Part shown: positions 1 to 64,000 of the stretch, in pieces
Layout: the number at the start of each line of letters is the position of its first letter
How positions within the stretch are numbered: position 1 is the stretch's first letter
DNA from: Kribbella solani
GTDB taxonomy: Bacteria; Actinomycetota; Actinomycetes; Propionibacteriales; Kribbellaceae
DNA: 64,000 nt
Direction of reading: 5' to 3'
Assembly: GCF_014205295.1 (NCBI RefSeq)
Contig: NZ_JACHNF010000001.1
Coordinates: 3,100,001 to 3,164,000, forward strand
Notes under the pieces: model-generated
What the model was told of the DNA's origin: nothing
Databases searched by the model: none
The model's input: the letters and a program-made list of their open reading frames with translations, nothing else
Translations under genes and position numbers: made by a program

Positions 1-39
1 CGCTCTCGTCCTGCTCGCGTCACCGATCCGCCGGCACCG

Positions 40-77
40 CGATCTTCCAACTCACCCACGATCCTCCAACTCACCAA
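40..77. repeat. 19-bp tandem duplication
   Basis: Two adjacent 19-bp units (40-58 and 59-77) agree at 17 of 19 positions and share the core TCCAACTCACC. The second unit runs into the last codons of the TetR gene. It looks like a small local duplication at the 3' end of that gene. No function is suggested. Confidence 0.7.
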
Positions 78-697
78 GGGATCGCGGCACCCGGTAGTAC
101 GGCCGACTCCAGGCGGATGCGTACCGCCTCGCGCGCGAACACGTACGTCGACTCGTCGTTGTGGAGGATCGACGACAGGTTCGCGGCCTCGTAGTACGCG
201 TTCAGGTCGAACGCGAGTTGCTTCGGATCGCCGGCCAGCTCGCCCTGTTCGATCGCCGCGGCGATGGTGGTTTCGATCAGGCCCATCCACTCCAGGTGTA
301 CGGCCGCGAGCATCTCCTGTACGGCGCCGGTGCGCGCGGAGTACTCGTGCGAGACCTTCTGGAAGAAACAGCCGCCCGGGAAGACGCGACGCTGCGAGTA
401 GTCCAGCCAGTACTGGCCGAGCGCCCACACCCGCCCGAGACCAGGCTCGACCTCGAACGCCGGAATCACCACGTTGTCCGCGTAGATCCGCCGCGCCGCG
501 CGGATTGTCGACAACTGCAGCTCTTCCTTCGACCCGAAGTGCGCGAACACCCCGCTCTTACTGATCCCGAGCTCCGCCGCAAGCCGCCCGATCGAAAGCC
601 CTTCCAGCCCATCCACCGACGCCACATCCACAGCCCGCCGCAACACCGCCCGCCGAGTCTGATCCCCCCGCACCAACCGCCCATCCACCTTCTCCAC
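71..697 (-). CDS. TetR/AcrR family transcriptional regulator
   Basis: A 208-residue DNA-binding repressor. The N-terminal TetR helix-turn-helix lies at about residues 15-62, with the recognition region ISKSGVFAHFGSKEEL at 45-60. The rest is the variable helical ligand-binding and dimerisation half. The start is GTG at 697. A TAGGAT -10 hexamer at 704-709 lies just upstream, so the transcript may be leaderless. The gene is divergent from an alpha/beta hydrolase whose promoter contains a TetR-type palindrome at 1222-1239, which makes the hydrolase its most likely target. More than 500 bp of repeats separate the two genes. The family call is secure; the effector is unknown. Confidence 0.9.
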   Translation of the reverse strand: MEKVDGRLVRGDQTRRAVLRRAVDVASVDGLEGLSIGRLAAELGISKSGVFAHFGSKEELQLSTIRAARRIYADNVVIPAFEVEPGLGRVWALGQYWLDYSQRRVFPGGCFFQKVSHEYSARTGAVQEMLAAVHLEWMGLIETTIAAAIEQGELAGDPKQLAFDLNAYYEAANLSSILHNDESTYVFAREAVRIRLESAVLPGAAIPW

Positions 698-1003
698 CCC
701 CCGATCCTAAACACCAACCCGCCCCCCACTCCCACTCCCACACACCCAGCCCCACGCCGACACGCCCACGCCCACGCCCACTCCCACGCCCGCCCGCACC
801 CCCACCGCACCCCCGCCCGCGCTCGTACGCCCGCCCGCGCTCGCACCCCTACCCGCGCTCGTACGCCCGCCCGCGCTCGTACGCCTACCCGCACGCGTAC
901 ACCCACCCGCGCTCGCACCCGATCCGCACACCCGCACCACACCCACGCCCACTCCCACTCCCCGCTCCGCCTCGCACCCACGCCCTCCCCTGGCCGAGCG
1001 CCA
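698..1003. repeat. C-rich intergenic DNA with an 18-bp minisatellite (six units)
   Basis: This gene-free stretch is strongly C-rich on the plus strand. Positions 724-810 consist of CCCACG/CCCACT hexamer-like repeats. Positions 816-923 are exactly six tandem 18-bp units (816, 834, 852, 870, 888, 906), each close to CCCGCGCTCGTACGCCCG. Long open frames cross it only because the repeat lacks stops; the resulting Arg/Pro/Thr strings are not credible proteins. Positions 936-970 return to the hexamer pattern. Confidence 0.85.
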
Positions 1004-1087
1004 TTTCAGGGGTTAACCACCGAACCTGTCCGTTCACCCCTCGCATCCGACGTGTTGACGGGCAATCTCGGTGGTTAACCCCTGAAA
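1004..1087. repeat. Dispersed GGTTAACC element, copy 1
   Basis: A perfect 20-bp inverted repeat has its left arm at 1004-1023 and its right arm at 1068-1087, separated by 44 bp. The arms contain GGTTAACC at 1011-1018 and 1073-1080, so the outer edges of the two octamers span 70 bp. Two further copies with the same 70-bp span occur at 29817-29886 and, in the opposite orientation, at 54703-54772. This is the most symmetrical copy. It could fold as a 20-bp stem or bind a protein at paired sites. I do not recognise it as a described family. Confidence 0.75.
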
Positions 1088-1194
1088 CGGCGGCAGTGCC
1101 AGGCGCGGTGGTGAGCGGGGAGGCCGCGACGCCGGCGGGGGGTGGACGGGGTTGTGGCTGACGGGGTGATGGGTTGTGGCTGGTGTGGGGGTGG

Positions 1195-1239
1195 TTGACG
1201 GGGTGGGGGTGGGAAACTAATAATACGACCGTTCGTATT
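1195..1239 (+). promoter_or_regulatory. Sigma-70-type promoter with TetR-type operator
   Basis: A -35 box TTGACG (1195-1200) is followed after 17 bp by a -10 TAATAA (1218-1223). The palindrome AATACGA-CCGT-TCGTATT (1222-1239) overlaps the -10 and would block RNA polymerase when bound. TACGA/TCGTA half-sites are typical of TetR-family operators, and a TetR gene lies upstream. The expected start of transcription is near 1231, about 35 nt before the hydrolase start codon. Confidence 0.65.
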
Positions 1240-1265
1240 GTTTGGTTCGGGTGGGAGGGGATGTT

Positions 1266-2133
1266 GTGCGGAAGCTCGTCAGTGTCGGGTTGCGGGCAAT
1301 CGGATTGTTGTCGCCGCGGGCCGGGGGGTGGGTCGCGTTTCGGTTGTGGCGGCGGCCGATGGCTCGGGGGCGGGTGCGGGGGGGCTGAGCAGGCGGTGCA
1401 CGAGGCGGCGCGGGTGGAGATTGTCGACGATGTGGTGACGTACGCCTGGGGTGACGGGGCGCGGCCGGTGCTGCTGGTGCATGGGTGGCGGTCGCGGGCG
1501 TCGCGGTTCGCGCCGTTCGTCGAGCGGTTGCTGGAGCTCGGGTACAGCCCGGTTTCGTACGACGCGCCCGCGCACGGCGACTCGGGCGGTGAGGTCGCGT
1601 CGATCCTCACGCATCAGGCGATCATTCGCGGGCTCGAGGAGCGGCACGGTCCGTTCGAGGCGGCGGTCGGGCATTCGCTCGGGGTGCTGTTCGCGTTGTA
1701 CGCGGTCCGGGAAGGTGTCGCGGCGAAACGGCTGGTGATGATCAGTGGGGTCGCGGACTTCGCGTATCTCGCGGATACGTTCTGCGCGGCGCTGGGGCTG
1801 GGGCCGAGGATCAACCGGGAGCTGCGGCGGTACATCGAGCGTGGGTACTTCGATGGTGATCGGGACATCTGGACCCGGTTCTCGGTCGGCACCGGGAAGA
1901 CCGAGTTGCTGGTGATCCACAACGACGAGGACGAGATCGTCGATCCGCGGCAGGCGCAGATCCTGCTCCGGAACTACGGTCCGCAGGCGCACTTCCTGCC
2001 GACGACCGGTCTGGGTCACCGCCGGATCCTCTCGGACCCGGCGGTGATGACCGAAGCCATCGCCTTCCTCCAGGACGCCGACCAGCTACAACCCGAGACC
2101 CCGCACCCAGAACGGAACCAGGTACCGGGCTAG
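1266..2133 (+). CDS. Alpha/beta hydrolase with an apparent N-terminal frameshift
   Basis: The body from about 1396 to 2133 encodes an alpha/beta hydrolase: an oxyanion-loop HGW (VLLVHGW), nucleophile elbow GHSLG, a late Asp (NDEDEIVD) and a catalytic His in GLGHRRIL. The natural start appears to be GTG at 1266, 5 nt after the purine-rich site GGGAGGGG. From there the frame reads VRKLVSVGLRAIGLLSP and continues plausibly to VRG. It then hits a stop, because a run of seven Gs (1378-1384) throws it out of frame with the body. Removing one G joins the two parts into ...RVRGAEQAVHEAARVE. The extra base may be a sequencing error, a disabling mutation or a slippage site. Translation could also begin at GTG 1396, keeping the whole catalytic domain. 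Confidence 0.75.
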
Positions 2134-2280
2134 GAGCCGGACCAGCAGCAGAACAACCAGCCGCTTGCGCGCGAACTGCTCCCCTCAGGTGCACGACGCG
2201 GCGAGCGGCGCAGTCAGCCGGCGGCCGATTCAGACGCGCGCGGTCCGGCGGAGTGGAGGTGTGAGCGGGGATGGCGGGGC

Positions 2281-2356
2281 GGGTTCTCCACTGCTGTTGA
2301 GGGTTGTCTACTGACATGCGGGTGGAGAACCCACAAGACGGGTGGATATCCACCCG
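2281..2356. terminator. Convergent-gene spacer with two stem-loops
   Basis: The spacer 2134-2447 separates the convergent hydrolase and murA-like genes. It holds an 11-bp perfect inverted repeat (GGGTTCTCCAC at 2281-2291, GTGGAGAACCC at 2322-2332) and a perfect 18-bp palindrome CGGGTGGATATCCACCCG (2339-2356). Neither is followed by a T run. They are candidates for a bidirectional terminator. I see nothing else in the spacer. Confidence 0.45.
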
Positions 2357-2447
2357 CGCCAGGTTGGGGCCAGCGCCGCCCGGCGTCGACGGCCAGCGTT
2401 GGTGACTCGGGTTGACGGCCGAGAGTGGTGGCTTGGGTTGGCTGTTG

Positions 2448-3974
2448 TCAGATGTCGCGGAAGGTTTCGATCTGGGCACCTAGGGAGTTCAGGCGGGCGG
2501 CCAGGTCTTCGTAGCCTCGGTTGATGACGTAGACGCTGCGGAGTACGGAGGTGCCCTTGGCGGCCATCATTGCGATCAGGGTGACGACGGCGGGGCGTAA
2601 CGCGGGTGGGCACATCATTTCGGTGCCGGAGAAGTGGGTCGGGCCTTCGACCATGACGCGGTGCGGGTCGAGCAGTTTGACCCGGCCGCCGAGTTTGTTC
2701 AGGTCGGTCAGGTAGATCGCGCGGTTCTCGTACACCCAGTCGTGGATCAGCGTCTGGCCGGTCGCGGTGGCGGCGATCGCGGCGAAGAACGGGAGGTTGT
2801 CCAGGTTGAGGCCCGGGAACGGCATCGGGTGGATCTTGTCGATCGGCGCGTGCAGCTTGGACGGCCGGGTGGTGAGGTCGACCAGCCGGGTGCGGCCGTT
2901 CTCGGCCAGGTACTCGGGGCTGCGGTCGTAGTCCAGACCCATCTCCTCGAGTACCGCGAGCTCGATTTCGAGGAACTCGACCGGCGCCCGCCGGATGGTC
3001 AGCTCGGACTTGGTGACGATCGCCGCGGTCAGCAGGCTCATCGCCTCGATCGGGTCCTCGGACGGCGCGTAGTCGACGTCCACGTCGATGTCGGCCTTGC
3101 CGTGTACGGTCAGCGACGTCGTACCGATGCCGTCGATCTTCACCCCGAGCAGATCGAGGTAGAAGCAGAGGTCCTGGACCATGTAGTTGGGGCTGGCGTT
3201 CCGGATCACGGTGACGCCGTCGTGCCGGGCCGCGGCCATGATCGCGTTCTCGGTCACGGTGTCGCCGCGTTCGGTCAGGACGATCGGCTTGCCCGGCGTG
3301 ATCGTCCGGTTCACCAGCGCGTGGTACTGCCCGCCGGTCGCCTTCACGGACAGCCCGAACGGGCGGAGCGCGGTCATGTGCGGCTCGACCGTCCGCGTAC
3401 CCAGATCGCAACCACCGGCGTACGGGAGCTCGAACGCATCCTCGCGGTGCAGCAGCGGACCCAGGAACATGATGATGGAGCGCGTACGCCCGGCCGCCTC
3501 GGCGTCCATCGAGCTGAGGTCAAGCCGGGCCGGCGGCACGATCTCGAGGTCACCGGCGTCGTTCAGCCAGGTGGTCTTCACGCCGATCGAGTTGAGTACT
3601 TCGAGCAGGCGGTTGACCTCTTCGATCCGCGCGACCTTCCGGAGCGTGGTCCGGCCCTTGTTCAGCAGCGAGGCGCAGAGCAGCGCGACGCCGGCGTTCT
3701 TGCTGGACTTGACGTCGATGGAACCGGAAAGCTGGCGGCCACCGGCGACGCGGAGGTGGACCGGACCGCCACCGAGAGAGACAATTTCGGAGTCGAGCGC
3801 CTCGCCGATCCGGGCGAGCATCTCGAGGGTGAGGTTCTGATGACCCTTCTCGATCCTGTTCACCGCACTCTGGCTGGTGTTCAGTACTTCCGCGAGCTGC
3901 GTCTGTGTCCAGCCGCGATGCTTGCGGGCGTCCCGGATGAGGTTTCCGATCCGGCTCAGGTAGTCATCACTCAT
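2448..3974 (-). CDS. murA: HTH-fused UDP-N-acetylglucosamine 1-carboxyvinyltransferase (MurA-like)
   Basis: A 508-residue protein with an XRE-type helix-turn-helix at about residues 7-62 (TQTQLAEVLNTSQSAVNRIE) fused to a full MurA fold at about 72-505. MurA transfers enolpyruvate from PEP to UDP-GlcNAc in the first committed step of peptidoglycan synthesis. The substrate-binding KSSKNA motif is at 89-94 and the catalytic-loop Cys is kept at 189 (GGCDLGTR). A C-terminal Arg is kept in NRGYEDL. HTH-MurA proteins occur in actinobacteria beside a stand-alone MurA, so this one may act in regulation or as a second enzyme. The DNA-binding domain and a palindrome 11 bp upstream suggest that it controls its own transcription. 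Confidence 0.9.
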   Translation of the reverse strand: MSDDYLSRIGNLIRDARKHRGWTQTQLAEVLNTSQSAVNRIEKGHQNLTLEMLARIGEALDSEIVSLGGGPVHLRVAGGRQLSGSIDVKSSKNAGVALLCASLLNKGRTTLRKVARIEEVNRLLEVLNSIGVKTTWLNDAGDLEIVPPARLDLSSMDAEAAGRTRSIIMFLGPLLHREDAFELPYAGGCDLGTRTVEPHMTALRPFGLSVKATGGQYHALVNRTITPGKPIVLTERGDTVTENAIMAAARHDGVTVIRNASPNYMVQDLCFYLDLLGVKIDGIGTTSLTVHGKADIDVDVDYAPSEDPIEAMSLLTAAIVTKSELTIRRAPVEFLEIELAVLEEMGLDYDRSPEYLAENGRTRLVDLTTRPSKLHAPIDKIHPMPFPGLNLDNLPFFAAIAATATGQTLIHDWVYENRAIYLTDLNKLGGRVKLLDPHRVMVEGPTHFSGTEMMCPPALRPAVVTLIAMMAAKGTSVLRSVYVINRGYEDLAARLNSLGAQIETFRDI

Positions 3975-3981
3975 GCGGCGG

Positions 3982-4004
3982 ACTGTATCTCACATATGAG
4001 ATAC
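3982..4004 (-). promoter_or_regulatory. Probable autoregulatory operator of the HTH-MurA gene
   Basis: The arms GTATCTCA (3985-3992) and TGAGATAC (3997-4004) form a perfect inverted repeat around CATA. On the minus strand TACAGT (3982-3987) is a -10 hexamer spaced to start transcription at the ATG itself (3974), giving a leaderless message. The palindrome overlaps this -10. An XRE domain typically binds a dyad of this size, and the only regulator next to it is the MurA fusion itself. Confidence 0.6.
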
Positions 4005-4091
4005 CCCTGCGCCGACCCGCCGGTTCCAGGGTAGCGAATGTCACTTGGAGTTGCCCTCAGGACCCACCTGACCTGCTGAAACACCGACTGC

Positions 4092-4261
4092 CTAGGGTAT
4101 GTCTGGCAACTCCGCGCCGTAGCGAGGAGGTGCTCGGCGCGGTAGCTCGGCGCGCGGGAGGGAAGGCGTCGATGTGGGTTCATCGTTGCTTTTCCTCCCG
4201 TGCGGCGAGGTGCCGTGCCGAGTGCCCCGCAGTAGGCGGGGAGTTGCCAGGCATGCCCTAG
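4092..4261. mobile_element. 170-bp snapback (MITE-like) palindromic element
   Basis: The ends are 22-bp inverted repeats with two mismatches (4092-4113 and 4240-4261, core CTGGCAACTCC). Complementarity continues inwards: the whole element consists of two arms of roughly 80 nt around a short loop at about 4176-4181. It occupies most of the 329-bp spacer between the HTH-MurA gene and the gene at 4304, and ends 42 bp before that gene's start codon. The structure suggests a non-autonomous miniature transposable element or a long RNA hairpin. No clear target-site duplication and no second copy are visible in this window. Confidence 0.6.
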
Positions 4262-4303
4262 AGTTGACCACCAACTCCCGCCGCGCCCCGGAGAGGACTG
4301 CAG

Positions 4304-5515
4304 ATGCCCGACGACACCTCCGCTGCGGTGGTCAACGAGTTCGAAGCGGAGTCGTGGCCCTTGGATGCGGCCGCGGACAGTCTGCATCAGGTGATCGAGG
4401 GGTTCCACAACGGCGACACCCGGCCGCTGGTGATCGGCGACGGCGACCAGCCGGTGCTGGTGGTGCTGGCGATCGCCGACCTGGCCGACTTCCGGGCCCG
4501 GATCGCGGAGCTGCTCGGCAACCCGGTCGACGCCGGCTGGCTGCGGTACTACCTGCGGTCGAACTTCGACATGAGCTCGGAGCGGCTGGTCGAGCTGCTC
4601 GGTGTCGACGCCGATCACGGCTTGTCGTCGCTGGCCAGCCAGGTGAACGTCGAACAGGCCGCGACCCTGATGCCGGACCACGTCCGCCGCACCGAAGCCG
4701 GCGGCAACCCGCTGATGCTGATCGGCGACGGCACGATGGCGACCGCGGCGCTGCTCGCGTTCCAGGCCTTCCAGGTGCTGGTCGCGCTGGAGGGCAGCGG
4801 CAAGGGCGAGGACGACTCCTGCGCGCACGACGACGAGGAGAAGCCGACCACGCCGCTCGAGGTGCTGGCCGAGCGGATCGGTCCGGTCTCGACGCAGCTG
4901 GTCGCGCAGCTCAACGCCGGCCGCGAGCCGGGCCTTCCGCGCTACGAGTTGCACTTCGAGGACGACCTGATCGAGCACCTCCGCGACCTGGAGGCGCGCG
5001 CCCAGAAGACCCCGGGCGGCGGCGCGTACGACGAATTGAACGGACTGCTCCACCAGTTCGACCAGATGCGCAGCGGTCTCGTCGAGGCGGAGGTCGACGA
5101 ACCGGACGAGGCCCCGTACCTGGAAGGGAGCGACCTGAGGGCAGCGATGCCGGACATCCGGGACAGCTTCCGCGACGGCGCCGACGACCCGTACCTGATC
5201 GGCCGGGACGGGCATCCGGTGGCCGGCCTCATCTCGTACGACTTGTACGAGGAGTTGCAGAAGGTGTCGGTCGAGCTGAACGGCACTGACGAAGCGCCCG
5301 TCCTGCCGCTCCCCCAGCCGCAGTGGGAGGACGGCCCGCGGCTGCTCTCGTTCGAGCTAGCGCTCGAGATGTGCGAGGCGGTCATCGAGGACCTCACCCG
5401 CGGCGAGGCCTCGATGCTGTTCATCGCCGACGAGGACGACGAGCCCGAGCTGGTACTGGCACCACTCGTCTGGCTCTGGGCGTACGTCGACCACCTGAAC
5501 CTCGAAACCGCCTGA
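4304..5515 (+). CDS. Hypothetical protein with four Phd/YefM-like modules
   Basis: I do not recognise a named family for this 403-residue acidic cytoplasmic protein. It contains four stretches resembling the core of Phd/YefM antitoxins (a short helix, then hydrophobic strand - charged turn with Gly or Asp - hydrophobic strand - helix). They lie near residues 20-72 (PLVIGDGDQPVLVVLAIADL), 112-163 (LMLIGDGTMATAALLAF), 274-325 (YLIGRDGHPVAGLISYDLYE) and 349-400 (MLFIADEDDEPELVLAPLVW). Helical linkers of 40 to 110 residues separate them. No toxin gene lies next to it. A purine-rich GGAGAGGA site precedes the ATG. Its role is unknown; the module reading is my inference from the pattern. Confidence 0.7.
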   Translation: MPDDTSAAVVNEFEAESWPLDAAADSLHQVIEGFHNGDTRPLVIGDGDQPVLVVLAIADLADFRARIAELLGNPVDAGWLRYYLRSNFDMSSERLVELLGVDADHGLSSLASQVNVEQAATLMPDHVRRTEAGGNPLMLIGDGTMATAALLAFQAFQVLVALEGSGKGEDDSCAHDDEEKPTTPLEVLAERIGPVSTQLVAQLNAGREPGLPRYELHFEDDLIEHLRDLEARAQKTPGGGAYDELNGLLHQFDQMRSGLVEAEVDEPDEAPYLEGSDLRAAMPDIRDSFRDGADDPYLIGRDGHPVAGLISYDLYEELQKVSVELNGTDEAPVLPLPQPQWEDGPRLLSFELALEMCEAVIEDLTRGEASMLFIADEDDEPELVLAPLVWLWAYVDHLNLETA

Positions 5516-5558
5516 ACCCAGGCGCCTGAACCTGGCCGCCCGACCTGGGCGACCGCGG

Positions 5559-5837
5559 TCAGCTGAACGGGAAGAGCGGCTGCCACTCGGCGAGGGTGGC
5601 GAGCTCATAGACCCCGGCCGGCGTGTACGGGTCCTTGGCGAGAATGTCGCGCAGTTCGGCCTCGTCCGCGACGTCGTACACGAGCAGCGCGCCGGTCTGA
5701 TCGGTGAACGGCCCGGCGGCGACGAGCCGGCCCTCGGCCTTGAGGGTCGCAAGGTACTCGCGATGCGCCGGCCGGACCTCCATCCGGCGCTCGGTCTGGG
5801 TGACGTCGAACCGCAGCTGCACGACAAATTGAGCCAT
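5559..5837 (-). CDS. YciI family protein
   Basis: A 92-residue small alpha/beta-barrel protein of the YciI type. It shows the family's N-terminal strand (QFVVQLRF), the central RPAHREYL segment containing the conserved His, and the AAGPFTD and LVYDVADEAELRDILAKDPY stretches. Members form dimers and resemble muconolactone isomerase-like folds; most have no known substrate. It is transcribed alone and is convergent with the preceding gene. Confidence 0.85.
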   Translation of the reverse strand: MAQFVVQLRFDVTQTERRMEVRPAHREYLATLKAEGRLVAAGPFTDQTGALLVYDVADEAELRDILAKDPYTPAGVYELATLAEWQPLFPFS

Positions 5838-6145
5838 GCCAGAACCCTACAACGGCCTTGAAAACAAGGGGATCCGGCCTTGGCGCAAACGAGATTTGGT
5901 GCGGGAGAGGGAGTCACGAGCCGCCACAGCGGCTGGTTCAGGTCAGACCCGAAAGTCGACGAGTGAGCTCCCTTCCCGCCCGGTCATTCTCGCCAGCGCG
6001 AGCACCACAATGCAAGAGGTTGGTGAAGGAAATTCCTACTGACAGTTGATCGCGTTGACACTCCGTGATCAACGCGCCGGGCAGACCGATCCTGGCGCCG
6101 GCGCCCCGTACGGACGGTCACGCGATCAACTTGTCAAGGACCGAG
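5838..6145. other. Intergenic region with a possible ppdK terminator hairpin
   Basis: No gene is supported here. The region contains a small AGGAAATTCCT palindrome near 6027-6037. CGCGTTGA (6051-6058) pairs perfectly with TCAACGCG (6069-6076). GTTGATCGCG (6045-6054) can instead pair with CGCGATCAAC (6121-6130). Read on the minus strand these hairpins follow the ppdK stop codon and may end its transcript, although no strong T run follows. Confidence 0.35.
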
Positions 6146-8806
6146 CTACTCGTCCAGCAACGCCGCCCGGCCGGCCTCCAACCGGGCCACCGGAATCCGG
6201 AACGGCGAGCACGAGACATAGTCCAGTCCGACCTCGTGGAAGAAGTGGATGCTGTCCGGATCGCCGCCGTGCTCACCGCAGACGCCGAGCTTGAGGCCCG
6301 GTTTCGTCGCCCGGCCGCGGTCCACCCCGGTGCGGACGAGCGCGCCGACGCCCTCGCGGTCGATCGACTCGAACGGCGACACCGCGAAGATCCCCTTCTC
6401 CAGGTACCGCGAGAAGAACGCGCCTTCGACGTCGTCCCGGCTGAAACCCCAGGTGGTCTGGGTCAGGTCGTTCGTACCGAAGGAGAAGAAGTCGGCCGCT
6501 TCGGCGATCTGGTCGGCGATCACGGCCGCCCGCGGCAGCTCGATCATGGTGCCGATCGGGATCTCCGCGCCGGCGTCGACCTCGGCCAGTACGCGCTCGA
6601 CCTCGTCGCGGACCAGGTGCAGCTCCTGGACCGCCCCGACCAGCGGGATCATGATCTCCGGCCGCGGATCCCGGCCGCGGCGCCGGAGCTCGAGCGCCGC
6701 GGTGGCGATCGCGCGTACCTGCATCGCGAACAGTCCTGGGATCACCAGCCCGAGGCGTACGCCGCGCAACCCGAGCATCGGGTTCTGCTCGTGCAGCCGC
6801 TCCACCGCCGCGAGCAGCTTCTCGTCATGGTGCGACGCCGAACCCCGCTCGCGCGCGACCGCGACCTTCACCGCGAGCTCCTCCATCGACGGCAGGAACT
6901 CGTGCAGCGGTGGGTCGATCAGCCGGATCGTCACCGGCAGACCGTCCATCGCGTCCAGCAGTTCGAGGAAGTCGTCGCGCTGCAACGGCTCCAGCTCGGC
7001 CAGCGCGGCGTCGCGATCGGCGTCGTCGGCCGCGAGGATCAACCGCTCGACCGACTCGCGCCGTTGGCCGAGGAACATGTGCTCGGTCCGGCACAACCCG
7101 ATCCCCTCGGCGCCGAACCGCCGCGCCCGCGCCGCGTCGTCGGCAGTGTCGGCGTTGGTACGGACACCGAGCCGGCGTACGTCGTCCGCGTACCGGATCA
7201 GCCGATGCACCGACGCGACCAGCTCGTCACCCGCGTCCGGCGCGAGCGTGCCCTCGAAGTACTGCACGACCGGCGACGGAACGACCGGTACCTCACCGCG
7301 GAACACCTCGCCGGTGGTGCCGTCGATCGAGATCAGTTCGCCCGCCTCGAGCACCGTACCGCCGACCGTAATGGTGCCCTTGGCAACGTTCACGTCGAGG
7401 TCCTCGGCGCCACAGACACAGGTCTTGCCCATGCCGCGCGCGACCACGGCCGCGTGCGAGGTCTTGCCGCCGCGGCTGGTCAGGATGCCCTGGGCCGCGA
7501 TCATTCCGTGCAGGTCGTCCGGGTTGGTCTCGCGCCGGACCAGGATCACCTTCTCGCCCCGCTCGGCCGCCTCGACCGCGGCCGCCGACGTGAACACCAC
7601 CTGCCCCGACGCCGCGCCCGGCGACGCGCCGATCGCCTTGGTGATCAGGTCCTTGTCCGCGTCCGCGTCGAACCGCGGGAACATCAGCTGCGCGAGCTGC
7701 GCGCCCTTGACCCGGCCGAGTGCCTCGCCGGTGTCGATCACGCCCTCGTCGATCAGACTGGTCGCGATCCGGAACGCGGCCGCCGCGGTCCGTTTGCCGA
7801 CCCGGGTCTGCAGCATCCACAACTTGCCGCGCTCGACGGTGAACTCGATGTCGCACAGGTCGCGATAGTGCCCTTCGAGGGTCGCCATGATGCGCATCAG
7901 GTCGTCGTACGAGGTCTTGTCGAGCTGCTCGAGGTCGGCCAGCGGTACGGTGTTGCGGATGCCCGCGACCACGTCCTCGCCCTGCGCGTTCTGCAGGTAA
8001 TCGCCGTACACGCCGGGCTGGCCGCCGGCCGGGTCGCGGGTGAACGCGACGCCGGTACCGGAGTCCATGCCGAGGTTGCCGAAGACCATCGAGCAGATGT
8101 TGACCGCCGTGCCCAGATCGGCCGGAATCCGCTCCTGACGGCGGTAGAGGATCGCGCGATCGGCGTTCCAGGAGTCGAACACGGCCTCGATCGCGAGGTC
8201 CAGCTGGGTCCGCGGGTCCTGCGGGAACTCGCGGCCGGTGTGGTCGTGCACGGCCTGCTTGAACGTGTCGACGAGTCCCTTGAGGTCATCGGCGTCCAGG
8301 TCCAGATCGTTGCGCGTACCCTTCGACTGTTTCGCTGCCTCGATCGCGTCCTCGAAGACATCGCCGTCCATGCCGAGCACGGTCTTGCCGAACATCTGCA
8401 CCAGCCGGCGGTACGCGTCCCAGGCGAACCGCGGGTTGCCGGACTGATGCGCGAGCCCGTTCACCGAGTCGTCGTTGAGGCCGACGTTCAGCACCGTCTC
8501 CATCATGCCGGGCATCGACACCGCGGCGCCGGAACGGACCGACACCAGCAGCGGATCGTCGGCCTGACCAAGCTTCTTGCCCATCTTCTGTTCCAGCAGC
8601 GCGACGTGATGATCGATCTCGTCGGCGAGCTCGGCCGGTACGTCGCCGGTGGACAAGTACGCGCGGCAGGCGTCGGCGGTGATGGTGAAACCGGGTGGGA
8701 CCGGCAGGCCGAGATTGGTCATCTCGGCCAGGTTCGCCCCCTTCCCGCCGAGCAGTTGCTTCAGGTCCTTGTTGCCTTCGGCGAAGTCGTACACGAGTTT
8801 CGGCAC
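6146..8806 (-). CDS. ppdK: Pyruvate, phosphate dikinase
   Basis: A near-complete 886-residue enzyme that interconverts pyruvate, ATP and phosphate with PEP, AMP and pyrophosphate in central carbon metabolism. It begins with the nucleotide-binding domain (LLGGKGANLAEM). The phosphorylated His lies in the central domain (GGKTSHAAVVARGMG). The C-terminal barrel has SFGTNDLTQ and the catalytic Cys in VCGEHGG. A GTG at 8812 is in frame, but GTG at 8806 gives the usual N-terminus MPKLVYDF and sits at better spacing from the GGAG site, so I choose 8806. It is transcribed alone behind a candidate promoter at 8904-8932. Confidence 0.96.
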   Translation of the reverse strand: MPKLVYDFAEGNKDLKQLLGGKGANLAEMTNLGLPVPPGFTITADACRAYLSTGDVPAELADEIDHHVALLEQKMGKKLGQADDPLLVSVRSGAAVSMPGMMETVLNVGLNDDSVNGLAHQSGNPRFAWDAYRRLVQMFGKTVLGMDGDVFEDAIEAAKQSKGTRNDLDLDADDLKGLVDTFKQAVHDHTGREFPQDPRTQLDLAIEAVFDSWNADRAILYRRQERIPADLGTAVNICSMVFGNLGMDSGTGVAFTRDPAGGQPGVYGDYLQNAQGEDVVAGIRNTVPLADLEQLDKTSYDDLMRIMATLEGHYRDLCDIEFTVERGKLWMLQTRVGKRTAAAAFRIATSLIDEGVIDTGEALGRVKGAQLAQLMFPRFDADADKDLITKAIGASPGAASGQVVFTSAAAVEAAERGEKVILVRRETNPDDLHGMIAAQGILTSRGGKTSHAAVVARGMGKTCVCGAEDLDVNVAKGTITVGGTVLEAGELISIDGTTGEVFRGEVPVVPSPVVQYFEGTLAPDAGDELVASVHRLIRYADDVRRLGVRTNADTADDAARARRFGAEGIGLCRTEHMFLGQRRESVERLILAADDADRDAALAELEPLQRDDFLELLDAMDGLPVTIRLIDPPLHEFLPSMEELAVKVAVARERGSASHHDEKLLAAVERLHEQNPMLGLRGVRLGLVIPGLFAMQVRAIATAALELRRRGRDPRPEIMIPLVGAVQELHLVRDEVERVLAEVDAGAEIPIGTMIELPRAAVIADQIAEAADFFSFGTNDLTQTTWGFSRDDVEGAFFSRYLEKGIFAVSPFESIDREGVGALVRTGVDRGRATKPGLKLGVCGEHGGDPDSIHFFHEVGLDYVSCSPFRIPVARLEAGRAALLDE

Positions 8807-8903
8807 GGTCACTCCCTGGGTTGCAGGCGGTGTTCAAGCGGTGCGCAGGCGCGGGAAGATGACCCGCTGGCCCATCGACTTCGGCGGCGGGGGCGTGCTT
8901 TCA

Positions 8904-8932
8904 GAGTAAGCCCAAAAACCAGTCCAGTTGAA
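8904..8932 (-). promoter_or_regulatory. Candidate ppdK promoter
   Basis: On the minus strand TTCAAC (8927-8932) and TTACTC (8904-8909) are spaced by 17 bp, leaving a leader of about 90 nt before ppdK. The -35 lies inside CCAGT-TGAAC-ACTGG (8924-8938), an inverted repeat that could be an operator. The rest of 8807-9041 shows nothing I can name. Confidence 0.35.
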
Positions 8933-9041
8933 CACTGGTCTCACTCCGCCGACGTGACCATCCCCACAACTCGTGGTCCGGAAAACCCTTCCCTCGTTGA
9001 CAACGCGAGACATTCGGGCCGTTTCGGAATGAAACGCAACG

Positions 9042-9079
9042 GCAGGGTGTAACCCGCCTTCAGGACGGGTACACCCTGC
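9042..9079 (-). terminator. Strong hairpin after the VWA gene
   Basis: A 17-bp stem (9042-9058 with 9063-9079, one bulge and one mismatch) closes on a TTCA loop. It lies between the end of the VWA gene (9189) and the ppdK promoter, both on the minus strand, so it most likely terminates the MoxR/VWA transcript. Confidence 0.55.
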
Positions 9080-9080
9080 T

Positions 9081-9187
9081 GCTCCTGCGCCTCTCCCCTC
9101 GCTCTTTCCCTCGCTCTTTCCCTCCCTCTCCCCTCCCTCTCCCCTCGCTCTTCCTCTTTCCTTCTTCTTTGCTTCTGCTGCTTCTTT
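9081..9187. repeat. Polypyrimidine tract
   Basis: About 105 bp are almost pure C/T on the plus strand, built from repeats such as CTCGCTCTTTCC and CCCTCCCTCTCC. The tract starts directly after the VWA stop codon, so the minus-strand transcript carries a purine-only 3' segment before the hairpin. Such tracts can form triplex DNA; no function is evident. Confidence 0.8.
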
Positions 9188-9188
9188 G

Positions 9189-11147
9189 TCAGAGCTTGCG
9201 GCGGGTCCGCAGGTAGTCGCCGACCACCGCTGCGCCGAGACCGTCCGCGTCCGGCGCGAGCACGCGACCGCCGCTGCGCCGGGCGAGCAGATCGACGAAC
9301 GCGTTCAGCCGCGGATCGTCGCCGAGCCGGAACACGGTCAGCGAAGCGCCGAGTTTGGCCAGCCGATCCACCTCGAAGATCGTCTTCCGCAACGTGGCCG
9401 GCTCCGGCGGGTACGAGAACTCGGCCGTCCCGTCCGGCTCCAGATGCGCGGTCGGCTCCCCATCGGTCACCATCAGCACGACCGGCTGGGCATCGGGATG
9501 CCGGCGCAGATGACGGCCGGCGAGCAGCAGCGCGTGATGCGCGTTGGTGCCCTGCTCCCAGGTGCCCTCCATCCCGATCAACCGCGGCAGCTCGATCGCG
9601 GTGGCGTACCGGCCGAACGTGATCAGCTGAAGCGCGTCGTTGCGGTACCGGGTCGAGATGAGTTGGTGCAGTGCGAGCGCCGTACGCTTCATCGGCAGCC
9701 AGCGGCCTTCCTGGACCATCGACCAGGACGTATCCACGAGCAGCGCGACCGCGGCCCGAGCACGATGTTCGGTCTCGGCGATCTCGACATCCGCCACGTC
9801 GAGCCGCACCGAACCACGTCCCGCACCGGCTGTTCGCAGTACGGCGTTGCGCACTGTCCGGGGTACATCCCAGGGCTGTGTATCGCCGAACTGCCAATGG
9901 CGTGACGATCCACTCAACTCACCGGCCGCGCCGGCGTTGGCGGCATCACGCTCGCCGGAACCACGAGCTGCCCTCAGTACGTCGGCCAATGCGGTCTGGC
10001 CGAGCTGCCGCAACGCCTTCGGCGACAACCGCAGCGAACCGTCCGGCGCCCGTTCGATCAGACCCTGATCACGCAGTTGCCGCTCCAACTCACTCAGCCG
10101 CCGGGCGTCGACCGTCGCCTCGTCGCCGAGTTGACGGGTGAGCGCCTCAAGATCGATGTCCTCCAGCCGTGCACCCGGGTACGACTGGGCCAACTGCTCC
10201 GCGAGTGCATCCAGCTCCGCCAGATCGGACATCGCCTGCGCGCCTTCGGCGAGACCGAGCGGATCATCACCGCTCATCCGCTCCGAACCGGACCAGTCCT
10301 CCCCCGGCCGCAACGCCTGCAACTGTGCATCCAGTTGAGCCATCTGCTGGGCGAGCTGCGGACTGCCGAACGCTTGTTGGGACAGCTCCATCAGCTCGGC
10401 ACGCTGCTCGGGAGTCATCGAGTTCAGCATCCGCTGCGCGGCGGCGGCCCGCTGCGCGAGTACGTCGATCAGCTCGTCCACGGTGCGCGGATTCTCCGGG
10501 AAGAACTCGCCGTGGTTCGCCATGAACTCTTCGAACAGCTCCGGCACCTCGGGCCGGCCTTGCGCGTGCGCCGCGAGCAACGCGTTGAGATCGGACAGCA
10601 TCTCGTTGATCGCTTCGACGTCCTCGGGCGTCGTTTGCTGCAGCGCCTCCTTCATCCCTTCGAATCGCGATCCGAGCAGTTCCCGGCCGAGGAGCTCGCG
10701 GATCTCCTCGTACTTGGCGCGTGCTTCGGACGACTCCCACTGGTAGTTGGCCAGCTCGCGTACGGCTGCCGCCGTACCCGAAGGCAACGCGTCGAGCTCG
10801 GCCTCCTTGAAGCGGGCGTCGTCGGACGGGTTCGGGAACAGTTCGCGGCGCTCGGCTTCAAGGGCTTCGTCGAGCAGCCGCTGGACGTCGCGCAGGGTGC
10901 CGTCGAGGTTGTGCCGCTGCTGGATCTCGCGGCGGCGCTCCCACAAGCGGCGGGTCAGGTCGTCCAGGCCCTGGGTGTTCCGGGTGCCGCGCCGGAGCAG
11001 TTCCTCCAGCGCGGACCGTGGCGACGACCCGTTCATCACGTCCCGGCCGAGCTCGTCCAGCGCGTCCCGCAAATCCACCGGCGCCTGCAGCGGATCGGGC
11101 CCGTCGTGCCACGGCCCGTACGACCATCCTTCCGGGATAGAACTCAC
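9189..11147 (-). CDS. VWA domain protein, partner of the MoxR-type ATPase
   Basis: A 652-residue cytoplasmic protein. The first 460 residues are charged and mostly helical, with segments suggesting coiled coil. The C-terminal von Willebrand A domain has a complete metal-ion site: DTSWS at about 472-476, a Thr in the GTWEQGTN stretch, and the VTDGEP Asp. It resembles the VWA subunits paired with MoxR or Mg-chelatase-like AAA proteins, which help assemble or activate other proteins by chelatase- or chaperone-like action. It starts with GTG immediately after the ATPase stop codon, so the two are translationally close. The client protein is unknown. Confidence 0.85.
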   Translation of the reverse strand: MSSIPEGWSYGPWHDGPDPLQAPVDLRDALDELGRDVMNGSSPRSALEELLRRGTRNTQGLDDLTRRLWERRREIQQRHNLDGTLRDVQRLLDEALEAERRELFPNPSDDARFKEAELDALPSGTAAAVRELANYQWESSEARAKYEEIRELLGRELLGSRFEGMKEALQQTTPEDVEAINEMLSDLNALLAAHAQGRPEVPELFEEFMANHGEFFPENPRTVDELIDVLAQRAAAAQRMLNSMTPEQRAELMELSQQAFGSPQLAQQMAQLDAQLQALRPGEDWSGSERMSGDDPLGLAEGAQAMSDLAELDALAEQLAQSYPGARLEDIDLEALTRQLGDEATVDARRLSELERQLRDQGLIERAPDGSLRLSPKALRQLGQTALADVLRAARGSGERDAANAGAAGELSGSSRHWQFGDTQPWDVPRTVRNAVLRTAGAGRGSVRLDVADVEIAETEHRARAAVALLVDTSWSMVQEGRWLPMKRTALALHQLISTRYRNDALQLITFGRYATAIELPRLIGMEGTWEQGTNAHHALLLAGRHLRRHPDAQPVVLMVTDGEPTAHLEPDGTAEFSYPPEPATLRKTIFEVDRLAKLGASLTVFRLGDDPRLNAFVDLLARRSGGRVLAPDADGLGAAVVGDYLRTRRKL

Positions 11148-11148
11148 G

Positions 11149-12546
11149 TCAGGCTCCGTACACCGTGGTGTCGTCGTCGGCGTCCTTGGCTACGCGTTTG
11201 GACAGGTAGAGCATTTCCAGCGCGAGCTCGATCGCGGCGGCGATCCGGCCGGACGAGTCGTCCGGTTCGACGCCGGCGCGGGCGGCGACGTCGTGCAGGA
11301 CCGGCAGCTCGGGCAGCGCGGCCAGTACGTCCCGGCCGGGCACCCGCTCGCCGGTGGTCACAAGGTTGCCGTCGGCAACAGCATGCGCCAGTGGGGTGAG
11401 ATCCAGCCCGGCGAACCGCTCGCGCGCGGTGTCGGCCACCGAACGGCGCAGCAGGTACTCCAGCAGTTCGATCTCGCGCCCTTCCTCGCCGGGCTCGAAC
11501 TCCAGCTTGCCGCGCAGTACGGCCGGTACCGCTTCGAGATCGACCGGACGCGCGACCGCGGGTTCCTCGCCCGTGATCGCGGACCGGCGCAACGCGGCGG
11601 CGGCGATCGTCTCGGCCGCGGCGACCGCGAACCGCGCGGACACGCCGGACCGCTGATCGATCGACGTCGACTCGCGCAGGTGCCGGACGAACCGCGCCAG
11701 CACCTCCAGCAGCGGCTCGCCGACCTCGGCGGTGAACTCGGCCTCCTGCCGGATCACGTCCACCTCGGCGTCGATGTCGAGCGGGTAGTGGGTCCGGACC
11801 TCGGCGCCGAAGCGGTCCTTCAGCGGCGTGATGATCCGGCCGCGGTTGGTGTAGTCCTCCGGGTTGGCGGTTGCCACCAGCAACACGTCCAGCGGCAGCC
11901 GGAGCGTGTACCCACGGACCTGGATGTCGCGTTCTTCCATCACGTTCAGCAGCGCGACCTGGATCCGTTCGGCCAGGTCCGGCAGTTCGTTGATCGCGAC
12001 GATGCCGCGATGCGCGCGCGGCACGAGCCCGAAGTGGATGGTCTCCGGGTCGCCGAGGCTGCGGCCTTCGGCCACCTTGACCGGGTCCACGTCGCCGATC
12101 AAGTCACCGACGCTGGTGTCCGGCGTGGCTAGCTTCTCGGCGTACCGGAGGTCGCGGTGCAGCCAGGCGACCGGCAGGTCGTCGCCGAGCTCGGCGGCGC
12201 GGCGGCGGGAGGCAGGCGTGATCGGGTCGAGCGGGTGCTCGGGCAGCTCGGCGCCCTCGATCACGGGGGTCCACTCGTCGAGCAGTCCGACCAGCGTACG
12301 CAGCAGCCGGGTCTTGCCCTGCCCGCGCTCACCGAGCAGGACGACGTCGTGCCCGGCGAGCAGGGCACGTTCGAGTTGGGGGATGACGGTACGGGTGAAG
12401 CCGACAATGCCCGGCCAGGGATCACGCCCGGCCCGGAGGGCAGTCAGCAGGTTGTCACGGAGCTCGGCCTTGATCGACCGAGGAAGGTATCCGGCGGCCC
12501 GGAGGTCACCAGCCTTACGGGGAAGTTCAGCAGGTGCACTAGTCAC
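11149..12546 (-). CDS. MoxR/magnesium-chelatase-like AAA+ ATPase
   Basis: A 465-residue AAA+ ATPase. Walker A is GERGQGKT at 72-79. The Walker B region reads GIVAINELPDL, as is usual in this chelatase-like subfamily. A sensor region follows (LLVATANPEDYTNRG). MoxR-class ATPases form rings that remodel a VWA-bound partner. The gene is the first of a two-gene unit with the VWA gene and is not linked here to cobalamin or chlorophyll genes, so a metal-chelatase role is unlikely. The N-terminal 45 residues are an extension before the ATPase core. Confidence 0.88.
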   Translation of the reverse strand: MTSAPAELPRKAGDLRAAGYLPRSIKAELRDNLLTALRAGRDPWPGIVGFTRTVIPQLERALLAGHDVVLLGERGQGKTRLLRTLVGLLDEWTPVIEGAELPEHPLDPITPASRRRAAELGDDLPVAWLHRDLRYAEKLATPDTSVGDLIGDVDPVKVAEGRSLGDPETIHFGLVPRAHRGIVAINELPDLAERIQVALLNVMEERDIQVRGYTLRLPLDVLLVATANPEDYTNRGRIITPLKDRFGAEVRTHYPLDIDAEVDVIRQEAEFTAEVGEPLLEVLARFVRHLRESTSIDQRSGVSARFAVAAAETIAAAALRRSAITGEEPAVARPVDLEAVPAVLRGKLEFEPGEEGREIELLEYLLRRSVADTARERFAGLDLTPLAHAVADGNLVTTGERVPGRDVLAALPELPVLHDVAARAGVEPDDSSGRIAAAIELALEMLYLSKRVAKDADDDTTVYGA

Positions 12547-12618
12547 TTTGACGACGTTAGCTCGCTCTGCCCAAAGTGCACGTCGTTTATCTCAGCGCCT
12601 GGGCGCGATGTACCCGGC

Positions 12619-13326
12619 CTACTTCGTGATGCGCTCCAGGGCGGCGCGGATGTCGTTCCACGCGGTGGCTTCGTCGAGGCCCTGTTCGAGCAGGATCTTG
12701 GTCGCGACGCCGGCCTGGTCGCGGTAGAAGGCGAGCAGCAAGTGCTCGGTGCCGACGTAGTTGTGCCCGAGCGTCAACGCCTCCCCGACCGCCCCTTGCA
12801 GCACGTGCGCGGTGCGGCGCGTGTACGGCGGGTTGTCCGCGTCGAGCTCTACACTCTCCGCACCGGCTGGGCTCTCCAGGTCCACCGCGGCGCGCACCGA
12901 GTCGGCCGTAATGCCGTGCGCAAGCAGCACCAGGGTCGCCACCGCCCGCGGCTGGCTGTAGAAGGCGAGCAGCAGGTGCTCGGTCCCGATGTACGTGTGG
13001 TTGCGCTCCCGCGCGACGTCCGCGGCGGCAGCGACCACCGCCTTCGTCCGCTCGGTGTACCGGTCGAACGCCGGCTTGCTCGTCCAGGAATCGGCGAACC
13101 GCTTGTGCGCGGCCTGCTTGCTGACGCCGAGCACCGCGCTGATCTCCACCCAGGACTTGCCGGCGCCGCGGGCCCGATCGACGAAGAAGCCGAGCGCGGC
13201 GTCGCTGGTCGTGGTGAGTTCGCTGATCGTCGCCGCGGCGGTCGCGAGCTGCTCGAGCTCGTCGTCGCTGCCGGCGTCGGTCTTGATCGTGGTGATGAGT
13301 TGCTGCAGATCCGGTCCGGGAGTCAT
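12619..13326 (-). CDS. Clp_N/HTH transcriptional regulator
   Basis: A protein of about 235 residues with an N-terminal DNA-binding segment (SWVEISAVLGVSKQAAHKRF) followed by two Clp N-terminal repeat motifs. Each repeat carries the signature IGTEHLLLAFY or VGTEHLLLAFY. There is no ATPase module, so it is not a Clp chaperone; such proteins act as regulators or adaptors. An in-frame start at 13362 exists, but it lies within a palindrome that holds the -35 box. ATG 13326 fits a leaderless transcript from TTGACG-17-TAAGGT. It is divergent from mug and very likely represses its own promoter. Confidence 0.82.
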   Translation of the reverse strand: MTPGPDLQQLITTIKTDAGSDDELEQLATAAATISELTTTSDAALGFFVDRARGAGKSWVEISAVLGVSKQAAHKRFADSWTSKPAFDRYTERTKAVVAAAADVARERNHTYIGTEHLLLAFYSQPRAVATLVLLAHGITADSVRAAVDLESPAGAESVELDADNPPYTRRTAHVLQGAVGEALTLGHNYVGTEHLLLAFYRDQAGVATKILLEQGLDEATAWNDIRAALERITK

Positions 13327-13329
13327 ATT

Positions 13330-13374
13330 GTCAACCTTAGGTTGACCATTTGATTGCGTCAACCTTGGGTTGAC
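13330..13374. promoter_or_regulatory. Twin palindromic operators holding a divergent promoter
   Basis: GTCAACCTTAGGTTGAC (13330-13346) and GTCAACCTTGGGTTGAC (13358-13374) are two palindromes with centres 28 bp apart. On the minus strand the second supplies the -35 TTGACG (13357-13362) and the first the -10 TAAGGT (13334-13339), spaced 17 bp. Transcription would start at the ATG of the Clp_N/HTH gene. Binding would therefore cover both promoter elements. The plus-strand mug gene begins 9 bp beyond, so it may share the control. Confidence 0.7.
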
Positions 13375-13382
13375 GGACTACG

Positions 13383-13892
13383 GTGAGCTGTGTGGACGGG
13401 ATTGCGGACGTGATCGGCGGCGGGCTGCGGGTGTTGTTCTGTGGGATCAACCCTGGGCTGATGTCGGCGACAACCGGGCACCACTTCGCTCGGCCGGGCA
13501 ACCGGTTCTGGCCGGCGCTGCAGCTCAGTGGGTTCACCTCCCGGCAGCTGATGCCGGCCGAGCAGCAGGAGCTGCTGGACTACCGACTGGGCATCACCAA
13601 CGTGGTGGACCGGCCGTCTGCCAAGGCGGCTGAGCTGACGCGGGCGGAGCTCGTTGCCGGCGGGGAGAACCTGACCGCGAAAGTACTGACGTATCAGCCG
13701 GAGTGGCTTGCAGTACTGGGCGTCACGGCTTACCGGGACGCCTTCGCGGAACGGAACGCGGCAGTAGGCAAACAGGACCGCACTATCGGCACTACGCGCG
13801 TGTGGGTGCTGCCGAACCCGAGTGGACTGAACGCCCACTACACCCTGCCGAAGCTGGCTGATGCGTTCGCGGAGCTGGAGCGGGTCAGTTGA
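13383..13892 (+). CDS. mug: G/U mismatch-specific uracil-DNA glycosylase
   Basis: A 169-residue member of the MUG/TDG branch of the uracil-DNA glycosylase superfamily. It removes uracil or thymine mispaired with guanine during base-excision repair. Motif GINPG (22-26), with the family's Asn, is present, as is the DNA-intercalation loop region NPSGLN near the C-terminus. GTG 13383 gives the full protein; GTG 13392 is an alternative. The gene follows the twin operators and is divergent from the Clp_N/HTH regulator, so it may be co-controlled. Confidence 0.92.
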   Translation: MSCVDGIADVIGGGLRVLFCGINPGLMSATTGHHFARPGNRFWPALQLSGFTSRQLMPAEQQELLDYRLGITNVVDRPSAKAAELTRAELVAGGENLTAKVLTYQPEWLAVLGVTAYRDAFAERNAAVGKQDRTIGTTRVWVLPNPSGLNAHYTLPKLADAFAELERVS

Positions 13893-13926
13893 CGGACTGA
13901 CACTGGTCGTTCGGCAAAATAGCCAC

Positions 13927-16900
13927 ATGCGTCTGCCTGAGCTGCTGCGTGCGATCGACGGACTCTCGTACGCCCAGCGTGTACGTCTGCTCGCCGACCG
14001 GGCGCAACAGCTGACCGGACTACTGCCACAGCTCGGTGGCGGCAGTAGCTTCGAGCGCCTCCTCGGTCTGCAGGTCGCTGAGGTCACCCGCGACGCCGCG
14101 TACGTCAGCCGGATGCTGCGCGATCCAGATCCAGCCGTGCAGTCACGTGCACTCGCTGCGGTTGGCCGCGGAGTACCTGTCCCGGACGATGACCTGCGGA
14201 TCGCGTACGACGATGCACCGGCCGCACTACGGTCCAGGCTGGTGTCGTTGGTGCGCCGGCAGCGGCGCGAGCACCTCGCCGTACGGCTGATCGATGAGCA
14301 CCGGGCGCGGTGGGGTGACGTAGCGGCAACCGGGCTGCTGGACGCGACCGATGACGCTACGGTGGCGCGCCTGCTGCCCGAGCTGGCGTACTGCGTGACA
14401 CCCGGTGGCTGGCGCGAGCTCGCACGACACCACTCTGCTGTAGTACTCGCGTACGCCACCGAAACGCTGCCTGCCGGCGAGGACCGGGACGAGTGGTGGC
14501 AGGGCGTCGGCCACGGAGTCACCGCGGCACTTGATATCGCACCGGATGCAGTGATGACGCTGATCAAGCAGGCAGTACCTGCGCATGATCTGCCGGCTGC
14601 AGTGCTTGACGTGCTCGGTCCTCTGACTGACCAGGACCCGTCTGGCGTGCTGGACCTACTCATGGCACCGGACCGGCTCGGTGTGGTCTCACGGGCGCTC
14701 ACCCCGGCGTACCAGCGTCGTCTGCACAGGTACTCCGACGATGAGCTGATCGCATTGGGCCGAGTCGTGTGGCCGCAGTTGTCCAGCTTGTTGCATGCAC
14801 TGGCTCCGTCGCGGCGGGCCGCGATCTTCACGGGCGTTACCGCGTACGTCGATCTGGGTCAGGCTCGGTTGGACAACGACCTGCTGGACGTACTGCCGCA
14901 TGCGGCGCGCATTGAGCAGGCTCGGCGGATGCTGGCGTTGCCGGTCATCCGGGAGGACGCTGCACTGCGTCGAAACGTCAGTGCCTATCTGCCGTACGCC
15001 GAGGCGTTTGCACTGCTCGAGGCCGACGTACGCGAGCCGGATGCTGGGGTGCGTAGTGCTGTCTACCAGGCAGTCATTCGGTCGGCCGGGCTCGGGAGAC
15101 AGCCGGAGCAGGTGGTTGAGGCTGTTGAGTGGACAGCAGAGCGGTTGCGCAACGACCAGGACCCGGTGCGGCTCGCTGCTTTGCACTCTGTCGCGGCGCT
15201 ACCTCCAACACTGCTCACCACTGCGCTGACGGTGCCACTCGACAGGTTGTTGTCTGATGCGCTGAACGCCCGCGACACGTCGTGGGCGACGCGGCGTGCG
15301 CTGGCGAGCCTGGCTGAACGTGCTGTTGTCCGGGGTGCGATCGCTGACCAGGCCGGCGTACTGGAGTGGGGTCTGCAGGCTTACGGACGGTCGGCAGAGA
15401 ACATGGGCAGGCTCCGGCTGTACGGACTGGTCGACGGACTGCCCCGCAGACGCGAGACCGACGTGTACGAGGCGCTGCGGCCGTCTCTTGAGGCAGCGGC
15501 GAAGCGGCAGGACTACCGGCTTGTACTGACCGTGGCTGAGGCATTCGGTCGTCGCGGGTGGTCGCTGGAAACGCTGCAGGACGTACTGGAGCAGGCGGTG
15601 TGGTCCGGGCAGGACAACATCGTCGAAGAAGCCTGCAGGTACTGGCTCGACGCACCGGCGACCCGCCGGGACCGAGTCGAGCAGATGATCAACCGCGACG
15701 TCCGGATGGCGCGCTGGCATCCGGTCTGGTGGCTCGTTACCGAACTACGCACCGACCTGCTCGATCCGGTGTTCACGGCAGCCGACCAGCTCCGGCGGTT
15801 CGACCAGGACTACTCGTGGGAGGTGCCCAGCTACGCGCTGCGGACCTGGCTGCCGCGGCAGCAGGCCCGGTACGCCGAGTTGCTGGTTGGCGTAGCGCGT
15901 GACGAGCGGACGCCGGAGTGGTACCGGGCGTTGGCTGTGAAGACGCTGGGACGAGTGCCGTCTGCTGGGCGGGCTGCTTTGGACCAGTTCCTGACCAGTG
16001 ACGACGTACTGCTGCAGGAGGCTGCGCTGGCTGCACTGGCGTGGACTGATCGACCTGACGAGGCAGTGCCGGTGCTGTTGGCGCATGCAGGTGATGATCG
16101 GGCGCGGGTCGCTGTGTACGCCGCTGGGCGTGCCGCCCGCTACGTACGACCCAGTCTGTTGCCTGGGTTGCTGCAGCCGGTGCTGGCTGGGGATGCCGTC
16201 AAGGTGACAGCACGCAAAGAGGTAGTACGGCTGCTCGGTGAGCTACGGGCGCCGGGTGCTGGTGCCGTGCTTACTGAGACCTGGGCGGGTGCACACCGGG
16301 ACGTACGAGCCGCCATCACCCGGACTGCCTCGCAGTACTTGCTGTACGACCCGGCGGCGTGGGCAGTGCTGCAGCAGGCCGTACACGACTCAGCCGCGAC
16401 TGCACTGGCTCTGACAGCGCGCCGGGCGTACGACGTACCGCTCGCCTTCCGATCGAGGTACGCGGACCTGCTGATCGCGGTGACGACCCGAGCCGAGCCG
16501 GAGATCGTCAACGCCGCTCTGTTCGCATTGCCACGCTGGGCGCCGTACAACGCGGCCATAGCTCAGGTATGCGCCGACTTCATCACCAGACTGTCGGACC
16601 GCACCGCCGTGTGGCGCCTCGCAACCAGCGCCCTGGTCACCGTCGTCGCAGCGTCGTCCTCCAGCCTTCCGGTACTGCTAGACGTCGTAAGTCTGCTGGT
16701 GCGCCTGGAGACCGACCCCAACCTGCCGAACGCAACCGTCGACCGTGACCACCCCGCGGGCCAACGCCTGACCTATCTGGTCGACCAGCTGACCAACCAC
16801 GTCAGCCAGCGTTCCGCAAACATCCGTCAGCTGCTGAAGCCGGTAGCCGACGAGCTGACTGCGTCTGACTTCGCGCACGCTCGGATACAGCTACTAGTCA

Positions 16901-17334
16901 CCGCCCTGCACTCCCCCGCCGACGACCTCCCTGCCCTACTGACCACCGTCACCCACGACCCTCTGGCCGCCCTGACAGCTGCGACCCTCCTAGAACACCG
17001 CCTGTCCACAACCGAACACACCTGGACCCCCGAGTCCCTCCTCCCCACCGCCACGTCCCTCACCCACCAACCCCCGCCACCAGCCCCCGCCCCCGGCGCC
17101 ACCAAGGCTCCAGCCGCCCGTTCCACCACCGACTCTCTCCCTGCCACGACTGACCTCGCCGCCGACCCCGCACCCGGGATCGCGGCCGGTTTGCTGGCGT
17201 GTGCCGTCATCTCCGCAGCGGCCCCTCGGGCCGGCTGGCCACCGGCCTGGCGCGACCTACTGACTGCCCTCCGCAACCACCCGTCCCCCGCCGTCCGTCG
17301 TCAGGCCCTCGGTCTCCACACCGCCCCCGAGTAA
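13927..17334 (+). CDS. Large helical-repeat-like hypothetical protein
   Basis: A 1,135-residue cytoplasmic protein that I cannot assign to a named family. It consists of repeating amphipathic helices (for example DDPAVQSRALAAVGR-like and DPDAGVRSAVYQAVIRSAG-like stretches), the look of HEAT or armadillo-type repeat scaffolds. A Pro/Ala-rich linker lies near residues 1055-1085. The end (NHPSPAVRRQALGLH) is another HEAT-like unit. No catalytic motif is visible. ATG 13927 is chosen because the sequence MRLPELLRAIDGLSYAQR begins a regular helix; the frame opens earlier but overlaps mug. It is convergent with the next gene, with only 5 bp between stop codons. Confidence 0.75.
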   Translation: MRLPELLRAIDGLSYAQRVRLLADRAQQLTGLLPQLGGGSSFERLLGLQVAEVTRDAAYVSRMLRDPDPAVQSRALAAVGRGVPVPDDDLRIAYDDAPAALRSRLVSLVRRQRREHLAVRLIDEHRARWGDVAATGLLDATDDATVARLLPELAYCVTPGGWRELARHHSAVVLAYATETLPAGEDRDEWWQGVGHGVTAALDIAPDAVMTLIKQAVPAHDLPAAVLDVLGPLTDQDPSGVLDLLMAPDRLGVVSRALTPAYQRRLHRYSDDELIALGRVVWPQLSSLLHALAPSRRAAIFTGVTAYVDLGQARLDNDLLDVLPHAARIEQARRMLALPVIREDAALRRNVSAYLPYAEAFALLEADVREPDAGVRSAVYQAVIRSAGLGRQPEQVVEAVEWTAERLRNDQDPVRLAALHSVAALPPTLLTTALTVPLDRLLSDALNARDTSWATRRALASLAERAVVRGAIADQAGVLEWGLQAYGRSAENMGRLRLYGLVDGLPRRRETDVYEALRPSLEAAAKRQDYRLVLTVAEAFGRRGWSLETLQDVLEQAVWSGQDNIVEEACRYWLDAPATRRDRVEQMINRDVRMARWHPVWWLVTELRTDLLDPVFTAADQLRRFDQDYSWEVPSYALRTWLPRQQARYAELLVGVARDERTPEWYRALAVKTLGRVPSAGRAALDQFLTSDDVLLQEAALAALAWTDRPDEAVPVLLAHAGDDRARVAVYAAGRAARYVRPSLLPGLLQPVLAGDAVKVTARKEVVRLLGELRAPGAGAVLTETWAGAHRDVRAAITRTASQYLLYDPAAWAVLQQAVHDSAATALALTARRAYDVPLAFRSRYADLLIAVTTRAEPEIVNAALFALPRWAPYNAAIAQVCADFITRLSDRTAVWRLATSALVTVVAASSSSLPVLLDVVSLLVRLETDPNLPNATVDRDHPAGQRLTYLVDQLTNHVSQRSANIRQLLKPVADELTASDFAHARIQLLVTALHSPADDLPALLTTVTHDPLAALTAATLLEHRLSTTEHTWTPESLLPTATSLTHQPPPPAPAPGATKAPAARSTTDSLPATTDLAADPAPGIAAGLLACAVISAAAPRAGWPPAWRDLLTALRNHPSPAVRRQALGLHTAPE

Positions 17335-17339
17335 CCGGA

Positions 17340-19232
17340 TCAGGCCGGCGCCACCACGATCACGTTGTCGTCCGGCCCCAAGGTGAGTGGTTCGAGTTTC
17401 GGCGGGTTCAGCACAACGCCGTACCCGGGAGCGAGGTCACTGCGGCTGTGCACCCGGTAGCCGATCGCACTGTGCCCCTGGCGGCGGGCCGACTCGATCA
17501 CGGTCGCGAAGTTCGCCTCCATCGCCGGTACGAGGTAGTCGCCGGCGGACTTGAGATAGATCTCGGAACCCGCGGGGTCGAACAAGTCACCGAACACGGC
17601 TTGCAGGTGCCGGTTCTCCGCCAGTTGCGTCAGCAGCAGACTGATCAGCTTGCTGCTGACGATGAAGTCGTCGGCCTTGGTCACCTGGGCAACCTGCCGG
17701 TTGTTGTCGTCGTACATCTCGGTCACGATCGAGAACGGGTCGCCGAGCCGTACCTCGATGTCGCGCAGGTGGAGCAGCGTCACCAGGGTCCGGTCGTCGG
17801 CGTGATCCGGATCGATCCGGTCGTCCGCGAGTACGACCACATGCTGGTACATACCGAGTCCGAGCGCCTCGAGCGACGCCCTGGTGGTGGGCTCGCAGGC
17901 CTTGTAGCCGACGGTGAGATTCGCCCTCGCGGCCTGCACCGCGGCCGTCGGCTCGACCGGCGCGGCGATGTCCAGCCGCGAACCTGGCTCCACGAACCGG
18001 TCCAGCAGATCGATGATCTTCGTGGCGCGCGCGTTCCAGCCGATCAGCAGCGTACGGTCCGGCGCCGGTGGCCGGTCGGTGGGCGCGGCGATCGCGGCCT
18101 CGACGATCGGCGCCGGGCTGTCCGCGATCTTGATCAGCAGGTCGTCCTCGGCGAGTACGACGAGTTTGTCACCGGTCTCGATCGGCGTGTCCGTCGACGG
18201 GTTCAGCAGCATCTGCCCGGGCTTGTGCACGCCGACCGGAACACCCAGCGAGTACGCGTTCAGTGCTTCGCCGTACGACGAACCCGCGAGCCGCGCGGCC
18301 GGCGCCAGGTAGAACTCGCTGCCCGCGAAGTCCAGTAGATCGATACACACCGCGGACAGGCCGGCCTGCCGGTGCGACTGCACGACCAGCCGAACCATGA
18401 TGTCGTCGGCATCGACCAGCAGCGCGTCGTCGCCGGCCGCCAGCCGGGCCGCGGCGAGGTTGTCCGAGTCCAGCACCGCGGCGACCACATGCGGCCTGGT
18501 CTTGTCCCACTGCCGGTTGTTCAGCAACAGCAGGGTTTTGATGACGTCGATGTCGGCCTCGGGGCCGGTCGGCGGCAGCACCAGGATCGCGCGGGCGGTG
18601 TCCGGACTGACCAGCTCCAGGTCCGCCCGCTTCAGCGGACTCCCCGACCGGCAGATCACCCGGATACTCCCCGCCTCCGGAATCCGCGCCCGGATCCTAT
18701 CCTCCATGTCGACCTTGTCCTGGTCCGCCAGTACGACGACGCAGGCCCGGCGGCGATGCCCCTGGTTGGCCCGGGCGAGTTCGCCGATCACGGTGAACAC
18801 CTCGTCCGACCAGCCCAGCACGATCGTGTGGCCGGTCTCGATCAGCTGTGACTTTCCCTTACGCAGCTGGCTGATCCGATTGTCCAGACCGGTTGTCAGG
18901 ACACCGATCAGGGCGCTGACGATGAAGATGCCGCCGACGGTCACGGTGAGCATCAGCCCGAGGAACACCGGACGGCCGGTGTCGCCGCCCATCGTTCCGG
19001 GGTCGAGCGTACGCAGCAGGCTCATCCACGCGACCCCACCCCAACCGCCGCTCGCCTCGGTGTCGGAGTTGGTGAGTACGACGACCAGCACCGTCACCAC
19101 CGCGATCAGACCGACCGACGCGAGCCCGAGCCAGCCGATCAGCGCCGGCGTACCGCGGTCCATCGTCCCGTCGAACCAGTACCGCAATCGCTGCCGCCAC
19201 CTGATCCGCCGTACCGCCGCCACGCCAGCCAC
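17340..19232 (-). CDS. CASTOR/POLLUX-type ion channel protein
   Basis: A 630-residue membrane protein. Two membrane segments (about 31-55 and 88-114) flank a pore-loop-like region. Two large cytoplasmic RCK/TrkA-N-like Rossmann domains follow (HTIVLGWSDEVFTVIGEL near 134-151 and TLLIGWNARATKIIDLL near 380). This is the layout of CASTOR/POLLUX proteins, cation channels known from plants with bacterial homologues. Its ion is unknown; K+ or Ca2+ is plausible from the family. A CASTOR/POLLUX N-terminus without a long leader fits the ATG at 19232. It is divergent from tatA. Confidence 0.88.
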   Translation of the reverse strand: MAGVAAVRRIRWRQRLRYWFDGTMDRGTPALIGWLGLASVGLIAVVTVLVVVLTNSDTEASGGWGGVAWMSLLRTLDPGTMGGDTGRPVFLGLMLTVTVGGIFIVSALIGVLTTGLDNRISQLRKGKSQLIETGHTIVLGWSDEVFTVIGELARANQGHRRRACVVVLADQDKVDMEDRIRARIPEAGSIRVICRSGSPLKRADLELVSPDTARAILVLPPTGPEADIDVIKTLLLLNNRQWDKTRPHVVAAVLDSDNLAAARLAAGDDALLVDADDIMVRLVVQSHRQAGLSAVCIDLLDFAGSEFYLAPAARLAGSSYGEALNAYSLGVPVGVHKPGQMLLNPSTDTPIETGDKLVVLAEDDLLIKIADSPAPIVEAAIAAPTDRPPAPDRTLLIGWNARATKIIDLLDRFVEPGSRLDIAAPVEPTAAVQAARANLTVGYKACEPTTRASLEALGLGMYQHVVVLADDRIDPDHADDRTLVTLLHLRDIEVRLGDPFSIVTEMYDDNNRQVAQVTKADDFIVSSKLISLLLTQLAENRHLQAVFGDLFDPAGSEIYLKSAGDYLVPAMEANFATVIESARRQGHSAIGYRVHSRSDLAPGYGVVLNPPKLEPLTLGPDDNVIVVAPA

Positions 19233-19313
19233 CTTCCTCGAGCCCTACCGCTTACCGGTGCAGAACGCTAACAGCGCACGGTTCTCGCCCGGCCGGGTTG
19301 CCCTGGGAGCGGC

Positions 19314-19349
19314 CTTGGAAGGGGTCTTGGAAGGGGTCTTGGACAAGGA
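19314..19349. repeat. 12-bp tandem repeat in a divergent promoter region
   Basis: CTTGGAAGGGGT occurs twice in tandem (19314-19325, 19326-19337) and is followed by the related CTTGGACAAGGA (19338-19349). It lies between the divergent channel gene and tatA. CCTTGTCC-like complementarity inside the third unit could form a small hairpin. Confidence 0.65.
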
Positions 19350-19439
19350 GGCGTCCTGGAAAGGACCGGCTCGGGATGACAACCGTTCCCGGCAGGCGCG
19401 CGTCGTCCTGATTGCCCCCGATCAAGATACGGAGACGTA

Positions 19440-19676
19440 ATGCCTCTGCTCGGAATGCCTCAAGGCGGCGAATGGCTGGTCATCCTCGCCATCGTCCTGC
19501 TGCTCTTCGGCCCCGCCAAGCTACCCGGCCTGGTACGCCAACTGGGCCGCTCGAAGAAGGTCTGGGAGGAGGAAGTGAATCCCGGCTCCGAGCAAACCAC
19601 CAACCAGCCACCCGCTGCCCCAACCGCGACGCCCAACCAACCAAACCGCAGACCCTCCGAGGAACCACGGCCGTAG
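19440..19676 (+). CDS. tatA: Sec-independent translocase protein TatA
   Basis: A 78-residue TatA/E-type protein. A single N-terminal membrane helix (EWLVILAIVLLLFG) is followed by the FGPAKLPGLVRQLGRS hinge and amphipathic helix, then a Pro/Thr-rich soluble tail. TatA oligomers form the pore for folded proteins carrying twin-arginine signals; two solute-binding proteins in this window have RR-type signals. A GGAG site precedes the ATG. No tatB or tatC is nearby, so this is a stand-alone copy. Confidence 0.9.
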   Translation: MPLLGMPQGGEWLVILAIVLLLFGPAKLPGLVRQLGRSKKVWEEEVNPGSEQTTNQPPAAPTATPNQPNRRPSEEPRP

Positions 19677-19874
19677 ACCACCAGCAACTCAACCGACGAA
19701 CGCAGACCCCCAGCTACCCCGGGGCGCACACCTATTCCCCGAGCCACTCCCGGCACCCCGACCCGCACGCTCGACGCAGCAGCGGGTCCACCCTCGACTA
19801 CTCACCCGGAGGCTGCTGAACCTCCGGCTGGACAGCGGGTGGCTCCTGCGCCTCCGGTGGTCGGCGGGTGCCTG

Positions 19875-20897
19875 CTAGCTCTCGCGGTGGTCGGCGGGTG
19901 GCTGTTGTGCCTCTGGCTGGTCGGTGGGTGGTTGCTGGGCTTCGCGGGCGCGTTTGCGGCGTTTGCCTTCGTGCATGGCGGCTACCCGAGCGACAGGAAT
20001 GGCTCGCCCCTCCTCCAGCAGATCTTCGGGGATCGCCTGTGGCGCGGGTAGCTGATCGGCCCACCGGTCGGCCGCCCCGAGCAACCCCGGTGCCGTACGG
20101 ACCGTGAAGTCCCGCGGCGTCACGTTCTCCAGCTCCTCCCACCCAACCGGAAACGACACCGTCGTACCCGGCCGGACCCGCGGACTGTACGCCGCGACAA
20201 CCGTCGCACCACCAGCCCGCGTCGAGTCGACGAACACCTTCCCGTGCCGATCCGCCTTGATGTACGCGGTAGTGGCGACCGACGGATCGAGCTTCTCGGC
20301 CCGCGCCGCGATCGCCCGGGTGGCAGCCGCGGCATCCTCGATCCTCACATTGTCAACAATCGGCACGATCACGTGCACCCCTTTCGCGCCGCTCGTCTTG
20401 ACCCCGCCGCTCAGCCCGGCCTCGGTCAGCGCCTCCCGCACCAGCAACGCCGCCCGCACCGTCATCGCGAACGTCTCGCCTTCCGGCGGGTCCAGGTCGA
20501 GCACCAGGTGCGTGACCCGGTCCCACCGGGCGGCGCGCATCAGCGTCGGGTGGTACTCGACCGCGCGCTGATTCGCGAACCAGAGCAGCGTTCGCCGGTC
20601 GTCGCACAACGCGTACGCCACCTCACGCTTGGACGCCTCCGCCCAAACCGGCACGGTCTTCACCCACTCCGGCGTGTACTTGGGAACGTTCTTCTGCATG
20701 AACGCGGGCTGCCCCGGACGAATCCGCACCACCGACAACGGCCGTCCGCACAACTCCGGCAGGATCCGCTCGTGCACGGCATCCAGATAGTCGACCAGAT
20801 CACGCTTGGTCGCCTCAGCCCCGTCGAACAACGGCTGATCCAGATTGGTAAGCCCAACCCCATCCCGCGTCTCATCCGGCTTCCGGCTACCCGGCAC
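19875..20897 (-). CDS. ligD: LigD-type polymerase/primase domain protein
   Basis: A 340-residue stand-alone polymerase domain of the archaeo-eukaryotic primase superfamily, as found in LigD of bacterial non-homologous end joining. Catalytic LDLDPP (two metal-binding Asp), SGAKGVHV and DSTRAGGATVVAAYSPR are all present. A basic, Gln/Pro-rich tail follows from about residue 300. Neither ligase nor Ku genes are visible nearby. It follows the PLP-enzyme gene with a gap of 17 bp, so it may be on the same transcript, although its function is unrelated. Confidence 0.9.
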   Translation of the reverse strand: MPGSRKPDETRDGVGLTNLDQPLFDGAEATKRDLVDYLDAVHERILPELCGRPLSVVRIRPGQPAFMQKNVPKYTPEWVKTVPVWAEASKREVAYALCDDRRTLLWFANQRAVEYHPTLMRAARWDRVTHLVLDLDPPEGETFAMTVRAALLVREALTEAGLSGGVKTSGAKGVHVIVPIVDNVRIEDAAAATRAIAARAEKLDPSVATTAYIKADRHGKVFVDSTRAGGATVVAAYSPRVRPGTTVSFPVGWEELENVTPRDFTVRTAPGLLGAADRWADQLPAPQAIPEDLLEEGRAIPVARVAAMHEGKRRKRAREAQQPPTDQPEAQQPPADHRES

Positions 20898-20914
20898 GCT
20901 TCCTCCCTCGGCGC

Positions 20915-22165
20915 CTACTGACCCTCCCCCGACCTTAGAAGACGTACCAGGGCATCGAGAACCGTCTTTTCCTCGCCGGGCTGGAGGGTTTGGGGGTTGA
21001 GGGCGATCGCGTCGGGCGGCAGGTTGAAGGTGCCGACGGAGATTCGTGGGTTGCCGTCCCAGAGGGCCTGGACCACCTCGTCCCGGTCGCGGGTCAGGCG
21101 GAGTACGGCGCGGCTGTGCGGCTGGCCGGCTTCACTTGGATAGCCGCGCTCGACCACCGCACCGGGCAACCCCTGCAGGCCGGCGATCCAATCGTCGACA
21201 ATCCGCTCGTAGCCGGCCAGCAGTTCGTCCTCGTTCTGGGCGAGGGTCCACTCGACCGCGGCGAGCAACCCGAGCAGTTCCTCCTTCCCGACCTTCATCC
21301 CGCGTCCGAGCTCGTGCTTCGGCGAGGTGTGCACACGCAGATTGTCAACAATCGCCTGCTTGCCCAGCACCAAGCCACTGGCTTGCGGACCGCGCAGGCC
21401 TTTCCCGCCGCTGACGATCACGGCGTCCGCGCCGAGGTCCCGGGTGAACCGCCACAGGCTCGCGACCGGCGGGATCTGAGCCGCCGCGTCCACGATCACC
21501 GGTACGCCGGCCTGGCGAGCGCATTGCACGACCTCTTCCACGCTCAATGCACCCGCTGCGTAGTGCGCGCCCGCGAACCACAGAACGCAGGCAGGCTTGC
21601 GATCGAGCGCGGCGCGGAGCTCGTCAACCGATGGTCCGATCTCGACGATGCGAGCGCCGATGAAGCGAGCCGAGTAGTCGTAACCATTGCGTTGGCTGGC
21701 GAACATGACGATCTCGGCGTCGGTCGGGAACGCCTGCGATTCGGTCGTGACGCAGGCGGCAACCGTCAGCGTGATGGCAGCCGCCGCCCCCGAGGTCACG
21801 TACGCCGACTCATTGTGCGTCAGCTGGGCGAGGCGCTCACTCACCCGCAGGTTCAGCTCCGGCAGGTCGACGAACTGCGCCGCCGCGTCGTTCATCGCCT
21901 TGATCACCGGCGGCGGCATCAGCGAGCCACCGAGAACGGTGACCGTCGCGTTGGCATTGATGACCGGGCGTACGCCGAGCAACGCGTTCGATGGTTCCCG
22001 ACCGGTTCGCGGCCCCGAACGAACTGGAGGCTCCGGGCGGATGCGTGGCTCCGAACGAGCTGGAGGCTCCGGGCGGATGCGTGGCTCCGAACGAGCTGGA
22101 CGCTCCGGATGGATGCGTGGTTCCAGACGGGCTGGTGGGTCCGGAGGTGCTGAGGGCTCTGTCAT
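20915..22165 (-). CDS. SelA-like PLP-dependent enzyme
   Basis: A 416-residue fold-type I pyridoxal-phosphate enzyme resembling SelA and D-glucosaminate-6-phosphate ammonia-lyase types. Core features are the nucleotide-free glycine loop TSGAAAAITL, IVDAAAQ with the cofactor-binding Asp, and the Schiff-base Lys in VSGGKGLRGP. The first 60 residues are a repeat of about 12 residues (PPARSEPRIRPE) that is absent from the fold and probably disordered. ATG 22165 overlaps the stop of the preceding esterase-like gene (ATGA), so the two are translationally coupled. Linked to sugar-type ABC transport and esterases, it may eliminate or isomerise an amino or hydroxy sugar acid. Substrate not known. Confidence 0.82.
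   Translation of the reverse strand: MTEPSAPPDPPARLEPRIHPERPARSEPRIRPEPPARSEPRIRPEPPVRSGPRTGREPSNALLGVRPVINANATVTVLGGSLMPPPVIKAMNDAAAQFVDLPELNLRVSERLAQLTHNESAYVTSGAAAAITLTVAACVTTESQAFPTDAEIVMFASQRNGYDYSARFIGARIVEIGPSVDELRAALDRKPACVLWFAGAHYAAGALSVEEVVQCARQAGVPVIVDAAAQIPPVASLWRFTRDLGADAVIVSGGKGLRGPQASGLVLGKQAIVDNLRVHTSPKHELGRGMKVGKEELLGLLAAVEWTLAQNEDELLAGYERIVDDWIAGLQGLPGAVVERGYPSEAGQPHSRAVLRLTRDRDEVVQALWDGNPRISVGTFNLPPDAIALNPQTLQPGEEKTVLDALVRLLRSGEGQ
22017..22124. repeat. 36-bp in-frame tandem repeat in the PLP-enzyme gene
   Basis: Three 36-bp units (22017, 22053, 22089) and a decayed fourth encode the Pro/Arg/Glu-rich 12-residue repeat at the N-terminus of the SelA-like enzyme. The first two units differ at one base, which suggests recent expansion. 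Confidence 0.85.
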
Positions 22166-23007
22166 GCGATGAACTTTGACATCGCGGGTACGCCGGATCG
22201 TTCTGCCAGCCAGGCGTCGAGGGAATCGTTGTCGGTGCCGTCCAGATGTGTGACGTCGTACACCTCCGGGTCGGGCAGCGCCGACAGCAGCGGGCCGCAC
22301 CAGTCGGTGTCATCGGTGGCCAACAGCGTTCGGGCCGCGATCGCCGGTGCGTGCCGGACCGGGTCGAAGTACGACAACGTGGTGGCGAGTGCGTCTTCGG
22401 ACGAGCCTGCGCGGAGGTGATCGTTGAGTTCCTCCAGCGGATAGAGGCATGACTTCAGCCGTGCCTCCATCGCGCGGTAGAACAGCAGGTCCGTCACCCG
22501 TACCGAGGTGAATCCAGGCCGCCGTGCCGCGGTCAGGATCGCCAGATCGTCCCCGCTGACCGCAACCCGCTCAGGGTCAACCTCAGACAACCCGCGCAGG
22601 AACTCCGCGGCTCGTAGACAATCCGACGCGATGCCGCGGTAGATGTACGTCGCCGGATCGTCGATGTCCATTGTCAACAATCCTGGGTACTTGGCCGCGA
22701 ACCCTTCGTCCGCCAGCCGCTGACCGCGGTGCATCAGACTCAGGACCACGTACCTGCCGCGGTCGTTCGGGTGCGGGATGTTGTTGACACTTCCGTACCG
22801 CGGGGTGATCAGCAGCGCGGGGAACGGTCCGTCGCCGGCCGGGATGCTCAGGTTCCCGTACACGCGGTACGGGCCGGTGCTGGTGAGGCGCAAGGTGTAG
22901 AACGTTGCCTCGTCGGTCGTCCGTGCCGGCACCCGGTCCAGCACCGGCCGGCCGGGGATCGCCGCGAGTTCCTGATCCACCTCGGCCCAGTAGGTCTCGA
23001 AGTCCAT
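22162..23007 (-). CDS. AXE1-like esterase paralogue lacking the nucleophile
   Basis: A 281-residue protein with the overall layout of the acetylxylan esterase/cephalosporin-C deacetylase family (ALLITPRYGS, YPGLLTMDIDDPATYIYRGIASDCLRAAEFL). Where the active paralogue next door has GSSQGG, this one reads VSGDDLA, so the GxSxGG nucleophile is missing. The C-terminal catalytic His context is also altered. It may be an inactive partner of the neighbouring esterase, whose family forms oligomers, or a binding protein. ATG 23007 lies 5 bp after the esterase stop. The 3' end overlaps the PLP-enzyme start. Confidence 0.8.
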   Translation of the reverse strand: MDFETYWAEVDQELAAIPGRPVLDRVPARTTDEATFYTLRLTSTGPYRVYGNLSIPAGDGPFPALLITPRYGSVNNIPHPNDRGRYVVLSLMHRGQRLADEGFAAKYPGLLTMDIDDPATYIYRGIASDCLRAAEFLRGLSEVDPERVAVSGDDLAILTAARRPGFTSVRVTDLLFYRAMEARLKSCLYPLEELNDHLRAGSSEDALATTLSYFDPVRHAPAIAARTLLATDDTDWCGPLLSALPDPEVYDVTHLDGTDNDSLDAWLAERSGVPAMSKFIA

Positions 23008-23012
23008 TCGGT

Positions 23013-23939
23013 TCACCTTTCCGGGGTGAGGTGTTCGGCGAAGAAGTCCTCGACGACGCGCATCACGTCGGGCAGACCGGCGTGGTGGGCGCAGTGCGGG
23101 TACCTGCGCAGCGTCTTCTCGCAGGTCAGCGCTCGGTGCAAGGCGAAGCCGGTCTCCGGTGGGCAGACATCGTCTTCCATCCCGACATACAGCAAGGTCG
23201 GCGCTTGTACCTTCGGCGCGAAGTTCAGCCCGTCGTAGTACGCGACCGTCTCGCGGACCCGGTCCACGTCTTTGGGGTGAATCCGCAGGTACTCGTTGAT
23301 CTCTTCGTACGGGTACGAGCGGGTGAGCGTCGGCGCGGTCATGATGCCGCACAGGTACGGGGCGCCGGCCGCGACGCAGCGGATCGCGTCGGGCATCAGC
23401 GCCGCGGTGGAGATGCCGAGGCCGCCGCCCTGGCTGGAGCCCTGCAAGCCGATCCGCTGATTGTCGACATCCGGACGATCCAGCAGCACTTCGACCGCGC
23501 GGACGACGTCGAGGTAGAAGCCGCGGTAGCCGTAGGTGTTCGGGTCGACGATGTTGTGGGTCAGGAGGCCGGGATAACCCGGGTTGAAGACACTGTTCGA
23601 GCGCAGCTTGCCGCGCGGCGCGACGGCGAGCGCGGCGTACCCGAGCTCGGACCACTCCTTCGGGATCGTCGGCTCGGAGATGTACCCCGGAATCGTGACC
23701 AGGGCCGGGTGTGGGCCGGGGCGGTTGCGCGGGGTTGTGTACCAGCCGGCGATCCGCAGGCCGCCGTAGCTGGTGTATTGCAGATCGTAGACAATCACCG
23801 TCTCGGTGGAGAGTGCCGGCTGCTCGGTCAGCACGGGGTCCAGCGGATAGGAAGCACAGTCCGCCAGGCCGGCGGCCCAGAACTCGTCGAAATCAGCTGG
23901 TCGCTCGACCTCGACTGCAAAATTCTCTATGTCCCGCAA
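23013..23939 (-). CDS. Acetylxylan esterase / cephalosporin-C deacetylase family protein
   Basis: A 308-residue cytoplasmic alpha/beta hydrolase of the AXE1 family, which removes acetyl groups from sugars and xylo-oligosaccharides. It shows the family's NIVDPNTYGYRG segment, nucleophile elbow GLQGSSQGGG, acid-loop region YVGMEDDVCPP and catalytic His (PHCAHHAG). The best start is TTG at 23939, preceded by GGAAGG. No signal peptide is present, so its substrate must be imported, which matches the ABC transporter genes just upstream. Confidence 0.9.
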   Translation of the reverse strand: MRDIENFAVEVERPADFDEFWAAGLADCASYPLDPVLTEQPALSTETVIVYDLQYTSYGGLRIAGWYTTPRNRPGPHPALVTIPGYISEPTIPKEWSELGYAALAVAPRGKLRSNSVFNPGYPGLLTHNIVDPNTYGYRGFYLDVVRAVEVLLDRPDVDNQRIGLQGSSQGGGLGISTAALMPDAIRCVAAGAPYLCGIMTAPTLTRSYPYEEINEYLRIHPKDVDRVRETVAYYDGLNFAPKVQAPTLLYVGMEDDVCPPETGFALHRALTCEKTLRRYPHCAHHAGLPDVMRVVEDFFAEHLTPER

Positions 23940-24032
23940 GAGCGTTTTCCTTCCCAGACAAGTGGAGTCTCAGGCCGGCGCCCCGGAGCGCGGGGTGCAG
24001 GTTTGAGGTGTGCGTGTGGTGCTGGTGGTGGT

Positions 24033-25262
24033 TCATCGGGGGGATTGCAGGGCGGTGCCGGTGGTGGGGTGGAAGAGGTGCAGGCGGTTGGGGTTGAAGG
24101 CGACGTGGACGGTGCTGTCGTGGCCGAGGCGGAAGGGGGTGGGGACTCGGGCGCGGATCAGTTCGCCTTCGATGCGGACGGTGACCAGGACGTCGGGGCC
24201 GAGGGGTTCGGTGACGAAGACCTTGCCGGGGTGGTGACCGTCGGCCGGCGTGGTGGACAACGTGATGTCCTCCGGCCGGATACCGAGCACCACCTGACGG
24301 GAAGAACCGGAAACCACCGCGGACTCGGCCGCCGTGGATCCGGCAACCGTGTCGGCCACTGCGGATTCGGCCGCCATGAAGGCGGGGCGGGCGGAGGTGG
24401 AGCCGGCGGATGTGGGGTCGGCGGATGTGGGGTCGGCGGAGGTGGGGCCGGCGGGGTGGGTTGGTGGGTGGAGGGGTTGGGTCAGGGCCGGGGAGCGGAA
24501 GTGGAGGGTGCTGCCCTCGTGGACGAGGTCGCCGGTGAGGAAGTTCATCGGGGGTGAGCCCATGAAGGAGGCTACGAAGCGGTTCGCGGGGCGTTCGTAG
24601 ATTTCTTCGGGGGTCGCGCATTGCTGGATCACGCCGTCGCGCATGACGGCGATCCGGTCGGACATGGTCATTGCCTCGACCTGGTCGTGGGTGACGTAGA
24701 TGAAGGTGCGGGCCACGTCGACGTGCAGCCGTTTGATCTCGGCCCGCATCAGGACGCGGAGCTGGGCGTCCAGGTTCGACAGCGGTTCGTCCAGCAGGTA
24801 GGCGCCGGCGTCGCGGACGATCGCCCGGCCGAGGGCGACGCGTTGCCGCTGGCCGCCGGACAGTTCGCGGGGTTTGCGGTCCAGCAGGTCCTCGATGTCC
24901 AGCGTTCGCGCGGCCTGCCGGACCTGCTCCTCGATCGTTGCCTTCGGCACCCGCATCATCTTGAGCGCGAAGCCGATGTTCTGCCGGACCGTCCGGTGCG
25001 GGTAGAGCGCGTAGCTCTGGAACACCATCGACACGTCCCGCTTGTTCGCCGGCAGCCAGCTGACCGGTTTGCCGTCGAAGAAGATGTTCCCCGCGCTGGC
25101 CCGTTCCAGCCCGCAGATCATTCGTAGGGTTGTCGACTTTCCACAACCGGAGGGGCCGACCAGGGTGAGGAATTCGCGGTCCTCGACGGTCAGGTTCAGA
25201 TTGTCGACAACGGTCTTGCCGCCGAACGACTTGCTGACATTCTCCAAACGCACTTCAGCCAT
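24033..25262 (-). CDS. Sugar ABC transporter ATP-binding protein (MsmK/UgpC type)
   Basis: A 409-residue ATPase that powers uptake. Walker A GPSGCGKST (about 37-45), Q-loop FQSYALYP, signature LSGGQRQRVALGRA and Walker B AYLLDEPLSNLD are intact. The C-terminal regulatory OB-fold region ends with LGIRPEDI and following strands. It is interrupted by an unusual Pro/Thr/Ser/Ala-rich insertion of about 55 residues (near 265-320) encoded by 15-bp repeats. The gene follows the second permease after 4 bp. ATPases of this class sometimes serve several sugar transporters. Confidence 0.93.
   Translation of the reverse strand: MAEVRLENVSKSFGGKTVVDNLNLTVEDREFLTLVGPSGCGKSTTLRMICGLERASAGNIFFDGKPVSWLPANKRDVSMVFQSYALYPHRTVRQNIGFALKMMRVPKATIEEQVRQAARTLDIEDLLDRKPRELSGGQRQRVALGRAIVRDAGAYLLDEPLSNLDAQLRVLMRAEIKRLHVDVARTFIYVTHDQVEAMTMSDRIAVMRDGVIQQCATPEEIYERPANRFVASFMGSPPMNFLTGDLVHEGSTLHFRSPALTQPLHPPTHPAGPTSADPTSADPTSAGSTSARPAFMAAESAVADTVAGSTAAESAVVSGSSRQVVLGIRPEDITLSTTPADGHHPGKVFVTEPLGPDVLVTVRIEGELIRARVPTPFRLGHDSTVHVAFNPNRLHLFHPTTGTALQSPR
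24390..24449. repeat. 15-bp in-frame repeat in the ATPase gene
   Basis: Four 15-bp units close to GGCGGATGTGGGGTC (24390, 24405, 24420, 24435), with a degenerate fifth at 24450. They encode PTSAD-like pentapeptides on the minus strand within the inserted linker of the ABC ATPase. Confidence 0.85.
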
Positions 25263-25266
25263 CGCC

Positions 25267-26160
25267 TCAGCCCTTCACTGATCCGGCTGCCATGCCCTGG
25301 ACCAGCTTGCGCTGGAAGAGCAGAGCGAGTACCAGGGGTGGGACCACCGCGAGCACACCGGCCGCGGCCATCACGGTGAACTGGGTGTTGAAATCGGTGG
25401 CGAAATTGGCCGCCACCACCGGAATCGTCTTCGCCGCCTTCGAACTGGTCAGGAACAACGCGAACATGAACTCGTTCCACGCGGTCATGAACGCGAACAC
25501 CGCGGCCGCCACCAGTCCCGGCGCGGCCACCGGCAGGAAAACCGTCCACATCGTCCGGAACCAGCCGCACCGGTCCACCCGGGCGGCCTCCTCCAGTTCG
25601 CGCGGCACCGACCGGAAGAAGTCCTTCAGAATCCAGATCGTGATCGGCAACGCGAACGTCGTGTACGAAAGGATCAGCGCCAGGTACGTGTCCAGCAACC
25701 CGAACGATCGCATCAGCAAATAGAACGGAATGATGATCGCGATCCCCGGCACCATCCGGGTGAGCAGGTACAGCACGAGCAGCACCTGGCTCCCGCGGAA
25801 CTTCAGCCGGGAGAACGAGTACGCCGCGAACGTGGCCAGCACCAGGTTCAGCACGGCGGTCGCCGTCGCCACGATCAGGCTGTTCCGCAACGAGTACGGC
25901 GTTTCCGAAACTGCCCGTCCACCGACCAGTTGCTGCGCATCGTCCGGGCGTACGAACCCGAGGTAGTTCTCCAGGGTCGGATGCACCGGAATCCAGTGCG
26001 GCGGCACCGAGATCGCATCCACCTCGTGCATGAAACTCATCGCGACAATCCAGTAGAACGGCAGCACCAGGTACAACCCGAACACCACCGCCAGTACGTA
26101 AAGCGCGATCTTCTTCCACGGAATCCGGTACCGGAGCGGAACTTTCACGGCGGTACTCAT
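25267..26160 (-). CDS. Carbohydrate ABC transporter permease (MalG type)
   Basis: A 297-residue inner-membrane permease with six predicted membrane segments. The EAA cytoplasmic-loop motif is seen as ELEEAARVDRCGWFRTMWTV. This is the second transmembrane subunit, homologous to MalG. Its ATG overlaps the stop codon of the first permease (ATGA at 26157-26160). Confidence 0.93.
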   Translation of the reverse strand: MSTAVKVPLRYRIPWKKIALYVLAVVFGLYLVLPFYWIVAMSFMHEVDAISVPPHWIPVHPTLENYLGFVRPDDAQQLVGGRAVSETPYSLRNSLIVATATAVLNLVLATFAAYSFSRLKFRGSQVLLVLYLLTRMVPGIAIIIPFYLLMRSFGLLDTYLALILSYTTFALPITIWILKDFFRSVPRELEEAARVDRCGWFRTMWTVFLPVAAPGLVAAAVFAFMTAWNEFMFALFLTSSKAAKTIPVVAANFATDFNTQFTVMAAAGVLAVVPPLVLALLFQRKLVQGMAAGSVKG

Positions 26161-27062
26161 GCCTCGAAGTTTCCTTTCCGGTAGAGGAGCCCGATATAGC
26201 CGACCGAGATCAGCAGCGTGATCGCGGTGATCACCCAGGCGTACGCGCTGCCGAGACCGAAGTCGGTGAAGGTCAGGACGGTTTGTACGTCGAGCAGCGC
26301 GATCGTGGTCGTCGCGTCACCGGGTCCGCCGCCGGTGAGTACGTAGATGGTGTCGAAGGCGCGGAACGCGTTCATCGTCTCCAGGATCAGCACGATCAGG
26401 AGCGGATGCAGGAGCCACGGCACGGTGACCTGGGTGAAGCGCCGCCAGGCACCCGCCCGGTCGACCGTCGCCGCGTCGTACAACTCTGATGGGATTGTCG
26501 ACAATCCGGCGAGCAGGATGATGACCGAGAACGGCAGCGTGTTCCACACCTGCGCCAGCGCGGTGAAGAGGAACGCGCCGGTGCCCGACGTCAGCCAGGC
26601 GTGATAGTTCTCGATCAGACCGAGCTGTTGCAGCAGGCCGTTCAACGCACCTGTCTTCGCGTCGAAGATCGTCCGCCACATCAGGCCGTTCACTACCCCA
26701 GGCATTACCCAGGGCAACAAAGCGAGACTCAGCAACAATCCGCGACCACGGAACCGTTCGTTCAGCACCAGCGCCAGGATCAGCGCGAGTACGACGGTCA
26801 GCCCGAGCACCACGAGTACGAACAGCGCCGACACCTTCAACGCGGACAGAAACGCGTCGTCGCCGAGCAATGCCTTGTAGTTGTCGAACCCGATGAACCG
26901 CCTGGCCCGCGGGCGTTTCAGGTTGTGCTTCTGCAGGCTGACGTAGAAGGAGTACCCGATCGGATACGCGACCAGCAGGGCGATCACCACCATCGCCGGG
27001 GCGTTCAGCGCCCAGGCCTTGGCGGTGTCGCCCAGCGGGCGGCGTTCGGTGAAAGCGACCAT
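26157..27062 (-). CDS. Carbohydrate ABC transporter permease (MalF type)
   Basis: A 301-residue inner-membrane permease with six predicted membrane segments. The EAA loop is seen as ELYDAATVDRAGAWRRFTQV, and the GGGPGDAT stretch typical of MalF-like sugar permeases is present. ATG 27062 follows the solute-binding protein's stop by 2 bp. The frame extends further upstream, but that part overlaps the preceding gene. It carries one of the perfect ATTGTCGACAAT sites (26494-26505). Confidence 0.93.
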   Translation of the reverse strand: MVAFTERRPLGDTAKAWALNAPAMVVIALLVAYPIGYSFYVSLQKHNLKRPRARRFIGFDNYKALLGDDAFLSALKVSALFVLVVLGLTVVLALILALVLNERFRGRGLLLSLALLPWVMPGVVNGLMWRTIFDAKTGALNGLLQQLGLIENYHAWLTSGTGAFLFTALAQVWNTLPFSVIILLAGLSTIPSELYDAATVDRAGAWRRFTQVTVPWLLHPLLIVLILETMNAFRAFDTIYVLTGGGPGDATTTIALLDVQTVLTFTDFGLGSAYAWVITAITLLISVGYIGLLYRKGNFEA

Positions 27063-27064
27063 GC

Positions 27065-28390
27065 TCAGGAGTACTTCTTCTTCAACGTCCCGGCGGTCCG
27101 CGCGAGCGAGTCGACCGCGGCGGACGGCTGCGTCTGGTTGCTCAGCACCCCTTGCACGACCTTGTGCATCTCGGTCTCGAATTCGGTATACCAAGGCACC
27201 CCGAGCACGTTCCGCGGTTTCGCGATCTCGGCCAGGTGCGCGTACACGGCCGGATCGGCGAACTTCTTCAGCGCCGCGACGATCTCCGGATCGGTCGCCA
27301 TCGACTTGTACGCGAACCCGAGACCGCGCTGCAGGAACCAGAACCGCGCGGTGTACGGCTTCTTGTCCGCGCCGAGCCCACCCAGGTACGTCAGCAGTTT
27401 GACGGCGTTGTCCTTGACCTCGGTGTCCTTGGCCAGCGCGTACAGCCGGGTGTTGCTGACCGTGCCGTGCACCTTGCCGTCCAGGCTCGGCATCAGCGCC
27501 ATCTTCATCTTCCCGGCTGCCTTCGACTTGGCCGGATCGTTGTAGTCACGCAGGGCGTACCGGGCGCCGATCGTGAACGCGTACCGGTTCGACTTCATCG
27601 CGTTGTCGATCGGCACCGGGAGCAACTGCAGCGACGCCGGGTCGATCACCTTGGTGGTGCTCGCGGCATGCTGCAACCAGGTGAACACGTCCTTGGTCAC
27701 GTGATCGCTGGTGTTCATGATCGGCGCCTGCTGGTCGTCGAACATGCTGCCGCCACTTCCGTATACCAAAGCCCACACCCAGGCCCACCAGGTGTCGGAC
27801 AGCTGGGCAGGCAGACCGATCGGGTACTGCAGAAGGCCGGCGTTCTTGATCTTGACGGCCTGGGCCTCGAGTTCGTCCAAGCTGGCCGGCGGTTTGCTGA
27901 TCCCGGCCTTGGCAAGGATTTCGGCGTTGTAAACAAGGCAGTTCGAGTCGGTGTAGTACGGCAGCCCGTAGCGCTTTCCGCCGTACGTCATCGCCTCCGC
28001 GTTGCCCGGGTAGATCGCGTCGTACACCGCGTCGACGCCAGGCAGGCCGTCGAGCGGTTGCAGGTAGTCGCCCTCGACCCAGGCCGCGAGCGAGTCGTCG
28101 TACACGTACAGCGCGTCCGGGCCGCCACCACCGGTGAACTCGGCAACGACCTTCTGGACGTACTGCGCGCTCGTGATCGGTGTGTAGTCGACCTTGATGT
28201 TGCTGGTCTTGGTGAAGTTGTCGAGGTTCTGCTGGACCAGCGCGGCTTCGTAGTCCCAGCCTTCGAACTTCACGCTGCCGTCGCCGGCACCACCACCTCC
28301 GGACTTGCCGTTCGAACAGGCGGACAGCAGGGCAGGGGTGGTCAGGCCGAGACCGGCTAACTTGAGGATGTTCCGGCGGGTGAGCTCCAT
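27065..28390 (-). CDS. Sugar-type extracellular solute-binding lipoprotein
   Basis: A 441-residue family-1 solute-binding protein that captures the substrate for the two permeases. The N-terminus has a twin-arginine-like motif (TRRNILKLAG) and a lipobox LLSAC at about residues 21-25. Export by Tat and lipid anchoring are therefore likely. The mature part has typical family-1 segments (GGGGPDALYVYD and GLPYYTDSNCLVYN). ATG 28390 has a GGAGG site and overlaps the regulator gene's 3' end by 34 nt. The substrate is probably an oligosaccharide or acylated sugar, inferred from the neighbours. Confidence 0.92.
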   Translation of the reverse strand: MELTRRNILKLAGLGLTTPALLSACSNGKSGGGGAGDGSVKFEGWDYEAALVQQNLDNFTKTSNIKVDYTPITSAQYVQKVVAEFTGGGGPDALYVYDDSLAAWVEGDYLQPLDGLPGVDAVYDAIYPGNAEAMTYGGKRYGLPYYTDSNCLVYNAEILAKAGISKPPASLDELEAQAVKIKNAGLLQYPIGLPAQLSDTWWAWVWALVYGSGGSMFDDQQAPIMNTSDHVTKDVFTWLQHAASTTKVIDPASLQLLPVPIDNAMKSNRYAFTIGARYALRDYNDPAKSKAAGKMKMALMPSLDGKVHGTVSNTRLYALAKDTEVKDNAVKLLTYLGGLGADKKPYTARFWFLQRGLGFAYKSMATDPEIVAALKKFADPAVYAHLAEIAKPRNVLGVPWYTEFETEMHKVVQGVLSNQTQPSAAVDSLARTAGTLKKKYS

Positions 28391-29688
28391 GGTTGTGCCT
28401 CCAACGCTTGGGCGATGCGTAGTCGGTACAGGCGCGACGGGCGTCCCTTCGGATGGTGCTGGGCGGTGCCTTCGGCACTCACCAAGCCGCCCGCGTCGAG
28501 GGTGCGGATCAGCCGGCGTCCGCTCTGATCCGTGATGCCGAGATGACCGGCAAGCTCTCCAGGCGAGAGCGTGCGGCCTTGCAGTTCCTGGTCCAGCGCG
28601 GCCAGCCGGGAAACGGTGGTCGCACTCAGACCGACGTACTTCGCCAGCTGTTCGATTTCGTCGCCGTGCTCGCGGTACGAGAACCGCAGCGCCTCGCCGG
28701 CCGGACCCATCGGTCCGATCACGACGCCGCTGTCCTCGAACAGGTACGCGCAAGGTTCGTCGGACAGTTCAGCCCGCGCCGCGGCCTGCTCGGCGAGCAG
28801 CACGCAGTTGCGCGCGGACACGCCGACCCCGAACCCGGCCGAGATCTGTACCCCGAGCGCCGCGGCGGCCTCGGCCAGCGCGGGTACGCCGACCCAGTTC
28901 TGGGTGATGCGCTCGAACAACGCCTTGTGCGCGAACACGACCACCCCGCGGCGCCCGCGGTTCTCGATCCAGGCGCCGGCGAACTCCGGGGTGTTGAGCA
29001 GCTGGTTCATCAGTCCGATCCGGGCGCGTTCCTCGTCCGTGGACTGCGAAATCAGGAAGACCCCGGCGGCGAACCGTTGCGCGCTGGCCCGGTCCGACTC
29101 GATCCGCAACGCGAGCTCGTGCAGCTCGGTCCGGATCGTGGCCGGTACCGGCATCCCGCTGATGATCGGCAGCCGGCCGGCCAGCTGTTCCCGAACCGCG
29201 GCGCGGACGCTGATCACGAAACTGCGCTCGCCGAACCGCCGGTACGCGTCCCGGTGGAACTCGGCGATCTCGTCCACGGTCTGGGTCGGCGCGTACGGCA
29301 GGCAGGCGACCTGGTCCTGGTCGAGGTCCAGCGCGGTCGCGACCGCCTCGACCGCATCGGCCGCGAAGGTGTCGATGCTCACCGGCGTACGCACCCAACC
29401 GCGCTCCTGGGCGCGATAGAGCGCGAGGGTCAGATCGAGCGCCGACGAGCGGATCACGCCCACCGGCAGCCCGGGCGGAAGCAGTTCGCGACTGGCCGTG
29501 TACGGCACCGGGCCGGCCAGGAACCCGTCGAGCCGGGTCGTACTCAGGAACTCGGCGACCCGGTCGCGGATCTCGTCCTCGTGGTCGTAACTGACCCAGG
29601 CGAGATCCACCCCGCCCAAGGTCCGCGCGGCGTCCTGGAACAACTCGTGGTGAGCCGCATGGGTGACGACTCCGATCACGATGCCCAC
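28357..29688 (-). CDS. Transcriptional regulator with GGDEF-like middle domain and winged HTH
   Basis: A 443-residue regulator heading the transporter operon. The N-terminal third looks like a ligand-sensing alpha/beta domain (IGVVTHAAHHELFQDAARTL). The middle has a stretch resembling a degenerate GGDEF/cyclase-type fold (VQISAGFGVGVSARNCVLLAEQA) without the GGDEF signature, so no cyclase activity is expected. The last 100 residues hold helix-turn-helix segments (YVGLSATTVSRLAAL; ELAGHLGITDQSGRRLIRTL). Its 3' end overlaps the solute-binding protein gene. A palindrome 12 bp upstream of the start suggests autoregulation. I am not sure of the family name. Confidence 0.7.
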   Translation of the reverse strand: MGIVIGVVTHAAHHELFQDAARTLGGVDLAWVSYDHEDEIRDRVAEFLSTTRLDGFLAGPVPYTASRELLPPGLPVGVIRSSALDLTLALYRAQERGWVRTPVSIDTFAADAVEAVATALDLDQDQVACLPYAPTQTVDEIAEFHRDAYRRFGERSFVISVRAAVREQLAGRLPIISGMPVPATIRTELHELALRIESDRASAQRFAAGVFLISQSTDEERARIGLMNQLLNTPEFAGAWIENRGRRGVVVFAHKALFERITQNWVGVPALAEAAAALGVQISAGFGVGVSARNCVLLAEQAAARAELSDEPCAYLFEDSGVVIGPMGPAGEALRFSYREHGDEIEQLAKYVGLSATTVSRLAALDQELQGRTLSPGELAGHLGITDQSGRRLIRTLDAGGLVSAEGTAQHHPKGRPSRLYRLRIAQALEAQPWSSPAGTSSS

Positions 29689-29696
29689 GGCACTCC

Positions 29697-29728
29697 TTTA
29701 CGAACCAGGTTCGGAAATGACTCGTAAA
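29697..29728 (-). promoter_or_regulatory. Operator-like dyads upstream of the sugar-operon regulator
   Basis: CGAACC-A-GGTTCG (29701-29713) is a perfect 13-bp dyad. It lies within a wider repeat TTTACGA (29697-29703) / TCGTAAA (29722-29728). Both lie immediately upstream of the regulator's start at 29688. They are the best candidates for binding of the operon's own regulator. Confidence 0.5.
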
Positions 29729-29807
29729 TCCAATGCCGACAAAGTTCCCCCGAATTGCCCCATCAGGTCAAGAGATCAGCCGCGATTCGATCACCCACCC
29801 CCAGAAC

Positions 29808-29905
29808 CATTTCAGCGGTGAACCTCCGCCCTCGCCCCTTCACCACCCGCACCCAACTGGTGAAGGGGTGCGCCGGGACGTTAACCCCCCAAATGGCAGC
29901 AGCCG
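29808..29905. repeat. Dispersed GGTTAACC element, copy 2
   Basis: The 70-bp core runs from GGTGAACC (29817-29824) to CGTTAACC (29879-29886). It is the same length as copies 1 and 3 and shares the internal TTCAC and CGCA blocks. The flanks also match copy 1: CCATTTCAG on the left and a purine-rich ATGGCAGCAG on the right, compared with ACGGCGGCAG. Inside is an 11-bp hairpin CCCCTTCACCA / TGGTGAAGGGG. The element lies between two minus-strand genes. Confidence 0.65.
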
Positions 29906-29924
29906 GCGCTGTTGGAGTGGGTGG

Positions 29925-30509
29925 TCAGGGGTGGAGGGTCGGGTGGTAGATGAGTTCTTGGATGTTGTGGTCGAGGGTTCGGGAGTCGATGAGTTCCAGG
30001 TCGTAGTCGGCGGCTCCGTGGAAGATCGGGTCGGCGCCGGTGCGGCCGGTGAGGACCGGGAAGATGGTGACCTGGAGGCGGTCGACGAGGCCCGCGGACA
30101 TCAGGGCGCGGTTCAGGGACAGGCTGCCGTGGGAGCGGAGCGGGACGTCGGATTCCTGCTTCAGGCGGGTGACGATCTCCACCGCGTCGCCGGACTCGAG
30201 CGTGGCGTTCGACCAGGTCAGTGGGGCTGACAACGTACTGGAGACGACGGTGATCGGCATCGTCATCATCCGGGTGTTGACCGGGTCCGCGTACGCGGAA
30301 TCCGCCGGCGACGGGCCGAGGATTTCGACGAACTGCCGGTAGGTGTTGGCGCCGAGGACCAGGCGCTGGTCCTCGGACAGGGCAGCCAGGCGGCGGTCGA
30401 GGAACTCGGGGCCCTGTTTGCCCCAGTAACCGCCCCAGTCACCGGGCTCGTCGTACGAGCCGAAGCCGTCCAGCGTGCAGAAGATGTCGAAGGTGTACAG
30501 CGCGGTCAT
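29925..30509 (-). CDS. Dihydrofolate reductase family protein (RibD C-terminal type)
   Basis: A 194-residue reductase-fold protein of the DHFR/RibD_C group common in actinomycetes. It shows the N-terminal strand and loop (FCTLDGFGSYDEP), LVLGANTYRQF, the NADPH-loop-like SHGSLSLNRALMSAGLVD and the C-terminal FPVLTGRTGADPIF. These proteins are distinct from folate-pathway DHFR and their substrates are mostly unknown. ATG 30509 is preceded by an AAGGAG site. Confidence 0.88.
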   Translation of the reverse strand: MTALYTFDIFCTLDGFGSYDEPGDWGGYWGKQGPEFLDRRLAALSEDQRLVLGANTYRQFVEILGPSPADSAYADPVNTRMMTMPITVVSSTLSAPLTWSNATLESGDAVEIVTRLKQESDVPLRSHGSLSLNRALMSAGLVDRLQVTIFPVLTGRTGADPIFHGAADYDLELIDSRTLDHNIQELIYHPTLHP

Positions 30510-30552
30510 GATGAACTCCTTGAGATCCGGTTACCAGTGCAACGAACAGACC

Positions 30553-30640
30553 GCACCGGAACCGACAAACGACCGGCGGTAGCTCGGCGCCGTTGCACCG
30601 GAACCGACAAACGACCGGCGGTAGCTCGGCGCCGCACCGG
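30553..30640. repeat. 42/39-bp tandem repeat
   Basis: A unit beginning GCACCGGAACCGACAAACG starts at 30553 and 30595. A third partial copy begins at 30634. The second unit lacks three bases. It fills the 144-bp gap between the DHFR-family gene and dusB. No function is evident. Confidence 0.8.
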
Positions 30641-30653
30641 AACCGACAGGAGA

Positions 30654-31775
30654 TCAGCCGCCGGACACGCCGATCTCCGCGTCGGCCAGGTCGGCGGTGA
30701 GACCGTCGGTGTCGTCCAGCCAGCCCTGCGGCAGGACGATGTGGTCACGCGGACTCCCCTGCCGACCGCGCGGAGCGCCCAGCTCGGCGACCGGGAACGG
30801 CACCGCCGGGTCCAGCTCGGCAAGCAGCTCGTCCAGCCGAGCCAGACTGTCGACCATGCCCAGCGCGGCGCGAAGCTCACCGCCGGCCGGGAACCCCTTC
30901 AGGTACCACGGCACGTGCTTCCGGAAGTCGCGCAACCCGCGCTGCTCCCCCATCAGATCGGCCAGCAGCTCACCGTGCCGCCGCATCACCACCGCGACCT
31001 CGCCAAGGGTCGGCAGGTTCAGCGCCTCGCCCCCACCGAACGCGACCGCGAGATCGCGGAACAGCCACGGCCGCCCCAGGCACCCGCGCCCGACGATCAC
31101 TCCGTCGCAGCCGGTCTCCGCGACCATCCGCAGCGCATCGCCCGCCTCCCAGATGTCCCCGTTCCCGAGCACCGGAATCGAAACCTGCGAGACGAGCTCG
31201 GCGATCGTCGACCAGTCCGCCTGCCCGGAGTACGCCTGCGCCGCCGTACGCCCGTGCAGCCCGATCGCCGCCGCGCCGGACTCTTCCGCGATCCGGCCCG
31301 CGTCGAGGTACGTCTGGTGCGACGAGTCGATCCCGATCCGCGTCTTCATCGTCACCGGAATCCCGTACGGCTCCGCCGCCCGCACCGCCGAGCGCAGGAT
31401 CGCGCCGAGCAGATTCCGCTTCCACGGCAGCGCCGCCCCGCCACCCTTGCGCGTCACCTTCGGCACCGGGCAGCCGAAGTTCAGGTCGATGTGCGCGACC
31501 CCGTACGCAGCACACAGGATCTCTACGGCCCGCCCGATGTACACCGGGTCGACGCCGTACAGCTGCACCGACCGTACCGTCTCGCGCGCGTCGAAAGTGA
31601 GCATGTCGAGCGACTTCTGATCACCCTCGACGATCCCGCGGGACGTGATCATCTCGCACACGTACAGGCCGGCGCCCTGCTCGGCGCACAGCCGCCGGTA
31701 CGCGGCGTTGGTGATGCCGGCCATCGGCGCCAGCACCACCGGTGTGTCGATCGTCAGATTGCCAAGCTTGAGCAC
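30654..31775 (-). CDS. dusB: tRNA-dihydrouridine synthase
   Basis: A 373-residue FMN enzyme that reduces uridines in the tRNA D-loop. The FMN/active-site signature is seen in APMAGITNAAYR, the catalytic Cys in HIDLNFGCPVPKV, then GLHGRTAAQAYSG and GNGDIWEAGDALRM. GTG 31775 lies 2 bp after the stop of the lipoprotein gene and is preceded by GAAGG. It is the last gene of a glyS - lipoprotein - dusB run on the minus strand. Confidence 0.93.
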   Translation of the reverse strand: MLKLGNLTIDTPVVLAPMAGITNAAYRRLCAEQGAGLYVCEMITSRGIVEGDQKSLDMLTFDARETVRSVQLYGVDPVYIGRAVEILCAAYGVAHIDLNFGCPVPKVTRKGGGAALPWKRNLLGAILRSAVRAAEPYGIPVTMKTRIGIDSSHQTYLDAGRIAEESGAAAIGLHGRTAAQAYSGQADWSTIAELVSQVSIPVLGNGDIWEAGDALRMVAETGCDGVIVGRGCLGRPWLFRDLAVAFGGGEALNLPTLGEVAVVMRRHGELLADLMGEQRGLRDFRKHVPWYLKGFPAGGELRAALGMVDSLARLDELLAELDPAVPFPVAELGAPRGRQGSPRDHIVLPQGWLDDTDGLTADLADAEIGVSGG

Positions 31776-31777
31776 GA

Positions 31778-32461
31778 CTACGCCTTCTTCACCGTGACCT
31801 GGCCGTTGCCGGTGACCTGGGCGCGGTACTCCTGGACGGCGTTGCCGGTCGTCGTCACGTTGCACCCGATCGGCAGGCCGGAATGGACGACGATGCCGAC
31901 GTCCTCCATCTCGCAGGTCACCTTCGCGGCATCGGACGCGGCCCGGAGTACGGCGTCGACCACCTTCGCCCGGACGATCGCCACCTCCTCGGAGGTGAAC
32001 TTGTACGACGCCGTGTACTGCTTCGAGTCGACCGTCAGCGTGCCGGTGAACGGCTTCCCGGCGTACGTGACCGTGCAATCGAGCTTGTGCTGACCGGCTG
32101 CTTCGACCTTGTCGATGCCTGGGCACTTGACCGTGGTCTTCGCGGCGCGGCCGGCCGCGATCTGGGTCTGCTTGGAGATCGCGAACGTGATCCGGTCCGC
32201 CAGCGGCGCGTCGTCGGCCGGCGCGCCGGTGACCTTCGGCGTCGGCCACGGCGTACTCGGCGTGGGCAGCGCGGTCAGCACCGGCGTCGACGCGGACGGG
32301 ACCGGCGTACCCGACGACTGACCTGGGCCGGACGAGCTCGTCCCGTTCGAGGGCGAGGCCTCCGGTTTGCTGTCCGAGCAGGACGACAGCACGAACACGA
32401 CCAGGGCCGTGAGACCGAAAACGGCCAGCCCGAAACGTACCCGCTCCCCCGTCAGCTTCAT
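31778..32461 (-). CDS. DUF4333-type lipoprotein
   Basis: A 227-residue secreted lipoprotein: positively charged start, hydrophobic segment (about 10-26), then lipobox VLSSC. A Ser/Pro/Thr-rich spacer follows. The C-terminal half holds two Cys-paired repeats (TTVKCPGIDKVEAAGQHKLDC and KVTCEMEDVGIVV...IGCNV) of the DUF4333 kind. ATG 32461 is preferred to the upstream TTG because it clears the glyS stop. It lies between two translation genes and is presumably co-transcribed with them. Confidence 0.83.
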   Translation of the reverse strand: MKLTGERVRFGLAVFGLTALVVFVLSSCSDSKPEASPSNGTSSSGPGQSSGTPVPSASTPVLTALPTPSTPWPTPKVTGAPADDAPLADRITFAISKQTQIAAGRAAKTTVKCPGIDKVEAAGQHKLDCTVTYAGKPFTGTLTVDSKQYTASYKFTSEEVAIVRAKVVDAVLRAASDAAKVTCEMEDVGIVVHSGLPIGCNVTTTGNAVQEYRAQVTGNGQVTVKKA

Positions 32462-32463
32462 CG

Positions 32464-33849
32464 TCAGCAACCCACCAGATGCTGGGCGAGGTAGCCGGTG
32501 ACCTCGGTCAGCGCGACCCGCTCCTGCTTCATCGAGTCGCGTTCCCGGATCGTCACCGCCTGGTCCTCCAGAGTGTCGAAGTCGACGGTGATGCAGTACG
32601 GCGTACCGATCTCGTCCTGGCGGCGGTAGCGGCGGCCGATCGCGCCGGCGTCGTCGAAGTCGACGTTCCAGTTCCGCCGCAGCTCGGCGGCCAGGTCGCG
32701 GGCCTTCGGGGACAGGTCGGCGTTCCGGGACAGTGGCAGGACGGCGGCCTTGACCGGCGCGAGCCGCGGGTCGAAGCGCAGCACGGTCCGCTTGTCGACG
32801 CCGCCCTTCGCGTTCGGCGCCTCGTCCTCGGTGTACGCGTCCAGCAGGAAGGCGAGCACGTTCCGGGTCAGGCCGGCCGCGGGCTCGATCACGTACGGGG
32901 TCCAGCGCTCGCCCTTTTCCTGGTCGAAGTACGACAGGTCGGCGCCGGAGTGCTTCGAGTGCGTGGTCAGGTCGAAGTCGGTGCGGTTCGCGATGCCTTC
33001 GAGCTCGTCGAACTCCTTGCCACCGAAGTTGAACTTGTACTCGATGTCGACGGTGCGCTTCGAGTAGTGGCTGAGTTTTTCCTTCGGGTGCTCGTAGAAC
33101 CGCATGTTGTCCGGGTTCAGTCCGAGGCCGGTGTACCAGTCCCAGCGGGCCTTCAGCCAGTACTCGTGCCAGTCCTCGTCCGAGCCGGGCGCGACGAAGA
33201 ACTCCATCTCCATCTGCTCGAACTCGCGGGTCCGAAAGATGAAGTTGCCGGGGGTGATCTCGTTCCGGAAGCTCTTTCCGACCTGGGCGATGCCGAACGG
33301 CGGCTTCTTCCGGGCGGTGCCCATCACGTTCGCGAAGTTGACGAAGATGCCCTGCGCGGTCTCCGGGCGGAGGTAGTGCAGGCCCTCCTCGGACTCGACC
33401 GGGCCGAGGTACGTCTTCAGCAGGCCGTTGAACATCCGCGGCTCGGTGAAGGTGCCCTTGTTACCGCAGTTCGGGCAGGCGAGCTCGGCCAGCTTGACGT
33501 CGTCGGCGTCCTTGTTCTTCCGGCGGGCGTAGTCCTCACGCAGGTGGTCGTCACGGAACCGCTTGTGGCAGGACTGGCACTCGGTCAGCGGGTCGACGAA
33601 TTCGGCCAGGTGCCCGGACGCCTCCCAGACCTGGGTCGGCAGGATCACCGACGAGTCCAGCCCGACCACGTCGTCGCGGCCGGTCACCATTGTGCGCCAC
33701 CACTGGGTCCGGACGTTGTTCTTCAGCTCGACGCCGAGCGGGCCGTAGTCCCAGGCCGACTTGGTACCGCCGTAGATCTCGCCGCACGGGTACACGAAGC
33801 CTCTCCGCTTGCTGAGGCTGACGACGGCATCGACGGTTTCGACGGGCAC
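32464..33849 (-). CDS. glyS: Glycyl-tRNA synthetase
   Basis: A 461-residue class II synthetase of the single-chain (alpha2) type that charges tRNA-Gly. It shows the N-terminal GRP-like segment [17 protein letters not shown], a zinc-like Cys set ([16 protein letters not shown]), and motif 2 [20 protein letters not shown]. The C-terminal anticodon-binding domain contains [14 protein letters not shown]. The gene starts a minus-strand unit with the lipoprotein and dusB genes. In streptomycetes glyS lies beside znu-zur and uppS-recO, which also appear in this window. Confidence 0.97.
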
Positions 33850-33929
33850 TTTTGGACTCCAGAACAGGCACAGACGATCAACGGAAGAGACCAGGCTATC
33901 GGTCCCCGGCGCCCACTATCGAATCCGTG

Positions 33930-34211
33930 CTACATCAGCAAATCTTCGTATGCGGTCGGCTCGTCGAGCGCCTGCGACAGCAGCGGTACGGCGGCGAGCT
34001 TCACGTCGTAGGGCGACAGCGCCCGCCGGTAACTCCCGACGTTCTCGAATTCCAGCGTCAACGCCAGCAACTCCGGGTCGTCCACGTTCCGCCCGACCCG
34101 CGCCGAAACAAACCCCTTCTGCCGCGACAACACCTCGACCGCGGCCCGAACCCGCTCCGAAAACCCACCCTGCTCGGCCTCAGCCACCCGGAACCTGATC
34201 ACCACGAACAC
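33930..34211 (-). CDS. Antibiotic biosynthesis monooxygenase (ABM) family protein
   Basis: A 93-residue ferredoxin-like ABM-domain protein (FVVIRFRVAEAEQGGF...VEVLSRQKGFVSARVGRNVDDPELLALTLEFENVGSYRRAL). Members act as small dimeric oxygenases or have no known activity. GTG 34211 starts the domain cleanly. A TACAGT -10 at 34219-34224 is placed for leaderless transcription. It is divergent from the small membrane protein gene at 34245. Confidence 0.82.
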   Translation of the reverse strand: MFVVIRFRVAEAEQGGFSERVRAAVEVLSRQKGFVSARVGRNVDDPELLALTLEFENVGSYRRALSPYDVKLAAVPLLSQALDEPTAYEDLLM

Positions 34212-34244
34212 GGGGAACACTGTAGGACCTGGAACAATGGGGGT

Positions 34245-34553
34245 ATGAGTTCCCCCAGTGGTCAGTCGGTGAGTGGGTTGCGGCAGCGGGTCACGAAGGT
34301 GAGTTACCCGTATGTGGCGAAGCTGCATGGTGCGCCGAAGTTGACGTTGCCGGGGATCACCTTGGTGCTGGCGCTGGCCGGAGTGTTCGCTCCGGTGGCG
34401 GTCGGGGTGCCGGCGCTGGTGTTGCTGGCGTTGCTGCTCGGGTGGCTGGCGTTCCTGTCCTGGCCGGCGGTGACCACCGGGCCGCGGTTCCTGCGGCTGT
34501 TCTCGATCCTGGTGATCCTGCTGTTCGGAGTCTCCCGAATCGCCAACGGCTGA
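34245..34553 (+). CDS. Small two-helix membrane protein (DUF6703-like)
   Basis: A 102-residue protein with a short basic N-terminus and two or three hydrophobic segments (ITLVLALAGVFAPVAVGVPAL, LVLLALLLGWLAFLSW, LFSILVILLFGVSRIANG). It resembles small actinobacterial membrane proteins annotated DUF6703, but I hold that name lightly. ATG 34245 has only 33 bp to the divergent ABM gene, so the two promoters overlap. Function unknown. Confidence 0.75.
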   Translation: MSSPSGQSVSGLRQRVTKVSYPYVAKLHGAPKLTLPGITLVLALAGVFAPVAVGVPALVLLALLLGWLAFLSWPAVTTGPRFLRLFSILVILLFGVSRIANG

Positions 34554-34600
34554 ACCACCGGCACCTCAACCACCGGCAGCCGAGACCGCGGCCGGCTGAG

Positions 34601-35143
34601 TTACGGGCGGCCGAGGCTGTCGTAGGCTGCCTCGACCGCGGCGGCGCGGAGCTCGGACACCGGCTCGTGGTCGATCATCACCGCGCAGTCGGAGAGTCCG
34701 CCGAGCGCGACCATGCAGCGGACCACGTCGGACAGTGACGGGTTGCTGCCGACGAGCAGTTCGCCGAGGGCGCCGCGCCACTCGATGAAGCGGTCGGCGA
34801 GGTTCAGTTCCTGCAGCACCGACAGGTCGCGGATCGCCAGCCGGATCACCGTCCGGTGCCGGTAGCCGAGGTCGAAGTACGAGCCGAGCAGTTCCTTCGG
34901 CTGGATCGGCGCGGCGGCGCGGAGCTCGGCCGCGTACGCCTCGAAGTCCTTGACCATCGGCTCGACCAGGCTGTTCAGCAGGTCCTCGCGGGACGCGAAG
35001 TGGTAGTACAGCGCCGGTTTGGTGACGCCGAGGCGCTCGGCGATGTCGCGCAGGCTGGTCTGCCGCACGCCACGCTCGGCGAACAGGTCGAGCGCGGCCT
35101 GCTGAATCCGCGCCCGGGTGTCACCGGTCCGTTGTCTCGGCAT
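34601..35143 (-). CDS. TetR/AcrR family transcriptional regulator
   Basis: A 180-residue repressor with the HTH at about residues 10-57 (TSLRDIAERLGVTKPALYYHF) and a helical effector domain. It is divergent from a flavin monooxygenase gene. Two copies of a dyad sharing CCTTCCGTTAAGTAA lie between them, consistent with control of both genes. The effector is likely a substrate of the monooxygenase. Confidence 0.92.
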   Translation of the reverse strand: MPRQRTGDTRARIQQAALDLFAERGVRQTSLRDIAERLGVTKPALYYHFASREDLLNSLVEPMVKDFEAYAAELRAAAPIQPKELLGSYFDLGYRHRTVIRLAIRDLSVLQELNLADRFIEWRGALGELLVGSNPSLSDVVRCMVALGGLSDCAVMIDHEPVSELRAAAVEAAYDSLGRP

Positions 35144-35151
35144 AGCGCAAG

Positions 35152-35222
35152 ATTATCTGACCTTCCGTTAAGTAAGCCATTGACAACGCCCGGCCCGTTT
35201 ACTTACCTTCCGTTAAGTAAAC
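35152..35222. promoter_or_regulatory. Two TetR-type operators and the monooxygenase promoter
   Basis: The dyad GTTTACTTA (35197-35205) / TAAGTAAAC (35214-35222) has a CCTTCCGT spacer. A weaker copy with the same spacer and right arm lies at 35152-35176. For the plus-strand gene, TTGACA (35180-35185) and TTACCT (35203-35208) form a 17-bp-spaced promoter whose -10 is inside the stronger operator. The weaker copy sits just upstream of the tetR start. Confidence 0.65.
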
Positions 35223-35240
35223 AAACGTCGGGAGGTTGTC

Positions 35241-36461
35241 ATGAAGGTCCTGATCTCGGGTGCGAGCGTGGCCGGTCCGGTACTCGCGCACTGGCTGCAC
35301 CGGTACGGGTTCGAGCCGACGATCGTCGAACGCACGCCCGCGCTCCGGCACGGGCTCGGCGGGCACGCGGTGGACCTGTTCAGCTCGGCCGCCGAGGTCA
35401 CCCGCCGGATGGGCTGCTGGGACGCGATCGACGCGGCCCGCACCCGCCTGGACTCGCTGACGATCGAACGGTTCGGCAAGCGGCCGGTCCAGGTCGATCT
35501 CGGCCGGATGTACGCGGGCCTGTCCAGCAGCCACGTCGAGATCCTCCGCGGCGAACTCACCCGCATCCTGTACGGCACCACTCGCGACAGCACCGAGTAC
35601 TTGTTCGGAGACTCGATCGCGACGATGTCCGACGACGGCACCGGCGTCGACGTCACGTTCGACTCGGGTACGGAGCGCCGGTTCGACCTGGTCGTCGGCG
35701 CCGACGGATTGCACTCGAACGTACGCCGCCTCGCCTTCGGCCCGGAGGGACCGTTGCACCGCCCACTCGGCGGGTACCTGGCTGTCTTCTCGATGCCGGA
35801 CCTCTTCGGCCTGGGCAACCGAACACTCGCCCACCTGTCGGTCGGCAAGCTGGTCGGCATCTACGGCGTACGCCAGACCGGACTGACCCGTGCGGGCTTC
35901 CTGTTCCGCGCGCCGGAGCTGCAGTACGACTACCGCGACAAGAACGAGCAGAAAGCCCTGCTGGCAAAGGAGTTCGGTGACTACGGCTGGAAGGTGCCGC
36001 AGCTACTGCAGCACCTGGACGCAGCCGAGGACTTCTACTTCGACTCGATCTCCCAGATCACTCTGGACAGCTGGTACCGCGGCCGGATCGGACTGGTCGG
36101 TGACGCCGGCTACTGCCCCGGCCCGGCAGTTGGTGGCGGTACGAGCCTTGCTGTCGTGTCCGCGTACGTTCTGGCCGGCGAACTCGCCGCAGCACGCAGT
36201 GACTTGCAGTCCGGCCTGCGGAACTACGAGCGGATCATCCGGCCACTCGCAGACCTGAGCCGACGCATCAGCCCGAAGGTGATGGGCACGATCATCCCCG
36301 GCGGATCATTGGCACTCCGGCTGATGCCACACGCGGCAGCAGTACTTCCGAAGCTGCCAACCGCAGTCCAACGACTAATCTGGTCCCAGAACGCAGTAGG
36401 TAAGGCAATCAGCTCAGTACCGCTCCCTGACTACAGCGACCTGACCAGACTGCCGGTCTAG
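35241..36461 (+). CDS. FAD-dependent monooxygenase
   Basis: A 406-residue class A flavoprotein monooxygenase (PHBH/TetX type) that hydroxylates an aromatic or antibiotic-like substrate with NAD(P)H and oxygen. The FAD-binding GASVAGPVLA replaces the canonical GxGxxG at 7-16. The DG motif GADGLHSNVRR and the GD motif GLVGDAGYCPGPAVGGG follow at about 155 and 291. A GGAGG site precedes ATG 35241. It is controlled by the divergent TetR gene. It overlaps the end of the convergent EboE-like gene by 4 bp. Confidence 0.92.
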   Translation: MKVLISGASVAGPVLAHWLHRYGFEPTIVERTPALRHGLGGHAVDLFSSAAEVTRRMGCWDAIDAARTRLDSLTIERFGKRPVQVDLGRMYAGLSSSHVEILRGELTRILYGTTRDSTEYLFGDSIATMSDDGTGVDVTFDSGTERRFDLVVGADGLHSNVRRLAFGPEGPLHRPLGGYLAVFSMPDLFGLGNRTLAHLSVGKLVGIYGVRQTGLTRAGFLFRAPELQYDYRDKNEQKALLAKEFGDYGWKVPQLLQHLDAAEDFYFDSISQITLDSWYRGRIGLVGDAGYCPGPAVGGGTSLAVVSAYVLAGELAAARSDLQSGLRNYERIIRPLADLSRRISPKVMGTIIPGGSLALRLMPHAAAVLPKLPTAVQRLIWSQNAVGKAISSVPLPDYSDLTRLPV

Positions 36462-37609
36462 TGCACCTCCTGCAGTCCCAGTGCAGTCAGCCGGTCACGT
36501 AGCCACGCCAGCTCCTTGGTGATCCGTTTCGCCAAGGACTGCTGGCTTTTGGGCGCTCGCGGCCACACGTACACCTCGGACTCCAAGTGGTGCGTGAGCG
36601 GATGACCGCCACCGACCAGTCTGGTCAGGCAGTCGTTGAGTACGCCGGTTGTCGTACTCAACGGTGCCGGCGGCGCCGCATGTGCGGCCAGGTGCGCGTG
36701 CATCCGCCAAGCAGCGTGTCCGGACAACTCCCACGACTGCTCGATGTCATCCACACCAGGACCACCCCACTCGCGTACTTGGCGCAGGTACTTTCCCGTG
36801 CCGAGCTGACCGAGCATGTAGCGAGCTGACGCGTCGCCCGGGTCCACCAGCGTCGGTGCGACTGACAACTGCCCTTTCACCACATCCACTCCAGCCCGCC
36901 AGAGCAGCTCGAACGCCTCGTCCGGCTCCTCGAACTGCACGGCCAGATGGCAGGCATCCAGCCCCAGACCGATCCGCGAAGCGCCGCTGTCCGAACTGGA
37001 GTAGCGGTCGAGCCATGCGGCTGCCTGGCCGACCATTTCGAGTACACAGCCCGGTTCGGTTTCCACCGCGAGCCGGATCGTTCGCCCAGTACGGCTCTCG
37101 GTCCGTGCAAGGTGCTGCTCGACCCGGTCGAACGCCTCTCGTGCCGCGCGGCTCCGCGTCCTCGACCAGGGCATCCGCCAGGCCAGTGGCACGGTGGAGA
37201 TCGACCCGTACGGCACATCTGTTGGCAGGAGGTCAGCCAGTACGTCGATCAGGTCGAGCGTGTAGCGCAGGCGCTCCGGGTCGGTCCAGTCCGGGCAGTA
37301 CAGCTTCGTACCGACGACCTTCTCGGTGTAAAGCTCATGTGGCGTGCCGTTCAGCGTCACCACTTCCAACCGGTTGCGGTGCAGCGACCGGCGCAGCTTG
37401 CTGAGTGACGACGGCGAGTTGGCCAGCCGATCAGCCAGTCGGCTCGGGAACCACAGTCCGACGCCGAGCACCGGTACGCGAAGTGCTTTGCGGACTGCTC
37501 CGGCGCAGTTGTCGAGCCCGTCGATCAGCCCGTCGAGTTCGGCCGCCGGATGCGCGGTCGTGCAGTAGCCGAGATGGACGATCGAACCGTCCCGATGACG
37601 AAACCTCAT
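36458..37609 (-). CDS. eboE: EboE-like metabolite traffic protein
   Basis: A 383-residue protein resembling EboE, a TIM-barrel (xylose-isomerase-like) member of the eboABCDEF clusters implicated in moving a precursor to the periplasm. Characteristic segments are HLGYCTTAHPAAELDGLI, GLWFPSRLADRL, TLNGTPHELYTEKVVGTKLY, PDWTDPERLRYTLDLI and YGSISTVPLAWR; metal-ligand-type residues occur in AVETEPGCVLE and GLDACHLAVQFE. None of the other ebo genes is near, so this is an orphan. A GAGGAG site precedes ATG 37609. Confidence 0.82.
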   Translation of the reverse strand: MRFRHRDGSIVHLGYCTTAHPAAELDGLIDGLDNCAGAVRKALRVPVLGVGLWFPSRLADRLANSPSSLSKLRRSLHRNRLEVVTLNGTPHELYTEKVVGTKLYCPDWTDPERLRYTLDLIDVLADLLPTDVPYGSISTVPLAWRMPWSRTRSRAAREAFDRVEQHLARTESRTGRTIRLAVETEPGCVLEMVGQAAAWLDRYSSSDSGASRIGLGLDACHLAVQFEEPDEAFELLWRAGVDVVKGQLSVAPTLVDPGDASARYMLGQLGTGKYLRQVREWGGPGVDDIEQSWELSGHAAWRMHAHLAAHAAPPAPLSTTTGVLNDCLTRLVGGGHPLTHHLESEVYVWPRAPKSQQSLAKRITKELAWLRDRLTALGLQEVH

Positions 37610-37700
37610 CAGTGCTCCTCACCCCGTGTGGACACCGAAAGTAATCGCAAGCGGACTTTCCGTGACCTAATAGCACTGTAGAAGCAGGTACGTTGCTTCG

Positions 37701-38975
37701 CTACTCGACAGCGGCCACCAGGTTGCGGGAGCGGTCCGCGACCGCCATCGCGGCCAGCGCGGTGGTGAGCGGGACGGCGGCGATGATGCCGAGGCTGCCG
37801 ACCAGACCGCGGACCACTTCCACCGCGACCAGTTCGGTGGACAGCACGGTCTGGGCCGGCAGATCCTGGATCGCGAAGACCAGCAGGATCGGCAACGACG
37901 CACCGGCGTACGCGAGGACGAGCGTGTTCACCACCGAGGCGACGTGGGTCCGGCCGATGCGCAACCCCGCGCCGAGCAGTTCACGGCGTTTTGCCGCCGG
38001 ATTCGCCGCGGAGAGCTCCCAGACCGCCGCTGCCTGGGTGACCGTGACGTCGTCGAGCACCCCGAGCGCACCGATCACCATGCCGGCCACCAGCAGCCCG
38101 GTCAGGTCGATGTGCGGCGCGAACTGTTTGGCCGCGGACGCGCCCTCGGAGGCCAGCCCGCTGAGCTGGCAGAACTTGGTGAAGAACCAGCCGAGCACCA
38201 CCGTCAGCCCGAGCGCGGCGATCGTGCCGGACAGCGCGATCGAACTCTCCGCGTTGATGCCATGGGTCAGGAACAGCGCTATCGCCATGATCACCGACCC
38301 ACCGACGACCGCGACCACGAGCGGATTCGACCCCTTCAGGATCGCCGGCAGGATGAACTGGGTCAGCATCACCGCGGTCACCGCCAGCGCGACCAGCGCC
38401 GCGAACCCACGCCACCGCGACAGCGCCACCACCGCGACCGCGAAGATCGCCACCAGGACCAGCAGCGGCTTGCTCCGGTCGTGGTCGACGTACTGGTACC
38501 GGTCCGCGATCGTCCGCGCGTCGCTCTGGACGCCGAGCATCAGCGTCTGCCCGACCTTGACCGGTATCGGTGACTGCCCGGCCTTCGGCACCTGGATCGG
38601 CGCGGTCTTGCCCTGGTCCGGGCCGGAGGTCAGCTTGACCGTCGCCTCGTCGCACTGATCCTTCGCGTCCGCGCAGGCCTTCAGCGCGGTCACCTCACCG
38701 CGCGCGGTCTCGGTCTGGTACGAGCTGACCTTCACGCCGCTGCCCGGCCACATCACGATCATCATCACCACGGCCGCGGTCAGCAACGGGATCAGCACCG
38801 CCGCGACCACGATCCGCACCCGGCGGGCCACCACGGCGTCCGAATCCACCACCGAGGTGTCGACGACGTGGTCGCCGTGCCCATGACCGTGCCCGTGGCC
38901 CGAGGGAATGTCGAGCTTGCGGAAACGGTTGCCCCGGGGGGCGGCACGCCGCCTCCCGACGTTGCGGCTGGCCAT
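37701..38975 (-). CDS. YibE/F family membrane protein with His-rich N-terminus
   Basis: A 424-residue membrane protein with about eight hydrophobic segments of the YibE/F family, whose transport role is not established. A segment SGHGHGHGHGDH at about residues 25-36 looks like a metal-binding tail. An extracytoplasmic domain lies between the first and second membrane helices. ATG 38975 has a GGGAG site. It is divergent from znuA, and the 52-bp gap carries a Zur box and paired half-sites, so it is probably zinc-regulated and may move or buffer zinc. Confidence 0.85.
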   Translation of the reverse strand: MASRNVGRRRAAPRGNRFRKLDIPSGHGHGHGHGDHVVDTSVVDSDAVVARRVRIVVAAVLIPLLTAAVVMMIVMWPGSGVKVSSYQTETARGEVTALKACADAKDQCDEATVKLTSGPDQGKTAPIQVPKAGQSPIPVKVGQTLMLGVQSDARTIADRYQYVDHDRSKPLLVLVAIFAVAVVALSRWRGFAALVALAVTAVMLTQFILPAILKGSNPLVVAVVGGSVIMAIALFLTHGINAESSIALSGTIAALGLTVVLGWFFTKFCQLSGLASEGASAAKQFAPHIDLTGLLVAGMVIGALGVLDDVTVTQAAAVWELSAANPAAKRRELLGAGLRIGRTHVASVVNTLVLAYAGASLPILLVFAIQDLPAQTVLSTELVAVEVVRGLVGSLGIIAAVPLTTALAAMAVADRSRNLVAAVE

Positions 38976-38991
38976 CGGTGAACTCCCTGTT

Positions 38992-39028
38992 TTGACAATC
39001 AGTTCCAATTAAATGAAAATGATTGTCA
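38992..39028. promoter_or_regulatory. Zur box and leaderless znuA promoter
   Basis: TGAAAATGATTGTCA (39014-39028) fits the actinobacterial Zur consensus TGAnAATnATTnTCA. TGACAATCA (38993-39001) and TGATTGTCA (39020-39028) also form a perfect 9-bp inverted repeat. TTGACA (38992-38997) and GAAAAT (39015-39020) are spaced 17 bp and would start transcription at the ATG at 39028. Zur binding would cover the -10. Confidence 0.8.
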
Positions 39029-39969
39029 TGAGATCTGGTCTTCGAGCTGTCCTCGCCGGTGCCGCCGCCCTGGCCACCGTCACCCTGGCCGGATGCGGTG
39101 GCTCCTCCGCCAGTGGTTCCGGCGACGGCAAGCTCGACGTGGTGGCATCGTTCTACCCGCTCGAGTTCATCGCCCGCACAGTGGGGGGCGACGCGGTGAA
39201 CGTGACCACCCTGACCGCCCCAGGCGTCGAGCCGCACGACCTGGAGCTGACGCCGAAGCAGGTCGGCTCGATCGCCGAAGCCAAGCTGGTCGTGTACGAG
39301 AAGGACCTGCAGCCGGCCGTCGACGAGGCGGTCGCGCAGAACGCGCCGGATGCCGGGTTCGACGTCGCCCCGGCCGCTCAGCTGAAGGCCACCGGCGCGG
39401 ACTTCGAGGAGCACGCCGACGGCGCCGAGACGGCACACGGCAAGAACGCGCTCGACCCGCACTTCTGGCTCGACCCGGTGCGGTACGCGGCCGTCGTCAA
39501 GGCGTTCGAGGACAAGCTGGTCAGCGTCGACAGCGCGAACGCCGCCGGGTACCACGAGCGCGCGAAGGCACTGCTCGACCAGATCGGCAAGCTGGACACC
39601 GCGTACAAGACCGGGCTGGCGAACTGCAAGCTCAAGACGTTCGTGACCAGTCACGAGGCGTTCGCGTACCTCGCCGAGCGGTACGGTCTGACGATGGTCG
39701 GGATCGCCGGATTCACCCCGGACGCGGAACCGACGCCGACCCGGATCAAGGAGGTCCAGGACATCGTGAAGGCCCAGCACGTGACCACCATCTTCTACGA
39801 GGAGCTGGTCAGTCCGAAGGTGGCCGAGACGATCGCGAACGACGTCGGCGTCAAGACCGCCGTACTGAGCCCGATCGAGGGTCTCTCGGACGCGAACTCC
39901 AAGGAAACGTACCTGACCCTGATGCAGGAGAACCTGCGCGAACTCCAGAAGGCCAACGGCTGCTCATGA
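39028..39969 (+). CDS. znuA: Zinc ABC transporter substrate-binding lipoprotein
   Basis: A 313-residue cluster A-I metal-binding lipoprotein. Signal peptide and lipobox LAGC lie at about residues 20-23. Zinc ligands are expected at His in GVEPHDLE, His in DPHFWLDP, His in SHEAFAYLA and an acidic residue in FYEELVSPK. A short acidic/His loop (DFEEHADGAETAHG) stands where ZnuA proteins carry their His-rich loop. Upstream in-frame ATGs at 39013 and 39019 fall inside the Zur box, so I choose 39028, which matches the leaderless promoter. First gene of znuA-znuC-znuB-zur. Confidence 0.93.
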   Translation: MRSGLRAVLAGAAALATVTLAGCGGSSASGSGDGKLDVVASFYPLEFIARTVGGDAVNVTTLTAPGVEPHDLELTPKQVGSIAEAKLVVYEKDLQPAVDEAVAQNAPDAGFDVAPAAQLKATGADFEEHADGAETAHGKNALDPHFWLDPVRYAAVVKAFEDKLVSVDSANAAGYHERAKALLDQIGKLDTAYKTGLANCKLKTFVTSHEAFAYLAERYGLTMVGIAGFTPDAEPTPTRIKEVQDIVKAQHVTTIFYEELVSPKVAETIANDVGVKTAVLSPIEGLSDANSKETYLTLMQENLRELQKANGCS

Positions 39970-40727
39970 GCACTACCGAACCGGGCCAGCCGGCCGCTCA
40001 GGTCACCGATCTTTCGGTCGACCTGGGCGGCCGCCTGGTGTTACGCGGCATCGACCTGCAGGTCCGGCAAGGCGAGGTACTGGCCGTGCTCGGCACCAAC
40101 GGGTCCGGCAAGTCCACGCTGATCAAGACCATCGTCGGACTGCTGCCGGCGGCCCGCGGTGAGGTGCGGCTGTTCGGCACGCCGGTCCCCCGCTTCCGTC
40201 AGTGGCGCCGCGTCGGGTACGTACCGCAGCGGATCACCGCGGCCGGTGGCGTGCCCGCGACCGTGTACGAGGTGGTGTCGTCCGGCCTGTTGTCGAAGCG
40301 GAGGTTCTTCGCTCCGCTCGGTGCCGACGGCAAGCAGGCGATCGAGCACGCGCTCCAGGTGGTGGACATGGCCGACCGGCGCAAGGACGCGGTCGCCGAG
40401 CTGTCCGGCGGCCAGCAGCAGCGTGTACTGATCGCGCGGGCGCTGGTGTCCGACCCGGACCTACTGGTCCTGGACGAGCCGACGGCCGGTGTCGACCTGG
40501 CCAGTCAGCAGATCTTCGCGGATGCGATCCGCGAGCGGGTCGAGCGCGGTACGACGGTAGTGATGGTCAGCCACGACCTGGGTCCGATGGACGCGCTGAT
40601 CGACCGCTCCGTGGTGATGCGCCGTGGCCGCATCGTCTACGACGGCCCCCCGCACGCCTCGCAGACCCACGCCCACGTACACCATTCCCACACCACCGAT
40701 GACAATCCCGGATGGCTGCCGTCATGA
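39966..40727 (+). CDS. znuC: Zinc ABC transporter ATP-binding protein
   Basis: A 253-residue ATPase for zinc uptake. Walker A GTNGSGKST, signature LSGGQQQRVLIARAL and Walker B LLVLDEPTAGVD are intact. The C-terminus is His-rich (HASQTHAHVHHSHTTDD). ATG 39966 overlaps the znuA stop codon (ATGA), showing translational coupling. Confidence 0.94.
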   Translation: MSTTEPGQPAAQVTDLSVDLGGRLVLRGIDLQVRQGEVLAVLGTNGSGKSTLIKTIVGLLPAARGEVRLFGTPVPRFRQWRRVGYVPQRITAAGGVPATVYEVVSSGLLSKRRFFAPLGADGKQAIEHALQVVDMADRRKDAVAELSGGQQQRVLIARALVSDPDLLVLDEPTAGVDLASQQIFADAIRERVERGTTVVMVSHDLGPMDALIDRSVVMRRGRIVYDGPPHASQTHAHVHHSHTTDDNPGWLPS

Positions 40728-41728
40728 CCATGTTCCAGTTGGAGTTCATGCAGCGGGCTCTGATTGCCGGGCTGCTTACCGGTCTGTCGGCGCCGGCCAT
40801 CGGTACGTACCTCGTGCAGCGGCGGCTCTCGTTGATGGGCGATGGGATCGGGCACATCGCCATCACCGGTGTCGCGCTTGGTCTGCTCACTGGGCAGGCA
40901 CCAGTGCTGACCGCCGTACTGGTGTCGATCGCTGGTGCGACAGCCATAGAGCTGGTCCGGTCCCGTGGCAAGGCAACTGGTGACGTAGCGCTCGCACTGC
41001 TCTTCTACGGCGGCATAGCAGGCGGCGTCCTGCTCATTGGGCTGGCCGGACAAGGCGCTGCGACCCTGAACACCTATCTGTTCGGTTCACTCACTACGGT
41101 GTCCCAGAGCGACCTGTACGTCGTAGTCGGGCTGGCTGTTGCCGTACTGGTGGTAGCGATCGGTCTAGGCCCACAACTGTTCGCGGTGTGCCAGGACGAG
41201 GAGTTCGCGCGTACGACCGGGCTCCGTGTGCAACTGCTCAACCTGGTGATCGCTGTGATGGCCGCGGTGACTGTAACCGTGGCAATGCGGACAGTGGGCT
41301 TGCTGCTGGTCAGTGCACTCATGGTGGTTCCGGTGGCGACGGCACAGCAGGTGACTCGGTCGTTCCGGAGTACGTTCGTGACCGCCTGTGTGATTGGCGT
41401 GGCGGCGTGCTTGGCCGGCATCGTCACCTCGTACAACGCCAATGTCGCACCGGGCGCAACCATCGTCGTACTGGCACTGGCCGGCTTTGTCGTAGCCGCC
41501 ACGGTGGGGACGCTGCTGCGCCGCCGGGCCGGACGGAAGCGCCCGCTCGCGGACGAGGAGCCAGAAGTCGGCGTACCGGCTCCGGCGCCACATGTGGTCA
41601 GTGCCGGGCACCCGCACGCGCATAACCCGGCCTGCGGTCACCAGAAGGTCGAACACGGCGACCACGTCGATTACGTACATGACGGTCACCTGCACGCCGC
41701 GCACGGTGACCACTGGGACGAGCACTGA
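40724..41728 (+). CDS. znuB: Zinc ABC transporter permease
   Basis: A 334-residue ABC-3 family permease with about eight membrane helices and the GDGIGHIAITGVALG segment of this family. The last 45 residues form a long His/Asp tail (HPHAHNPACGHQ; HGDHVDYVHDGHLHAAHGD), probably a cytoplasmic zinc-binding extension. ATG 40724 overlaps the znuC stop (ATGA); ATG 40712 is an alternative. Confidence 0.93.
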   Translation: MTMFQLEFMQRALIAGLLTGLSAPAIGTYLVQRRLSLMGDGIGHIAITGVALGLLTGQAPVLTAVLVSIAGATAIELVRSRGKATGDVALALLFYGGIAGGVLLIGLAGQGAATLNTYLFGSLTTVSQSDLYVVVGLAVAVLVVAIGLGPQLFAVCQDEEFARTTGLRVQLLNLVIAVMAAVTVTVAMRTVGLLLVSALMVVPVATAQQVTRSFRSTFVTACVIGVAACLAGIVTSYNANVAPGATIVVLALAGFVVAATVGTLLRRRAGRKRPLADEEPEVGVPAPAPHVVSAGHPHAHNPACGHQKVEHGDHVDYVHDGHLHAAHGDHWDEH

Positions 41729-41770
41729 GTTGCTCCTGGGTTGCTGAGTTCTGAGAGACTGGGAGGCGGT

Positions 41771-42184
41771 ATGGAGACGACAGGAGGAACGGTGGCTATC
41801 GGAACACGCTCGACCCGTCAGCGCGCGGCGGTCGCGCACGCGCTCGACCAGATCGACGACTTCCGGACCGCTCAGGAGATCCACCTGGAGCTCCGGTCCG
41901 CCGGTGAGGCCGTCGGCCTGACCACCGTCTACCGCACCCTGCAGGCGCTCGCGGACTCCCGTGAGGTCGACGTACTGCGCACCGCCGACGGCGAGACCGC
42001 GTACCGGCGCTGCTCCAAGGGCCACCACCATCACCTGGTCTGCCGCAACTGCGGGCGGACCGTGGAGGTCGAAGGGCCGGCGGTGGAGCGCTGGGCCGAC
42101 AAGGTGGCCGCCGAGCACGGGTACACCGACATCAGCCACACGCTGGAGATCTTCGGCACCTGCCAGGAGTGCCAGAACGCCTGA
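41771..42184 (+). CDS. zur: Zinc uptake regulator (Fur family)
   Basis: A 137-residue Fur-family repressor that binds DNA when loaded with zinc. The winged helix covers the first 80 residues (QEIHLELRSAGEAVGLTTVYRTLQAL). Metal sites include GHHHHLVCRNCG and TLEIFGTCQEC, the paired CxxC structural zinc site. ATG 41771 has a GGGAGG site. It closes the znuACB-zur operon and should act at the Zur box at 39014-39028. Confidence 0.94.
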   Translation: METTGGTVAIGTRSTRQRAAVAHALDQIDDFRTAQEIHLELRSAGEAVGLTTVYRTLQALADSREVDVLRTADGETAYRRCSKGHHHHLVCRNCGRTVEVEGPAVERWADKVAAEHGYTDISHTLEIFGTCQECQNA

Positions 42185-42244
42185 CCGGTCGCACAACCTG
42201 ACCTGATGACGCATGCGCGGGTTGGTCTGTGGCGCAGGTCACCT

Positions 42245-42275
42245 TTGCCTTTGAGCGCGCTCAAAGGCGTACGGT
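42245..42275 (+). promoter_or_regulatory. MerR-type promoter with a 22-bp palindrome
   Basis: A -35 TTGCCT (42245-42250) and a -10 TACGGT (42270-42275) are separated by 19 bp, the long spacer that MerR-family activators correct by twisting DNA. The spacer is filled by a perfect 22-bp palindrome (42247-42268, half-site GCCTTTGAGCG). Transcription would start at the ATG of the MerR gene (42283), giving a leaderless message. Confidence 0.75.
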
Positions 42276-42282
42276 CGAAGAC

Positions 42283-42759
42283 ATGAACGCGACCGAGCTG
42301 CTCGCGGACCGCCGGCAGGCAATCCTGGACCACCGCTCCGAGCTGCCCCCGGTCGAACCAGACCTTCTGCACCTGCTCGAACTCCCCGGCGATCTACCCG
42401 AGCACCTTTCGATCGCCGAGGCCGCCGAGCTCACCGGCCTCACCGCGCACACCCTGCGGTACTACGAGCGGATCGGCCTGGTCACCGTCGGCCGGGACGC
42501 GGCCGGCTACCGCAGCTACGATCCGCAGGCGATGGCCCGGATCGTGTTCGTCACCAGGCTGCGCGCCTCCGGAATGTCCATCGGCGCGATCAGTCACTAC
42601 CTGGAGCTCGTACACCAGGGCCCTGACACCGAGCCCGAGCGGCTCGCTCTGATGCAGGAGCACCGCGCGAGCATCCAGCGGCAGCTGCGCGAACTGCAGC
42701 TCGCCCTGGCGGTGACCGACTACAAGATCACCGTCTACGGCGGCACCGCCGCCCCATAA
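42283..42759 (+). CDS. MerR family transcriptional regulator
   Basis: A 158-residue regulator. The winged helix starts near residue 44 ([25 protein letters not shown]), followed by the dimerisation helix and a short effector tail. The first 40 residues are an unusual extension ([19 protein letters not shown]) before the HTH. It controls its own promoter through the palindrome at 42247-42268. It is followed after 74 bp by an aldo/keto reductase gene, a common MerR target. Confidence 0.92.
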
Positions 42760-42833
42760 CACCTTCCCACTGCTCTTCCGACCGTCGATGCGACGCTCGG
42801 CCGGCGGAGCCATGCCACGAACTGGAGATTCCG

Positions 42834-43805
42834 ATGAAACTGGGTAGTCAAGGCGCCGAGGTCAGCCGGCTGGGACTCGGCTGCATGGGGATGAGCTACG
42901 CGTACGGCGAGCCCGACGACGCCGAGTCCGTCGCCACGCTGCACCGCGCGCTCGACCTCGGCATCACGTTCCTCGACACCGCCGACATCTACGGCACCGG
43001 CGCGAACGAAGAGCTGGTCGGCCGGGCGATCGCCAACCGCCGGGACGAGGTGTTCCTGGCCACCAAGTTCGGCATTGCCGGCAACCCGCTGTCCGGCTCC
43101 CGCGCCGTGAACGGCTCGCCCGAGTACGTCCGGTCCGCGATCGACGCGTCGCTGCGACGGCTCGGCGTCGATCACGTCGACCTCTACTACCAGCACCGGA
43201 TCGACCCGGACGTGCCCATCGAGGACACGGTCGGGGCGATGGCCGAGCTGGTCGAAGCCGGGAAGGTCCGGTACCTCGGGTTGTCCGAGGCGTCCGCGGA
43301 CACGATCCGGCGGGCGTACGCGGTGCACCCGATCACCGCCGTACAGTCCGAGTGGTCGCTGTTCAGCCGGGACATCGAGGAGTCGGTGGCGCCCGCCTGC
43401 CGGGAGCTCGGCATCGGGATCGTGCCGTACTCCCCACTCGGCCGGGGCATGCTGACCGGCGCGCTGCCGAAGGACCTCGCGGCCGACGACTACCGCCGTA
43501 CGCTCCCCCGCTTCGACGCGGAGAACCTGGACTCGAACCTCGCGCTGGTCGACGAGATCCGCGCGATCGCCGGCCGGTACGACGCGACCCCCGGCCAGGT
43601 CGCGATTGCCTGGGTGCTTGCCCAGGGCAATGACGTGGCGCCGATCCCGGGCACCAAGCGGCGGCGGTACCTGGAGGAGAACGCCGGCGCGCTACGCCTG
43701 GAGTTGTCCGCCGCCGACCTGGCGGCGCTGGCCAAGCTGACATCGGTCGGCACCCGCTACCCGGACATGAGCTGGGTCGCCGGACAGTCCGCGCCGCAGG
43801 GTTGA
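42834..43805 (+). CDS. Aldo/keto reductase
   Basis: A 323-residue NADPH-dependent TIM-barrel reductase of carbonyl compounds. The catalytic tetrad is visible: Asp and Tyr in [11 protein letters not shown], Lys in ATKFG, His in YYQHRIDP. The phosphate-binding end [14 protein letters not shown] is present. It is probably co-expressed with the MerR gene, and resembles a second aldo/keto reductase at 56499-57491. Confidence 0.93.
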
Positions 43806-43820
43806 TAAACTGTTCACAGT

Positions 43821-43858
43821 AAGCCTCTCGTATCGGATTCTTCCGACGGGAGGCTTTG
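43821..43858 (+). terminator. Terminator after the MerR/aldo-keto reductase unit
   Basis: AAGCCTC (43821-43827) pairs with GAGGCTT (43850-43856), and the stem continues inwards with TCGGA/TCCGA, followed by TTTGCT. A long stem with a short T tract directly after the stop codon at 43805 is good evidence for an intrinsic terminator. Confidence 0.7.
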
Positions 43859-43887
43859 CTGCGTTCTGAACCCGTTTGAGGAGACCA

Positions 43888-44382
43888 ATGTCTGATCTAG
43901 TGGTGCGTCGCGTCGAGGCTTCCGACCGGACCGTGATGGAGCGGTTGTGGCTGATGTTCCGGCATGACCTGTCCGAGTTCCAGGGGCAACTGCCGCAGCC
44001 CGATGGCGGCTACCGCGGTGAGTGGCTGGAGAAGGTCCTGACCGGCGACCCGGAGTGGGCCGGGTACCTGGTGTCGCTCGGCGAGAACCCGGTCGGCTTC
44101 TGCTTCATGCGTGCGCTGCAACAGCCAGTACACGTACTGAACGCGTTCTTCATGGTCCGCCCCGTACGCCGCGGTGGTCTGGGCCTCCGGGCAGTGCAGG
44201 AGGTGCTGTCCCACCACCCCGGGCCGTGCGACGTCGCGTTCCAGGGGAACAACGAGAAGGCGGTCCGGTTCTGGCAGCGGGTCGCGACCGAAGTGTCCGG
44301 CGACGTGTGGACGCAGGAAGCCCGCCCGCCTGCCGGCAAGCCCGACGCGACACCTGACCTCTGGATCTCATTCAAGGTGTAG
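43888..44382 (+). CDS. GNAT family N-acetyltransferase
   Basis: A 164-residue acetyltransferase-fold protein. The N-terminal strand (LVVRRVEASDRTVMERLW) and FFMVRPVRRGGLGLRAVQEVL (acetyl-CoA-binding loop) are visible; the end has FQGNNEKAVRFWQRV. Substrate unknown. ATG 43888 has a GAGGAG site. Its 3' end overlaps the convergent sigma-factor gene by 15 bp. Confidence 0.88.
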   Translation: MSDLVVRRVEASDRTVMERLWLMFRHDLSEFQGQLPQPDGGYRGEWLEKVLTGDPEWAGYLVSLGENPVGFCFMRALQQPVHVLNAFFMVRPVRRGGLGLRAVQEVLSHHPGPCDVAFQGNNEKAVRFWQRVATEVSGDVWTQEARPPAGKPDATPDLWISFKV

Positions 44383-45309
44383 CGGCAGGCCGAAGTACCC
44401 GAACAGGTCCTGGTCGAAGAACGTGATGTTGTGGCTGATCCCCGTCCCGCCGACGGTGAAGACCTGCAGGCTGTGCGCGTGAAACCGCCCGTCGTCGCCG
44501 CGTACGTACGCGCCGGCGGCGGGCTGTCCGTTCGCCACGGTCGGCAACATCCGCCAAGCCGTGCCACGCAGCGAGTACACGCGTTCCATGAACTCGCCGT
44601 ACGCGTCCCGGCCGACGAACCACAGCGGCGCCGGCGGCATCTCCAGCACGACCCGCTCGGTCAGCAAGCGCGTCAGGCCCTGTACATCCGCCGCCTCGAA
44701 GGCCCGGACGTAGTCGTCGACGACCGTACGGATCTCCTGGTCGACCGGCTCGGCCACGTCCTCTTCTTGCAGGTCGATCTCGGCGAGCCGGGCACGAGCC
44801 CGCTGCAAAGCACTGTTCACCGAGGCAGTGGTGGTTTCCAGCGCCTCGGCGACATCCGCGGCCGGCCAATCCAGGACATCACGCAGTACGAGTACCGCGC
44901 GCTGCCTCGCCGGTAGGTACTGCATCGCGGCGACCAGTGCGAGCCGCAAACTCCCCCGCGTACTCAGCGCATCCGCCGGATCGGTCGGGAACGGCTGCAA
45001 CCACGGCACCTCGGTCATCGGCTCGATCGGCGCCTGCGCATCGGTCGCGGCACCGACCAGCCCGGACGGAAGCGCGCGGCGGCCGCGTCCTTTCAACGCG
45101 GTCAGGCAGACGTTCGTCGCGATCCGGTAGAGCCACGTACGCAGCGAGGCGCGGGTCTCGTCGTACCGGTCGATCGCCCGCCAGGCCCGCAGCAGGGTCT
45201 CCTGCACCAGGTCCTCGGCGTCGTGCACCGAACCGAGCATCCGGTAACAGTGCGTCAGCAACTCCCGCCGGTACGGCGCCACCCGCGCCTCGAACTCATC
45301 ACGCTCCAT
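44368..45309 (-). CDS. ECF sigma factor with SnoaL-like C-terminal domain (SigG/SigJ class)
   Basis: A 313-residue extracytoplasmic-function sigma factor. Region 2 is at about 8-75 (HDAEDLVQETLLRAWRAI), region 4 at about 125-190 (LPARQRAVLVLRDVLDWPAADVAEALE). The C-terminal 115 residues form a SnoaL_2/NTF2-like domain (VDDYVRAFEAADVQGLTRLL) that in this class takes over the role of an anti-sigma factor. No anti-sigma gene is nearby, as expected. It starts 39 bp after the stop of mscR on the same strand and may be co-transcribed with it. Confidence 0.9.
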   Translation of the reverse strand: MERDEFEARVAPYRRELLTHCYRMLGSVHDAEDLVQETLLRAWRAIDRYDETRASLRTWLYRIATNVCLTALKGRGRRALPSGLVGAATDAQAPIEPMTEVPWLQPFPTDPADALSTRGSLRLALVAAMQYLPARQRAVLVLRDVLDWPAADVAEALETTTASVNSALQRARARLAEIDLQEEDVAEPVDQEIRTVVDDYVRAFEAADVQGLTRLLTERVVLEMPPAPLWFVGRDAYGEFMERVYSLRGTAWRMLPTVANGQPAAGAYVRGDDGRFHAHSLQVFTVGGTGISHNITFFDQDLFGYFGLPLHLE

Positions 45310-45348
45310 GGCCGTACGTACTCCGCCCGGATCGGAAACTCATCGGCC

Positions 45349-46443
45349 TCAGAAAACGACGACCGACCGGAGTACGTCGCCGTGATGCATCTTCGCGAAG
45401 GCCGCCTCGACGTCCTCCAACGCGATGGTCTCCGAGACGAACCGGTCCAGCGGCAGCCGGCCCTGGAGATGCAGGTCGACCAGCATCGGGAAATCACGGC
45501 TCGGCAGACAGTCCCCGTACCAGCTGGACTTCAGCGAACCACCGCGGCCGAAGAAGTCGAGCAGCGGCATGTCCAGGCGCATCTCCGGCGTCGGTACGCC
45601 GACCAGTACGACGGTGCCGGCCAGGTCACGCGCGTAGAAGGCCTGCTTCCAGGTCTCCGGACGGCCGACCGCGTCGATCACCACATCCGCGCCGAACCCA
45701 CCGGTCAGCTCCTGCACCGCCGCGACCACACCGTCGTGGTCAAGGCCCTTCGTGTTGAGCGTGTGCGTCGCGCCGAGCTCGGTCGCGGTCGCGAGTTTGC
45801 GCTCGTCGAGATCGATCGCAATCACCTTCGCCGCACCCGCGAGCCGGGCGCCGACAACCGCGGCCGTACCCACCCCGCCCGAACCGATCACCGCGACGCT
45901 GTCACCGCGACCGACGTTGCCGGTGTTGATCGCCGCGCCCAAGCCGGCCATCACGCCACACCCGAGCAGTCCGGCCACCTCGGCCTTCGCCGCCGGGTCC
46001 ACCTTCGTACACTGACCGGCCGCGACCAGCGTCTTCTCCGCGAACGCGCCGATCCCGAGCGCCGGGCTCAGCTCAGTCCCGTCCGCGAGCGTCATCTTCT
46101 GCTCCGCGTTGTGCGTGTTGAAGCAGTACCAGGGCCGGCCGCGCAGGCAGGCGCGGCAGTTGCCGCACACCGCGCGCCAGTTCAGTACGACGAAGTCCCC
46201 CGGCCGCACGTCCGTGACACCGGCACCGACCGACTCCACCACCCCGGCCGCCTCATGGCCGAGCAGGAACGGGAAGTCATCGTTGATGCCGCCCTCCCGG
46301 TAGTGCAGGTCCGTGTGGCAGACCCCACACGCCTGCACCTTCACGACCGCCTCCCCGGGACCGGGGTCCGGGATCGTGATCTCCTCGATCGTCACCGGCG
46401 CACCCTTGCCCGCCGCCACCACACCACGCACCGTCTGAGCCAT
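45349..46443 (-). CDS. mscR: S-(hydroxymethyl)mycothiol dehydrogenase
   Basis: A 364-residue zinc-dependent medium-chain dehydrogenase that oxidises the formaldehyde-mycothiol adduct, detoxifying formaldehyde and possibly reducing S-nitrosomycothiol. Catalytic-zinc ligands are seen in [14 protein letters not shown] and [10 protein letters not shown]. The structural zinc set is [15 protein letters not shown], and the NAD loop is [10 protein letters not shown]. Segments such as [22 protein letters not shown] and [16 protein letters not shown] are strongly diagnostic for this enzyme and so for a mycothiol-making actinobacterium. Confidence 0.95.
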
Positions 46444-46499
46444 CCCCCGAACCTAACCGCCGCCATCCCGCTCCCGCTACCCACGTACCGAAGAACAGG

Positions 46500-46515
46500 A
46501 CGTAGTCAGCTACGT
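46500..46515. promoter_or_regulatory. Palindrome upstream of mscR and the ABC exporter
   Basis: ACGTAG-TCAG-CTACGT is a perfect 6-4-6 dyad 57 bp upstream of the mscR start, in the 220-bp gap shared with the divergent ABC operon. It could be an operator for either gene. No adjacent one-component regulator is obvious. Confidence 0.4.
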
Positions 46516-46663
46516 ATACCGCCCGCCACGCCTGACACCCTGCCGCCGGATGCCCGATCGAGCTACCACTACCTGTCCTTAGGTACGTGTCCACCGGTTG
46601 GGGGACACGGGGTCAACCGGCTGGGGCTCCCGCCGAGGGGCGGCGGGGCGGGAAAGTTGGGGT

Positions 46664-47545
46664 ATGGAGAACGACAACGCGGTACGGGTGCGGGGCCTGG
46701 TCAAGCGATACCCGGACAAGGTCGCGGTCGACGGGGTCGACCTCGACATCCACCGGGGCGAGGTGTTCGCCCTGCTCGGCCCGAACGGCGCCGGAAAGAC
46801 GACGGCCACGGAGATCCTGGAGGGGTATCGCCGGGCCGACGAAGGTGAGATCAGCGTGCTCGGGACCGACCCGGCGCACGGCGACCGGCACTGGCGGGCG
46901 CGGCTCGGGATCGTCGCCCAGACCAGCCGGGACGAGGCCGAGCTGAGCGTCGCGGAGCTGGTCTACCACTTCGCCGGGTACTACCCGGCACCGCGCGACC
47001 CCGAACAGGTGATCGCCGCGGTCGGGCTGGAGGAGAAGCGCAAGACGCGGACGCGGAAGCTGTCCGGCGGTCAGCGTCGCCGGCTCGACGTCGCGCTCGG
47101 CGTGATCGGCAACCCCGAGCTGCTGTTCCTGGACGAGCCGACCACCGGGTTCGACCCGGAGGCCCGGCGGCAGTTCTGGACGCTGATCGAGGAGCTCCGC
47201 ACCGAGGGCACCACGATCCTGCTCACCACCCACTACCTGGACGAGGCCGAGCATCTGGCCGACCGGGTCGGCGTGATCGCCAACGGCAAGATGGTCGAGG
47301 TCGCCACCCCGGACACCCTCGGTGGTCGCGGCGCCCGCACCGCGCGGGTCTCCTGGCTCGCCGCCGACGGCCCGCGCGAGATCCGTACCGACCGGCCGAG
47401 TGCCGAGGTCGCCCGGCTGCTGGCCGAGTACGGCGGCGAGATCCCCGAGCTGCAGGTCCGCCGGCCCAGCCTCGAAGACATCTACCTGGAACTCATCGGT
47501 TCGGTGGACGCCACCGCTCCGGCCCTGGAAGGAGCGCTCAAGTGA
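46664..47545 (+). CDS. ABC transporter ATP-binding protein (DrrA type)
   Basis: A 293-residue exporter-type ATPase. Walker A GPNGAGKTT, signature LSGGQRRRLDVALG and Walker B LLFLDEPTTGFD are intact, and a C-terminal domain typical of drug-export ATPases follows. ATG 46664 is used because the upstream part of the frame is repetitive and lacks a ribosome site. First gene of a four-gene unit with a permease and a two-component system. Confidence 0.92.
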   Translation: MENDNAVRVRGLVKRYPDKVAVDGVDLDIHRGEVFALLGPNGAGKTTATEILEGYRRADEGEISVLGTDPAHGDRHWRARLGIVAQTSRDEAELSVAELVYHFAGYYPAPRDPEQVIAAVGLEEKRKTRTRKLSGGQRRRLDVALGVIGNPELLFLDEPTTGFDPEARRQFWTLIEELRTEGTTILLTTHYLDEAEHLADRVGVIANGKMVEVATPDTLGGRGARTARVSWLAADGPREIRTDRPSAEVARLLAEYGGEIPELQVRRPSLEDIYLELIGSVDATAPALEGALK

Positions 47546-48351
47546 GTGCCGTACTGCCGTCGCCGCTCAAGGTCGGACTGTCCCGGACCGGGATCGAGGT
47601 GAAGGAGTTCTTCCGCGAGCGCGAGCAGCTGATCTTCACGTTCTTCTTCCCGATCATCTTCCTGGGCATCTTCTCCGCCGTCTTCAGCGGCACCGACTTC
47701 AACGGCGGCGTCACCGCCGCCACCTACTTCACCCCCGGGATGATTGCCTCCGGCATCTTCCTGACCAGCTTCCAGTCGCTCGCGATCGCGATCGCGGTGG
47801 AGCGCGACCAGGACGTCCTCAAGCGCCTGCGCGGTACGCCGATGTCGCCGCAGTCGTACTTCATCGGCAAGATCGGCCTGGTCCTGGTCACCTCGGTACT
47901 GCAGTTCGCGCTACTGCTCGCGATCGCCGGACTACTGCTCGGCGTCGACATCCCGACCGAGCCGTCGAAGTGGCTCCGGTTCGTCTGGATCTTCGTCCTC
48001 GGAACCGCATCCGGTTCGGTGCTGGGCATCGCGTTCTCCGTCGTACCCAAGTCCGGCCGGGGTGCGCCCGCTGTTGTCACCCCGGTGGTCCTGCTGCTGC
48101 AGTTCATCTCCGGCGTGTACTTCGTGTACAGCAGCCTGCCCGCCTGGATGCGTACGGTGTCCGAGTTCTTCCCGTTGAAGTGGCTTGCCCAGGGGATGCG
48201 GTCGGTCTTCCTTCCGGATGGGTACGAGGTGAACGAGCCGGGTGGTTCGTGGCAGCTCGGAACCGGCGCGATCGTACTGTCGATCTGGCTGATCGTCGGA
48301 CTGTTCCTTGCGCAACGGCTGTTCCGCTGGACGCGCCGGGACGCCGGCTGA
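47542..48351 (+). CDS. ABC-2 type transporter permease
   Basis: A 269-residue ABC-2 permease with six membrane segments (IFTFFFPIIFLGIFSAVFSG; ALLLAIAGLLLG; APAVVTPVVLLLQFISGVYF). It partners the ATPase upstream, with which its start overlaps (GTGA at 47542-47545). The substrate could be a lipid, polysaccharide or drug. Confidence 0.92.
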   Translation: MSAVLPSPLKVGLSRTGIEVKEFFREREQLIFTFFFPIIFLGIFSAVFSGTDFNGGVTAATYFTPGMIASGIFLTSFQSLAIAIAVERDQDVLKRLRGTPMSPQSYFIGKIGLVLVTSVLQFALLLAIAGLLLGVDIPTEPSKWLRFVWIFVLGTASGSVLGIAFSVVPKSGRGAPAVVTPVVLLLQFISGVYFVYSSLPAWMRTVSEFFPLKWLAQGMRSVFLPDGYEVNEPGGSWQLGTGAIVLSIWLIVGLFLAQRLFRWTRRDAG

Positions 48352-49682
48352 TGAAGGAGTTGACCGGTACGGCGCCCGCTCGCGCGGAGCGCCGTACCGA
48401 CCTGTCCTGGGCTTCTGCCTGGACCGGGCCTCGTGTGTGGGTTCTGGTGTGGAGGAAGATAGGGTCCGTGGACAGCACACGCAGCGGCGCCGGACAGCCG
48501 GTGTGGACCCGGGCACTCACCGGGTGGCACATCGTGTTCTGGGTGCTGCTGGTGATGACGCTGGCGTTGTCGTTCACCGGCGACCTCAGTGGTACGCGGC
48601 AGTTGATGTACGTCAGCACGGCGGTCGTGCTGGGGCTGGCGTACCAGTTCATCGGTCGTCCGGCAGTACAGTCGCGGCGGGCGGTTCCGTCGTACGCGTA
48701 TCGGCTGGTGCTGATCGCGTCCCTGATGCTGCTGATCGGGCTGTACCCGCAGTCGGTGTTCCTGATGTTCATCGCGTCGGCGCAGATCTGGTTGCTGTGC
48801 GAGGACCTACGCGAAGGGATCGGGCTCAGCCTGCTCCTGGTCATCGGGGTGGGTACCGCGCAGCTGTGGAGCGCCGGGTGGGGCTGGAGCGCGTTCTGGA
48901 ACATCCTGCCGTGGATGCTGGTCAGTCTGGTCGTCAGCCTGCTGTTCGGGATCTGGATCGAGAAGGTGATTACCCAGAGCCAGCAGCGGGCCGAGCTCAT
49001 CGAACAGCTCGAGTCCGCGCGGGACGAGCTGGCCGAAGCACACCACAGCGCCGGTGTGATGGCCGAGCGGGAGCGGATGGCGCGGGAGATCCACGACACG
49101 CTCGCACAAGGCATGACCAGCATCGTGATGCTGTCCCAGGCAGCATCGGCCGAGTTGTCGCGCGGCGGGACAGCCGGTACGGCGGCGCGGCTCGCGGCGA
49201 TCGAGGACACCGCTCGGGAGAACCTCGCGGAGGCACGGGCGCTGGTTGCCGCGTTCACCCCGGTTGCGTTGTCGGAGGCAACCTTGACCGAGGTACTCCG
49301 GCGGCAGGCGGAACGGTTCGCGGCCGAAACCGGGGTGGATGTGCGGGTCGCGTTGGACCTTCCCGATGAAGAGGTCGCGGCGTTGCCCCAAGCACAGCAG
49401 GTCGTTTTGCTGCGATCGGCTCAAGAGGCGCTGGCCAACGTACGCAAACACGCTGCTGCTACTCAGGTACTGATCACGCTGGGATTGTCGGCGGACGGGG
49501 TCTGGATCGAGATCCGGGACGACGGCACCGGGTTCACGCCCGGCGCGGTGTCGGGCGGGTTCGGGTTGAACGCGATGCGCGGCCGGGTCGAGGAATCAGG
49601 CGGCTCCGTCCAAGTCGAAAGCGCCCCCGGCCGCGGCACCCGAGTCCAGGTCCTGGTACCAGCTCTACAGGAGGACGCGTGA
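48351..49682 (+). CDS. Sensor histidine kinase (NarL-system type)
   Basis: A 443-residue HisKA_3 kinase. Several membrane segments cover about residues 58-205. The phospho-acceptor His is in MAREIHDTLAQGMTS, near 247, followed by the HATPase_c domain (NVRKHAAATQVLITL, DDGTGF, GGFGLNAMRGRVEESGGS). ATG 48351 overlaps the permease stop codon. It presumably senses a membrane signal, perhaps the transporter's substrate, and phosphorylates the regulator encoded next. Confidence 0.93.
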   Translation: MKELTGTAPARAERRTDLSWASAWTGPRVWVLVWRKIGSVDSTRSGAGQPVWTRALTGWHIVFWVLLVMTLALSFTGDLSGTRQLMYVSTAVVLGLAYQFIGRPAVQSRRAVPSYAYRLVLIASLMLLIGLYPQSVFLMFIASAQIWLLCEDLREGIGLSLLLVIGVGTAQLWSAGWGWSAFWNILPWMLVSLVVSLLFGIWIEKVITQSQQRAELIEQLESARDELAEAHHSAGVMAERERMAREIHDTLAQGMTSIVMLSQAASAELSRGGTAGTAARLAAIEDTARENLAEARALVAAFTPVALSEATLTEVLRRQAERFAAETGVDVRVALDLPDEEVAALPQAQQVVLLRSAQEALANVRKHAAATQVLITLGLSADGVWIEIRDDGTGFTPGAVSGGFGLNAMRGRVEESGGSVQVESAPGRGTRVQVLVPALQEDA

Positions 49683-49701
49683 CGGTGTTGCGGGAGGGTG
49701 C

Positions 49702-50343
49702 GTGATTCGGGTTCTGGTGGTGGACGATCATCCGGTGGTGCGGTCCGGGCTGAGTGGGATGCTGTCGGTGACCGAGGACATCTCGGTGGTCGGCGAGGCC
49801 GGTGACGGTTCGGAGGCGCTGGCGATCGTCGAATCAACACGTCCGGACGTCGTACTGATGGACCTGCGAATGCCCCGCATGGACGGCGTCGCCGCGACCG
49901 GGGCGATCGTCTCCAAGTACCCGGACACTCGCGTCCTGGTGCTGACGACCTATGACACCGACACCGACATCCTGCACGCGGTCGAAGCCGGAGCCGCCGG
50001 GTACCTGCTGAAGGACACCCCGCACACCGAACTACTGAACGGAATCCGCGCCGCCGCCCGCGGCGAAACAGTCCTGGCCCCACCGGTCGCGGCCCGACTG
50101 ATGTCACGCCTACGCGCACCAGCACCCACTACCGCGGCAGCACCATCCCCCCGCGAACTCCAGGTCCTCGCAGCCGTCGCCCGCGGCCTGAGCAACGCGG
50201 AAATCGGCCGCGAACTCTTCATCGGCGAAGCAACCGTCAAAACCCACCTCCAACGCCTCTTCGCCAAACTGGACGTCGACGACCGAACCCACGCGGTAAC
50301 CGTCGCCATAGAACGAGGCCTACTCCCGTCCCCCGGCCGCTGA
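49702..50343 (+). CDS. LuxR/NarL-type response regulator
   Basis: A 213-residue response regulator. The receiver domain has VVDDHPVVRSGL, the phospho-acceptor Asp in VVLMDLRMPRMDG (near 54) and the Lys in YLLKDTP. A LuxR HTH follows (LSNAEIGRELFIGEATVKTHLQRL). GTG 49702 follows the kinase stop by 19 bp. It completes an ABC exporter-kinase-regulator operon. Confidence 0.94.
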   Translation: MIRVLVVDDHPVVRSGLSGMLSVTEDISVVGEAGDGSEALAIVESTRPDVVLMDLRMPRMDGVAATGAIVSKYPDTRVLVLTTYDTDTDILHAVEAGAAGYLLKDTPHTELLNGIRAAARGETVLAPPVAARLMSRLRAPAPTTAAAPSPRELQVLAAVARGLSNAEIGRELFIGEATVKTHLQRLFAKLDVDDRTHAVTVAIERGLLPSPGR

Positions 50344-50410
50344 CCCACGGCTCACGGGACTACCCACGGCCGCGGACCAGCCGTCGCATCGGCCGGGCGT
50401 CGGCCGAATG

Positions 50411-51625
50411 TCAGCGGCTGTCGCGCTGGTTGTCCCGACCTTGCGTTCCTGACTCCGGCCGGTACTCCTTCGCACCCATCGAGTTCTCACCCATCGGCTG
50501 CCCACTCGCCCACGCGACCCGCGGATCCCCCGGCGACTGCGCCGCGGTCGCCGGGCCGAACTTCGAGGGCGTGAAACCGGCCGCCTGAAGCGATTGCGCC
50601 AACTCCGGATCAACCTCCGCCCCAGCCGCCGGCGCCTCAGCAGCAGCCTGAGGTGCGGCAGCAGCCTGAGGTGCGGCAGCAGTCTGAGGTGCGGCAGCAG
50701 TCTGCGGTGCGGTCGCCTGCTCGGCTGTTTGCGGCTGCGGGCCAAGCGCATCCGCGATCCGCAACGCCGAAGCGGACGGCTCGAACTGGGAGCTCTCGAG
50801 CCTGCTGCCGGCGGTGCGCCGCACGTCGCCTTGCTGGTTGGCGACCTCCTGGGCCCGCGCGTTGGCGGCATTCGCCGTGTTGATCACGTACTGGGCGACT
50901 TCCGTCCTGTACTCCGAGGCCGCACCCAGCTGCCCCGCGAGCGTCTCCAGCGAACCGCGAACCGCGTTGATCTCACCCTGCGCGGCCGTCGATGCCTTCG
51001 TGAGCGCTTCGGAGTGCCGGTAACCGCCGGCCTCGTACTGCGCACTGCTCACCTCGGTCAAGGCAGCCTTGCCCTTGCCCAGGCCGGCGTCCGCGCTCTG
51101 CAGGCCCTCGCGAGCTCCAGCGACGGCACCCTTGAGGTCCTGCAGACTCTGACGCAGGTTCGTCGAAAGGGCATCCTTCCGGCCAGGCAACTGCTCGAGC
51201 TGGTCGAGGTGCTCCAGTGCTTCGTCGAGCTGTGCGTTGGAGTTCCGCAGTGGGCGGTCGAGGTCGCCGGTCAGCTCTTCCTGTGCGCCGGCCATCGAAC
51301 GGCCCAACTGCGCCGCCCTGTCCTGAGACCAACCGAACGAGCTCCGCACGCTGTTGTCCGCCCGGAGGATCCTGTCGGTCCGCGCTTCCTGGCTCGCCTG
51401 ATCGTTCCCGGGCGGTGCGGCGCCGGCCCGCCAGCTGTCGCTTTCGAGCGCCTGCAGGTGACTGACGTTGCCCAGCTCGCGGGCTGCCTCCAGCTGACGC
51501 CCGAGCGACCGGTGGAAGTCGGCCGCGCCGATGTCGTCCCGCAACGTGTCCAGTACCGCGCCGGCCTTCGCGATCGCCGCTGCGATCGGCTCGAGATGCT
51601 GCGCGTACGCACCTTCGTCAGCCAT
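50411..51625 (-). CDS. Coiled-coil hypothetical protein with Ala/Pro/Gln repeats
   Basis: A 404-residue soluble protein that I cannot name. Residues 1-280 are helical and rich in Ala, Gln, Glu and Asp, with heptad-like stretches (DRPLRNSNAQLDEALEHL). Residues about 300-335 are hexapeptide repeats (PQTAAA, PQAAAA). The acidic tail contains PELAQSLQAAGFTPSKFGP. There is no signal peptide or membrane segment. Its start overlaps the 3' end of the 60-residue gene by 8 bp, so the two are probably made together. Helical size and pairing recall secreted or structural coiled-coil pairs; that is speculation. Confidence 0.7.
   Translation of the reverse strand: MADEGAYAQHLEPIAAAIAKAGAVLDTLRDDIGAADFHRSLGRQLEAARELGNVSHLQALESDSWRAGAAPPGNDQASQEARTDRILRADNSVRSSFGWSQDRAAQLGRSMAGAQEELTGDLDRPLRNSNAQLDEALEHLDQLEQLPGRKDALSTNLRQSLQDLKGAVAGAREGLQSADAGLGKGKAALTEVSSAQYEAGGYRHSEALTKASTAAQGEINAVRGSLETLAGQLGAASEYRTEVAQYVINTANAANARAQEVANQQGDVRRTAGSRLESSQFEPSASALRIADALGPQPQTAEQATAPQTAAAPQTAAAPQAAAAPQAAAEAPAAGAEVDPELAQSLQAAGFTPSKFGPATAAQSPGDPRVAWASGQPMGENSMGAKEYRPESGTQGRDNQRDSR
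50640..50711. repeat. 18-bp in-frame tandem repeat
   Basis: Four 18-bp units close to GCAGCAGCCTGAGGTGCG (50640, 50658, 50676, 50694) encode the PQTAAA-like hexapeptides of the coiled-coil protein. Confidence 0.85.
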
Positions 51626-51800
51626 CGGTACCTTCCTTCGTGCGCTCTTCGTTCTCGGCCAGGGCGGCGCGCATCTTCTCGGCTACCTGCCGGACTTCCT
51701 CCTGGGCCGCTCGGAGTTGCCGTTCGACCGCTTGCTGCGGAGTTTCCTCCGTGGGCTGATCCTGCACGTTACCGTCCCCGTTCGTGTCGTCTACTGCCAC
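51618..51800 (-). CDS. Small helical hypothetical protein
   Basis: A 60-residue, strongly charged protein starting at GTG 51800 (MAVDDTNGDGNVQDQPTEET). A long amphipathic helix follows (QQAVERQLRAAQEEVRQVAE). It overlaps the larger coiled-coil gene by 8 bp on the same strand, so they are translationally coupled. Its size and helix suggest that it binds its partner. The frame continues upstream but becomes unlike a protein there. Confidence 0.6.
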   Translation of the reverse strand: MAVDDTNGDGNVQDQPTEETPQQAVERQLRAAQEEVRQVAEKMRAALAENEERTKEGTDG

Positions 51801-51853
51801 ATCGAGACTAGACGGCGCGGCGGGGGTTCCGGTTCCCGGGGTTTGCTGACGGT

Positions 51854-52696
51854 TCAGTTGTCGGCGGCAACCGGATTCGGGATCGCGCCGCCGTACCGGC
51901 GATCCCGCCGCGCGTACTGCTCGACCGCGCGCCACAGATCACGCCGGTCGAAGTCGGGCCAGAGCGTGTCCATGAAAACCATTTCCGCGTACGCCAGCTG
52001 CCAGATCAGGAAGTTGCTGGTCCGCTGCTCGCCCGAGGGCCGGATGTACAGGTCCACCTCGGGGATGTCCGGCGCGTACAGATGCCGGCCGATCGTCTTC
52101 TCGGTGATCCGGTCCGGGTTGAGCTTGCCCTCGGCAACATCCCGCGCGATCGACCGCATCGCGTCCGCGAGCTCCGCGCGGCCACCGTAGTTCACGCAGA
52201 ACTGCAAGGTGATGGTGTCGTTGTGTTTGGTCCGCTCCTGCGCGTACTCCAGCTCGTCGATCACGCTCTTCCACAAACGCGGCCGGCGGCCGGACCACAC
52301 CACGCGTACGCCCATCGCGTCCAGCTCGTCACGGCGCCGGTGGATCACCTCGCGGTTGAACCCCATCAGGAAGCGTACTTCCTCCGGCGACCGGGCCCAG
52401 TTCTCGGTGGAGAACGCGTACGCCGAGATGTACTTCACCCCGATCTCGATGCCGCCCTTGATCACGTCCAGTAACGACGCCTCGCCGGCCCGATGCCCCT
52501 CGGTCCGCGGCAGCCCGCGCTGCTTGGCCCACCGCCCGTTCCCGTCCATCACGATCGCCACATGCCGAGGCACCAGCTCCCGAGGCACCGCCGGCACCCG
52601 AGCCCCCGAAGGATGCGGCTCCGGAGCCACCACTACCTTCGGCTCCCCCGTCCCCACCCCAACAACCCGACCTCGGCGACGCCCAATAGGAGACAT
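51854..52696 (-). CDS. uppS: Isoprenyl (undecaprenyl/decaprenyl) diphosphate synthase
   Basis: A 280-residue cis-prenyltransferase that makes the lipid carrier for cell-wall synthesis. It shows the signature [19 protein letters not shown] (catalytic Asp), [23 protein letters not shown] and [22 protein letters not shown] 52696 is used; the first 35 residues are a Pro/Val-rich extension. In related actinomycetes recO is its immediate neighbour. Here a two-gene secreted pair lies between. Confidence 0.96.
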
Positions 52697-52857
52697 GCCC
52701 CAAAGTCTCCCATCCACCCCAGCCGCCCGATCACCCCTCCCTGACACCCCGCAAACCACCACCGGCAGCACTGTGCACCCTTGTGGATAACCCCCGCCCC
52801 GAACACCCTCCGTATGCAACCCTTAACCCAACGCACCCACGAACGGAGCCTCACCCC

Positions 52858-53466
52858 ATGCCCCGCCGCCAGCTCCTCACCGCAGCTACCCTCAGCCTCC
52901 TAACACTGACCGCCTGCACCCCCTCCCCCAAAGCCGGCCGGCCCAACACCACCCCCACCACCCACACCAGCACCCCCGCCCCCATCCCGACTGCCACCGT
53001 CTCCGACCCAATCTGGACCCCGGAGCAGGAAGCGGCCATCACCGCCGCGAAAACTCGGTACGTCGCGGCTACTGCAGCGGTAGACAAAGCACTCGGCGCA
53101 CCCGCCGCGCTAGACCGCTCAGCGCTTGAGAAGTCAGGTGTAGGAGGCGAATGGATTATCGAAATCATCGACCAGGCCAGGTCATTCACGAGGAGCGGCT
53201 GGTACCAGACCGGCGCCACGCGCATCGTCAGTACGAAGGTGAAATCAGTGAAGCTCGATGGCGGACAGCCAGAGGTGAACCTGATCAACTGCCTGGACAC
53301 CTCGGCGCTCGTCACCAGGTTCGAGAAGGATCACAAGCCCGTACCGATGGGGCCAGGCACCGGAAAGCGTCGCCTGTTCACTTCTCGACTCGTCTATGCG
53401 GCTCCGGCACCAAGCGGGCAGAAGTTGTGGTTCCTCGTGGCTGATCAGGGCGGCGGGAAATGCTGA
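52858..53466 (+). CDS. Putative lipoprotein of unknown function
   Basis: A 202-residue secreted protein. The N-terminus (MPRRQLLTAATLSLLTLTAC) has an RR pair and ends in a lipobox LTAC, followed by a Pro/Thr-rich spacer. The mature domain from about 50 resembles small actinobacterial lipoproteins with one Cys pair (INCLDTS and GGGKC at the end). It is the first of two genes; the next start overlaps its stop. It may be a lipid-anchored partner of the second protein. Confidence 0.78.
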   Translation: MPRRQLLTAATLSLLTLTACTPSPKAGRPNTTPTTHTSTPAPIPTATVSDPIWTPEQEAAITAAKTRYVAATAAVDKALGAPAALDRSALEKSGVGGEWIIEIIDQARSFTRSGWYQTGATRIVSTKVKSVKLDGGQPEVNLINCLDTSALVTRFEKDHKPVPMGPGTGKRRLFTSRLVYAAPAPSGQKLWFLVADQGGGKC

Positions 53467-54464
53467 GTCGCCTGCGACTGCCCTGGATCAGCCTGGCGGC
53501 TCTGGCCGCCCTCGTCGCCACAAGCGGCGCGGCGATCGCGTACTCCGAACCACCACCCGGGCCACCACCTAGCCCGGGCCTTGAATGGGTCTGTGGGTAC
53601 CGGAGCTGCCAGTGGATTGCAAAGAGCTATGTGACTCCTGGCGCACCACCGAGTACTCCTGGTACGCCCGGCAAGCATGCCAAGCAAACCAAAGCTGTCT
53701 GCACTTTCCGCGGAGCGCCCCAGCAGTGCACTGACGCGCAACTCGGCAACTGGTCGAACCAGCACCAGTGCTACATGCGCCGCGAAGTACCCTCTCCGCC
53801 GCCAGGAGACGTGCGCTGGCAAGGCCACACGAACGGAAGCATTTGGGCGTGCGTGCGCGAACAGGGATACGACGGCGGCCGCCACCTTGTCACTGAATGG
53901 GTATGGCTACCGGGCAGACCTGACACCGTCATCACCGATCCGGAGACGCTGGCCTACGAAGCCATCGCCAAGATGCACCTGCTGCCTCCCCTTGTCAGGA
54001 GTGCGCCGGGGATTGGGGAGGTTGGGCTGGTGAATATGCCGGTTTGGTTGTGGGTTGCGAAGACTGAGAATACGTGGGGGCCGATTGAGCGGGTGGCTAG
54101 TGTGCCTGGGTTGTCCGTGACGGCGAAAGCGCGGGTGGTTGCGGTTGACTGGTCGCTGGGAGACGGGCAGACCGTACGGTGTGAAGGGGCAGGGACGGCG
54201 TACACGGTGGCGATGGGTGTGCGGGACTCGCCGGATTGTGGGCATCGGTATAAGAAGACTTCGCGGGCGTTGGCTGATTGCAAGTACCCGGTGACGGCGA
54301 CTGCGCGGTGGAAGGTTTCGTGGGAGAGCACGCTGGGTGAGGCGGGGCAGCTCGACCTGACGCAGGTAGCGGCGGCGCAGTTGCGGATCGGTGAGGCCGT
54401 GCCGGTTCTGGTCGATCCGGACGGAGGCGACCGGGTCACGCCGACAGAGCAGGTTGAGTGCTGA
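53460..54464 (+). CDS. Secreted Cys-rich hypothetical protein
   Basis: A 334-residue secreted protein with a cleavable signal (LAALAALVATSGAAIA, about residues 11-28). Several Cys pairs follow (VCGYRSCQW, VCTFRGAPQQC, HQCYMRRE, SPDCGHRYKKTS, ADCKYPV) with a Pro-rich N-terminus. The C-terminal half resembles beta-sandwich proteins found in streptomycetes under vague names. It starts 7 bp before the lipoprotein stop, so the two form an operon. Codon choice turns GGG/TTG-rich after about 54000, unlike the first half. Confidence 0.72.
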   Translation: MLSRLRLPWISLAALAALVATSGAAIAYSEPPPGPPPSPGLEWVCGYRSCQWIAKSYVTPGAPPSTPGTPGKHAKQTKAVCTFRGAPQQCTDAQLGNWSNQHQCYMRREVPSPPPGDVRWQGHTNGSIWACVREQGYDGGRHLVTEWVWLPGRPDTVITDPETLAYEAIAKMHLLPPLVRSAPGIGEVGLVNMPVWLWVAKTENTWGPIERVASVPGLSVTAKARVVAVDWSLGDGQTVRCEGAGTAYTVAMGVRDSPDCGHRYKKTSRALADCKYPVTATARWKVSWESTLGEAGQLDLTQVAAAQLRIGEAVPVLVDPDGGDRVTPTEQVEC

Positions 54465-54903
54465 GGGCGGTCAGGTTTAGTCGACCCAGGTGGACACCAC
54501 GAGCGACCGCGCAGGGCGACACCACGGGCGGCTGTGCAGGCGGACACCACGGATGGCTGCGTAGGTGATGGTGCGGCGCGGGTTGATGCCACGGGCAGCC
54601 GGGTGTGCGGCAGGCTGGGATCGTTGCCGGTGATGTGGCCAGTTCGAGCGGGTTGAGATCCGGTAGGCGGCGCTGTTGCTCCGCGAGCAAGGGCAGTTGG
54701 GTGGTTAACCACCGGGTTTGCTCGTTCGCGAGCGGGATGCGGCTTGTGAAGGGTCCTGTTCGCAGGTTAACCGCCCATGTTGCCGTCCGGAGCCGCGTCG
54801 CGAGCACGAGTGCGGGTGCGGGTGCGGGGGTTCAGCTGTGTGTTGGGGGGGTGGGGGCCGTGCAGTCGGGGTGGCGCTGCTCCCAGAATCGGCCAAGGGG
54901 TGG
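54465..54903. repeat. Gene-free stretch with a 25-bp tandem repeat and G-rich DNA
   Basis: This 439-bp space lies between the secreted protein gene and convergent recO. GACACCAC recurs at 54493, 54518 and 54543, the marks of three 25-bp tandem units. The dispersed GGTTAACC element follows at 54703-54772. Positions 54810-54880 are G-rich (GCGGGTGCGGGTGCGGGG). No gene is supported. Confidence 0.7.
54691..54784. repeat. Dispersed GGTTAACC element, copy 3 (inverted)
   Basis: Two GGTTAACC octamers (54703-54710 and 54765-54772) again span exactly 70 bp. Read on the minus strand the interior shares CGAAC, TTCAC, CGCATCC and CGGTGGTTAACC with copy 1 at the same offsets. The ends pair as a 12-bp stem with one mismatch. 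Inside, GCTCG-TTCG-CGAGC forms a small tetraloop hairpin. It lies in the gap between two convergent genes. Confidence 0.7.
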
Positions 54904-55668
54904 TTAGGCGGATTGGGGGTCGCGGGTGGGGGTATTGGGGGTGAGGTCTAGATGGGGGAAGGAACGTAGTTGGTTGTCTTGGTGGTAGGTGAAGAAGGCG
55001 GCGATGAGGCCGGTGGATTCTCGGCGGGTTTTGGGGTCGGCTTGGGTGGCGGCCGGCCAGTTGCCGGTGAGGAGGGCGGCGAGGTGGGTGACTGTGGCTT
55101 GGGCGGGCATGGCTGAGGCGGGTGGGCGGCAGGAGGTGCAGACCATGCCGCCGGAGGCGGGGTTGAAGGCTCGGTGCGGGCCTGGTTCGCCGCAGCGGGC
55201 GCAGTCGTCGAAAGAGGGCGCGTACCCGGCGATCGCCAGCGAGCGGAGCAGGAACGCGTCGAGGACCAGGGACGGTTCGCGTTCGCCGGTGGACAGGACG
55301 CGGAGCGCGCCGGCCAGCAGGAGGTGCTGCTGGGTGGCGGGTTCCTTCTCCTCGACGACCAGGCGGTCGGCGGTTTCCAGCAGGACGGTGCCGGCCGTGT
55401 ACCGGGCGTAGTCGCCGACGATCCCCTCACCGTACGCCGCGATCGACTCCGCCTGCGTGACGACGTCGAGCGTACGGCCGGTCGCGAGCTGCAGGTCGAC
55501 GTGACTGAACGGCTCCAGCCGGGCGCCGAACCGGGACGACGTACGCCGGACGCCTTTCGCGACCGCACGGACCTTCCCGTGCGCGCGAGTCAGCAGCGTG
55601 GCGATCCGGTCCGCCTCACCCAGCTTCTGGGTACGCAACACGATCGCCTGATCCCGGTAGAGCGGCAC
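54904..55668 (-). CDS. recO: DNA repair protein RecO
   Basis: A 254-residue recombination mediator that loads RecA at gaps with RecR. It shows the N-terminal OB-fold (LYRDQAIVLRTQKLGEADRIATLLTR), GVRRTSSRFGARLEPFSHVDLQL, and a zinc-finger set with CARCGEPG and CTSCRPP. GTG 55668 gives the usual start. It is convergent with the secreted protein gene and precedes no uppS here. Confidence 0.95.
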   Translation of the reverse strand: MPLYRDQAIVLRTQKLGEADRIATLLTRAHGKVRAVAKGVRRTSSRFGARLEPFSHVDLQLATGRTLDVVTQAESIAAYGEGIVGDYARYTAGTVLLETADRLVVEEKEPATQQHLLLAGALRVLSTGEREPSLVLDAFLLRSLAIAGYAPSFDDCARCGEPGPHRAFNPASGGMVCTSCRPPASAMPAQATVTHLAALLTGNWPAATQADPKTRRESTGLIAAFFTYHQDNQLRSFPHLDLTPNTPTRDPQSA

Positions 55669-55680
55669 GAACTCAGTGTC

Positions 55681-56502
55681 TCACCCGCGACCGACATACT
55701 CCTCGAGGCTGGTCGCCGGGCGGCCGGTGAGATCCTGCACCGCGGTCGACACCTGGGACAGCTCACCGCTGGCGATGGCGGCGTACGACGTCACCCAGCC
55801 GGCAACTTCCCAGGCGGGCGCGCCGTACGACTCGCGGGAACGGTACGCCTCGTCGAGCGTCTCGGGCTCGTACCGAACCGCGCGACCCAACGCCTCGGAC
55901 AGCACGGCTGCCGCTTCGGTCAGGGTGAAAGCGCTTGGGCCGGTCAGGTCGTACGTCGCGCCGGAATGACCGTCCGAGCCGAGCACCACGGCGGCGGCAG
56001 CGGCCACGTCGTCGCGGCTGACGGCGGCGACCCGCCCGTCACCGGCCGGCCCGCGGACCACGCCGTCCGCGCCGACACCGCCGGACACGAAGTCGAGGTA
56101 CAGGTTGTCCCGCAGGAAGGTGTAGTCGACACCGCTGGCCCGGATGTGCTCCTCGGTGTGCCAGTGATCGCGCGCGAACGTGAACGTCGCGCCCGGCGCC
56201 GCGCCGACGAACGACGTGTACACGATCCGCCGTACGCCGGCCGCCACCGCCGCGTCAATGGTTGCCTTGTGCAAGGAAACCCGATCGGCCGACTCCGTTG
56301 CGCTGAGCAACATCAATACGTCGACGCCGTCCAGTGCGGACAGCAGCGCGGCATGCTCCCCGTACGCCGCCTGCGCGACCGATGCCCCGGGCAGCTGTGG
56401 CGCCCGGGCGGGATCGCGCACGATCAGCCGCAGCGGCTGCCCGGCGAGCCGCTCCGCGATCCGGGAGCCGAGCTGCCCGGTCGATCCGGTCAGGCCGATC
56501 AC
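55681..56502 (-). CDS. NmrA/QorB-like NAD(P)-binding protein
   Basis: A 273-residue atypical short-chain dehydrogenase fold. The nucleotide-binding loop [14 protein letters not shown] starts at residue 6, followed by [18 protein letters not shown] and [13 protein letters not shown]. Members act as quinone reductases or redox-sensing regulators. Its GTG overlaps the stop of the aldo/keto reductase gene (GTGA at 56499-56502), so the two are coupled. Confidence 0.9.
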
Positions 56503-57491
56503 TTGCCCACCAAGTTCATTCCGCCGTCGGTATACCGTTGCCCCGCCACCGCATCCGGCGGGAACGCGGCGTCCAGGCCGGCCAGTTCGTCCGGGGTCAG
56601 GACGACATCGATCGCGCCGAGGTTCTCGGTCAGGTACGAACGGCGCTTGGTGCCCGGGATCGGTGCCACGTCATTGCCCTGCGCAAGCAACCAGGCGAGC
56701 GCGAGCTGGCTCGGCGTGACCCCCTTCGCCGCGGCCAGGGTCCGTACCTGCGCGACCAGGTCGAGGTTCTTCTGGAAGTTCTCCCCCTGGAACCGCGGCA
56801 GCCCGCGGCGCATGTCGTCCTCGGGGAAGTCGTCCGGCGAGGTGAGCTGCCCGGTCAGGAACCCGCGCCCGAGCGGGCTGAACGGCACGAACCCGATCCC
56901 CAGCTCACGCAGCGCCGGCAGCACCACGGTCTCCGGGTCGCGCGTCCACAGCGACCACTCGCTCTGCACGGCGGTGATCGGGTGTACGGCGTGCGCGGCG
57001 CGTACGGTGTCGCCGTTCACCTCCGAGAGCCCGAGGTACCGAACCTTGCCCGCTTCCACCATCGAGGCCATCGCACCGACAGTGTCCTCGATCGGGACCT
57101 GCGGATCCCGCCGATGCAAGTACCAGAGGTCGACGTGATCCACCCCGAGCCGCTGCAGCGAAGCGTCCAGCGCGGCCCGGGCGTACTCCGGTGAACCGTC
57201 GACGACAGTCGGCACCACGGTGGACTCGGATTTGGTGGTCCTGAAACCGAACTTGGTCGCAAGCACGACCTGGTCGCGGCGTCCGGCCAAGGCACGGCCG
57301 ACGATCTCCTCGTTCTCGCCGTCGCCGTAGACGTCGGCGGTGTCGATGAAGGTGCAGCCGGCGTCGATCGCGGCGTGCAGGGTAGCGATCGACTCCGACT
57401 CGTCCGGCCGGACACCGTACGACTGGGACATGCCCATGCAGCCGAGGCCGAGACTGGAAACGGTCAGGTCACCGAGCTGGGATTGACGCAT
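56499..57491 (-). CDS. Aldo/keto reductase
   Basis: A 330-residue NADPH-dependent reductase. The tetrad is visible: Asp and Tyr in [13 protein letters not shown], Lys in ATKFG, His in LWYLHRRDP. The C-terminal [13 protein letters not shown] binds the cofactor phosphate. It is the first gene of a pair with the NmrA/QorB-like protein, consistent with joint handling of reactive carbonyls or quinones. Confidence 0.93.
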
Positions 57492-57538
57492 GCCCCGAAC
57501 CTACCGCCGGGACCGGCCGAGCGGGGCAGCACCCCGCC

Positions 57539-57799
57539 TCAGCTGGCCGCGGCGGCGCTGACCGGTACGACAACCATCGTCGGATCGAGCTGAATCCGGT
57601 GGACTCCGAGCGGTACGAGCAGCTCCCGCAGACTGTCCTCCGACAGCCGCATCCACTCCTGGGCACCAGCCGCGGCCCGCAAGCCAGCCGGCGTACTGAA
57701 CGCGATCCCGACCCGCGTCCCATCCGGCAACCGCCCGACCCGCAACGTCGCGATCTCACCAGCACACCGAACCGGAACAACCAAATGTCGACTACTCAC
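57539..57799 (-). CDS. SAV_915-like small protein
   Basis: An 86-residue protein resembling the SAV_915/SseB-N-like group of streptomycetes: LVVPVRCAGEIATLRVGRLPDGTRVGIAFSTPAGLRAAAGAQEW, then an amphipathic C-terminus with IQLDP. Function unknown. It starts with GTG and stands alone on the minus strand between the aldo/keto reductase and the GNAT-Nudix gene. Confidence 0.78.
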   Translation of the reverse strand: MSSRHLVVPVRCAGEIATLRVGRLPDGTRVGIAFSTPAGLRAAAGAQEWMRLSEDSLRELLVPLGVHRIQLDPTMVVVPVSAAAAS

Positions 57800-57915
57800 C
57801 CTTCGACGCTAAACCGACCCGTTGACCCCGCCACCCTTTCTTACAAGCTTCACACGAGCCTCTCACACGGCAAATCGGTCGTACGGCGGACGACAGCACA
57901 GTGAGCTCGGTTGAG

Positions 57916-59373
57916 TTAGAGGGTCAGTTGGGTTGGCGTGTTTGGTGGGCCTGACTCCAGCAGGTGCCGGAGCAGGGCAGGGAGGTTGCGGGGGGCGAAG
58001 CGGCCCGGATCGGCTTCCAGCTCGGTGCGGGTCCACCACCGTAGGGCGTGGACGTTCTCGGCGCGGAGCTCGTCGGGACTGAGGGTGCCGGCTGGGTCGA
58101 AAGCCGTGGTGCGGATGAGGAAATAGTCATTGAGGACGCCGTCGTAGCCGGTGGCGTGGCCTTCGGCGACGACCTCTTGGTGCCAGAGGTGCGGCGGATC
58201 GGGAAAGCCTTCCAGACCGACTTCCTCGATCAGCTCGCGGCGGAGGCCTTCGACCACGGTCTCGCCGGGCTCCAGACCGCCGCCTGGGGTGGCCCAGAGC
58301 GGTCCGTCGGGGAACTCGAAGCGAACCAGCAGAATGCGGTCGTCGGGGTCGAGAATCACTCCACGTGCAGCCGGGCGGAGGCTGGGTAGGCGTAGTTCCA
58401 GTTCGCGGTGTTGTTCTACTGGGTGGAAGCCGAAGTGGGTGTTTACCTTGCGCATTGGGGCGTTGGTAAGGGCGGTCCAGGTGTGGAGGAAGCGTTGGGT
58501 TGTGCGGTGGTGGGCCAGTTGGTCCAGGTTTGCCAGTTTTAGGTGGGTGCCTAGGTTATGGCCGCGGTGCTCGCGTAGTACCAGCGTGTCGTCCTGCTGG
58601 GCATGTTCCGCGTCGGCTCGGGGCAGGTACATCAGGGTGTACCCGGCCGGCTGACCCGCGACGGTGTGGGCCATGGTCACCAGAGCCAGGTAGTTCCGGT
58701 TCAGGCGTACCTCGTTGGCCTCCAGTTTTTCCAGAGTCCACGGGACGACCTCGCGCGTCATGCCGCCGGTCGGTACGTCCTGATCCATCGCGGTGTGCAG
58801 ATCCGCGTACGCCTGCAGATGCTCCGGCGGGCACACCCCCGCCCAGGACGTCAACCGGTACCCGTCGAGCCGCCCGGCGGACTCCCGCAGTTCCTCGAGC
58901 CGCACCTCGTCGAACGGGAGCGGCACGACCAGCTGCTCCTCGACGTGTTCGGTGACGAAGCCGAGCCGCTCCGCGAAGATCGCGCCAGGCCACGGCTCCG
59001 CCGGCACGCCCAGCTCGGTTTGCACGATCGTTCGGCCGAGTTGCGCGGTCCGGGTCGCCGCCCACTGCCACAGCGCCGTGCCGATCCCCCGCCGCCGGTG
59101 CTCCGGGGGTACGTCGATCTCGACCTCGACGGTGTCCAGATTGTCGGTCAGCCGGTACTCGAACAGCATCGCGCCGAGGACCCGGTCGTTCTCGAACGCG
59201 CCGACCGCGATCCGCGCCTTCACCGGGCTGGGGTTGCGCATCGAGTACCCGAGCGCTTCCCGGCCGATCACCAGCGCCGCGCTCCGGCCGGCGACCGCGC
59301 CGGCCCGGAAGGCGTCGTACCACTCGTCGAACAGGGCCAGGTCGGCCGGGTCGATCTCGCGAAGACTGATCAC
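57916..59373 (-). CDS. Tandem GNAT acetyltransferase fused to a Nudix hydrolase
   Basis: A three-domain protein of 485 residues. GNAT 1 has PEHRRRGIGTAL near residue 90, GNAT 2 has REHRGHNLGTHL near 267. A full Nudix box (GX5EX7REUXEEXGU, at about 364-386, containing RRELIEEVGL) follows in the last third. Nudix enzymes cleave nucleoside-diphosphate-linked compounds; GNAT domains transfer acyl groups. Together they could act on one metabolite or resistance substrate. The frame opens at TTG 59394, but GTG 59373 begins the GNAT strand (VISLREIDP) and is preferred. Confidence 0.88.
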   Translation of the reverse strand: MISLREIDPADLALFDEWYDAFRAGAVAGRSAALVIGREALGYSMRNPSPVKARIAVGAFENDRVLGAMLFEYRLTDNLDTVEVEIDVPPEHRRRGIGTALWQWAATRTAQLGRTIVQTELGVPAEPWPGAIFAERLGFVTEHVEEQLVVPLPFDEVRLEELRESAGRLDGYRLTSWAGVCPPEHLQAYADLHTAMDQDVPTGGMTREVVPWTLEKLEANEVRLNRNYLALVTMAHTVAGQPAGYTLMYLPRADAEHAQQDDTLVLREHRGHNLGTHLKLANLDQLAHHRTTQRFLHTWTALTNAPMRKVNTHFGFHPVEQHRELELRLPSLRPAARGVILDPDDRILLVRFEFPDGPLWATPGGGLEPGETVVEGLRRELIEEVGLEGFPDPPHLWHQEVVAEGHATGYDGVLNDYFLIRTTAFDPAGTLSPDELRAENVHALRWWTRTELEADPGRFAPRNLPALLRHLLESGPPNTPTQLTL

Positions 59374-59415
59374 CCGGCCGACCCAACCAAACAATCGGGT
59401 CAGGACGCCAGTTCT

Positions 59416-61275
59416 TTACACCGGCGCAATCTTGCCCTGATACATGCCCATGATCACGAAGTTGTCCGCGTACGGCGCGTTCTTCAGGATCGGGTCGTCG
59501 TCGGCCGGGAACTTGGCCACCCGCTTGCCCTCGAGCGCCGGGTTGTTCCCGTAACGCTCCCAGAGCGGGATGATCGGCAGCAGTTCGTTGAACGCGTGCG
59601 CCGCGGCGGTGACGTTCTTCTTCTGCTCGTCCAGGTTCAGGCCCTGGGCCGACTTCTCCACCACTGCCTGCAGGTCGATCGGACCGGCCGAGGTGGTCTG
59701 CTTGAGCGGGAAGTTCATCCCCTTGCCACCGGAGTTCGCGGCGATCACGTAGTTGAACGTGTACAGGTCCTGGACGTACGAGAAGTACGGGTGCGGGTGG
59801 TTCGACGCGCCCCAGCTCTGGATCGCGAAGTCGAACTTGCCGGCCAGCACGTCCGGGGTCAGCTGGGTGAAGGTGATCCCCCGCTTGGTGATGTTGAAGC
59901 CGAACTTGTTCAGCTGGTCGGCCGCGTTGGTGGCAGCCGGGTTCCAGTCCGCGAACTCGGTCGGGAACTTGATGTCGTACGCCGCCGGCTTGCCGTTCGG
60001 CAGCATCCACTTGCCGCCGCTCTGCTTCCACCCGGCCGCCTGCAGCAGCTGAGTTGCCTTCGCCTCGTCCTTCTCGTACGCCTGCAGCTTCTTCTGGTCG
60101 GCGTCCGAGACCCAGTCCGGTACGGAGATGTCGGAGAAACCGGCCATGAACTTGCACGGCTTGCCGGAGTCGCCGAGCGCGACGGTGCCGTTCTCGGCCC
60201 GGTCCAGCACGTACGCGATCGCCTGCCGCACGCGGACATCGGAAAGCTCCGGGTGCGCGGTGTAGTTGAACACCAGCGCCGGACCGGAGTACACCGGCGG
60301 ACGCAGAATCCGGAAGCCGCTGCCGAGCAGGGTCTTCTCGGTCGCCACCGCGAAACCGTGGGTGGCGTAGTCGACGTCCTTGTTCAGCACGACCGGCGTG
60401 ACGTCGGAGGTCTCACCGTTGTACAGCACGACCTTGGTGAAGCTGATCTTGTCGGCGAACAGGCCCTTGTCGTTCTTGACCAGGGTCATCTGCGAGTTGG
60501 TCATGCTCTTCGGGTCGTAGTTGAACGGCCCCGACACGACCGGGTTCTCCGGACGGAACTTCTGGAAGTCGCCGTTCAGCTTCTTGCCCTCGTCGCTGTC
60601 CAGGCTGGTCTTGGCCTTCCGCATCGTCTCGGCCTTGGTCGCCCACTCACCGTAGACCGAGTCCGGCAGGATGCCGGCGCGGAGGATGTAGCGCTCCAGT
60701 ACGGTCGACGGCGTGCCGATCGTGAACAGTACGGTGGTGTCGTCCTTGGCGCTGACGTCGGACAGGAACGTCCACGCCTGCTGGCGCATCAGCCAGTGCA
60801 GGTTGAACGTCGACACGACGTCCTTGGCGGTCACCGGCTTGCCGTCACTCCAGGTCAGCCCGGAGCGCAGTTTCAGGGTGTAGGTCTTGTTCGCCTCGTC
60901 CAGGGTCCCGGACTCGGCCATCATCCATTCCCATTTCTTGTCGGCCCAGTAGTACAGGCCGGCGCTCGGGTAGACGAGGTCGAAGTACGGGCTGGTGCTG
61001 GCCTGGATTCCGTCGGTGACACCGGCGGCCAGGTTGAAGTGGCCCTTGGGCGGCAGCTGGTACGGGTACGCGCCGTGGAACTCCTTGTCGCCGCCCTTGC
61101 TGTCACCCCCGCTGGCGTTCGGCTTGCTCGGCGAGCACGCCGCGGTCCCGATGCCGGCCGCGCCGACACCGGCGATACCGAACAGCTGGAGCACGTGCCG
61201 GCGGGAGACCGCGTTCGTCCGGGCGCTGGCGCCCGTCTCGTTGGGGCCGGAATCGTTGGTGCCGGTGGGACTCAT
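59416..61275 (-). CDS. Peptide/opine-type ABC transporter substrate-binding lipoprotein
   Basis: A 619-residue family-5 solute-binding protein. The N-terminus is a twin-arginine signal (SRRHVLQLFGIAGVGAAG) ending in a lipobox-like GTAAC. The mature protein has typical family-5 segments (LKLRSGLTWSDGKPVTAKDV; FNYTAHPELSDVRVRQAIAYVLDR). It is the last gene of a transporter unit with two ATPases and at least one permease, all on the minus strand. Family-5 proteins bind peptides, nickel, opines or oligosaccharides; the ligand is open here. Confidence 0.93.
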   Translation of the reverse strand: MSPTGTNDSGPNETGASARTNAVSRRHVLQLFGIAGVGAAGIGTAACSPSKPNASGGDSKGGDKEFHGAYPYQLPPKGHFNLAAGVTDGIQASTSPYFDLVYPSAGLYYWADKKWEWMMAESGTLDEANKTYTLKLRSGLTWSDGKPVTAKDVVSTFNLHWLMRQQAWTFLSDVSAKDDTTVLFTIGTPSTVLERYILRAGILPDSVYGEWATKAETMRKAKTSLDSDEGKKLNGDFQKFRPENPVVSGPFNYDPKSMTNSQMTLVKNDKGLFADKISFTKVVLYNGETSDVTPVVLNKDVDYATHGFAVATEKTLLGSGFRILRPPVYSGPALVFNYTAHPELSDVRVRQAIAYVLDRAENGTVALGDSGKPCKFMAGFSDISVPDWVSDADQKKLQAYEKDEAKATQLLQAAGWKQSGGKWMLPNGKPAAYDIKFPTEFADWNPAATNAADQLNKFGFNITKRGITFTQLTPDVLAGKFDFAIQSWGASNHPHPYFSYVQDLYTFNYVIAANSGGKGMNFPLKQTTSAGPIDLQAVVEKSAQGLNLDEQKKNVTAAAHAFNELLPIIPLWERYGNNPALEGKRVAKFPADDDPILKNAPYADNFVIMGMYQGKIAPV

Positions 61276-61335
61276 CCTTCGTCCTTTCTGAGCTGACCAC
61301 ACGCCCATGTGCGGGTCAGGTACTGCTGGTGGGAT

Positions 61336-61542
61336 TCAGTTACCGCCCTCGCGCTTGTCCCGCCGCCGGGTGTAGAGCACACCGGCGACGACCACCAGGC
61401 CCAGTAGCAGGCCCAAACACAAGGTGAACAGGGTGACGACGAACTCCGGGGTGCCCGGCGTCAGGGTGAGCAGCAGGACTCCGCTGGCCAGCACAAGGAA
61501 CGCTGCCCAGCCGAGCGCCGCCCGGCCGATCTGGGGGCCCAT
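61336..61542 (-). CDS. Small two-helix membrane protein in the ABC operon
   Basis: A 68-residue protein with two membrane helices (AALGWAAFLVLASGVLLLTL and FTLCLGLLLGLVVVAGVLYT) joined by TPGTPEF, and a basic end RRRDKREGGN. ATG 61542 overlaps the stop codon of the second ATPase gene (ATGA) and the gene precedes the solute-binding protein gene. Its position suggests an accessory subunit of the transporter. I know no family name. Confidence 0.7.
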   Translation of the reverse strand: MGPQIGRAALGWAAFLVLASGVLLLTLTPGTPEFVVTLFTLCLGLLLGLVVVAGVLYTRRRDKREGGN

Positions 61543-62603
61543 CAGGCCCCCGGTCCGCCCGATCGCGCTTTGGGAGCGCCGTGCACCTCGGGTACGCCGT
61601 CGCGCGCGACCACGTGACACGCAGCGGACTGCCCGGACCGGATCTCGACCAGTTGCGGGACCTTCCCGTCGCACAGCCCGTCCTCGAACTGCGGGCAGCG
61701 CGGGTGGAACGAGCAGCCGGCCGGCAGGTTCGCCAGGCTCGGGATCTCCAGGCTGCGCAGGGATTCGCGGCCCTTGGTCTTGGTCAGGTCCGGGTCCGGC
61801 TCGGGGATCGCGTCGATCAGCGCCCGGGTGTACGGATGGGTCGGCGCGTTGATGATCTTCGGAGTCGGACCGAACTCGACGATCCGGCCCAGGTACATCA
61901 CCGCGGTCTTGCCCCGCCAGCCGAAGTACTTGGCGATCGCCAGGTCGTGGGTGATGAACAGGAAACCGACGCCGAGATCGTCGCGGAGCCGGCCGAGCAT
62001 CGCCAGTACGCTGATCCGGATCGACACGTCCAGCATCGACGTCGACTCGTCCGCGATGATCAGCTTCGGGTCGAGCGTCAGCGCCCGCGCCACCGCGACC
62101 CGCTGCCGCTGCCCGCCGGACAACTGGTGCGGGAACTTCGGCAGGTAGTTCGCGGCCGGCGTCAGGTCGACCTTGGTGAGCAACTCGACCGCCTTCTCGG
62201 CGGCTTCCTTCTTGCTCTTCACGACACCGTGCTTGAGCAGCGGCGCGGTGATCGTCTGCTGGATCGTCCGGGTCGGGTTCAGCGACGCGTACGGGTCCTG
62301 ATGCACGTACTGCACGCTGCGCCGGAAGGTACCGAACTCGGCCCGCTTCATCGACCAGATGTCCGTGCCGCCGAACGAAACCTGCCCGCTGCTCGGCCGG
62401 GCCAGACCGGCCGCCATCCGGGCCGCGGTGGTCTTGCCCGAACCGCTCTCGCCGACCAGGCACAGCACCTCGCCGGGGTTGATCGACAGCTCGATGTCGT
62501 CCACCGCGCGGATCGGGCCGGCGGCGGTGTCGAACACCTGGCTGACCCCACCGAGGGTGATCAGCGGCGCCGCTTCCCGCGGGGACTTCTCCAGTGCGCT
62601 CAC
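61542..62603 (-). CDS. Peptide-type ABC transporter ATP-binding protein (DppF type)
   Basis: A 353-residue ATPase. Walker A GESGSGKTT, the DppF-like QYVHQDPYASLNPTRTI segment, signature LSGGQRQRVAVARAL and Walker B IIADESTSMLD are intact. The C-terminal oligopeptide-transporter extension contains CSFHPRCPQ with its Cys pattern. GTG 62603 overlaps the DppD-type stop. Note ES instead of the usual EP after Walker B. Confidence 0.92.
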   Translation of the reverse strand: MSALEKSPREAAPLITLGGVSQVFDTAAGPIRAVDDIELSINPGEVLCLVGESGSGKTTAARMAAGLARPSSGQVSFGGTDIWSMKRAEFGTFRRSVQYVHQDPYASLNPTRTIQQTITAPLLKHGVVKSKKEAAEKAVELLTKVDLTPAANYLPKFPHQLSGGQRQRVAVARALTLDPKLIIADESTSMLDVSIRISVLAMLGRLRDDLGVGFLFITHDLAIAKYFGWRGKTAVMYLGRIVEFGPTPKIINAPTHPYTRALIDAIPEPDPDLTKTKGRESLRSLEIPSLANLPAGCSFHPRCPQFEDGLCDGKVPQLVEIRSGQSAACHVVARDGVPEVHGAPKARSGGPGA

Positions 62604-63688
62604 GATGCCGTCCCCAGGTTCTCGTTCGGTACCTCGCGTTCGAGGTGTACGTCCTTCGCGTGGATACAGGCCGCCTCGTGCGCGTCCCCCGGCTCGTCGG
62701 TGATCGGGACCAGCCGCGGATCGGTGGCGTTGCATTCCTCCGTCGCGTACTTACATCGCGGCGCGAAGGTACAGCCGGGTGGCAGCGCGGCCAGGCTGGG
62801 CGGTCCGCCGGGGATCGACTCCATGTCGGGCAGATCGCCGACGATCGGCGGCACCGCCTTGATCAGGCCGAGGGTGTACGGGTGCCGCGGCCGGTAGAAC
62901 ATGTCCCGTACGCCGCCGGTCTCGATGATGCGGCCGGCGTACATGGTGGCGACCCGGTCCGCGAGTTCGGCGGCCAGGGACAGGTCGTGCGAGATGAAGA
63001 TCATCGAGAAGCCGAGCCGGTCGCGGACCTCGTGCAGTACGTCGACGACCGACCGCTGGGTGAGGATGTCGAGCGCGGTGGTCGGCTCGTCCAGGATCAG
63101 GACCTCGGGCTCGAGCAGCAGGCTCATCGCGATCAGTACGCGCTGCCGCATGCCGCCGGACAGCTCGTGCGGGTAGCTGTCCATCACCCGGGACGGCTCC
63201 AGGCGTACCAGCCGGAGCAGTTCGCCGGCCCGGTCCTCGATCTCCTGCTTGGTCGCCTTGGTGTGCGCGCGCATCGTGTCGTGCATGTGCGCGCGGATCT
63301 TCAGTACCGGGTTGAAAGCGTTCATCGCGCCCTGGAAGACCATCGCGGCGTCCCGCCAGCGGAACTTGCGCAGGTCCCGGCCGTCCAGGCCGAGGACGTC
63401 GATCTCGGTGCCGTCGCCGCGGTTGAAGGTCACCTTGCCGCTGGCGTGCCCGAGCCGCGGCAGCAACCGCAGCAGCCCGAGCCCGAACGTGGTCTTGCCG
63501 CAACCGCTCTCGCCGACCAGCGCCAGGCTCTCGCCCGGGTACAGGTCGAGGTCGACGCCGCGGACCGCCTCCACCGTCGCGCCGGCACCGGTCCGGTACT
63601 CGACCTTGAAGTCACGCACCGACAGCAGCGGTTTGCCTTCGCCACCACGCTTCGCGCGGGTACTCGCCGAGGTACTCGTCATCGCCAT
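62600..63688 (-). CDS. Peptide-type ABC transporter ATP-binding protein (DppD type)
   Basis: A 362-residue ATPase. Walker A GESGCGKTT, FQGAMNAFNPVLKI, signature LSGGMRQRVLIAMSL and Walker B VLILDEPTTALD are intact. The extension with CTFAPRCKYATEEC is typical of DppD/OppD. ATG 63688 overlaps the permease stop (TGATG); GTG 63691 and ATG 63682 are alternatives. Confidence 0.92.
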   Translation of the reverse strand: MAMTSTSASTRAKRGGEGKPLLSVRDFKVEYRTGAGATVEAVRGVDLDLYPGESLALVGESGCGKTTFGLGLLRLLPRLGHASGKVTFNRGDGTEIDVLGLDGRDLRKFRWRDAAMVFQGAMNAFNPVLKIRAHMHDTMRAHTKATKQEIEDRAGELLRLVRLEPSRVMDSYPHELSGGMRQRVLIAMSLLLEPEVLILDEPTTALDILTQRSVVDVLHEVRDRLGFSMIFISHDLSLAAELADRVATMYAGRIIETGGVRDMFYRPRHPYTLGLIKAVPPIVGDLPDMESIPGGPPSLAALPPGCTFAPRCKYATEECNATDPRLVPITDEPGDAHEAACIHAKDVHLEREVPNENLGTAS

Positions 63689-64000
63689 CACCGGTCCCGG
63701 AGCCGCGGGTTGAGGATCTCTTCGAGGGATCTCGTCATCATCACCAGTCCGAGCAGCAGCAGGATGATCGCGACCACCGGGCTCAGAATCCAGGCCAGGC
63801 TCGCGTCGTTGAAGATCGCGCCGGCGATCCAGGCGCGGTTCAGCATGATGCCCCAGTTCGAACCGGTCAGCGGGGCGAGGCCGAGCAGGTACAGACCGAC
63901 CAGCTGATAGATCGCGCTGGTCACGCCGATCATGAAGTTCATCAGGATGAAGCTGGCCATGTTCGGCAGGATCTCGACGAACACCACCCGGATCGTGCCC
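63688..64000 (-). CDS. Peptide-type ABC transporter permease (DppC type), 3' part only
   Basis: The C-terminal 103 residues of a permease whose 5' part lies beyond the right edge. Membrane segments FILMNFMIGVTSAIYQLVGL and LSPVVAIILLLLGLVMMT are visible, together with the periplasmic APLTGSNWGIMLNRAWIAGA region and the usual end LEEILNPRLRDR of DppC/OppC proteins. The frame is open to the last base, so the true start is outside. Confidence 0.9.
   Translation of the reverse strand, partial: GTIRVVFVEILPNMASFILMNFMIGVTSAIYQLVGLYLLGLAPLTGSNWGIMLNRAWIAGAIFNDASLAWILSPVVAIILLLLGLVMMTRSLEEILNPRLRDR

Follow-up and report, generated by a model that had tools for sequence, protein, structure and literature searches.

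A dispersed family of 90-bp palindromes in Kribbella, REPIN-like in anatomy yet RAYT-free and predicted to end transcription from both directions at gene 3' ends

In this study, we asked what the palindromic repeats are that lie between genes in a 64,000-nucleotide stretch of the Kribbella solani genome (hereafter the window), and what role they may have. The original prediction had described three copies running exactly 70 bp between the outer edges of paired octamers (1011-1080, 29817-29886 and 54703-54772), and all three were re-found at that spacing, as were the perfect 20-bp arms of the first (1004-1023 and 1068-1087), which are visible in both sequence and fold. The octamer spacing stands, but the element itself is longer, a 90-bp block (CCATTT...AAATGG) that adds 10 bp on each side, and the three copies in the window are joined by a fourth of another subfamily (Table 1). 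All four are intergenic, as had been claimed for the three, by our own gene calls, which came from a simple codon-usage script and may be wrong for individual neighbours. The best explanation that we can offer is a family that is REPIN-like in anatomy yet RAYT-free, whose copies are predicted, from sequence and with a probability of roughly 0.55, to be bidirectional transcription terminators or insulators at gene 3' ends.

Table 1. Family members in the window, with their parts, flanks and neighbouring genes (R1 and R2, covariance models described in the text).
Feature	Position	Strand	Remarks
Copy 1, subfamily A	1001-1090	.	90-bp triple-dyad quasi-palindrome; R1 84 bits, R2 74 bits; fold z -10
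Copy 1, neighbouring TetR-type gene	71-625	-	Pfam
Copy 1, neighbouring alpha/beta hydrolase gene	1396-2133	+	Pfam
Copy 1, outer octamer GGTTAACC	1011-1018	.	alignment columns 11-18
Copy 1, inner octamer CGTTCACC	1031-1038	.	alignment columns 31-38
Copy 1, mirror inner octamer, degenerate TGTTGACG	1053-1060	.	columns 53-60
Copy 1, mirror outer octamer GGTTAACC	1073-1080	.	columns 73-80
Copy 1, left flank	851-1000	.	C-rich side of local GC-skew inversion
Copy 1, right flank	1091-1240	.	G-rich side of local GC-skew inversion
Copy 4, subfamily B	2272-2361	.	quasi-palindrome scan of window; R2 65 bits; outer GGTTCTCC / GGATATCC; in convergent spacer between genes 1396-2133 (+) and 2448-3974 (-)
Copy 2, subfamily A	29807-29896	.	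R1 71 bits
Copy 2, neighbouring RibD_C-domain gene	29925-30509	-	copy lies 28 bp beyond its 3' end; gene calls and Pfam
Copy 3, subfamily A, degenerate	54693-54782	.	R1 57 bits
Copy 3, neighbouring recO	54904-55668	-	copy lies 121 bp beyond its 3' end; gene calls and Pfam

The element is composed of three dyads of ~28, 34 and 28 bp, with centres spaced 31-31.5 bp, which jointly form one long quasi-palindrome, and conservation drops outside the 90-bp block. Four octamers lie within it in fixed register, their centres spaced 20, 22 (23 in the 91-bp dialects) and 20 bp. The subfamily A consensus reads CCATTTSAGN-GGTTAACC-...-GCCCSTTCACC-...-CGCATGCG in its left part and continues as ...-GGTGAASGGGC-...-GGTTAACC-NCTSAAATGG. 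When 68 diverse copies are compared, the outer octamers keep their GGNNNNCC frame and the inner ones their TT/AA with hardly any variation, and almost all else drifts; despite this drift between species and subfamilies, the three dyads, the four octamers in register and the length of 90 or 91 bp are kept. The register is exact in 72 of 75 own-genome loci, the remaining three comprising two that are interrupted by an insertion sequence (IS) and one with a 1-bp shift. Mean identity among copies is 66%, and constant length at such identity suggests selection, not recent copying; the earlier description of a constant length with a variable interior holds. Outer and inner octamers also tend to change together, an outer GGTTAACC or GGTTCACC going with an inner STTCACC in subfamily A, an outer GGATATCC or GGTTCTCC with an inner GGTTCTCC in subfamily B, and an outer GGCTGGCC with an inner GGTTGGCC in G068. 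The paired-octamer pattern gives 162 matches per strand across the 7.85 Mb of the genome, compared with 40 from a reversed control, and the fold z-scores of the copies range from -10.3 to -2.9.

A covariance-model search, which the original prediction had proposed, was undertaken with a model built on 53 copies (R1) and a broader one (R2). R1 finds ~75 loci of the first subfamily (A) in the own genome and has matches in 21 of 24 sampled same-genus genomes and in none of 14 other genomes of the order. The second subfamily (B) has ~25-35 copies or more in the own genome, an unbiased 400-kb sample of which held seven family members, corresponding to ~140 genome-wide. With R2, the family was detected in 23 of 25 Kribbella genomes (own included), with a weak match in one genome of another family, and when more of the order was sampled 6 of 21 genera matched, own genus included, although single weak matches among these may be chance. 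Copy number per species varies from none detected to more than 50. One genome from another genus of the order has five loci, and the loci in two Nocardioidaceae-like genera have the identical 90-bp layout in quite different sequence, being near-perfect palindromes (outer 28-bp and inner 34-bp). A pattern scan of a broad collection of genome contigs, which may omit records near the own genome, gave 10 matches, none of them actinobacterial and all judged chance, and no match was found among the viral contigs, phages and plasmids searched. The family is apparently undescribed, as the literature searched, with incomplete coverage, yielded no description of it and nothing on palindromic repeats of Kribbella.

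Copies are found in spacers, near stop codons, and several overlap the stop codon. In the own genome (G000), 36 of 98 lie between convergent genes compared with 12% in a random set of 149 spacers no shorter than 90 bp (odds ratio 4.2, p 7e-6), and 12 of 98 between divergent genes compared with 36% (p 3e-5). The bias recurs in relatives, where 38 of 73 copies (52%) are convergent and two divergent, and in the Nocardioidaceae-like genomes, where the corresponding counts are 9 and 0 of 15 and the stop codon lies at a median of 18-87 bp. No dominant family was apparent among the neighbouring genes. At least six of ~21 loci in G010 are in spacers where G000 also has a copy, as are several in G018 and G019, and the aligned copies from shared spacers are often of different dialects. 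For eight G019 loci that were compared, relatives have a copy of a different dialect, another hairpin or an ordinary-looking terminator, or no hairpin, which indicates that a site can outlast the sequence occupying it, and that gain or loss of copies has occurred at some sites. One convergent spacer that holds a G019 element contains different long inverted repeats, unrelated to the family, in the own genome (L210) and in G016 (L213).

RNAalifold applied to 53 copies returned just six pairs, and pairs were then counted along the dyad axis. Along the axis of the whole palindrome, double changes occur in 31 of 36 pairs and in 427 cells against 160 in shuffles, counts that are inflated by shared ancestry, and sliding one side by 1 to 3 columns lowered the paired cells by 34-46 percentage points. 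Subfamily A shows the excess on that axis alone (summed z 48; the two local palindromes score -3 and -2), and local hairpins were therefore rejected as its covarying structure; across dialects the local palindromes also exceed chance, more weakly than the global pairing. Hardly any pairing is seen at arm positions 11-16. In transcript orientation G-U is not favoured over A-C (71 versus 81), and the figures for tandem copies alone (65 versus 49) do not differ significantly by our own estimate, although, with both strands in use, a missing G-U preference is evidence neither for nor against RNA pairing. Rfam had nothing at gathering score in the window and gave only sub-threshold, hairpin-like matches near copies. 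The original prediction, that this is not a random repeat, would have been at odds with three loci only, no covariation and no placement bias; what we found instead were ~140 copies, relatives that carry the family, covariation and biased placement.

On the forward strand, copies have a C-rich flank to the left and a G-rich one to the right, with a GC skew of about -0.3 and +0.3 over 150-200 bp, alike in tandem, convergent and divergent spacers, whereas spacers without copies have a skew near zero. The inversion is present in every same-genus genome that was looked at closely and is weak at the Nocardioidaceae-like loci. For copy 1 the switch score is 113 (150 bp each side), against a background mean of 0 and standard deviation of 17.8. 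Adjoining genes share the C skew over their last 150 bp (whole-segment skew, p 2e-12), most strongly at third codon positions (-0.50 versus -0.15). Consequently, RNA entering a copy from either side would be C-rich and G-poor. Since 37 of 41 strong skew inversions in the sample are without a family member, the element need not be what produces the inversion, and copies may instead have landed, or been retained, where an inversion already existed. Examples of strong inversions without a copy, from 400 kb of the own genome sampled at random, are at L281 17023 and L280 14274. In the window, a C-rich low-complexity array lies left of copy 1 (~800-1000) and a G-rich one right of it (1091-1220), and arrays of this kind are also found beside other copies (L006, L191, L202).

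The position of the copies, their symmetry and constant size, the C-rich approach from both sides and the alternative hairpins in spacers elsewhere all support a two-way transcription end. Each copy would mark where transcription arriving from either direction ends, and would enforce that end, possibly by one of two routes. In the first, the C-rich, G-poor RNA arriving from either side, of the kind that Rho prefers, would be followed by the long hairpin, which would define and protect the 3' end; in the second, a protein on the phased octamers would block the polymerase. We infer that the copies spread within genomes by some REPIN-like copying process and were kept where useful. Comparable features in bidirectional terminators between convergent genes are position, palindromy, possible use of both strands and the presence of other hairpins in orthologous spacers. 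Unlike that general class of unrelated hairpins, this is a dispersed, related family of fixed length with phased octamers, and it lacks the U-tract that follows the GC-rich hairpin of an intrinsic terminator, its flanks being 65-79% GC with no T-run. Several points argue against a two-way end, the missing U-tract and the scarce pairing at arm positions 11-16 among them: the skew is also found around tandem and divergent copies, which have less evident need of termination on both sides; purging from promoters would leave a selfish element at 3' ends as well; and a plain terminator hairpin needs neither constant length nor phased octamers. If the two-way reading is true, the way in which these high-GC bacteria terminate transcripts of convergent genes is opened to direct experiment, the ~140 copies per genome serving as natural replicates and the dialects as existing variants, and a REPIN-like population maintained without a RAYT would bear on the spread of palindromic repeats and on how they come to be of use. 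A possible use is as compact two-way insulators for actinomycete engineering.

Rather unlikely, in our view, is that the copies are a selfish REPIN-like population, its outer dyads recognised by some transposase, with no host function and a 3'-end bias produced by purging elsewhere. REPINs have conserved inverted ends around a hairpin spacer of constant length, show compensatory changes, and occur in clusters and in several flavours within a genome (PMC3116915), an anatomy that fits these copies well. Copies chained at a 63-bp step, the range of copy number between species, the orthologous spacers without a copy and the sub-populations that have outer and inner motifs in common, as if copied whole, can all be read the same way. 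Nevertheless, the extragenic distribution of REPINs is reported to be random (PMC3116915), which that of these copies is not, and the exact length despite strong divergence and the many positions common to several species also speak against such a population. In addition, no Y1 transposase (RAYT, PF01797) was found in any of 39 genomes, including all 25 of Kribbella with the own among them, by a search that did find it in E. coli and four other control genomes. Parent IS or solo half-units were essentially absent (the outer-arm pattern has 83 matches per strand, and nearly all of the matches listed lie within full copies), and flanks gave no clear excess of matches indicative of target-site duplication at any boundary offset (k 2-12).

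The REP-like character that had been suggested holds as a likeness, and fails as membership of the REP/REPIN class as there is no RAYT in the genus. In common with REPINs and BIMEs, the REP doublets with RAYT of Pseudomonas and E. coli (PMC3116915, PMC8266576), the family has inverted ends, a length-constrained hairpin and compensatory changes, is intergenic, occurs in several flavours per genome and in clusters, and can adopt alternative single-hairpin or clover folds. It differs from them in being built around GGNNNNCC octamers, a strong preference for 3' ends and convergent spacers, an exact length of 90/91 bp and no GTAG-type block that we noticed at its foot, the columns outside CCATTT..AAATGG being unconserved. 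Among other palindromic repeats, the ERIC or IRU elements of enterobacteria are ~127 bp long, with one conserved core sequence and no known transposase. The Kribbella family likewise forms large, imperfect palindromes that hardly vary in size, lies in transcribed spacers and has no known transposase; it differs in its 90-91 bp, three dyads, many dialects and other phylum, and is set apart from ERIC by its size.

A more far-reaching idea, which we consider unlikely, is that the copies represent a new class of bidirectional transcription boundary, in which phased octamers in an array of fixed length are bound by a putative protein whose specificity shifted repeatedly, dozens of sites per genome switching dialect together while dyad symmetry, spacing and 3'-end position were kept across two actinobacterial families. 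Quite doubtful is the more general proposal that the four octamers are an array on one helical face for a putative sequence-specific DNA-binding protein (a roadblock, insulator or chromosome organiser), with dialects that track changes in the protein. The fixed register, the tendency of outer and inner octamers to change together, the lack of G-U preference and the length kept across two families are consistent with it; however, no candidate protein was found, binding does not require arm-to-arm compensation at weakly conserved positions, and octamer co-change can be subfamily inheritance. That the copies are a MITE of a resident IS, decaying neutrally, is highly improbable, for although they are short, palindromic, dispersed and intergenic, neither a clear target duplication nor an IS with matching ends was found, their length is constant at 66% identity with octamer frames conserved across families, and the one IS associated with them, of IS30 type, sits inside as an invader.

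That IS (1.29-1.30 kb, HTH_38 and rve domains, ends GGCGGGGTCCAGTGGTC) was observed inside four own-genome copies (L061, L142, L143 and L284), at one fixed boundary (near columns 28-31 of the element or their mirror) in both subfamilies, and at L040 its end adjoins an outer arm. It looks like an IS that targets the palindrome family. IS1397 and IS621 are insertion sequences that target REP palindromes, and entry at one fixed point is a likeness of the invader, not of the element. Elsewhere in the window, the gene at 2448-3974 (-) encodes an EPSP-synthase/MurA-type protein with a helix-turn-helix domain at its N-terminus, and the divergent spacer between it and the gene at 4304-5515 (+) contains another strong quasi-palindrome (4131-4222, 33 of 45 pairs), which is unrelated to the family. 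A repeated unit with CACCGGAACCGACAAACGACCGGCGGTAGCTCGGCGCCG lies between two genes at ~30549-30641 and has GGTAGCTCGGCGC in common with the hairpin near 4177.

Follow-up and report, generated by a model that had tools for sequence, protein, structure and literature searches.

A triad-less AXE1-fold paralogue kept beside a CE7/AXE1-type esterase is a probable partner subunit

The window, that is the whole 64,000-nucleotide stretch of Kribbella solani DNA analyzed here, carries two adjacent genes of the AXE1 family, A and B, in an operon that also encodes a sugar-type ABC importer, a putative regulator and a PLP enzyme (Table 1). The first-pass annotation had described both proteins as sharing the AXE1 layout, and profile matches agree: the Pfam AXE1 model (PF05448, gathering score 21) scores 220.9 bits for A and 64.7 bits for B, and the two proteins are 35% identical across 246 amino acids. 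The 497-amino-acid open reading frame listed for B extends upstream across A, in a different frame. Because a methionine at the position of ATG 23007 begins 15 of the 18 orthologues extracted within the genus (the window's own included), we set the start of B there.

Table 1. Genes and residues of the A-B operon, in window coordinates
Feature	Position	Strand	Remarks
Downstream gene, DgaE/SelA-like PLP enzyme	20915..22165	-	ATG overlaps B stop by 4 bp (ATGA)
Gene B, AXE1-fold pseudo-esterase (predicted)	22162..23007	-	281 aa, ATG start at 23007
B Asp154, sequence-aligned to A nucleophile	22546..22548	-	D 33, E 2, G 1 of 36 B rows
B residues 93-125, counterpart of CE7 beta-interface loop	22633..22731	-	Top-conserved stretch of B
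Gene A, CE7/AXE1-type esterase, intact Ser-Asp-His triad	23013..23939	-	308 aa, TTG start
A His285, catalytic His	23085..23087	-	H in 36/36 A rows
A Asp256, catalytic acid	23172..23174	-	D in 36/36 A rows
A Ser169, nucleophile in GSSQGG	23433..23435	-	S in 36/36 A rows
A residues 109-140, counterpart of CE7 beta5-alpha4 (beta-interface) loop	23520..23615	-
ABC importer ATPase, UgpC/MalK type	24033..25262	-
ABC importer permease, GlcU/MalG type	25267..26160	-
ABC importer permease, UgpA/MalF type	26157..27080	-
Extracellular solute-binding protein, SBP_bac_1	27065..28387	-
Putative operon regulator	28357..29688	-	Weak MarR-type match near C-terminus; conserved with operon

Upon alignment of A and B from many loci, the three triad residues of A proved invariant, as did Q170 (36 of 36 rows). 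The acid is assigned to D256, since this position is Asp in every row, versus 32 of 36 at D257, and since the B. subtilis enzyme aligns with it. In B, the GSSQGG elbow is replaced by VSGDDLA, an exchange reported in the first-pass annotation and borne out by both translations; the motif is reduced to GDD, with four residues deleted after Asp154 relative to A. The loss goes beyond the serine noted earlier: across the 36 aligned rows, B displays neither a Ser at the nucleophile-aligned position nor a conserved acid or His, its His loop is shortened, and it has no equivalent of roughly the first 14 residues of A. Neither column conservation nor predicted secondary structure revealed a triad elsewhere in B, which the earlier annotation had named as counter-evidence. 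The suggestion in that annotation that B is catalytically dead is well supported as a prediction from these alignments. The elbow residue of B can be placed in two ways, with position 154 opposite S169 by sequence alignment and position 153 by strand ends; position 153 is D in 23, N in 8, G in 2, A in 2 and S in 1 of the 36 rows.

These rows represent 35 distinct pairs (L063 and L103 are one locus) and comprise the window, 20 of the 38 loci found via B and 15 loci from the A-type search. Left out were near-copies (L036-L041, L043, L044, L047, L048, L052 and L066), loci with no complete pair (L046, L068, L069, L070 and L073), L055, where A occupies two frames, L104 and L110, which the set contained already, L107 and L111, which lie at contig edges, and a second G513 match (without a locus).

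Haloalkane dehalogenases and epoxide hydrolases use an elbow carboxylate as the nucleophile, which raises the possibility that B has become an enzyme in its own right with a different chemistry, its triad being made up of Asp154, His254 and an Asp from the beta7 loop. An acidic residue occupies the nucleophile-aligned position in 35 of the 36 B rows, His is found at 254 in 24 of them, and the window's B offers Asp at 232, 233 and 235. However, the residues of a functioning triad would be expected not to vary, as is the case for A, and none of the three residues behaves in this way: position 154 is Gly in one row and Glu in two, His254 is absent in 12 rows (and is Arg in the near relative L047), three rows lack the His region, and no column within 231-238 reaches half Asp. 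Thus, B does not display the invariant Asp, His and acid of an Asp-nucleophile alpha/beta hydrolase, and we consider such a chemistry quite improbable. Nor, judging by the aligned residues, would B be an enzyme of the CE7/AXE1 type, for which Ser, acid and His are all required.

The loss of the triad does not extend to the predicted fold. A model of A (residues 1-306) matches 1l7a_A with Z 42.1 and 2.0 Å over 302 residues and so shows the CE7 fold along its entire length. The AlphaFold2 model of B has a pLDDT of 90.1 and its best PDB matches are CE7 esterases (3fyt_L; Z 30.2, 2.2 Å, 264 residues); on this model, B folds as a CE7 protein. As described in PMC6209228, CE7 enzymes are mainly hexamers, arranged as trimers of dimers and equipped with the triad; the beta5-alpha4 loop forms the dimer interface in the solved hexamers, and the active sites of the ring open on a narrow tunnel, which is restrictive for large substrates. 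The counterpart of this loop is where B is best preserved, with a mean conservation of 0.77 vs 0.61 overall (2 of 249 windows along B are as high), and it is the most conserved stretch of A as well (0.86). The acid-loop region scores 0.80 in A but 0.45 in B. In the monomer model of B, residues 95-103 of the interface loop have a pLDDT below 50, and the loop is of low confidence in the A model too (blocks of 55 and 66). Because the loop lies near the active site and is top-conserved in A, its conservation could also reflect folding or ligand binding.

In a quick tree, the 36 A rows fall on one side of a branch with an SH-aLRT support of 96 and the 36 B rows do likewise with 100 (long-branch warnings on B_L117, B_L118 and B_L114), and A and B are jointly split from 42 other AXE1 proteins with 88. 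In this tree, the B proteins make up one lineage, with A as its sister. The distance matrices of the two proteins correlate with r 0.81, a value that none of 2000 shuffles reached. From 133 usable of 136 pairs for each gene, the median dN/dS is 0.197 in B and 0.154 in A, and B is under purifying selection. The drifted catalytic loops of B and its deletions in some lineages might suggest the decay of a pseudogene, but this dN/dS, the invariant columns across two phyla and the open frames for B in all 18 congeneric loci extracted leave that reading with next to no credibility; selection and distribution both count against it.

B-type genes occur in Actinomycetota and Chloroflexota. Within the genus, 17 of 37 other genomes contain a B orthologue (64-87% identical), and every one of these adjoins A, which is more than chance pairing would give. 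At 34 of 38 loci, the gene immediately upstream of B is A; of the four loci that deviate, three are cut off by a contig edge, so that the arrangement is found in 34 of the 35 loci with room for it. At one locus (L069), B has no adjacent A, and an A-type match with an in-frame stop lies on another contig of the assembly. Searches that started from A gave a corresponding result. Among 400 genomes from a single phylum there are 20 A-type matches scoring 410 bits or more, of which 19 adjoin a B-type gene and one lies at a contig edge, and in 297 genomes of another family all 13 A-type matches adjoin a second, weaker AXE1-type match. In these searches, 5 to 7 candidates were scored per genome, and there is some overlap with the search from B, which had already picked out the genomes of 5 of the 20 and of 5 of the 13 matches. 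Beside four lower-scoring A-like matches (L122, 295 bits; L123, 278; L145, 355; L146, 327), no B-type ORF was found in the stretches examined, which confines the pairing to the A clade; L122 and L123, the two of these that the tree includes, cluster with other AXE1 proteins. The pair is rare in the class: in a class-wide sample of 394 genomes (six candidates scored per genome), a B-level score was obtained in the window's own genome alone (472.4 bits), the next genome reaching 106.9.

The two genes are also close. They overlap or are separated by at most 5 nt in 29 of 48 pairs (the window plus 16, 16 and 15 loci, with script-chosen starts and with L063/L103 counted twice), and the widest spacing is 380 nt (L120). 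In Actinopolymorpha pittospori DSM 45354 (L060), A and B form one 638-residue ORF, a single case in one genome that may stem from a mutated stop or a sequencing error; none of the other seven genomes examined from the family of this species has an A-type match. There is thus good support for B being a dedicated partner of A. Co-inheritance also fits an arrangement in which A and B act separately in one pathway.

The neighboring genes offer some guidance on what this pathway may handle. The gene after B matches the models for DgaE (D-glucosaminate-6-phosphate ammonia lyase) with 156.3 bits (TIGR01437) and 131.3 bits (NF047797). Because these scores are far under the curated cut-offs of 385.3 and 600 bits, we regard it as a relative of DgaE and not as an established DgaE. 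A sugar-type ABC importer and this DgaE/SelA-like PLP enzyme adjoining the pair suggest that the substrate is an acylated sugar derivative; sugars or amino sugars that bear an acyl group and are imported by the neighboring ABC system are candidates. Among ten neighbor genes annotated in other lineages, we found no consistent extra gene pointing to a substrate: a RidA/YjgF-type gene follows DgaE at L055, the fusion has an MFS transporter upstream and DUF4432 further off, an amidohydrolase is upstream of A at L057, a GHL10-like match (weak, and below its cut-off) is upstream of A at L054 with another amidohydrolase further off, and an enolase-superfamily protein lies further off at L059.

With an importer and a putative regulator in the same operon, B might instead serve the pathway in ligand binding or regulation, with no catalytic role and without binding A. 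Seven charged residues (R94, R97, D100, R124, D129, R132 and E193) and S73 are invariant in all 36 B rows and could form a binding site. Yet the neighbor that B keeps at nearly every locus with room is A, whereas the DgaE-like gene is beside B in 31 of 37 loci and a match to the window's importer is absent beside several A-B pairs; once, B is even fused to A. We therefore find it unlikely that B serves the pathway without touching A.

Rather, pairing that is kept in distantly related bacteria, together with the one fusion, indicates that B is probably a partner subunit of A. Our preferred reading, to which we assign a probability of about 0.7, is that the two proteins assemble into one hetero-oligomeric CE7-type esterase, in which A is the catalytic subunit and B a non-catalytic one that shapes or activates A. 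The first-pass annotation had already proposed that a dead subunit could shape or regulate the active one, and our analysis supports this in part. Triad loss and pairing can be read off the sequences; the A:B complex, its geometry and its effect on the activity of A are what we infer. B would have arisen when an AXE1 gene was duplicated long ago, would have lost its triad a single time and would since have been retained as the partner of A. Because the interface loop is its best-preserved part, we propose that assembly likely proceeds through the CE7 beta-interface, which would place A:B dimers inside a hexamer-like ring. With its truncated N-terminus, shortened His loop and drifting acid loop, B would line the tunnel without cutting, and it would shape access to the active site of A or activate it conformationally, as prozyme does for AdoMetDC in trypanosomes.

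With the CE7/AXE1 acetyl xylan esterases and cephalosporin C deacetylases (1ODS, 1L7A, 1VLQ, 3FVR and 6AGQ), A and B have the fold, PF05448 and the beta5-alpha4 loop in common, and A also has the triad. The pair differs from them in that B lacks both the triad and the N-terminal residues, and in that A comes with B at nearly every locus. Another parallel is provided by the trypanosomatid AdoMetDC/prozyme pair and by deoxyhypusine synthase with its dead paralogue, both of which are activated by heteromer formation, as described in PMC5201418 and PMC3663545. A-B likewise pairs a triad-bearing enzyme, presumably active on account of that triad, with a dead paralogue that is co-inherited with it and under selection. 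The trypanosomatid systems are eukaryotic, have other folds and are proven complexes, whereas A-B is bacterial, has an alpha/beta-hydrolase fold, is encoded by adjacent genes in one operon and is known from sequence. A more specific version of the preferred reading, which we put forward tentatively and at somewhat less than even odds, is an ancient bacterial CE7 'prozyme': A would be weak alone and require B in each A:B dimer via the beta-interface, the tunnel would be opened to bulkier substrates, and A-B would be inherited as a unit across Actinomycetota and Chloroflexota.

We found no described CE7 pseudoenzyme in the open-access literature. To our knowledge, few bacterial metabolic examples have so clean a genetic signature. 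Control of live enzymes by dead paralogues is established in trypanosomes according to the same two reports (PMC5201418 and PMC3663545), and adjacent genes, sister trees, correlated distances and one fusion make A-B an easily expressed pair for asking why a dead subunit persists. For the annotation of the family, an AXE1 match above the Pfam cut-off may still be no esterase. A natural CE7 hetero-oligomer, if real, would show how the tunnel limit on large substrates can change.

Upon close examination of the esterase A and the adjoining AXE1-fold pseudo-esterase B, we found that the catalytic residues are invariant in A and not conserved in B. The two proteins are 35% identical over 246 aligned residues and score 220.9 bits (A) and 64.7 bits (B) against the AXE1 profile. 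An alignment of 36 A/B rows, 35 of them distinct, has S169, Q170, D256 and H285 of A in 36/36 each. The first-pass annotation had noted that the GSSQGG elbow of A is replaced in B, and so it is: B has G152-x-D154 with four residues missing, and position 154 is D in 33 rows, E in two and G in one. Sequence alignment places residue 154 opposite S169 of A, and predicted strand ends favour residue 153, which is mostly D or N and Ser in a single row. Asp stays below half of the 36 rows in every column from 231 to 238, where the acid was sought; His254 is found in 24 of the rows, and three lack the His region. B thus carries a carboxylate at the nucleophile position without a conserved His and acid and, judged from the alignment, would have no conserved triad.

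The fold is retained. The predicted structure of B (mean pLDDT 90.1) has the CE7 fold, matching 3fyt_L with Z 30.2 and 2.2 Å over 264 residues; the A model matches 1l7a_A with Z 42.1 and 2.0 Å over 302 residues. The predicted connection from last strand to last helix spans residues 281–290 in A and only 252–255 in B, and B starts 14 residues after A in their alignment.

The pairing recurs across genomes, which bears out the earlier observation of the two genes side by side. Within the genus, B is present in 18 of 38 genomes (its own included), with A adjoining it in all 18; in the other 20, the best B match reaches at most 44.1 bits or is absent. A lies directly upstream of B in 34 of 38 loci of named records; in three (L046, L068, L070) the contig begins at B, leaving L069 as the only real exception. 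Starting from A, 400 genomes of one phylum gave 20 A-type matches scoring 410 bits or more; 19 adjoin a B-type gene (cut off where the contig stops in L107), and the remaining match, L111, lies at a contig edge. Likewise, 13/13 A-type matches in 297 genomes of another family (G443 included) adjoin a second, weaker AXE1-type match, its elbow read where the locus is also among the 38. These two sets are neither independent nor exhaustive, because five of the 20 and five of the 13 matches come from genomes first found through B and 5–7 candidates per genome were scored. Genome G513 holds a second A-B pair. Four A-like matches of 278–355 bits have no B alongside, so having the partner is a trait of the A clade itself. 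A gene for a DgaE-like PLP enzyme follows B in 31/38 loci (31/37 if L073, where the contig stops within B, is set aside), and five congeneric loci (L037, L040, L041, L043, L044) show no match to the window's importer beside the pair; the A-B unit is therefore the core. In Kribbella jiaozuonensis (L040, L041), seemingly the same A-B region stands on two scaffolds with identical scores, which may be an assembly duplicate. In Fodinicola feengrottensis (L055:2267-8962), several operon genes, A among them, are split into pieces, which suggests sequencing errors in the assembly.

A single open frame of 638 residues spans A and B in Actinopolymorpha pittospori (L060:7957-9873), the two parts being joined by a linker of some 35 residues rich in Ala, Thr and Gly. 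None of the seven other genomes examined from its family has an A-type match; this single case needs confirmation as a real natural fusion.

B evolves faster than A, yet clearly under constraint: among 17 Kribbella and Nonomuraea sequences, the median dN/dS was 0.197 in B and 0.154 in A (133 of 136 pairs usable for each). In a quickly built likelihood tree with 114 rows, a split with SH-aLRT 96 sets the 36 A sequences apart, another with SH-aLRT 100 the 36 B sequences, and a third with SH-aLRT 88 separates both together from 42 other AXE1 proteins. This topology fits one duplication before the genes spread through Actinomycetota and Chloroflexota (phyla taken from the titles of the records); where exactly the root falls is unsure because of the tree program's long-branch warnings (B_L117, B_L118, B_L114) and the long stem of B. 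Distances among the A sequences and among the B sequences are correlated (r 0.81; 0/2000 shuffles as high); common ancestry of the hosts would by itself push this value up.

In the 7.85 Mb host genome, which at this locus has Kribbella species as its closest named relatives, the pair sits in an operon-like run on the minus strand: putative regulator, solute-binding protein, two permeases, ATPase, A, B and DgaE/SelA-like PLP enzyme. Five bases separate the stop of A from the start of B, and the stop of B overlaps the next start as ATGA. Elsewhere the genome has two strong and one short, weak AXE1 match.

Features of the A-B locus and its surroundings (window positions)
Feature	Position	Strand
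Putative regulator	28357-29688	-
Solute-binding protein	27065-28387	-
ABC importer ATPase	24033-25262	-
A, esterase	23013-23939	-
B, pseudo-esterase	22162-23007	-
36-bp tandem repeat	22011-22144	
DgaE/SelA-like PLP enzyme	20915-22165	-
LigD primase-polymerase domain protein	19875-20897	
Castor/Pollux-type channel domain protein	17340-19232	

Several neighbours have features of their own. The regulator-like protein matches hardly any family (MarR_2 at 25.1 bits, under the cut-off) and may represent an undescribed regulator family, with homologues at the operon head in Kribbella, Nonomuraea, Fodinicola, Saccharopolyspora, Kutzneria, Crossiella, Actinosynnema and Pseudonocardia loci. At its 5' end, the DgaE-like gene contains the tandem repeat (3.7 copies, 87% matches), which encodes a Pro/Arg-rich N-terminal extension not shared by the ten relatives (of 15 tried) for which this end was displayed; the L044 gene has a different, 'VDPQAG'-type repeat at that position. 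A homologue of the stand-alone LigD-type protein directly after the operon occupies this place in 12 of 13 Kribbella loci, with no match in the four Nonomuraea loci or in the more distant loci. The protein with the Castor/Pollux-type ion channel domain (PF06241, 85.6 bits) has 630 residues.

How might the two proteins act together? According to one account (PMC6209228), CE7 enzymes are mainly hexamers built as trimers of dimers, with a key 'beta-interface' contact on the beta5-alpha4 loop and with the N-terminus located where the tunnel opens. The most conserved stretch of B, residues 93–125, matches this loop (mean 0.77 vs 0.61 overall; 2 of 249 B windows score as high), and the same loop is the best conserved in A (0.86; 3 of 277 windows). 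From A to B, conservation falls from 0.80 to 0.45 in the acid-loop region and from 0.81 to 0.67 at the elbow, the borders of all three regions being our choice. The proximity of the loop to the active site leaves room for other causes of its conservation. The monomer model gives residues 95–103 of B a pLDDT below 50, which would suit an interface segment; the A loop is also low (ten-residue means 55 and 66), and shallow alignments are another possible source.

The simplest interpretation is a hetero-oligomer: B would occupy places in a CE7-like ring, make contact via the ancestral interface, and stabilise or activate A or widen the tunnel. The data above show that B has lost the triad, kept the fold, stayed under selection and formed its own branch, and that it is linked to A and in one case fused with it. 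We infer the contact, its stoichiometry, the effect on activity, the substrate and the activity of A itself. Adjacency and co-inheritance would also suit two proteins acting separately in one pathway, and any dependence of A on B would be hypothetical. The open-access literature searched yielded no description of a pair of this kind. The nearest functional parallel is the trypanosome prozyme, a catalytically dead paralogue that activates AdoMetDC (PMC5201418, PMC3663545). A and B are a real, long-lived esterase/pseudo-esterase pair.
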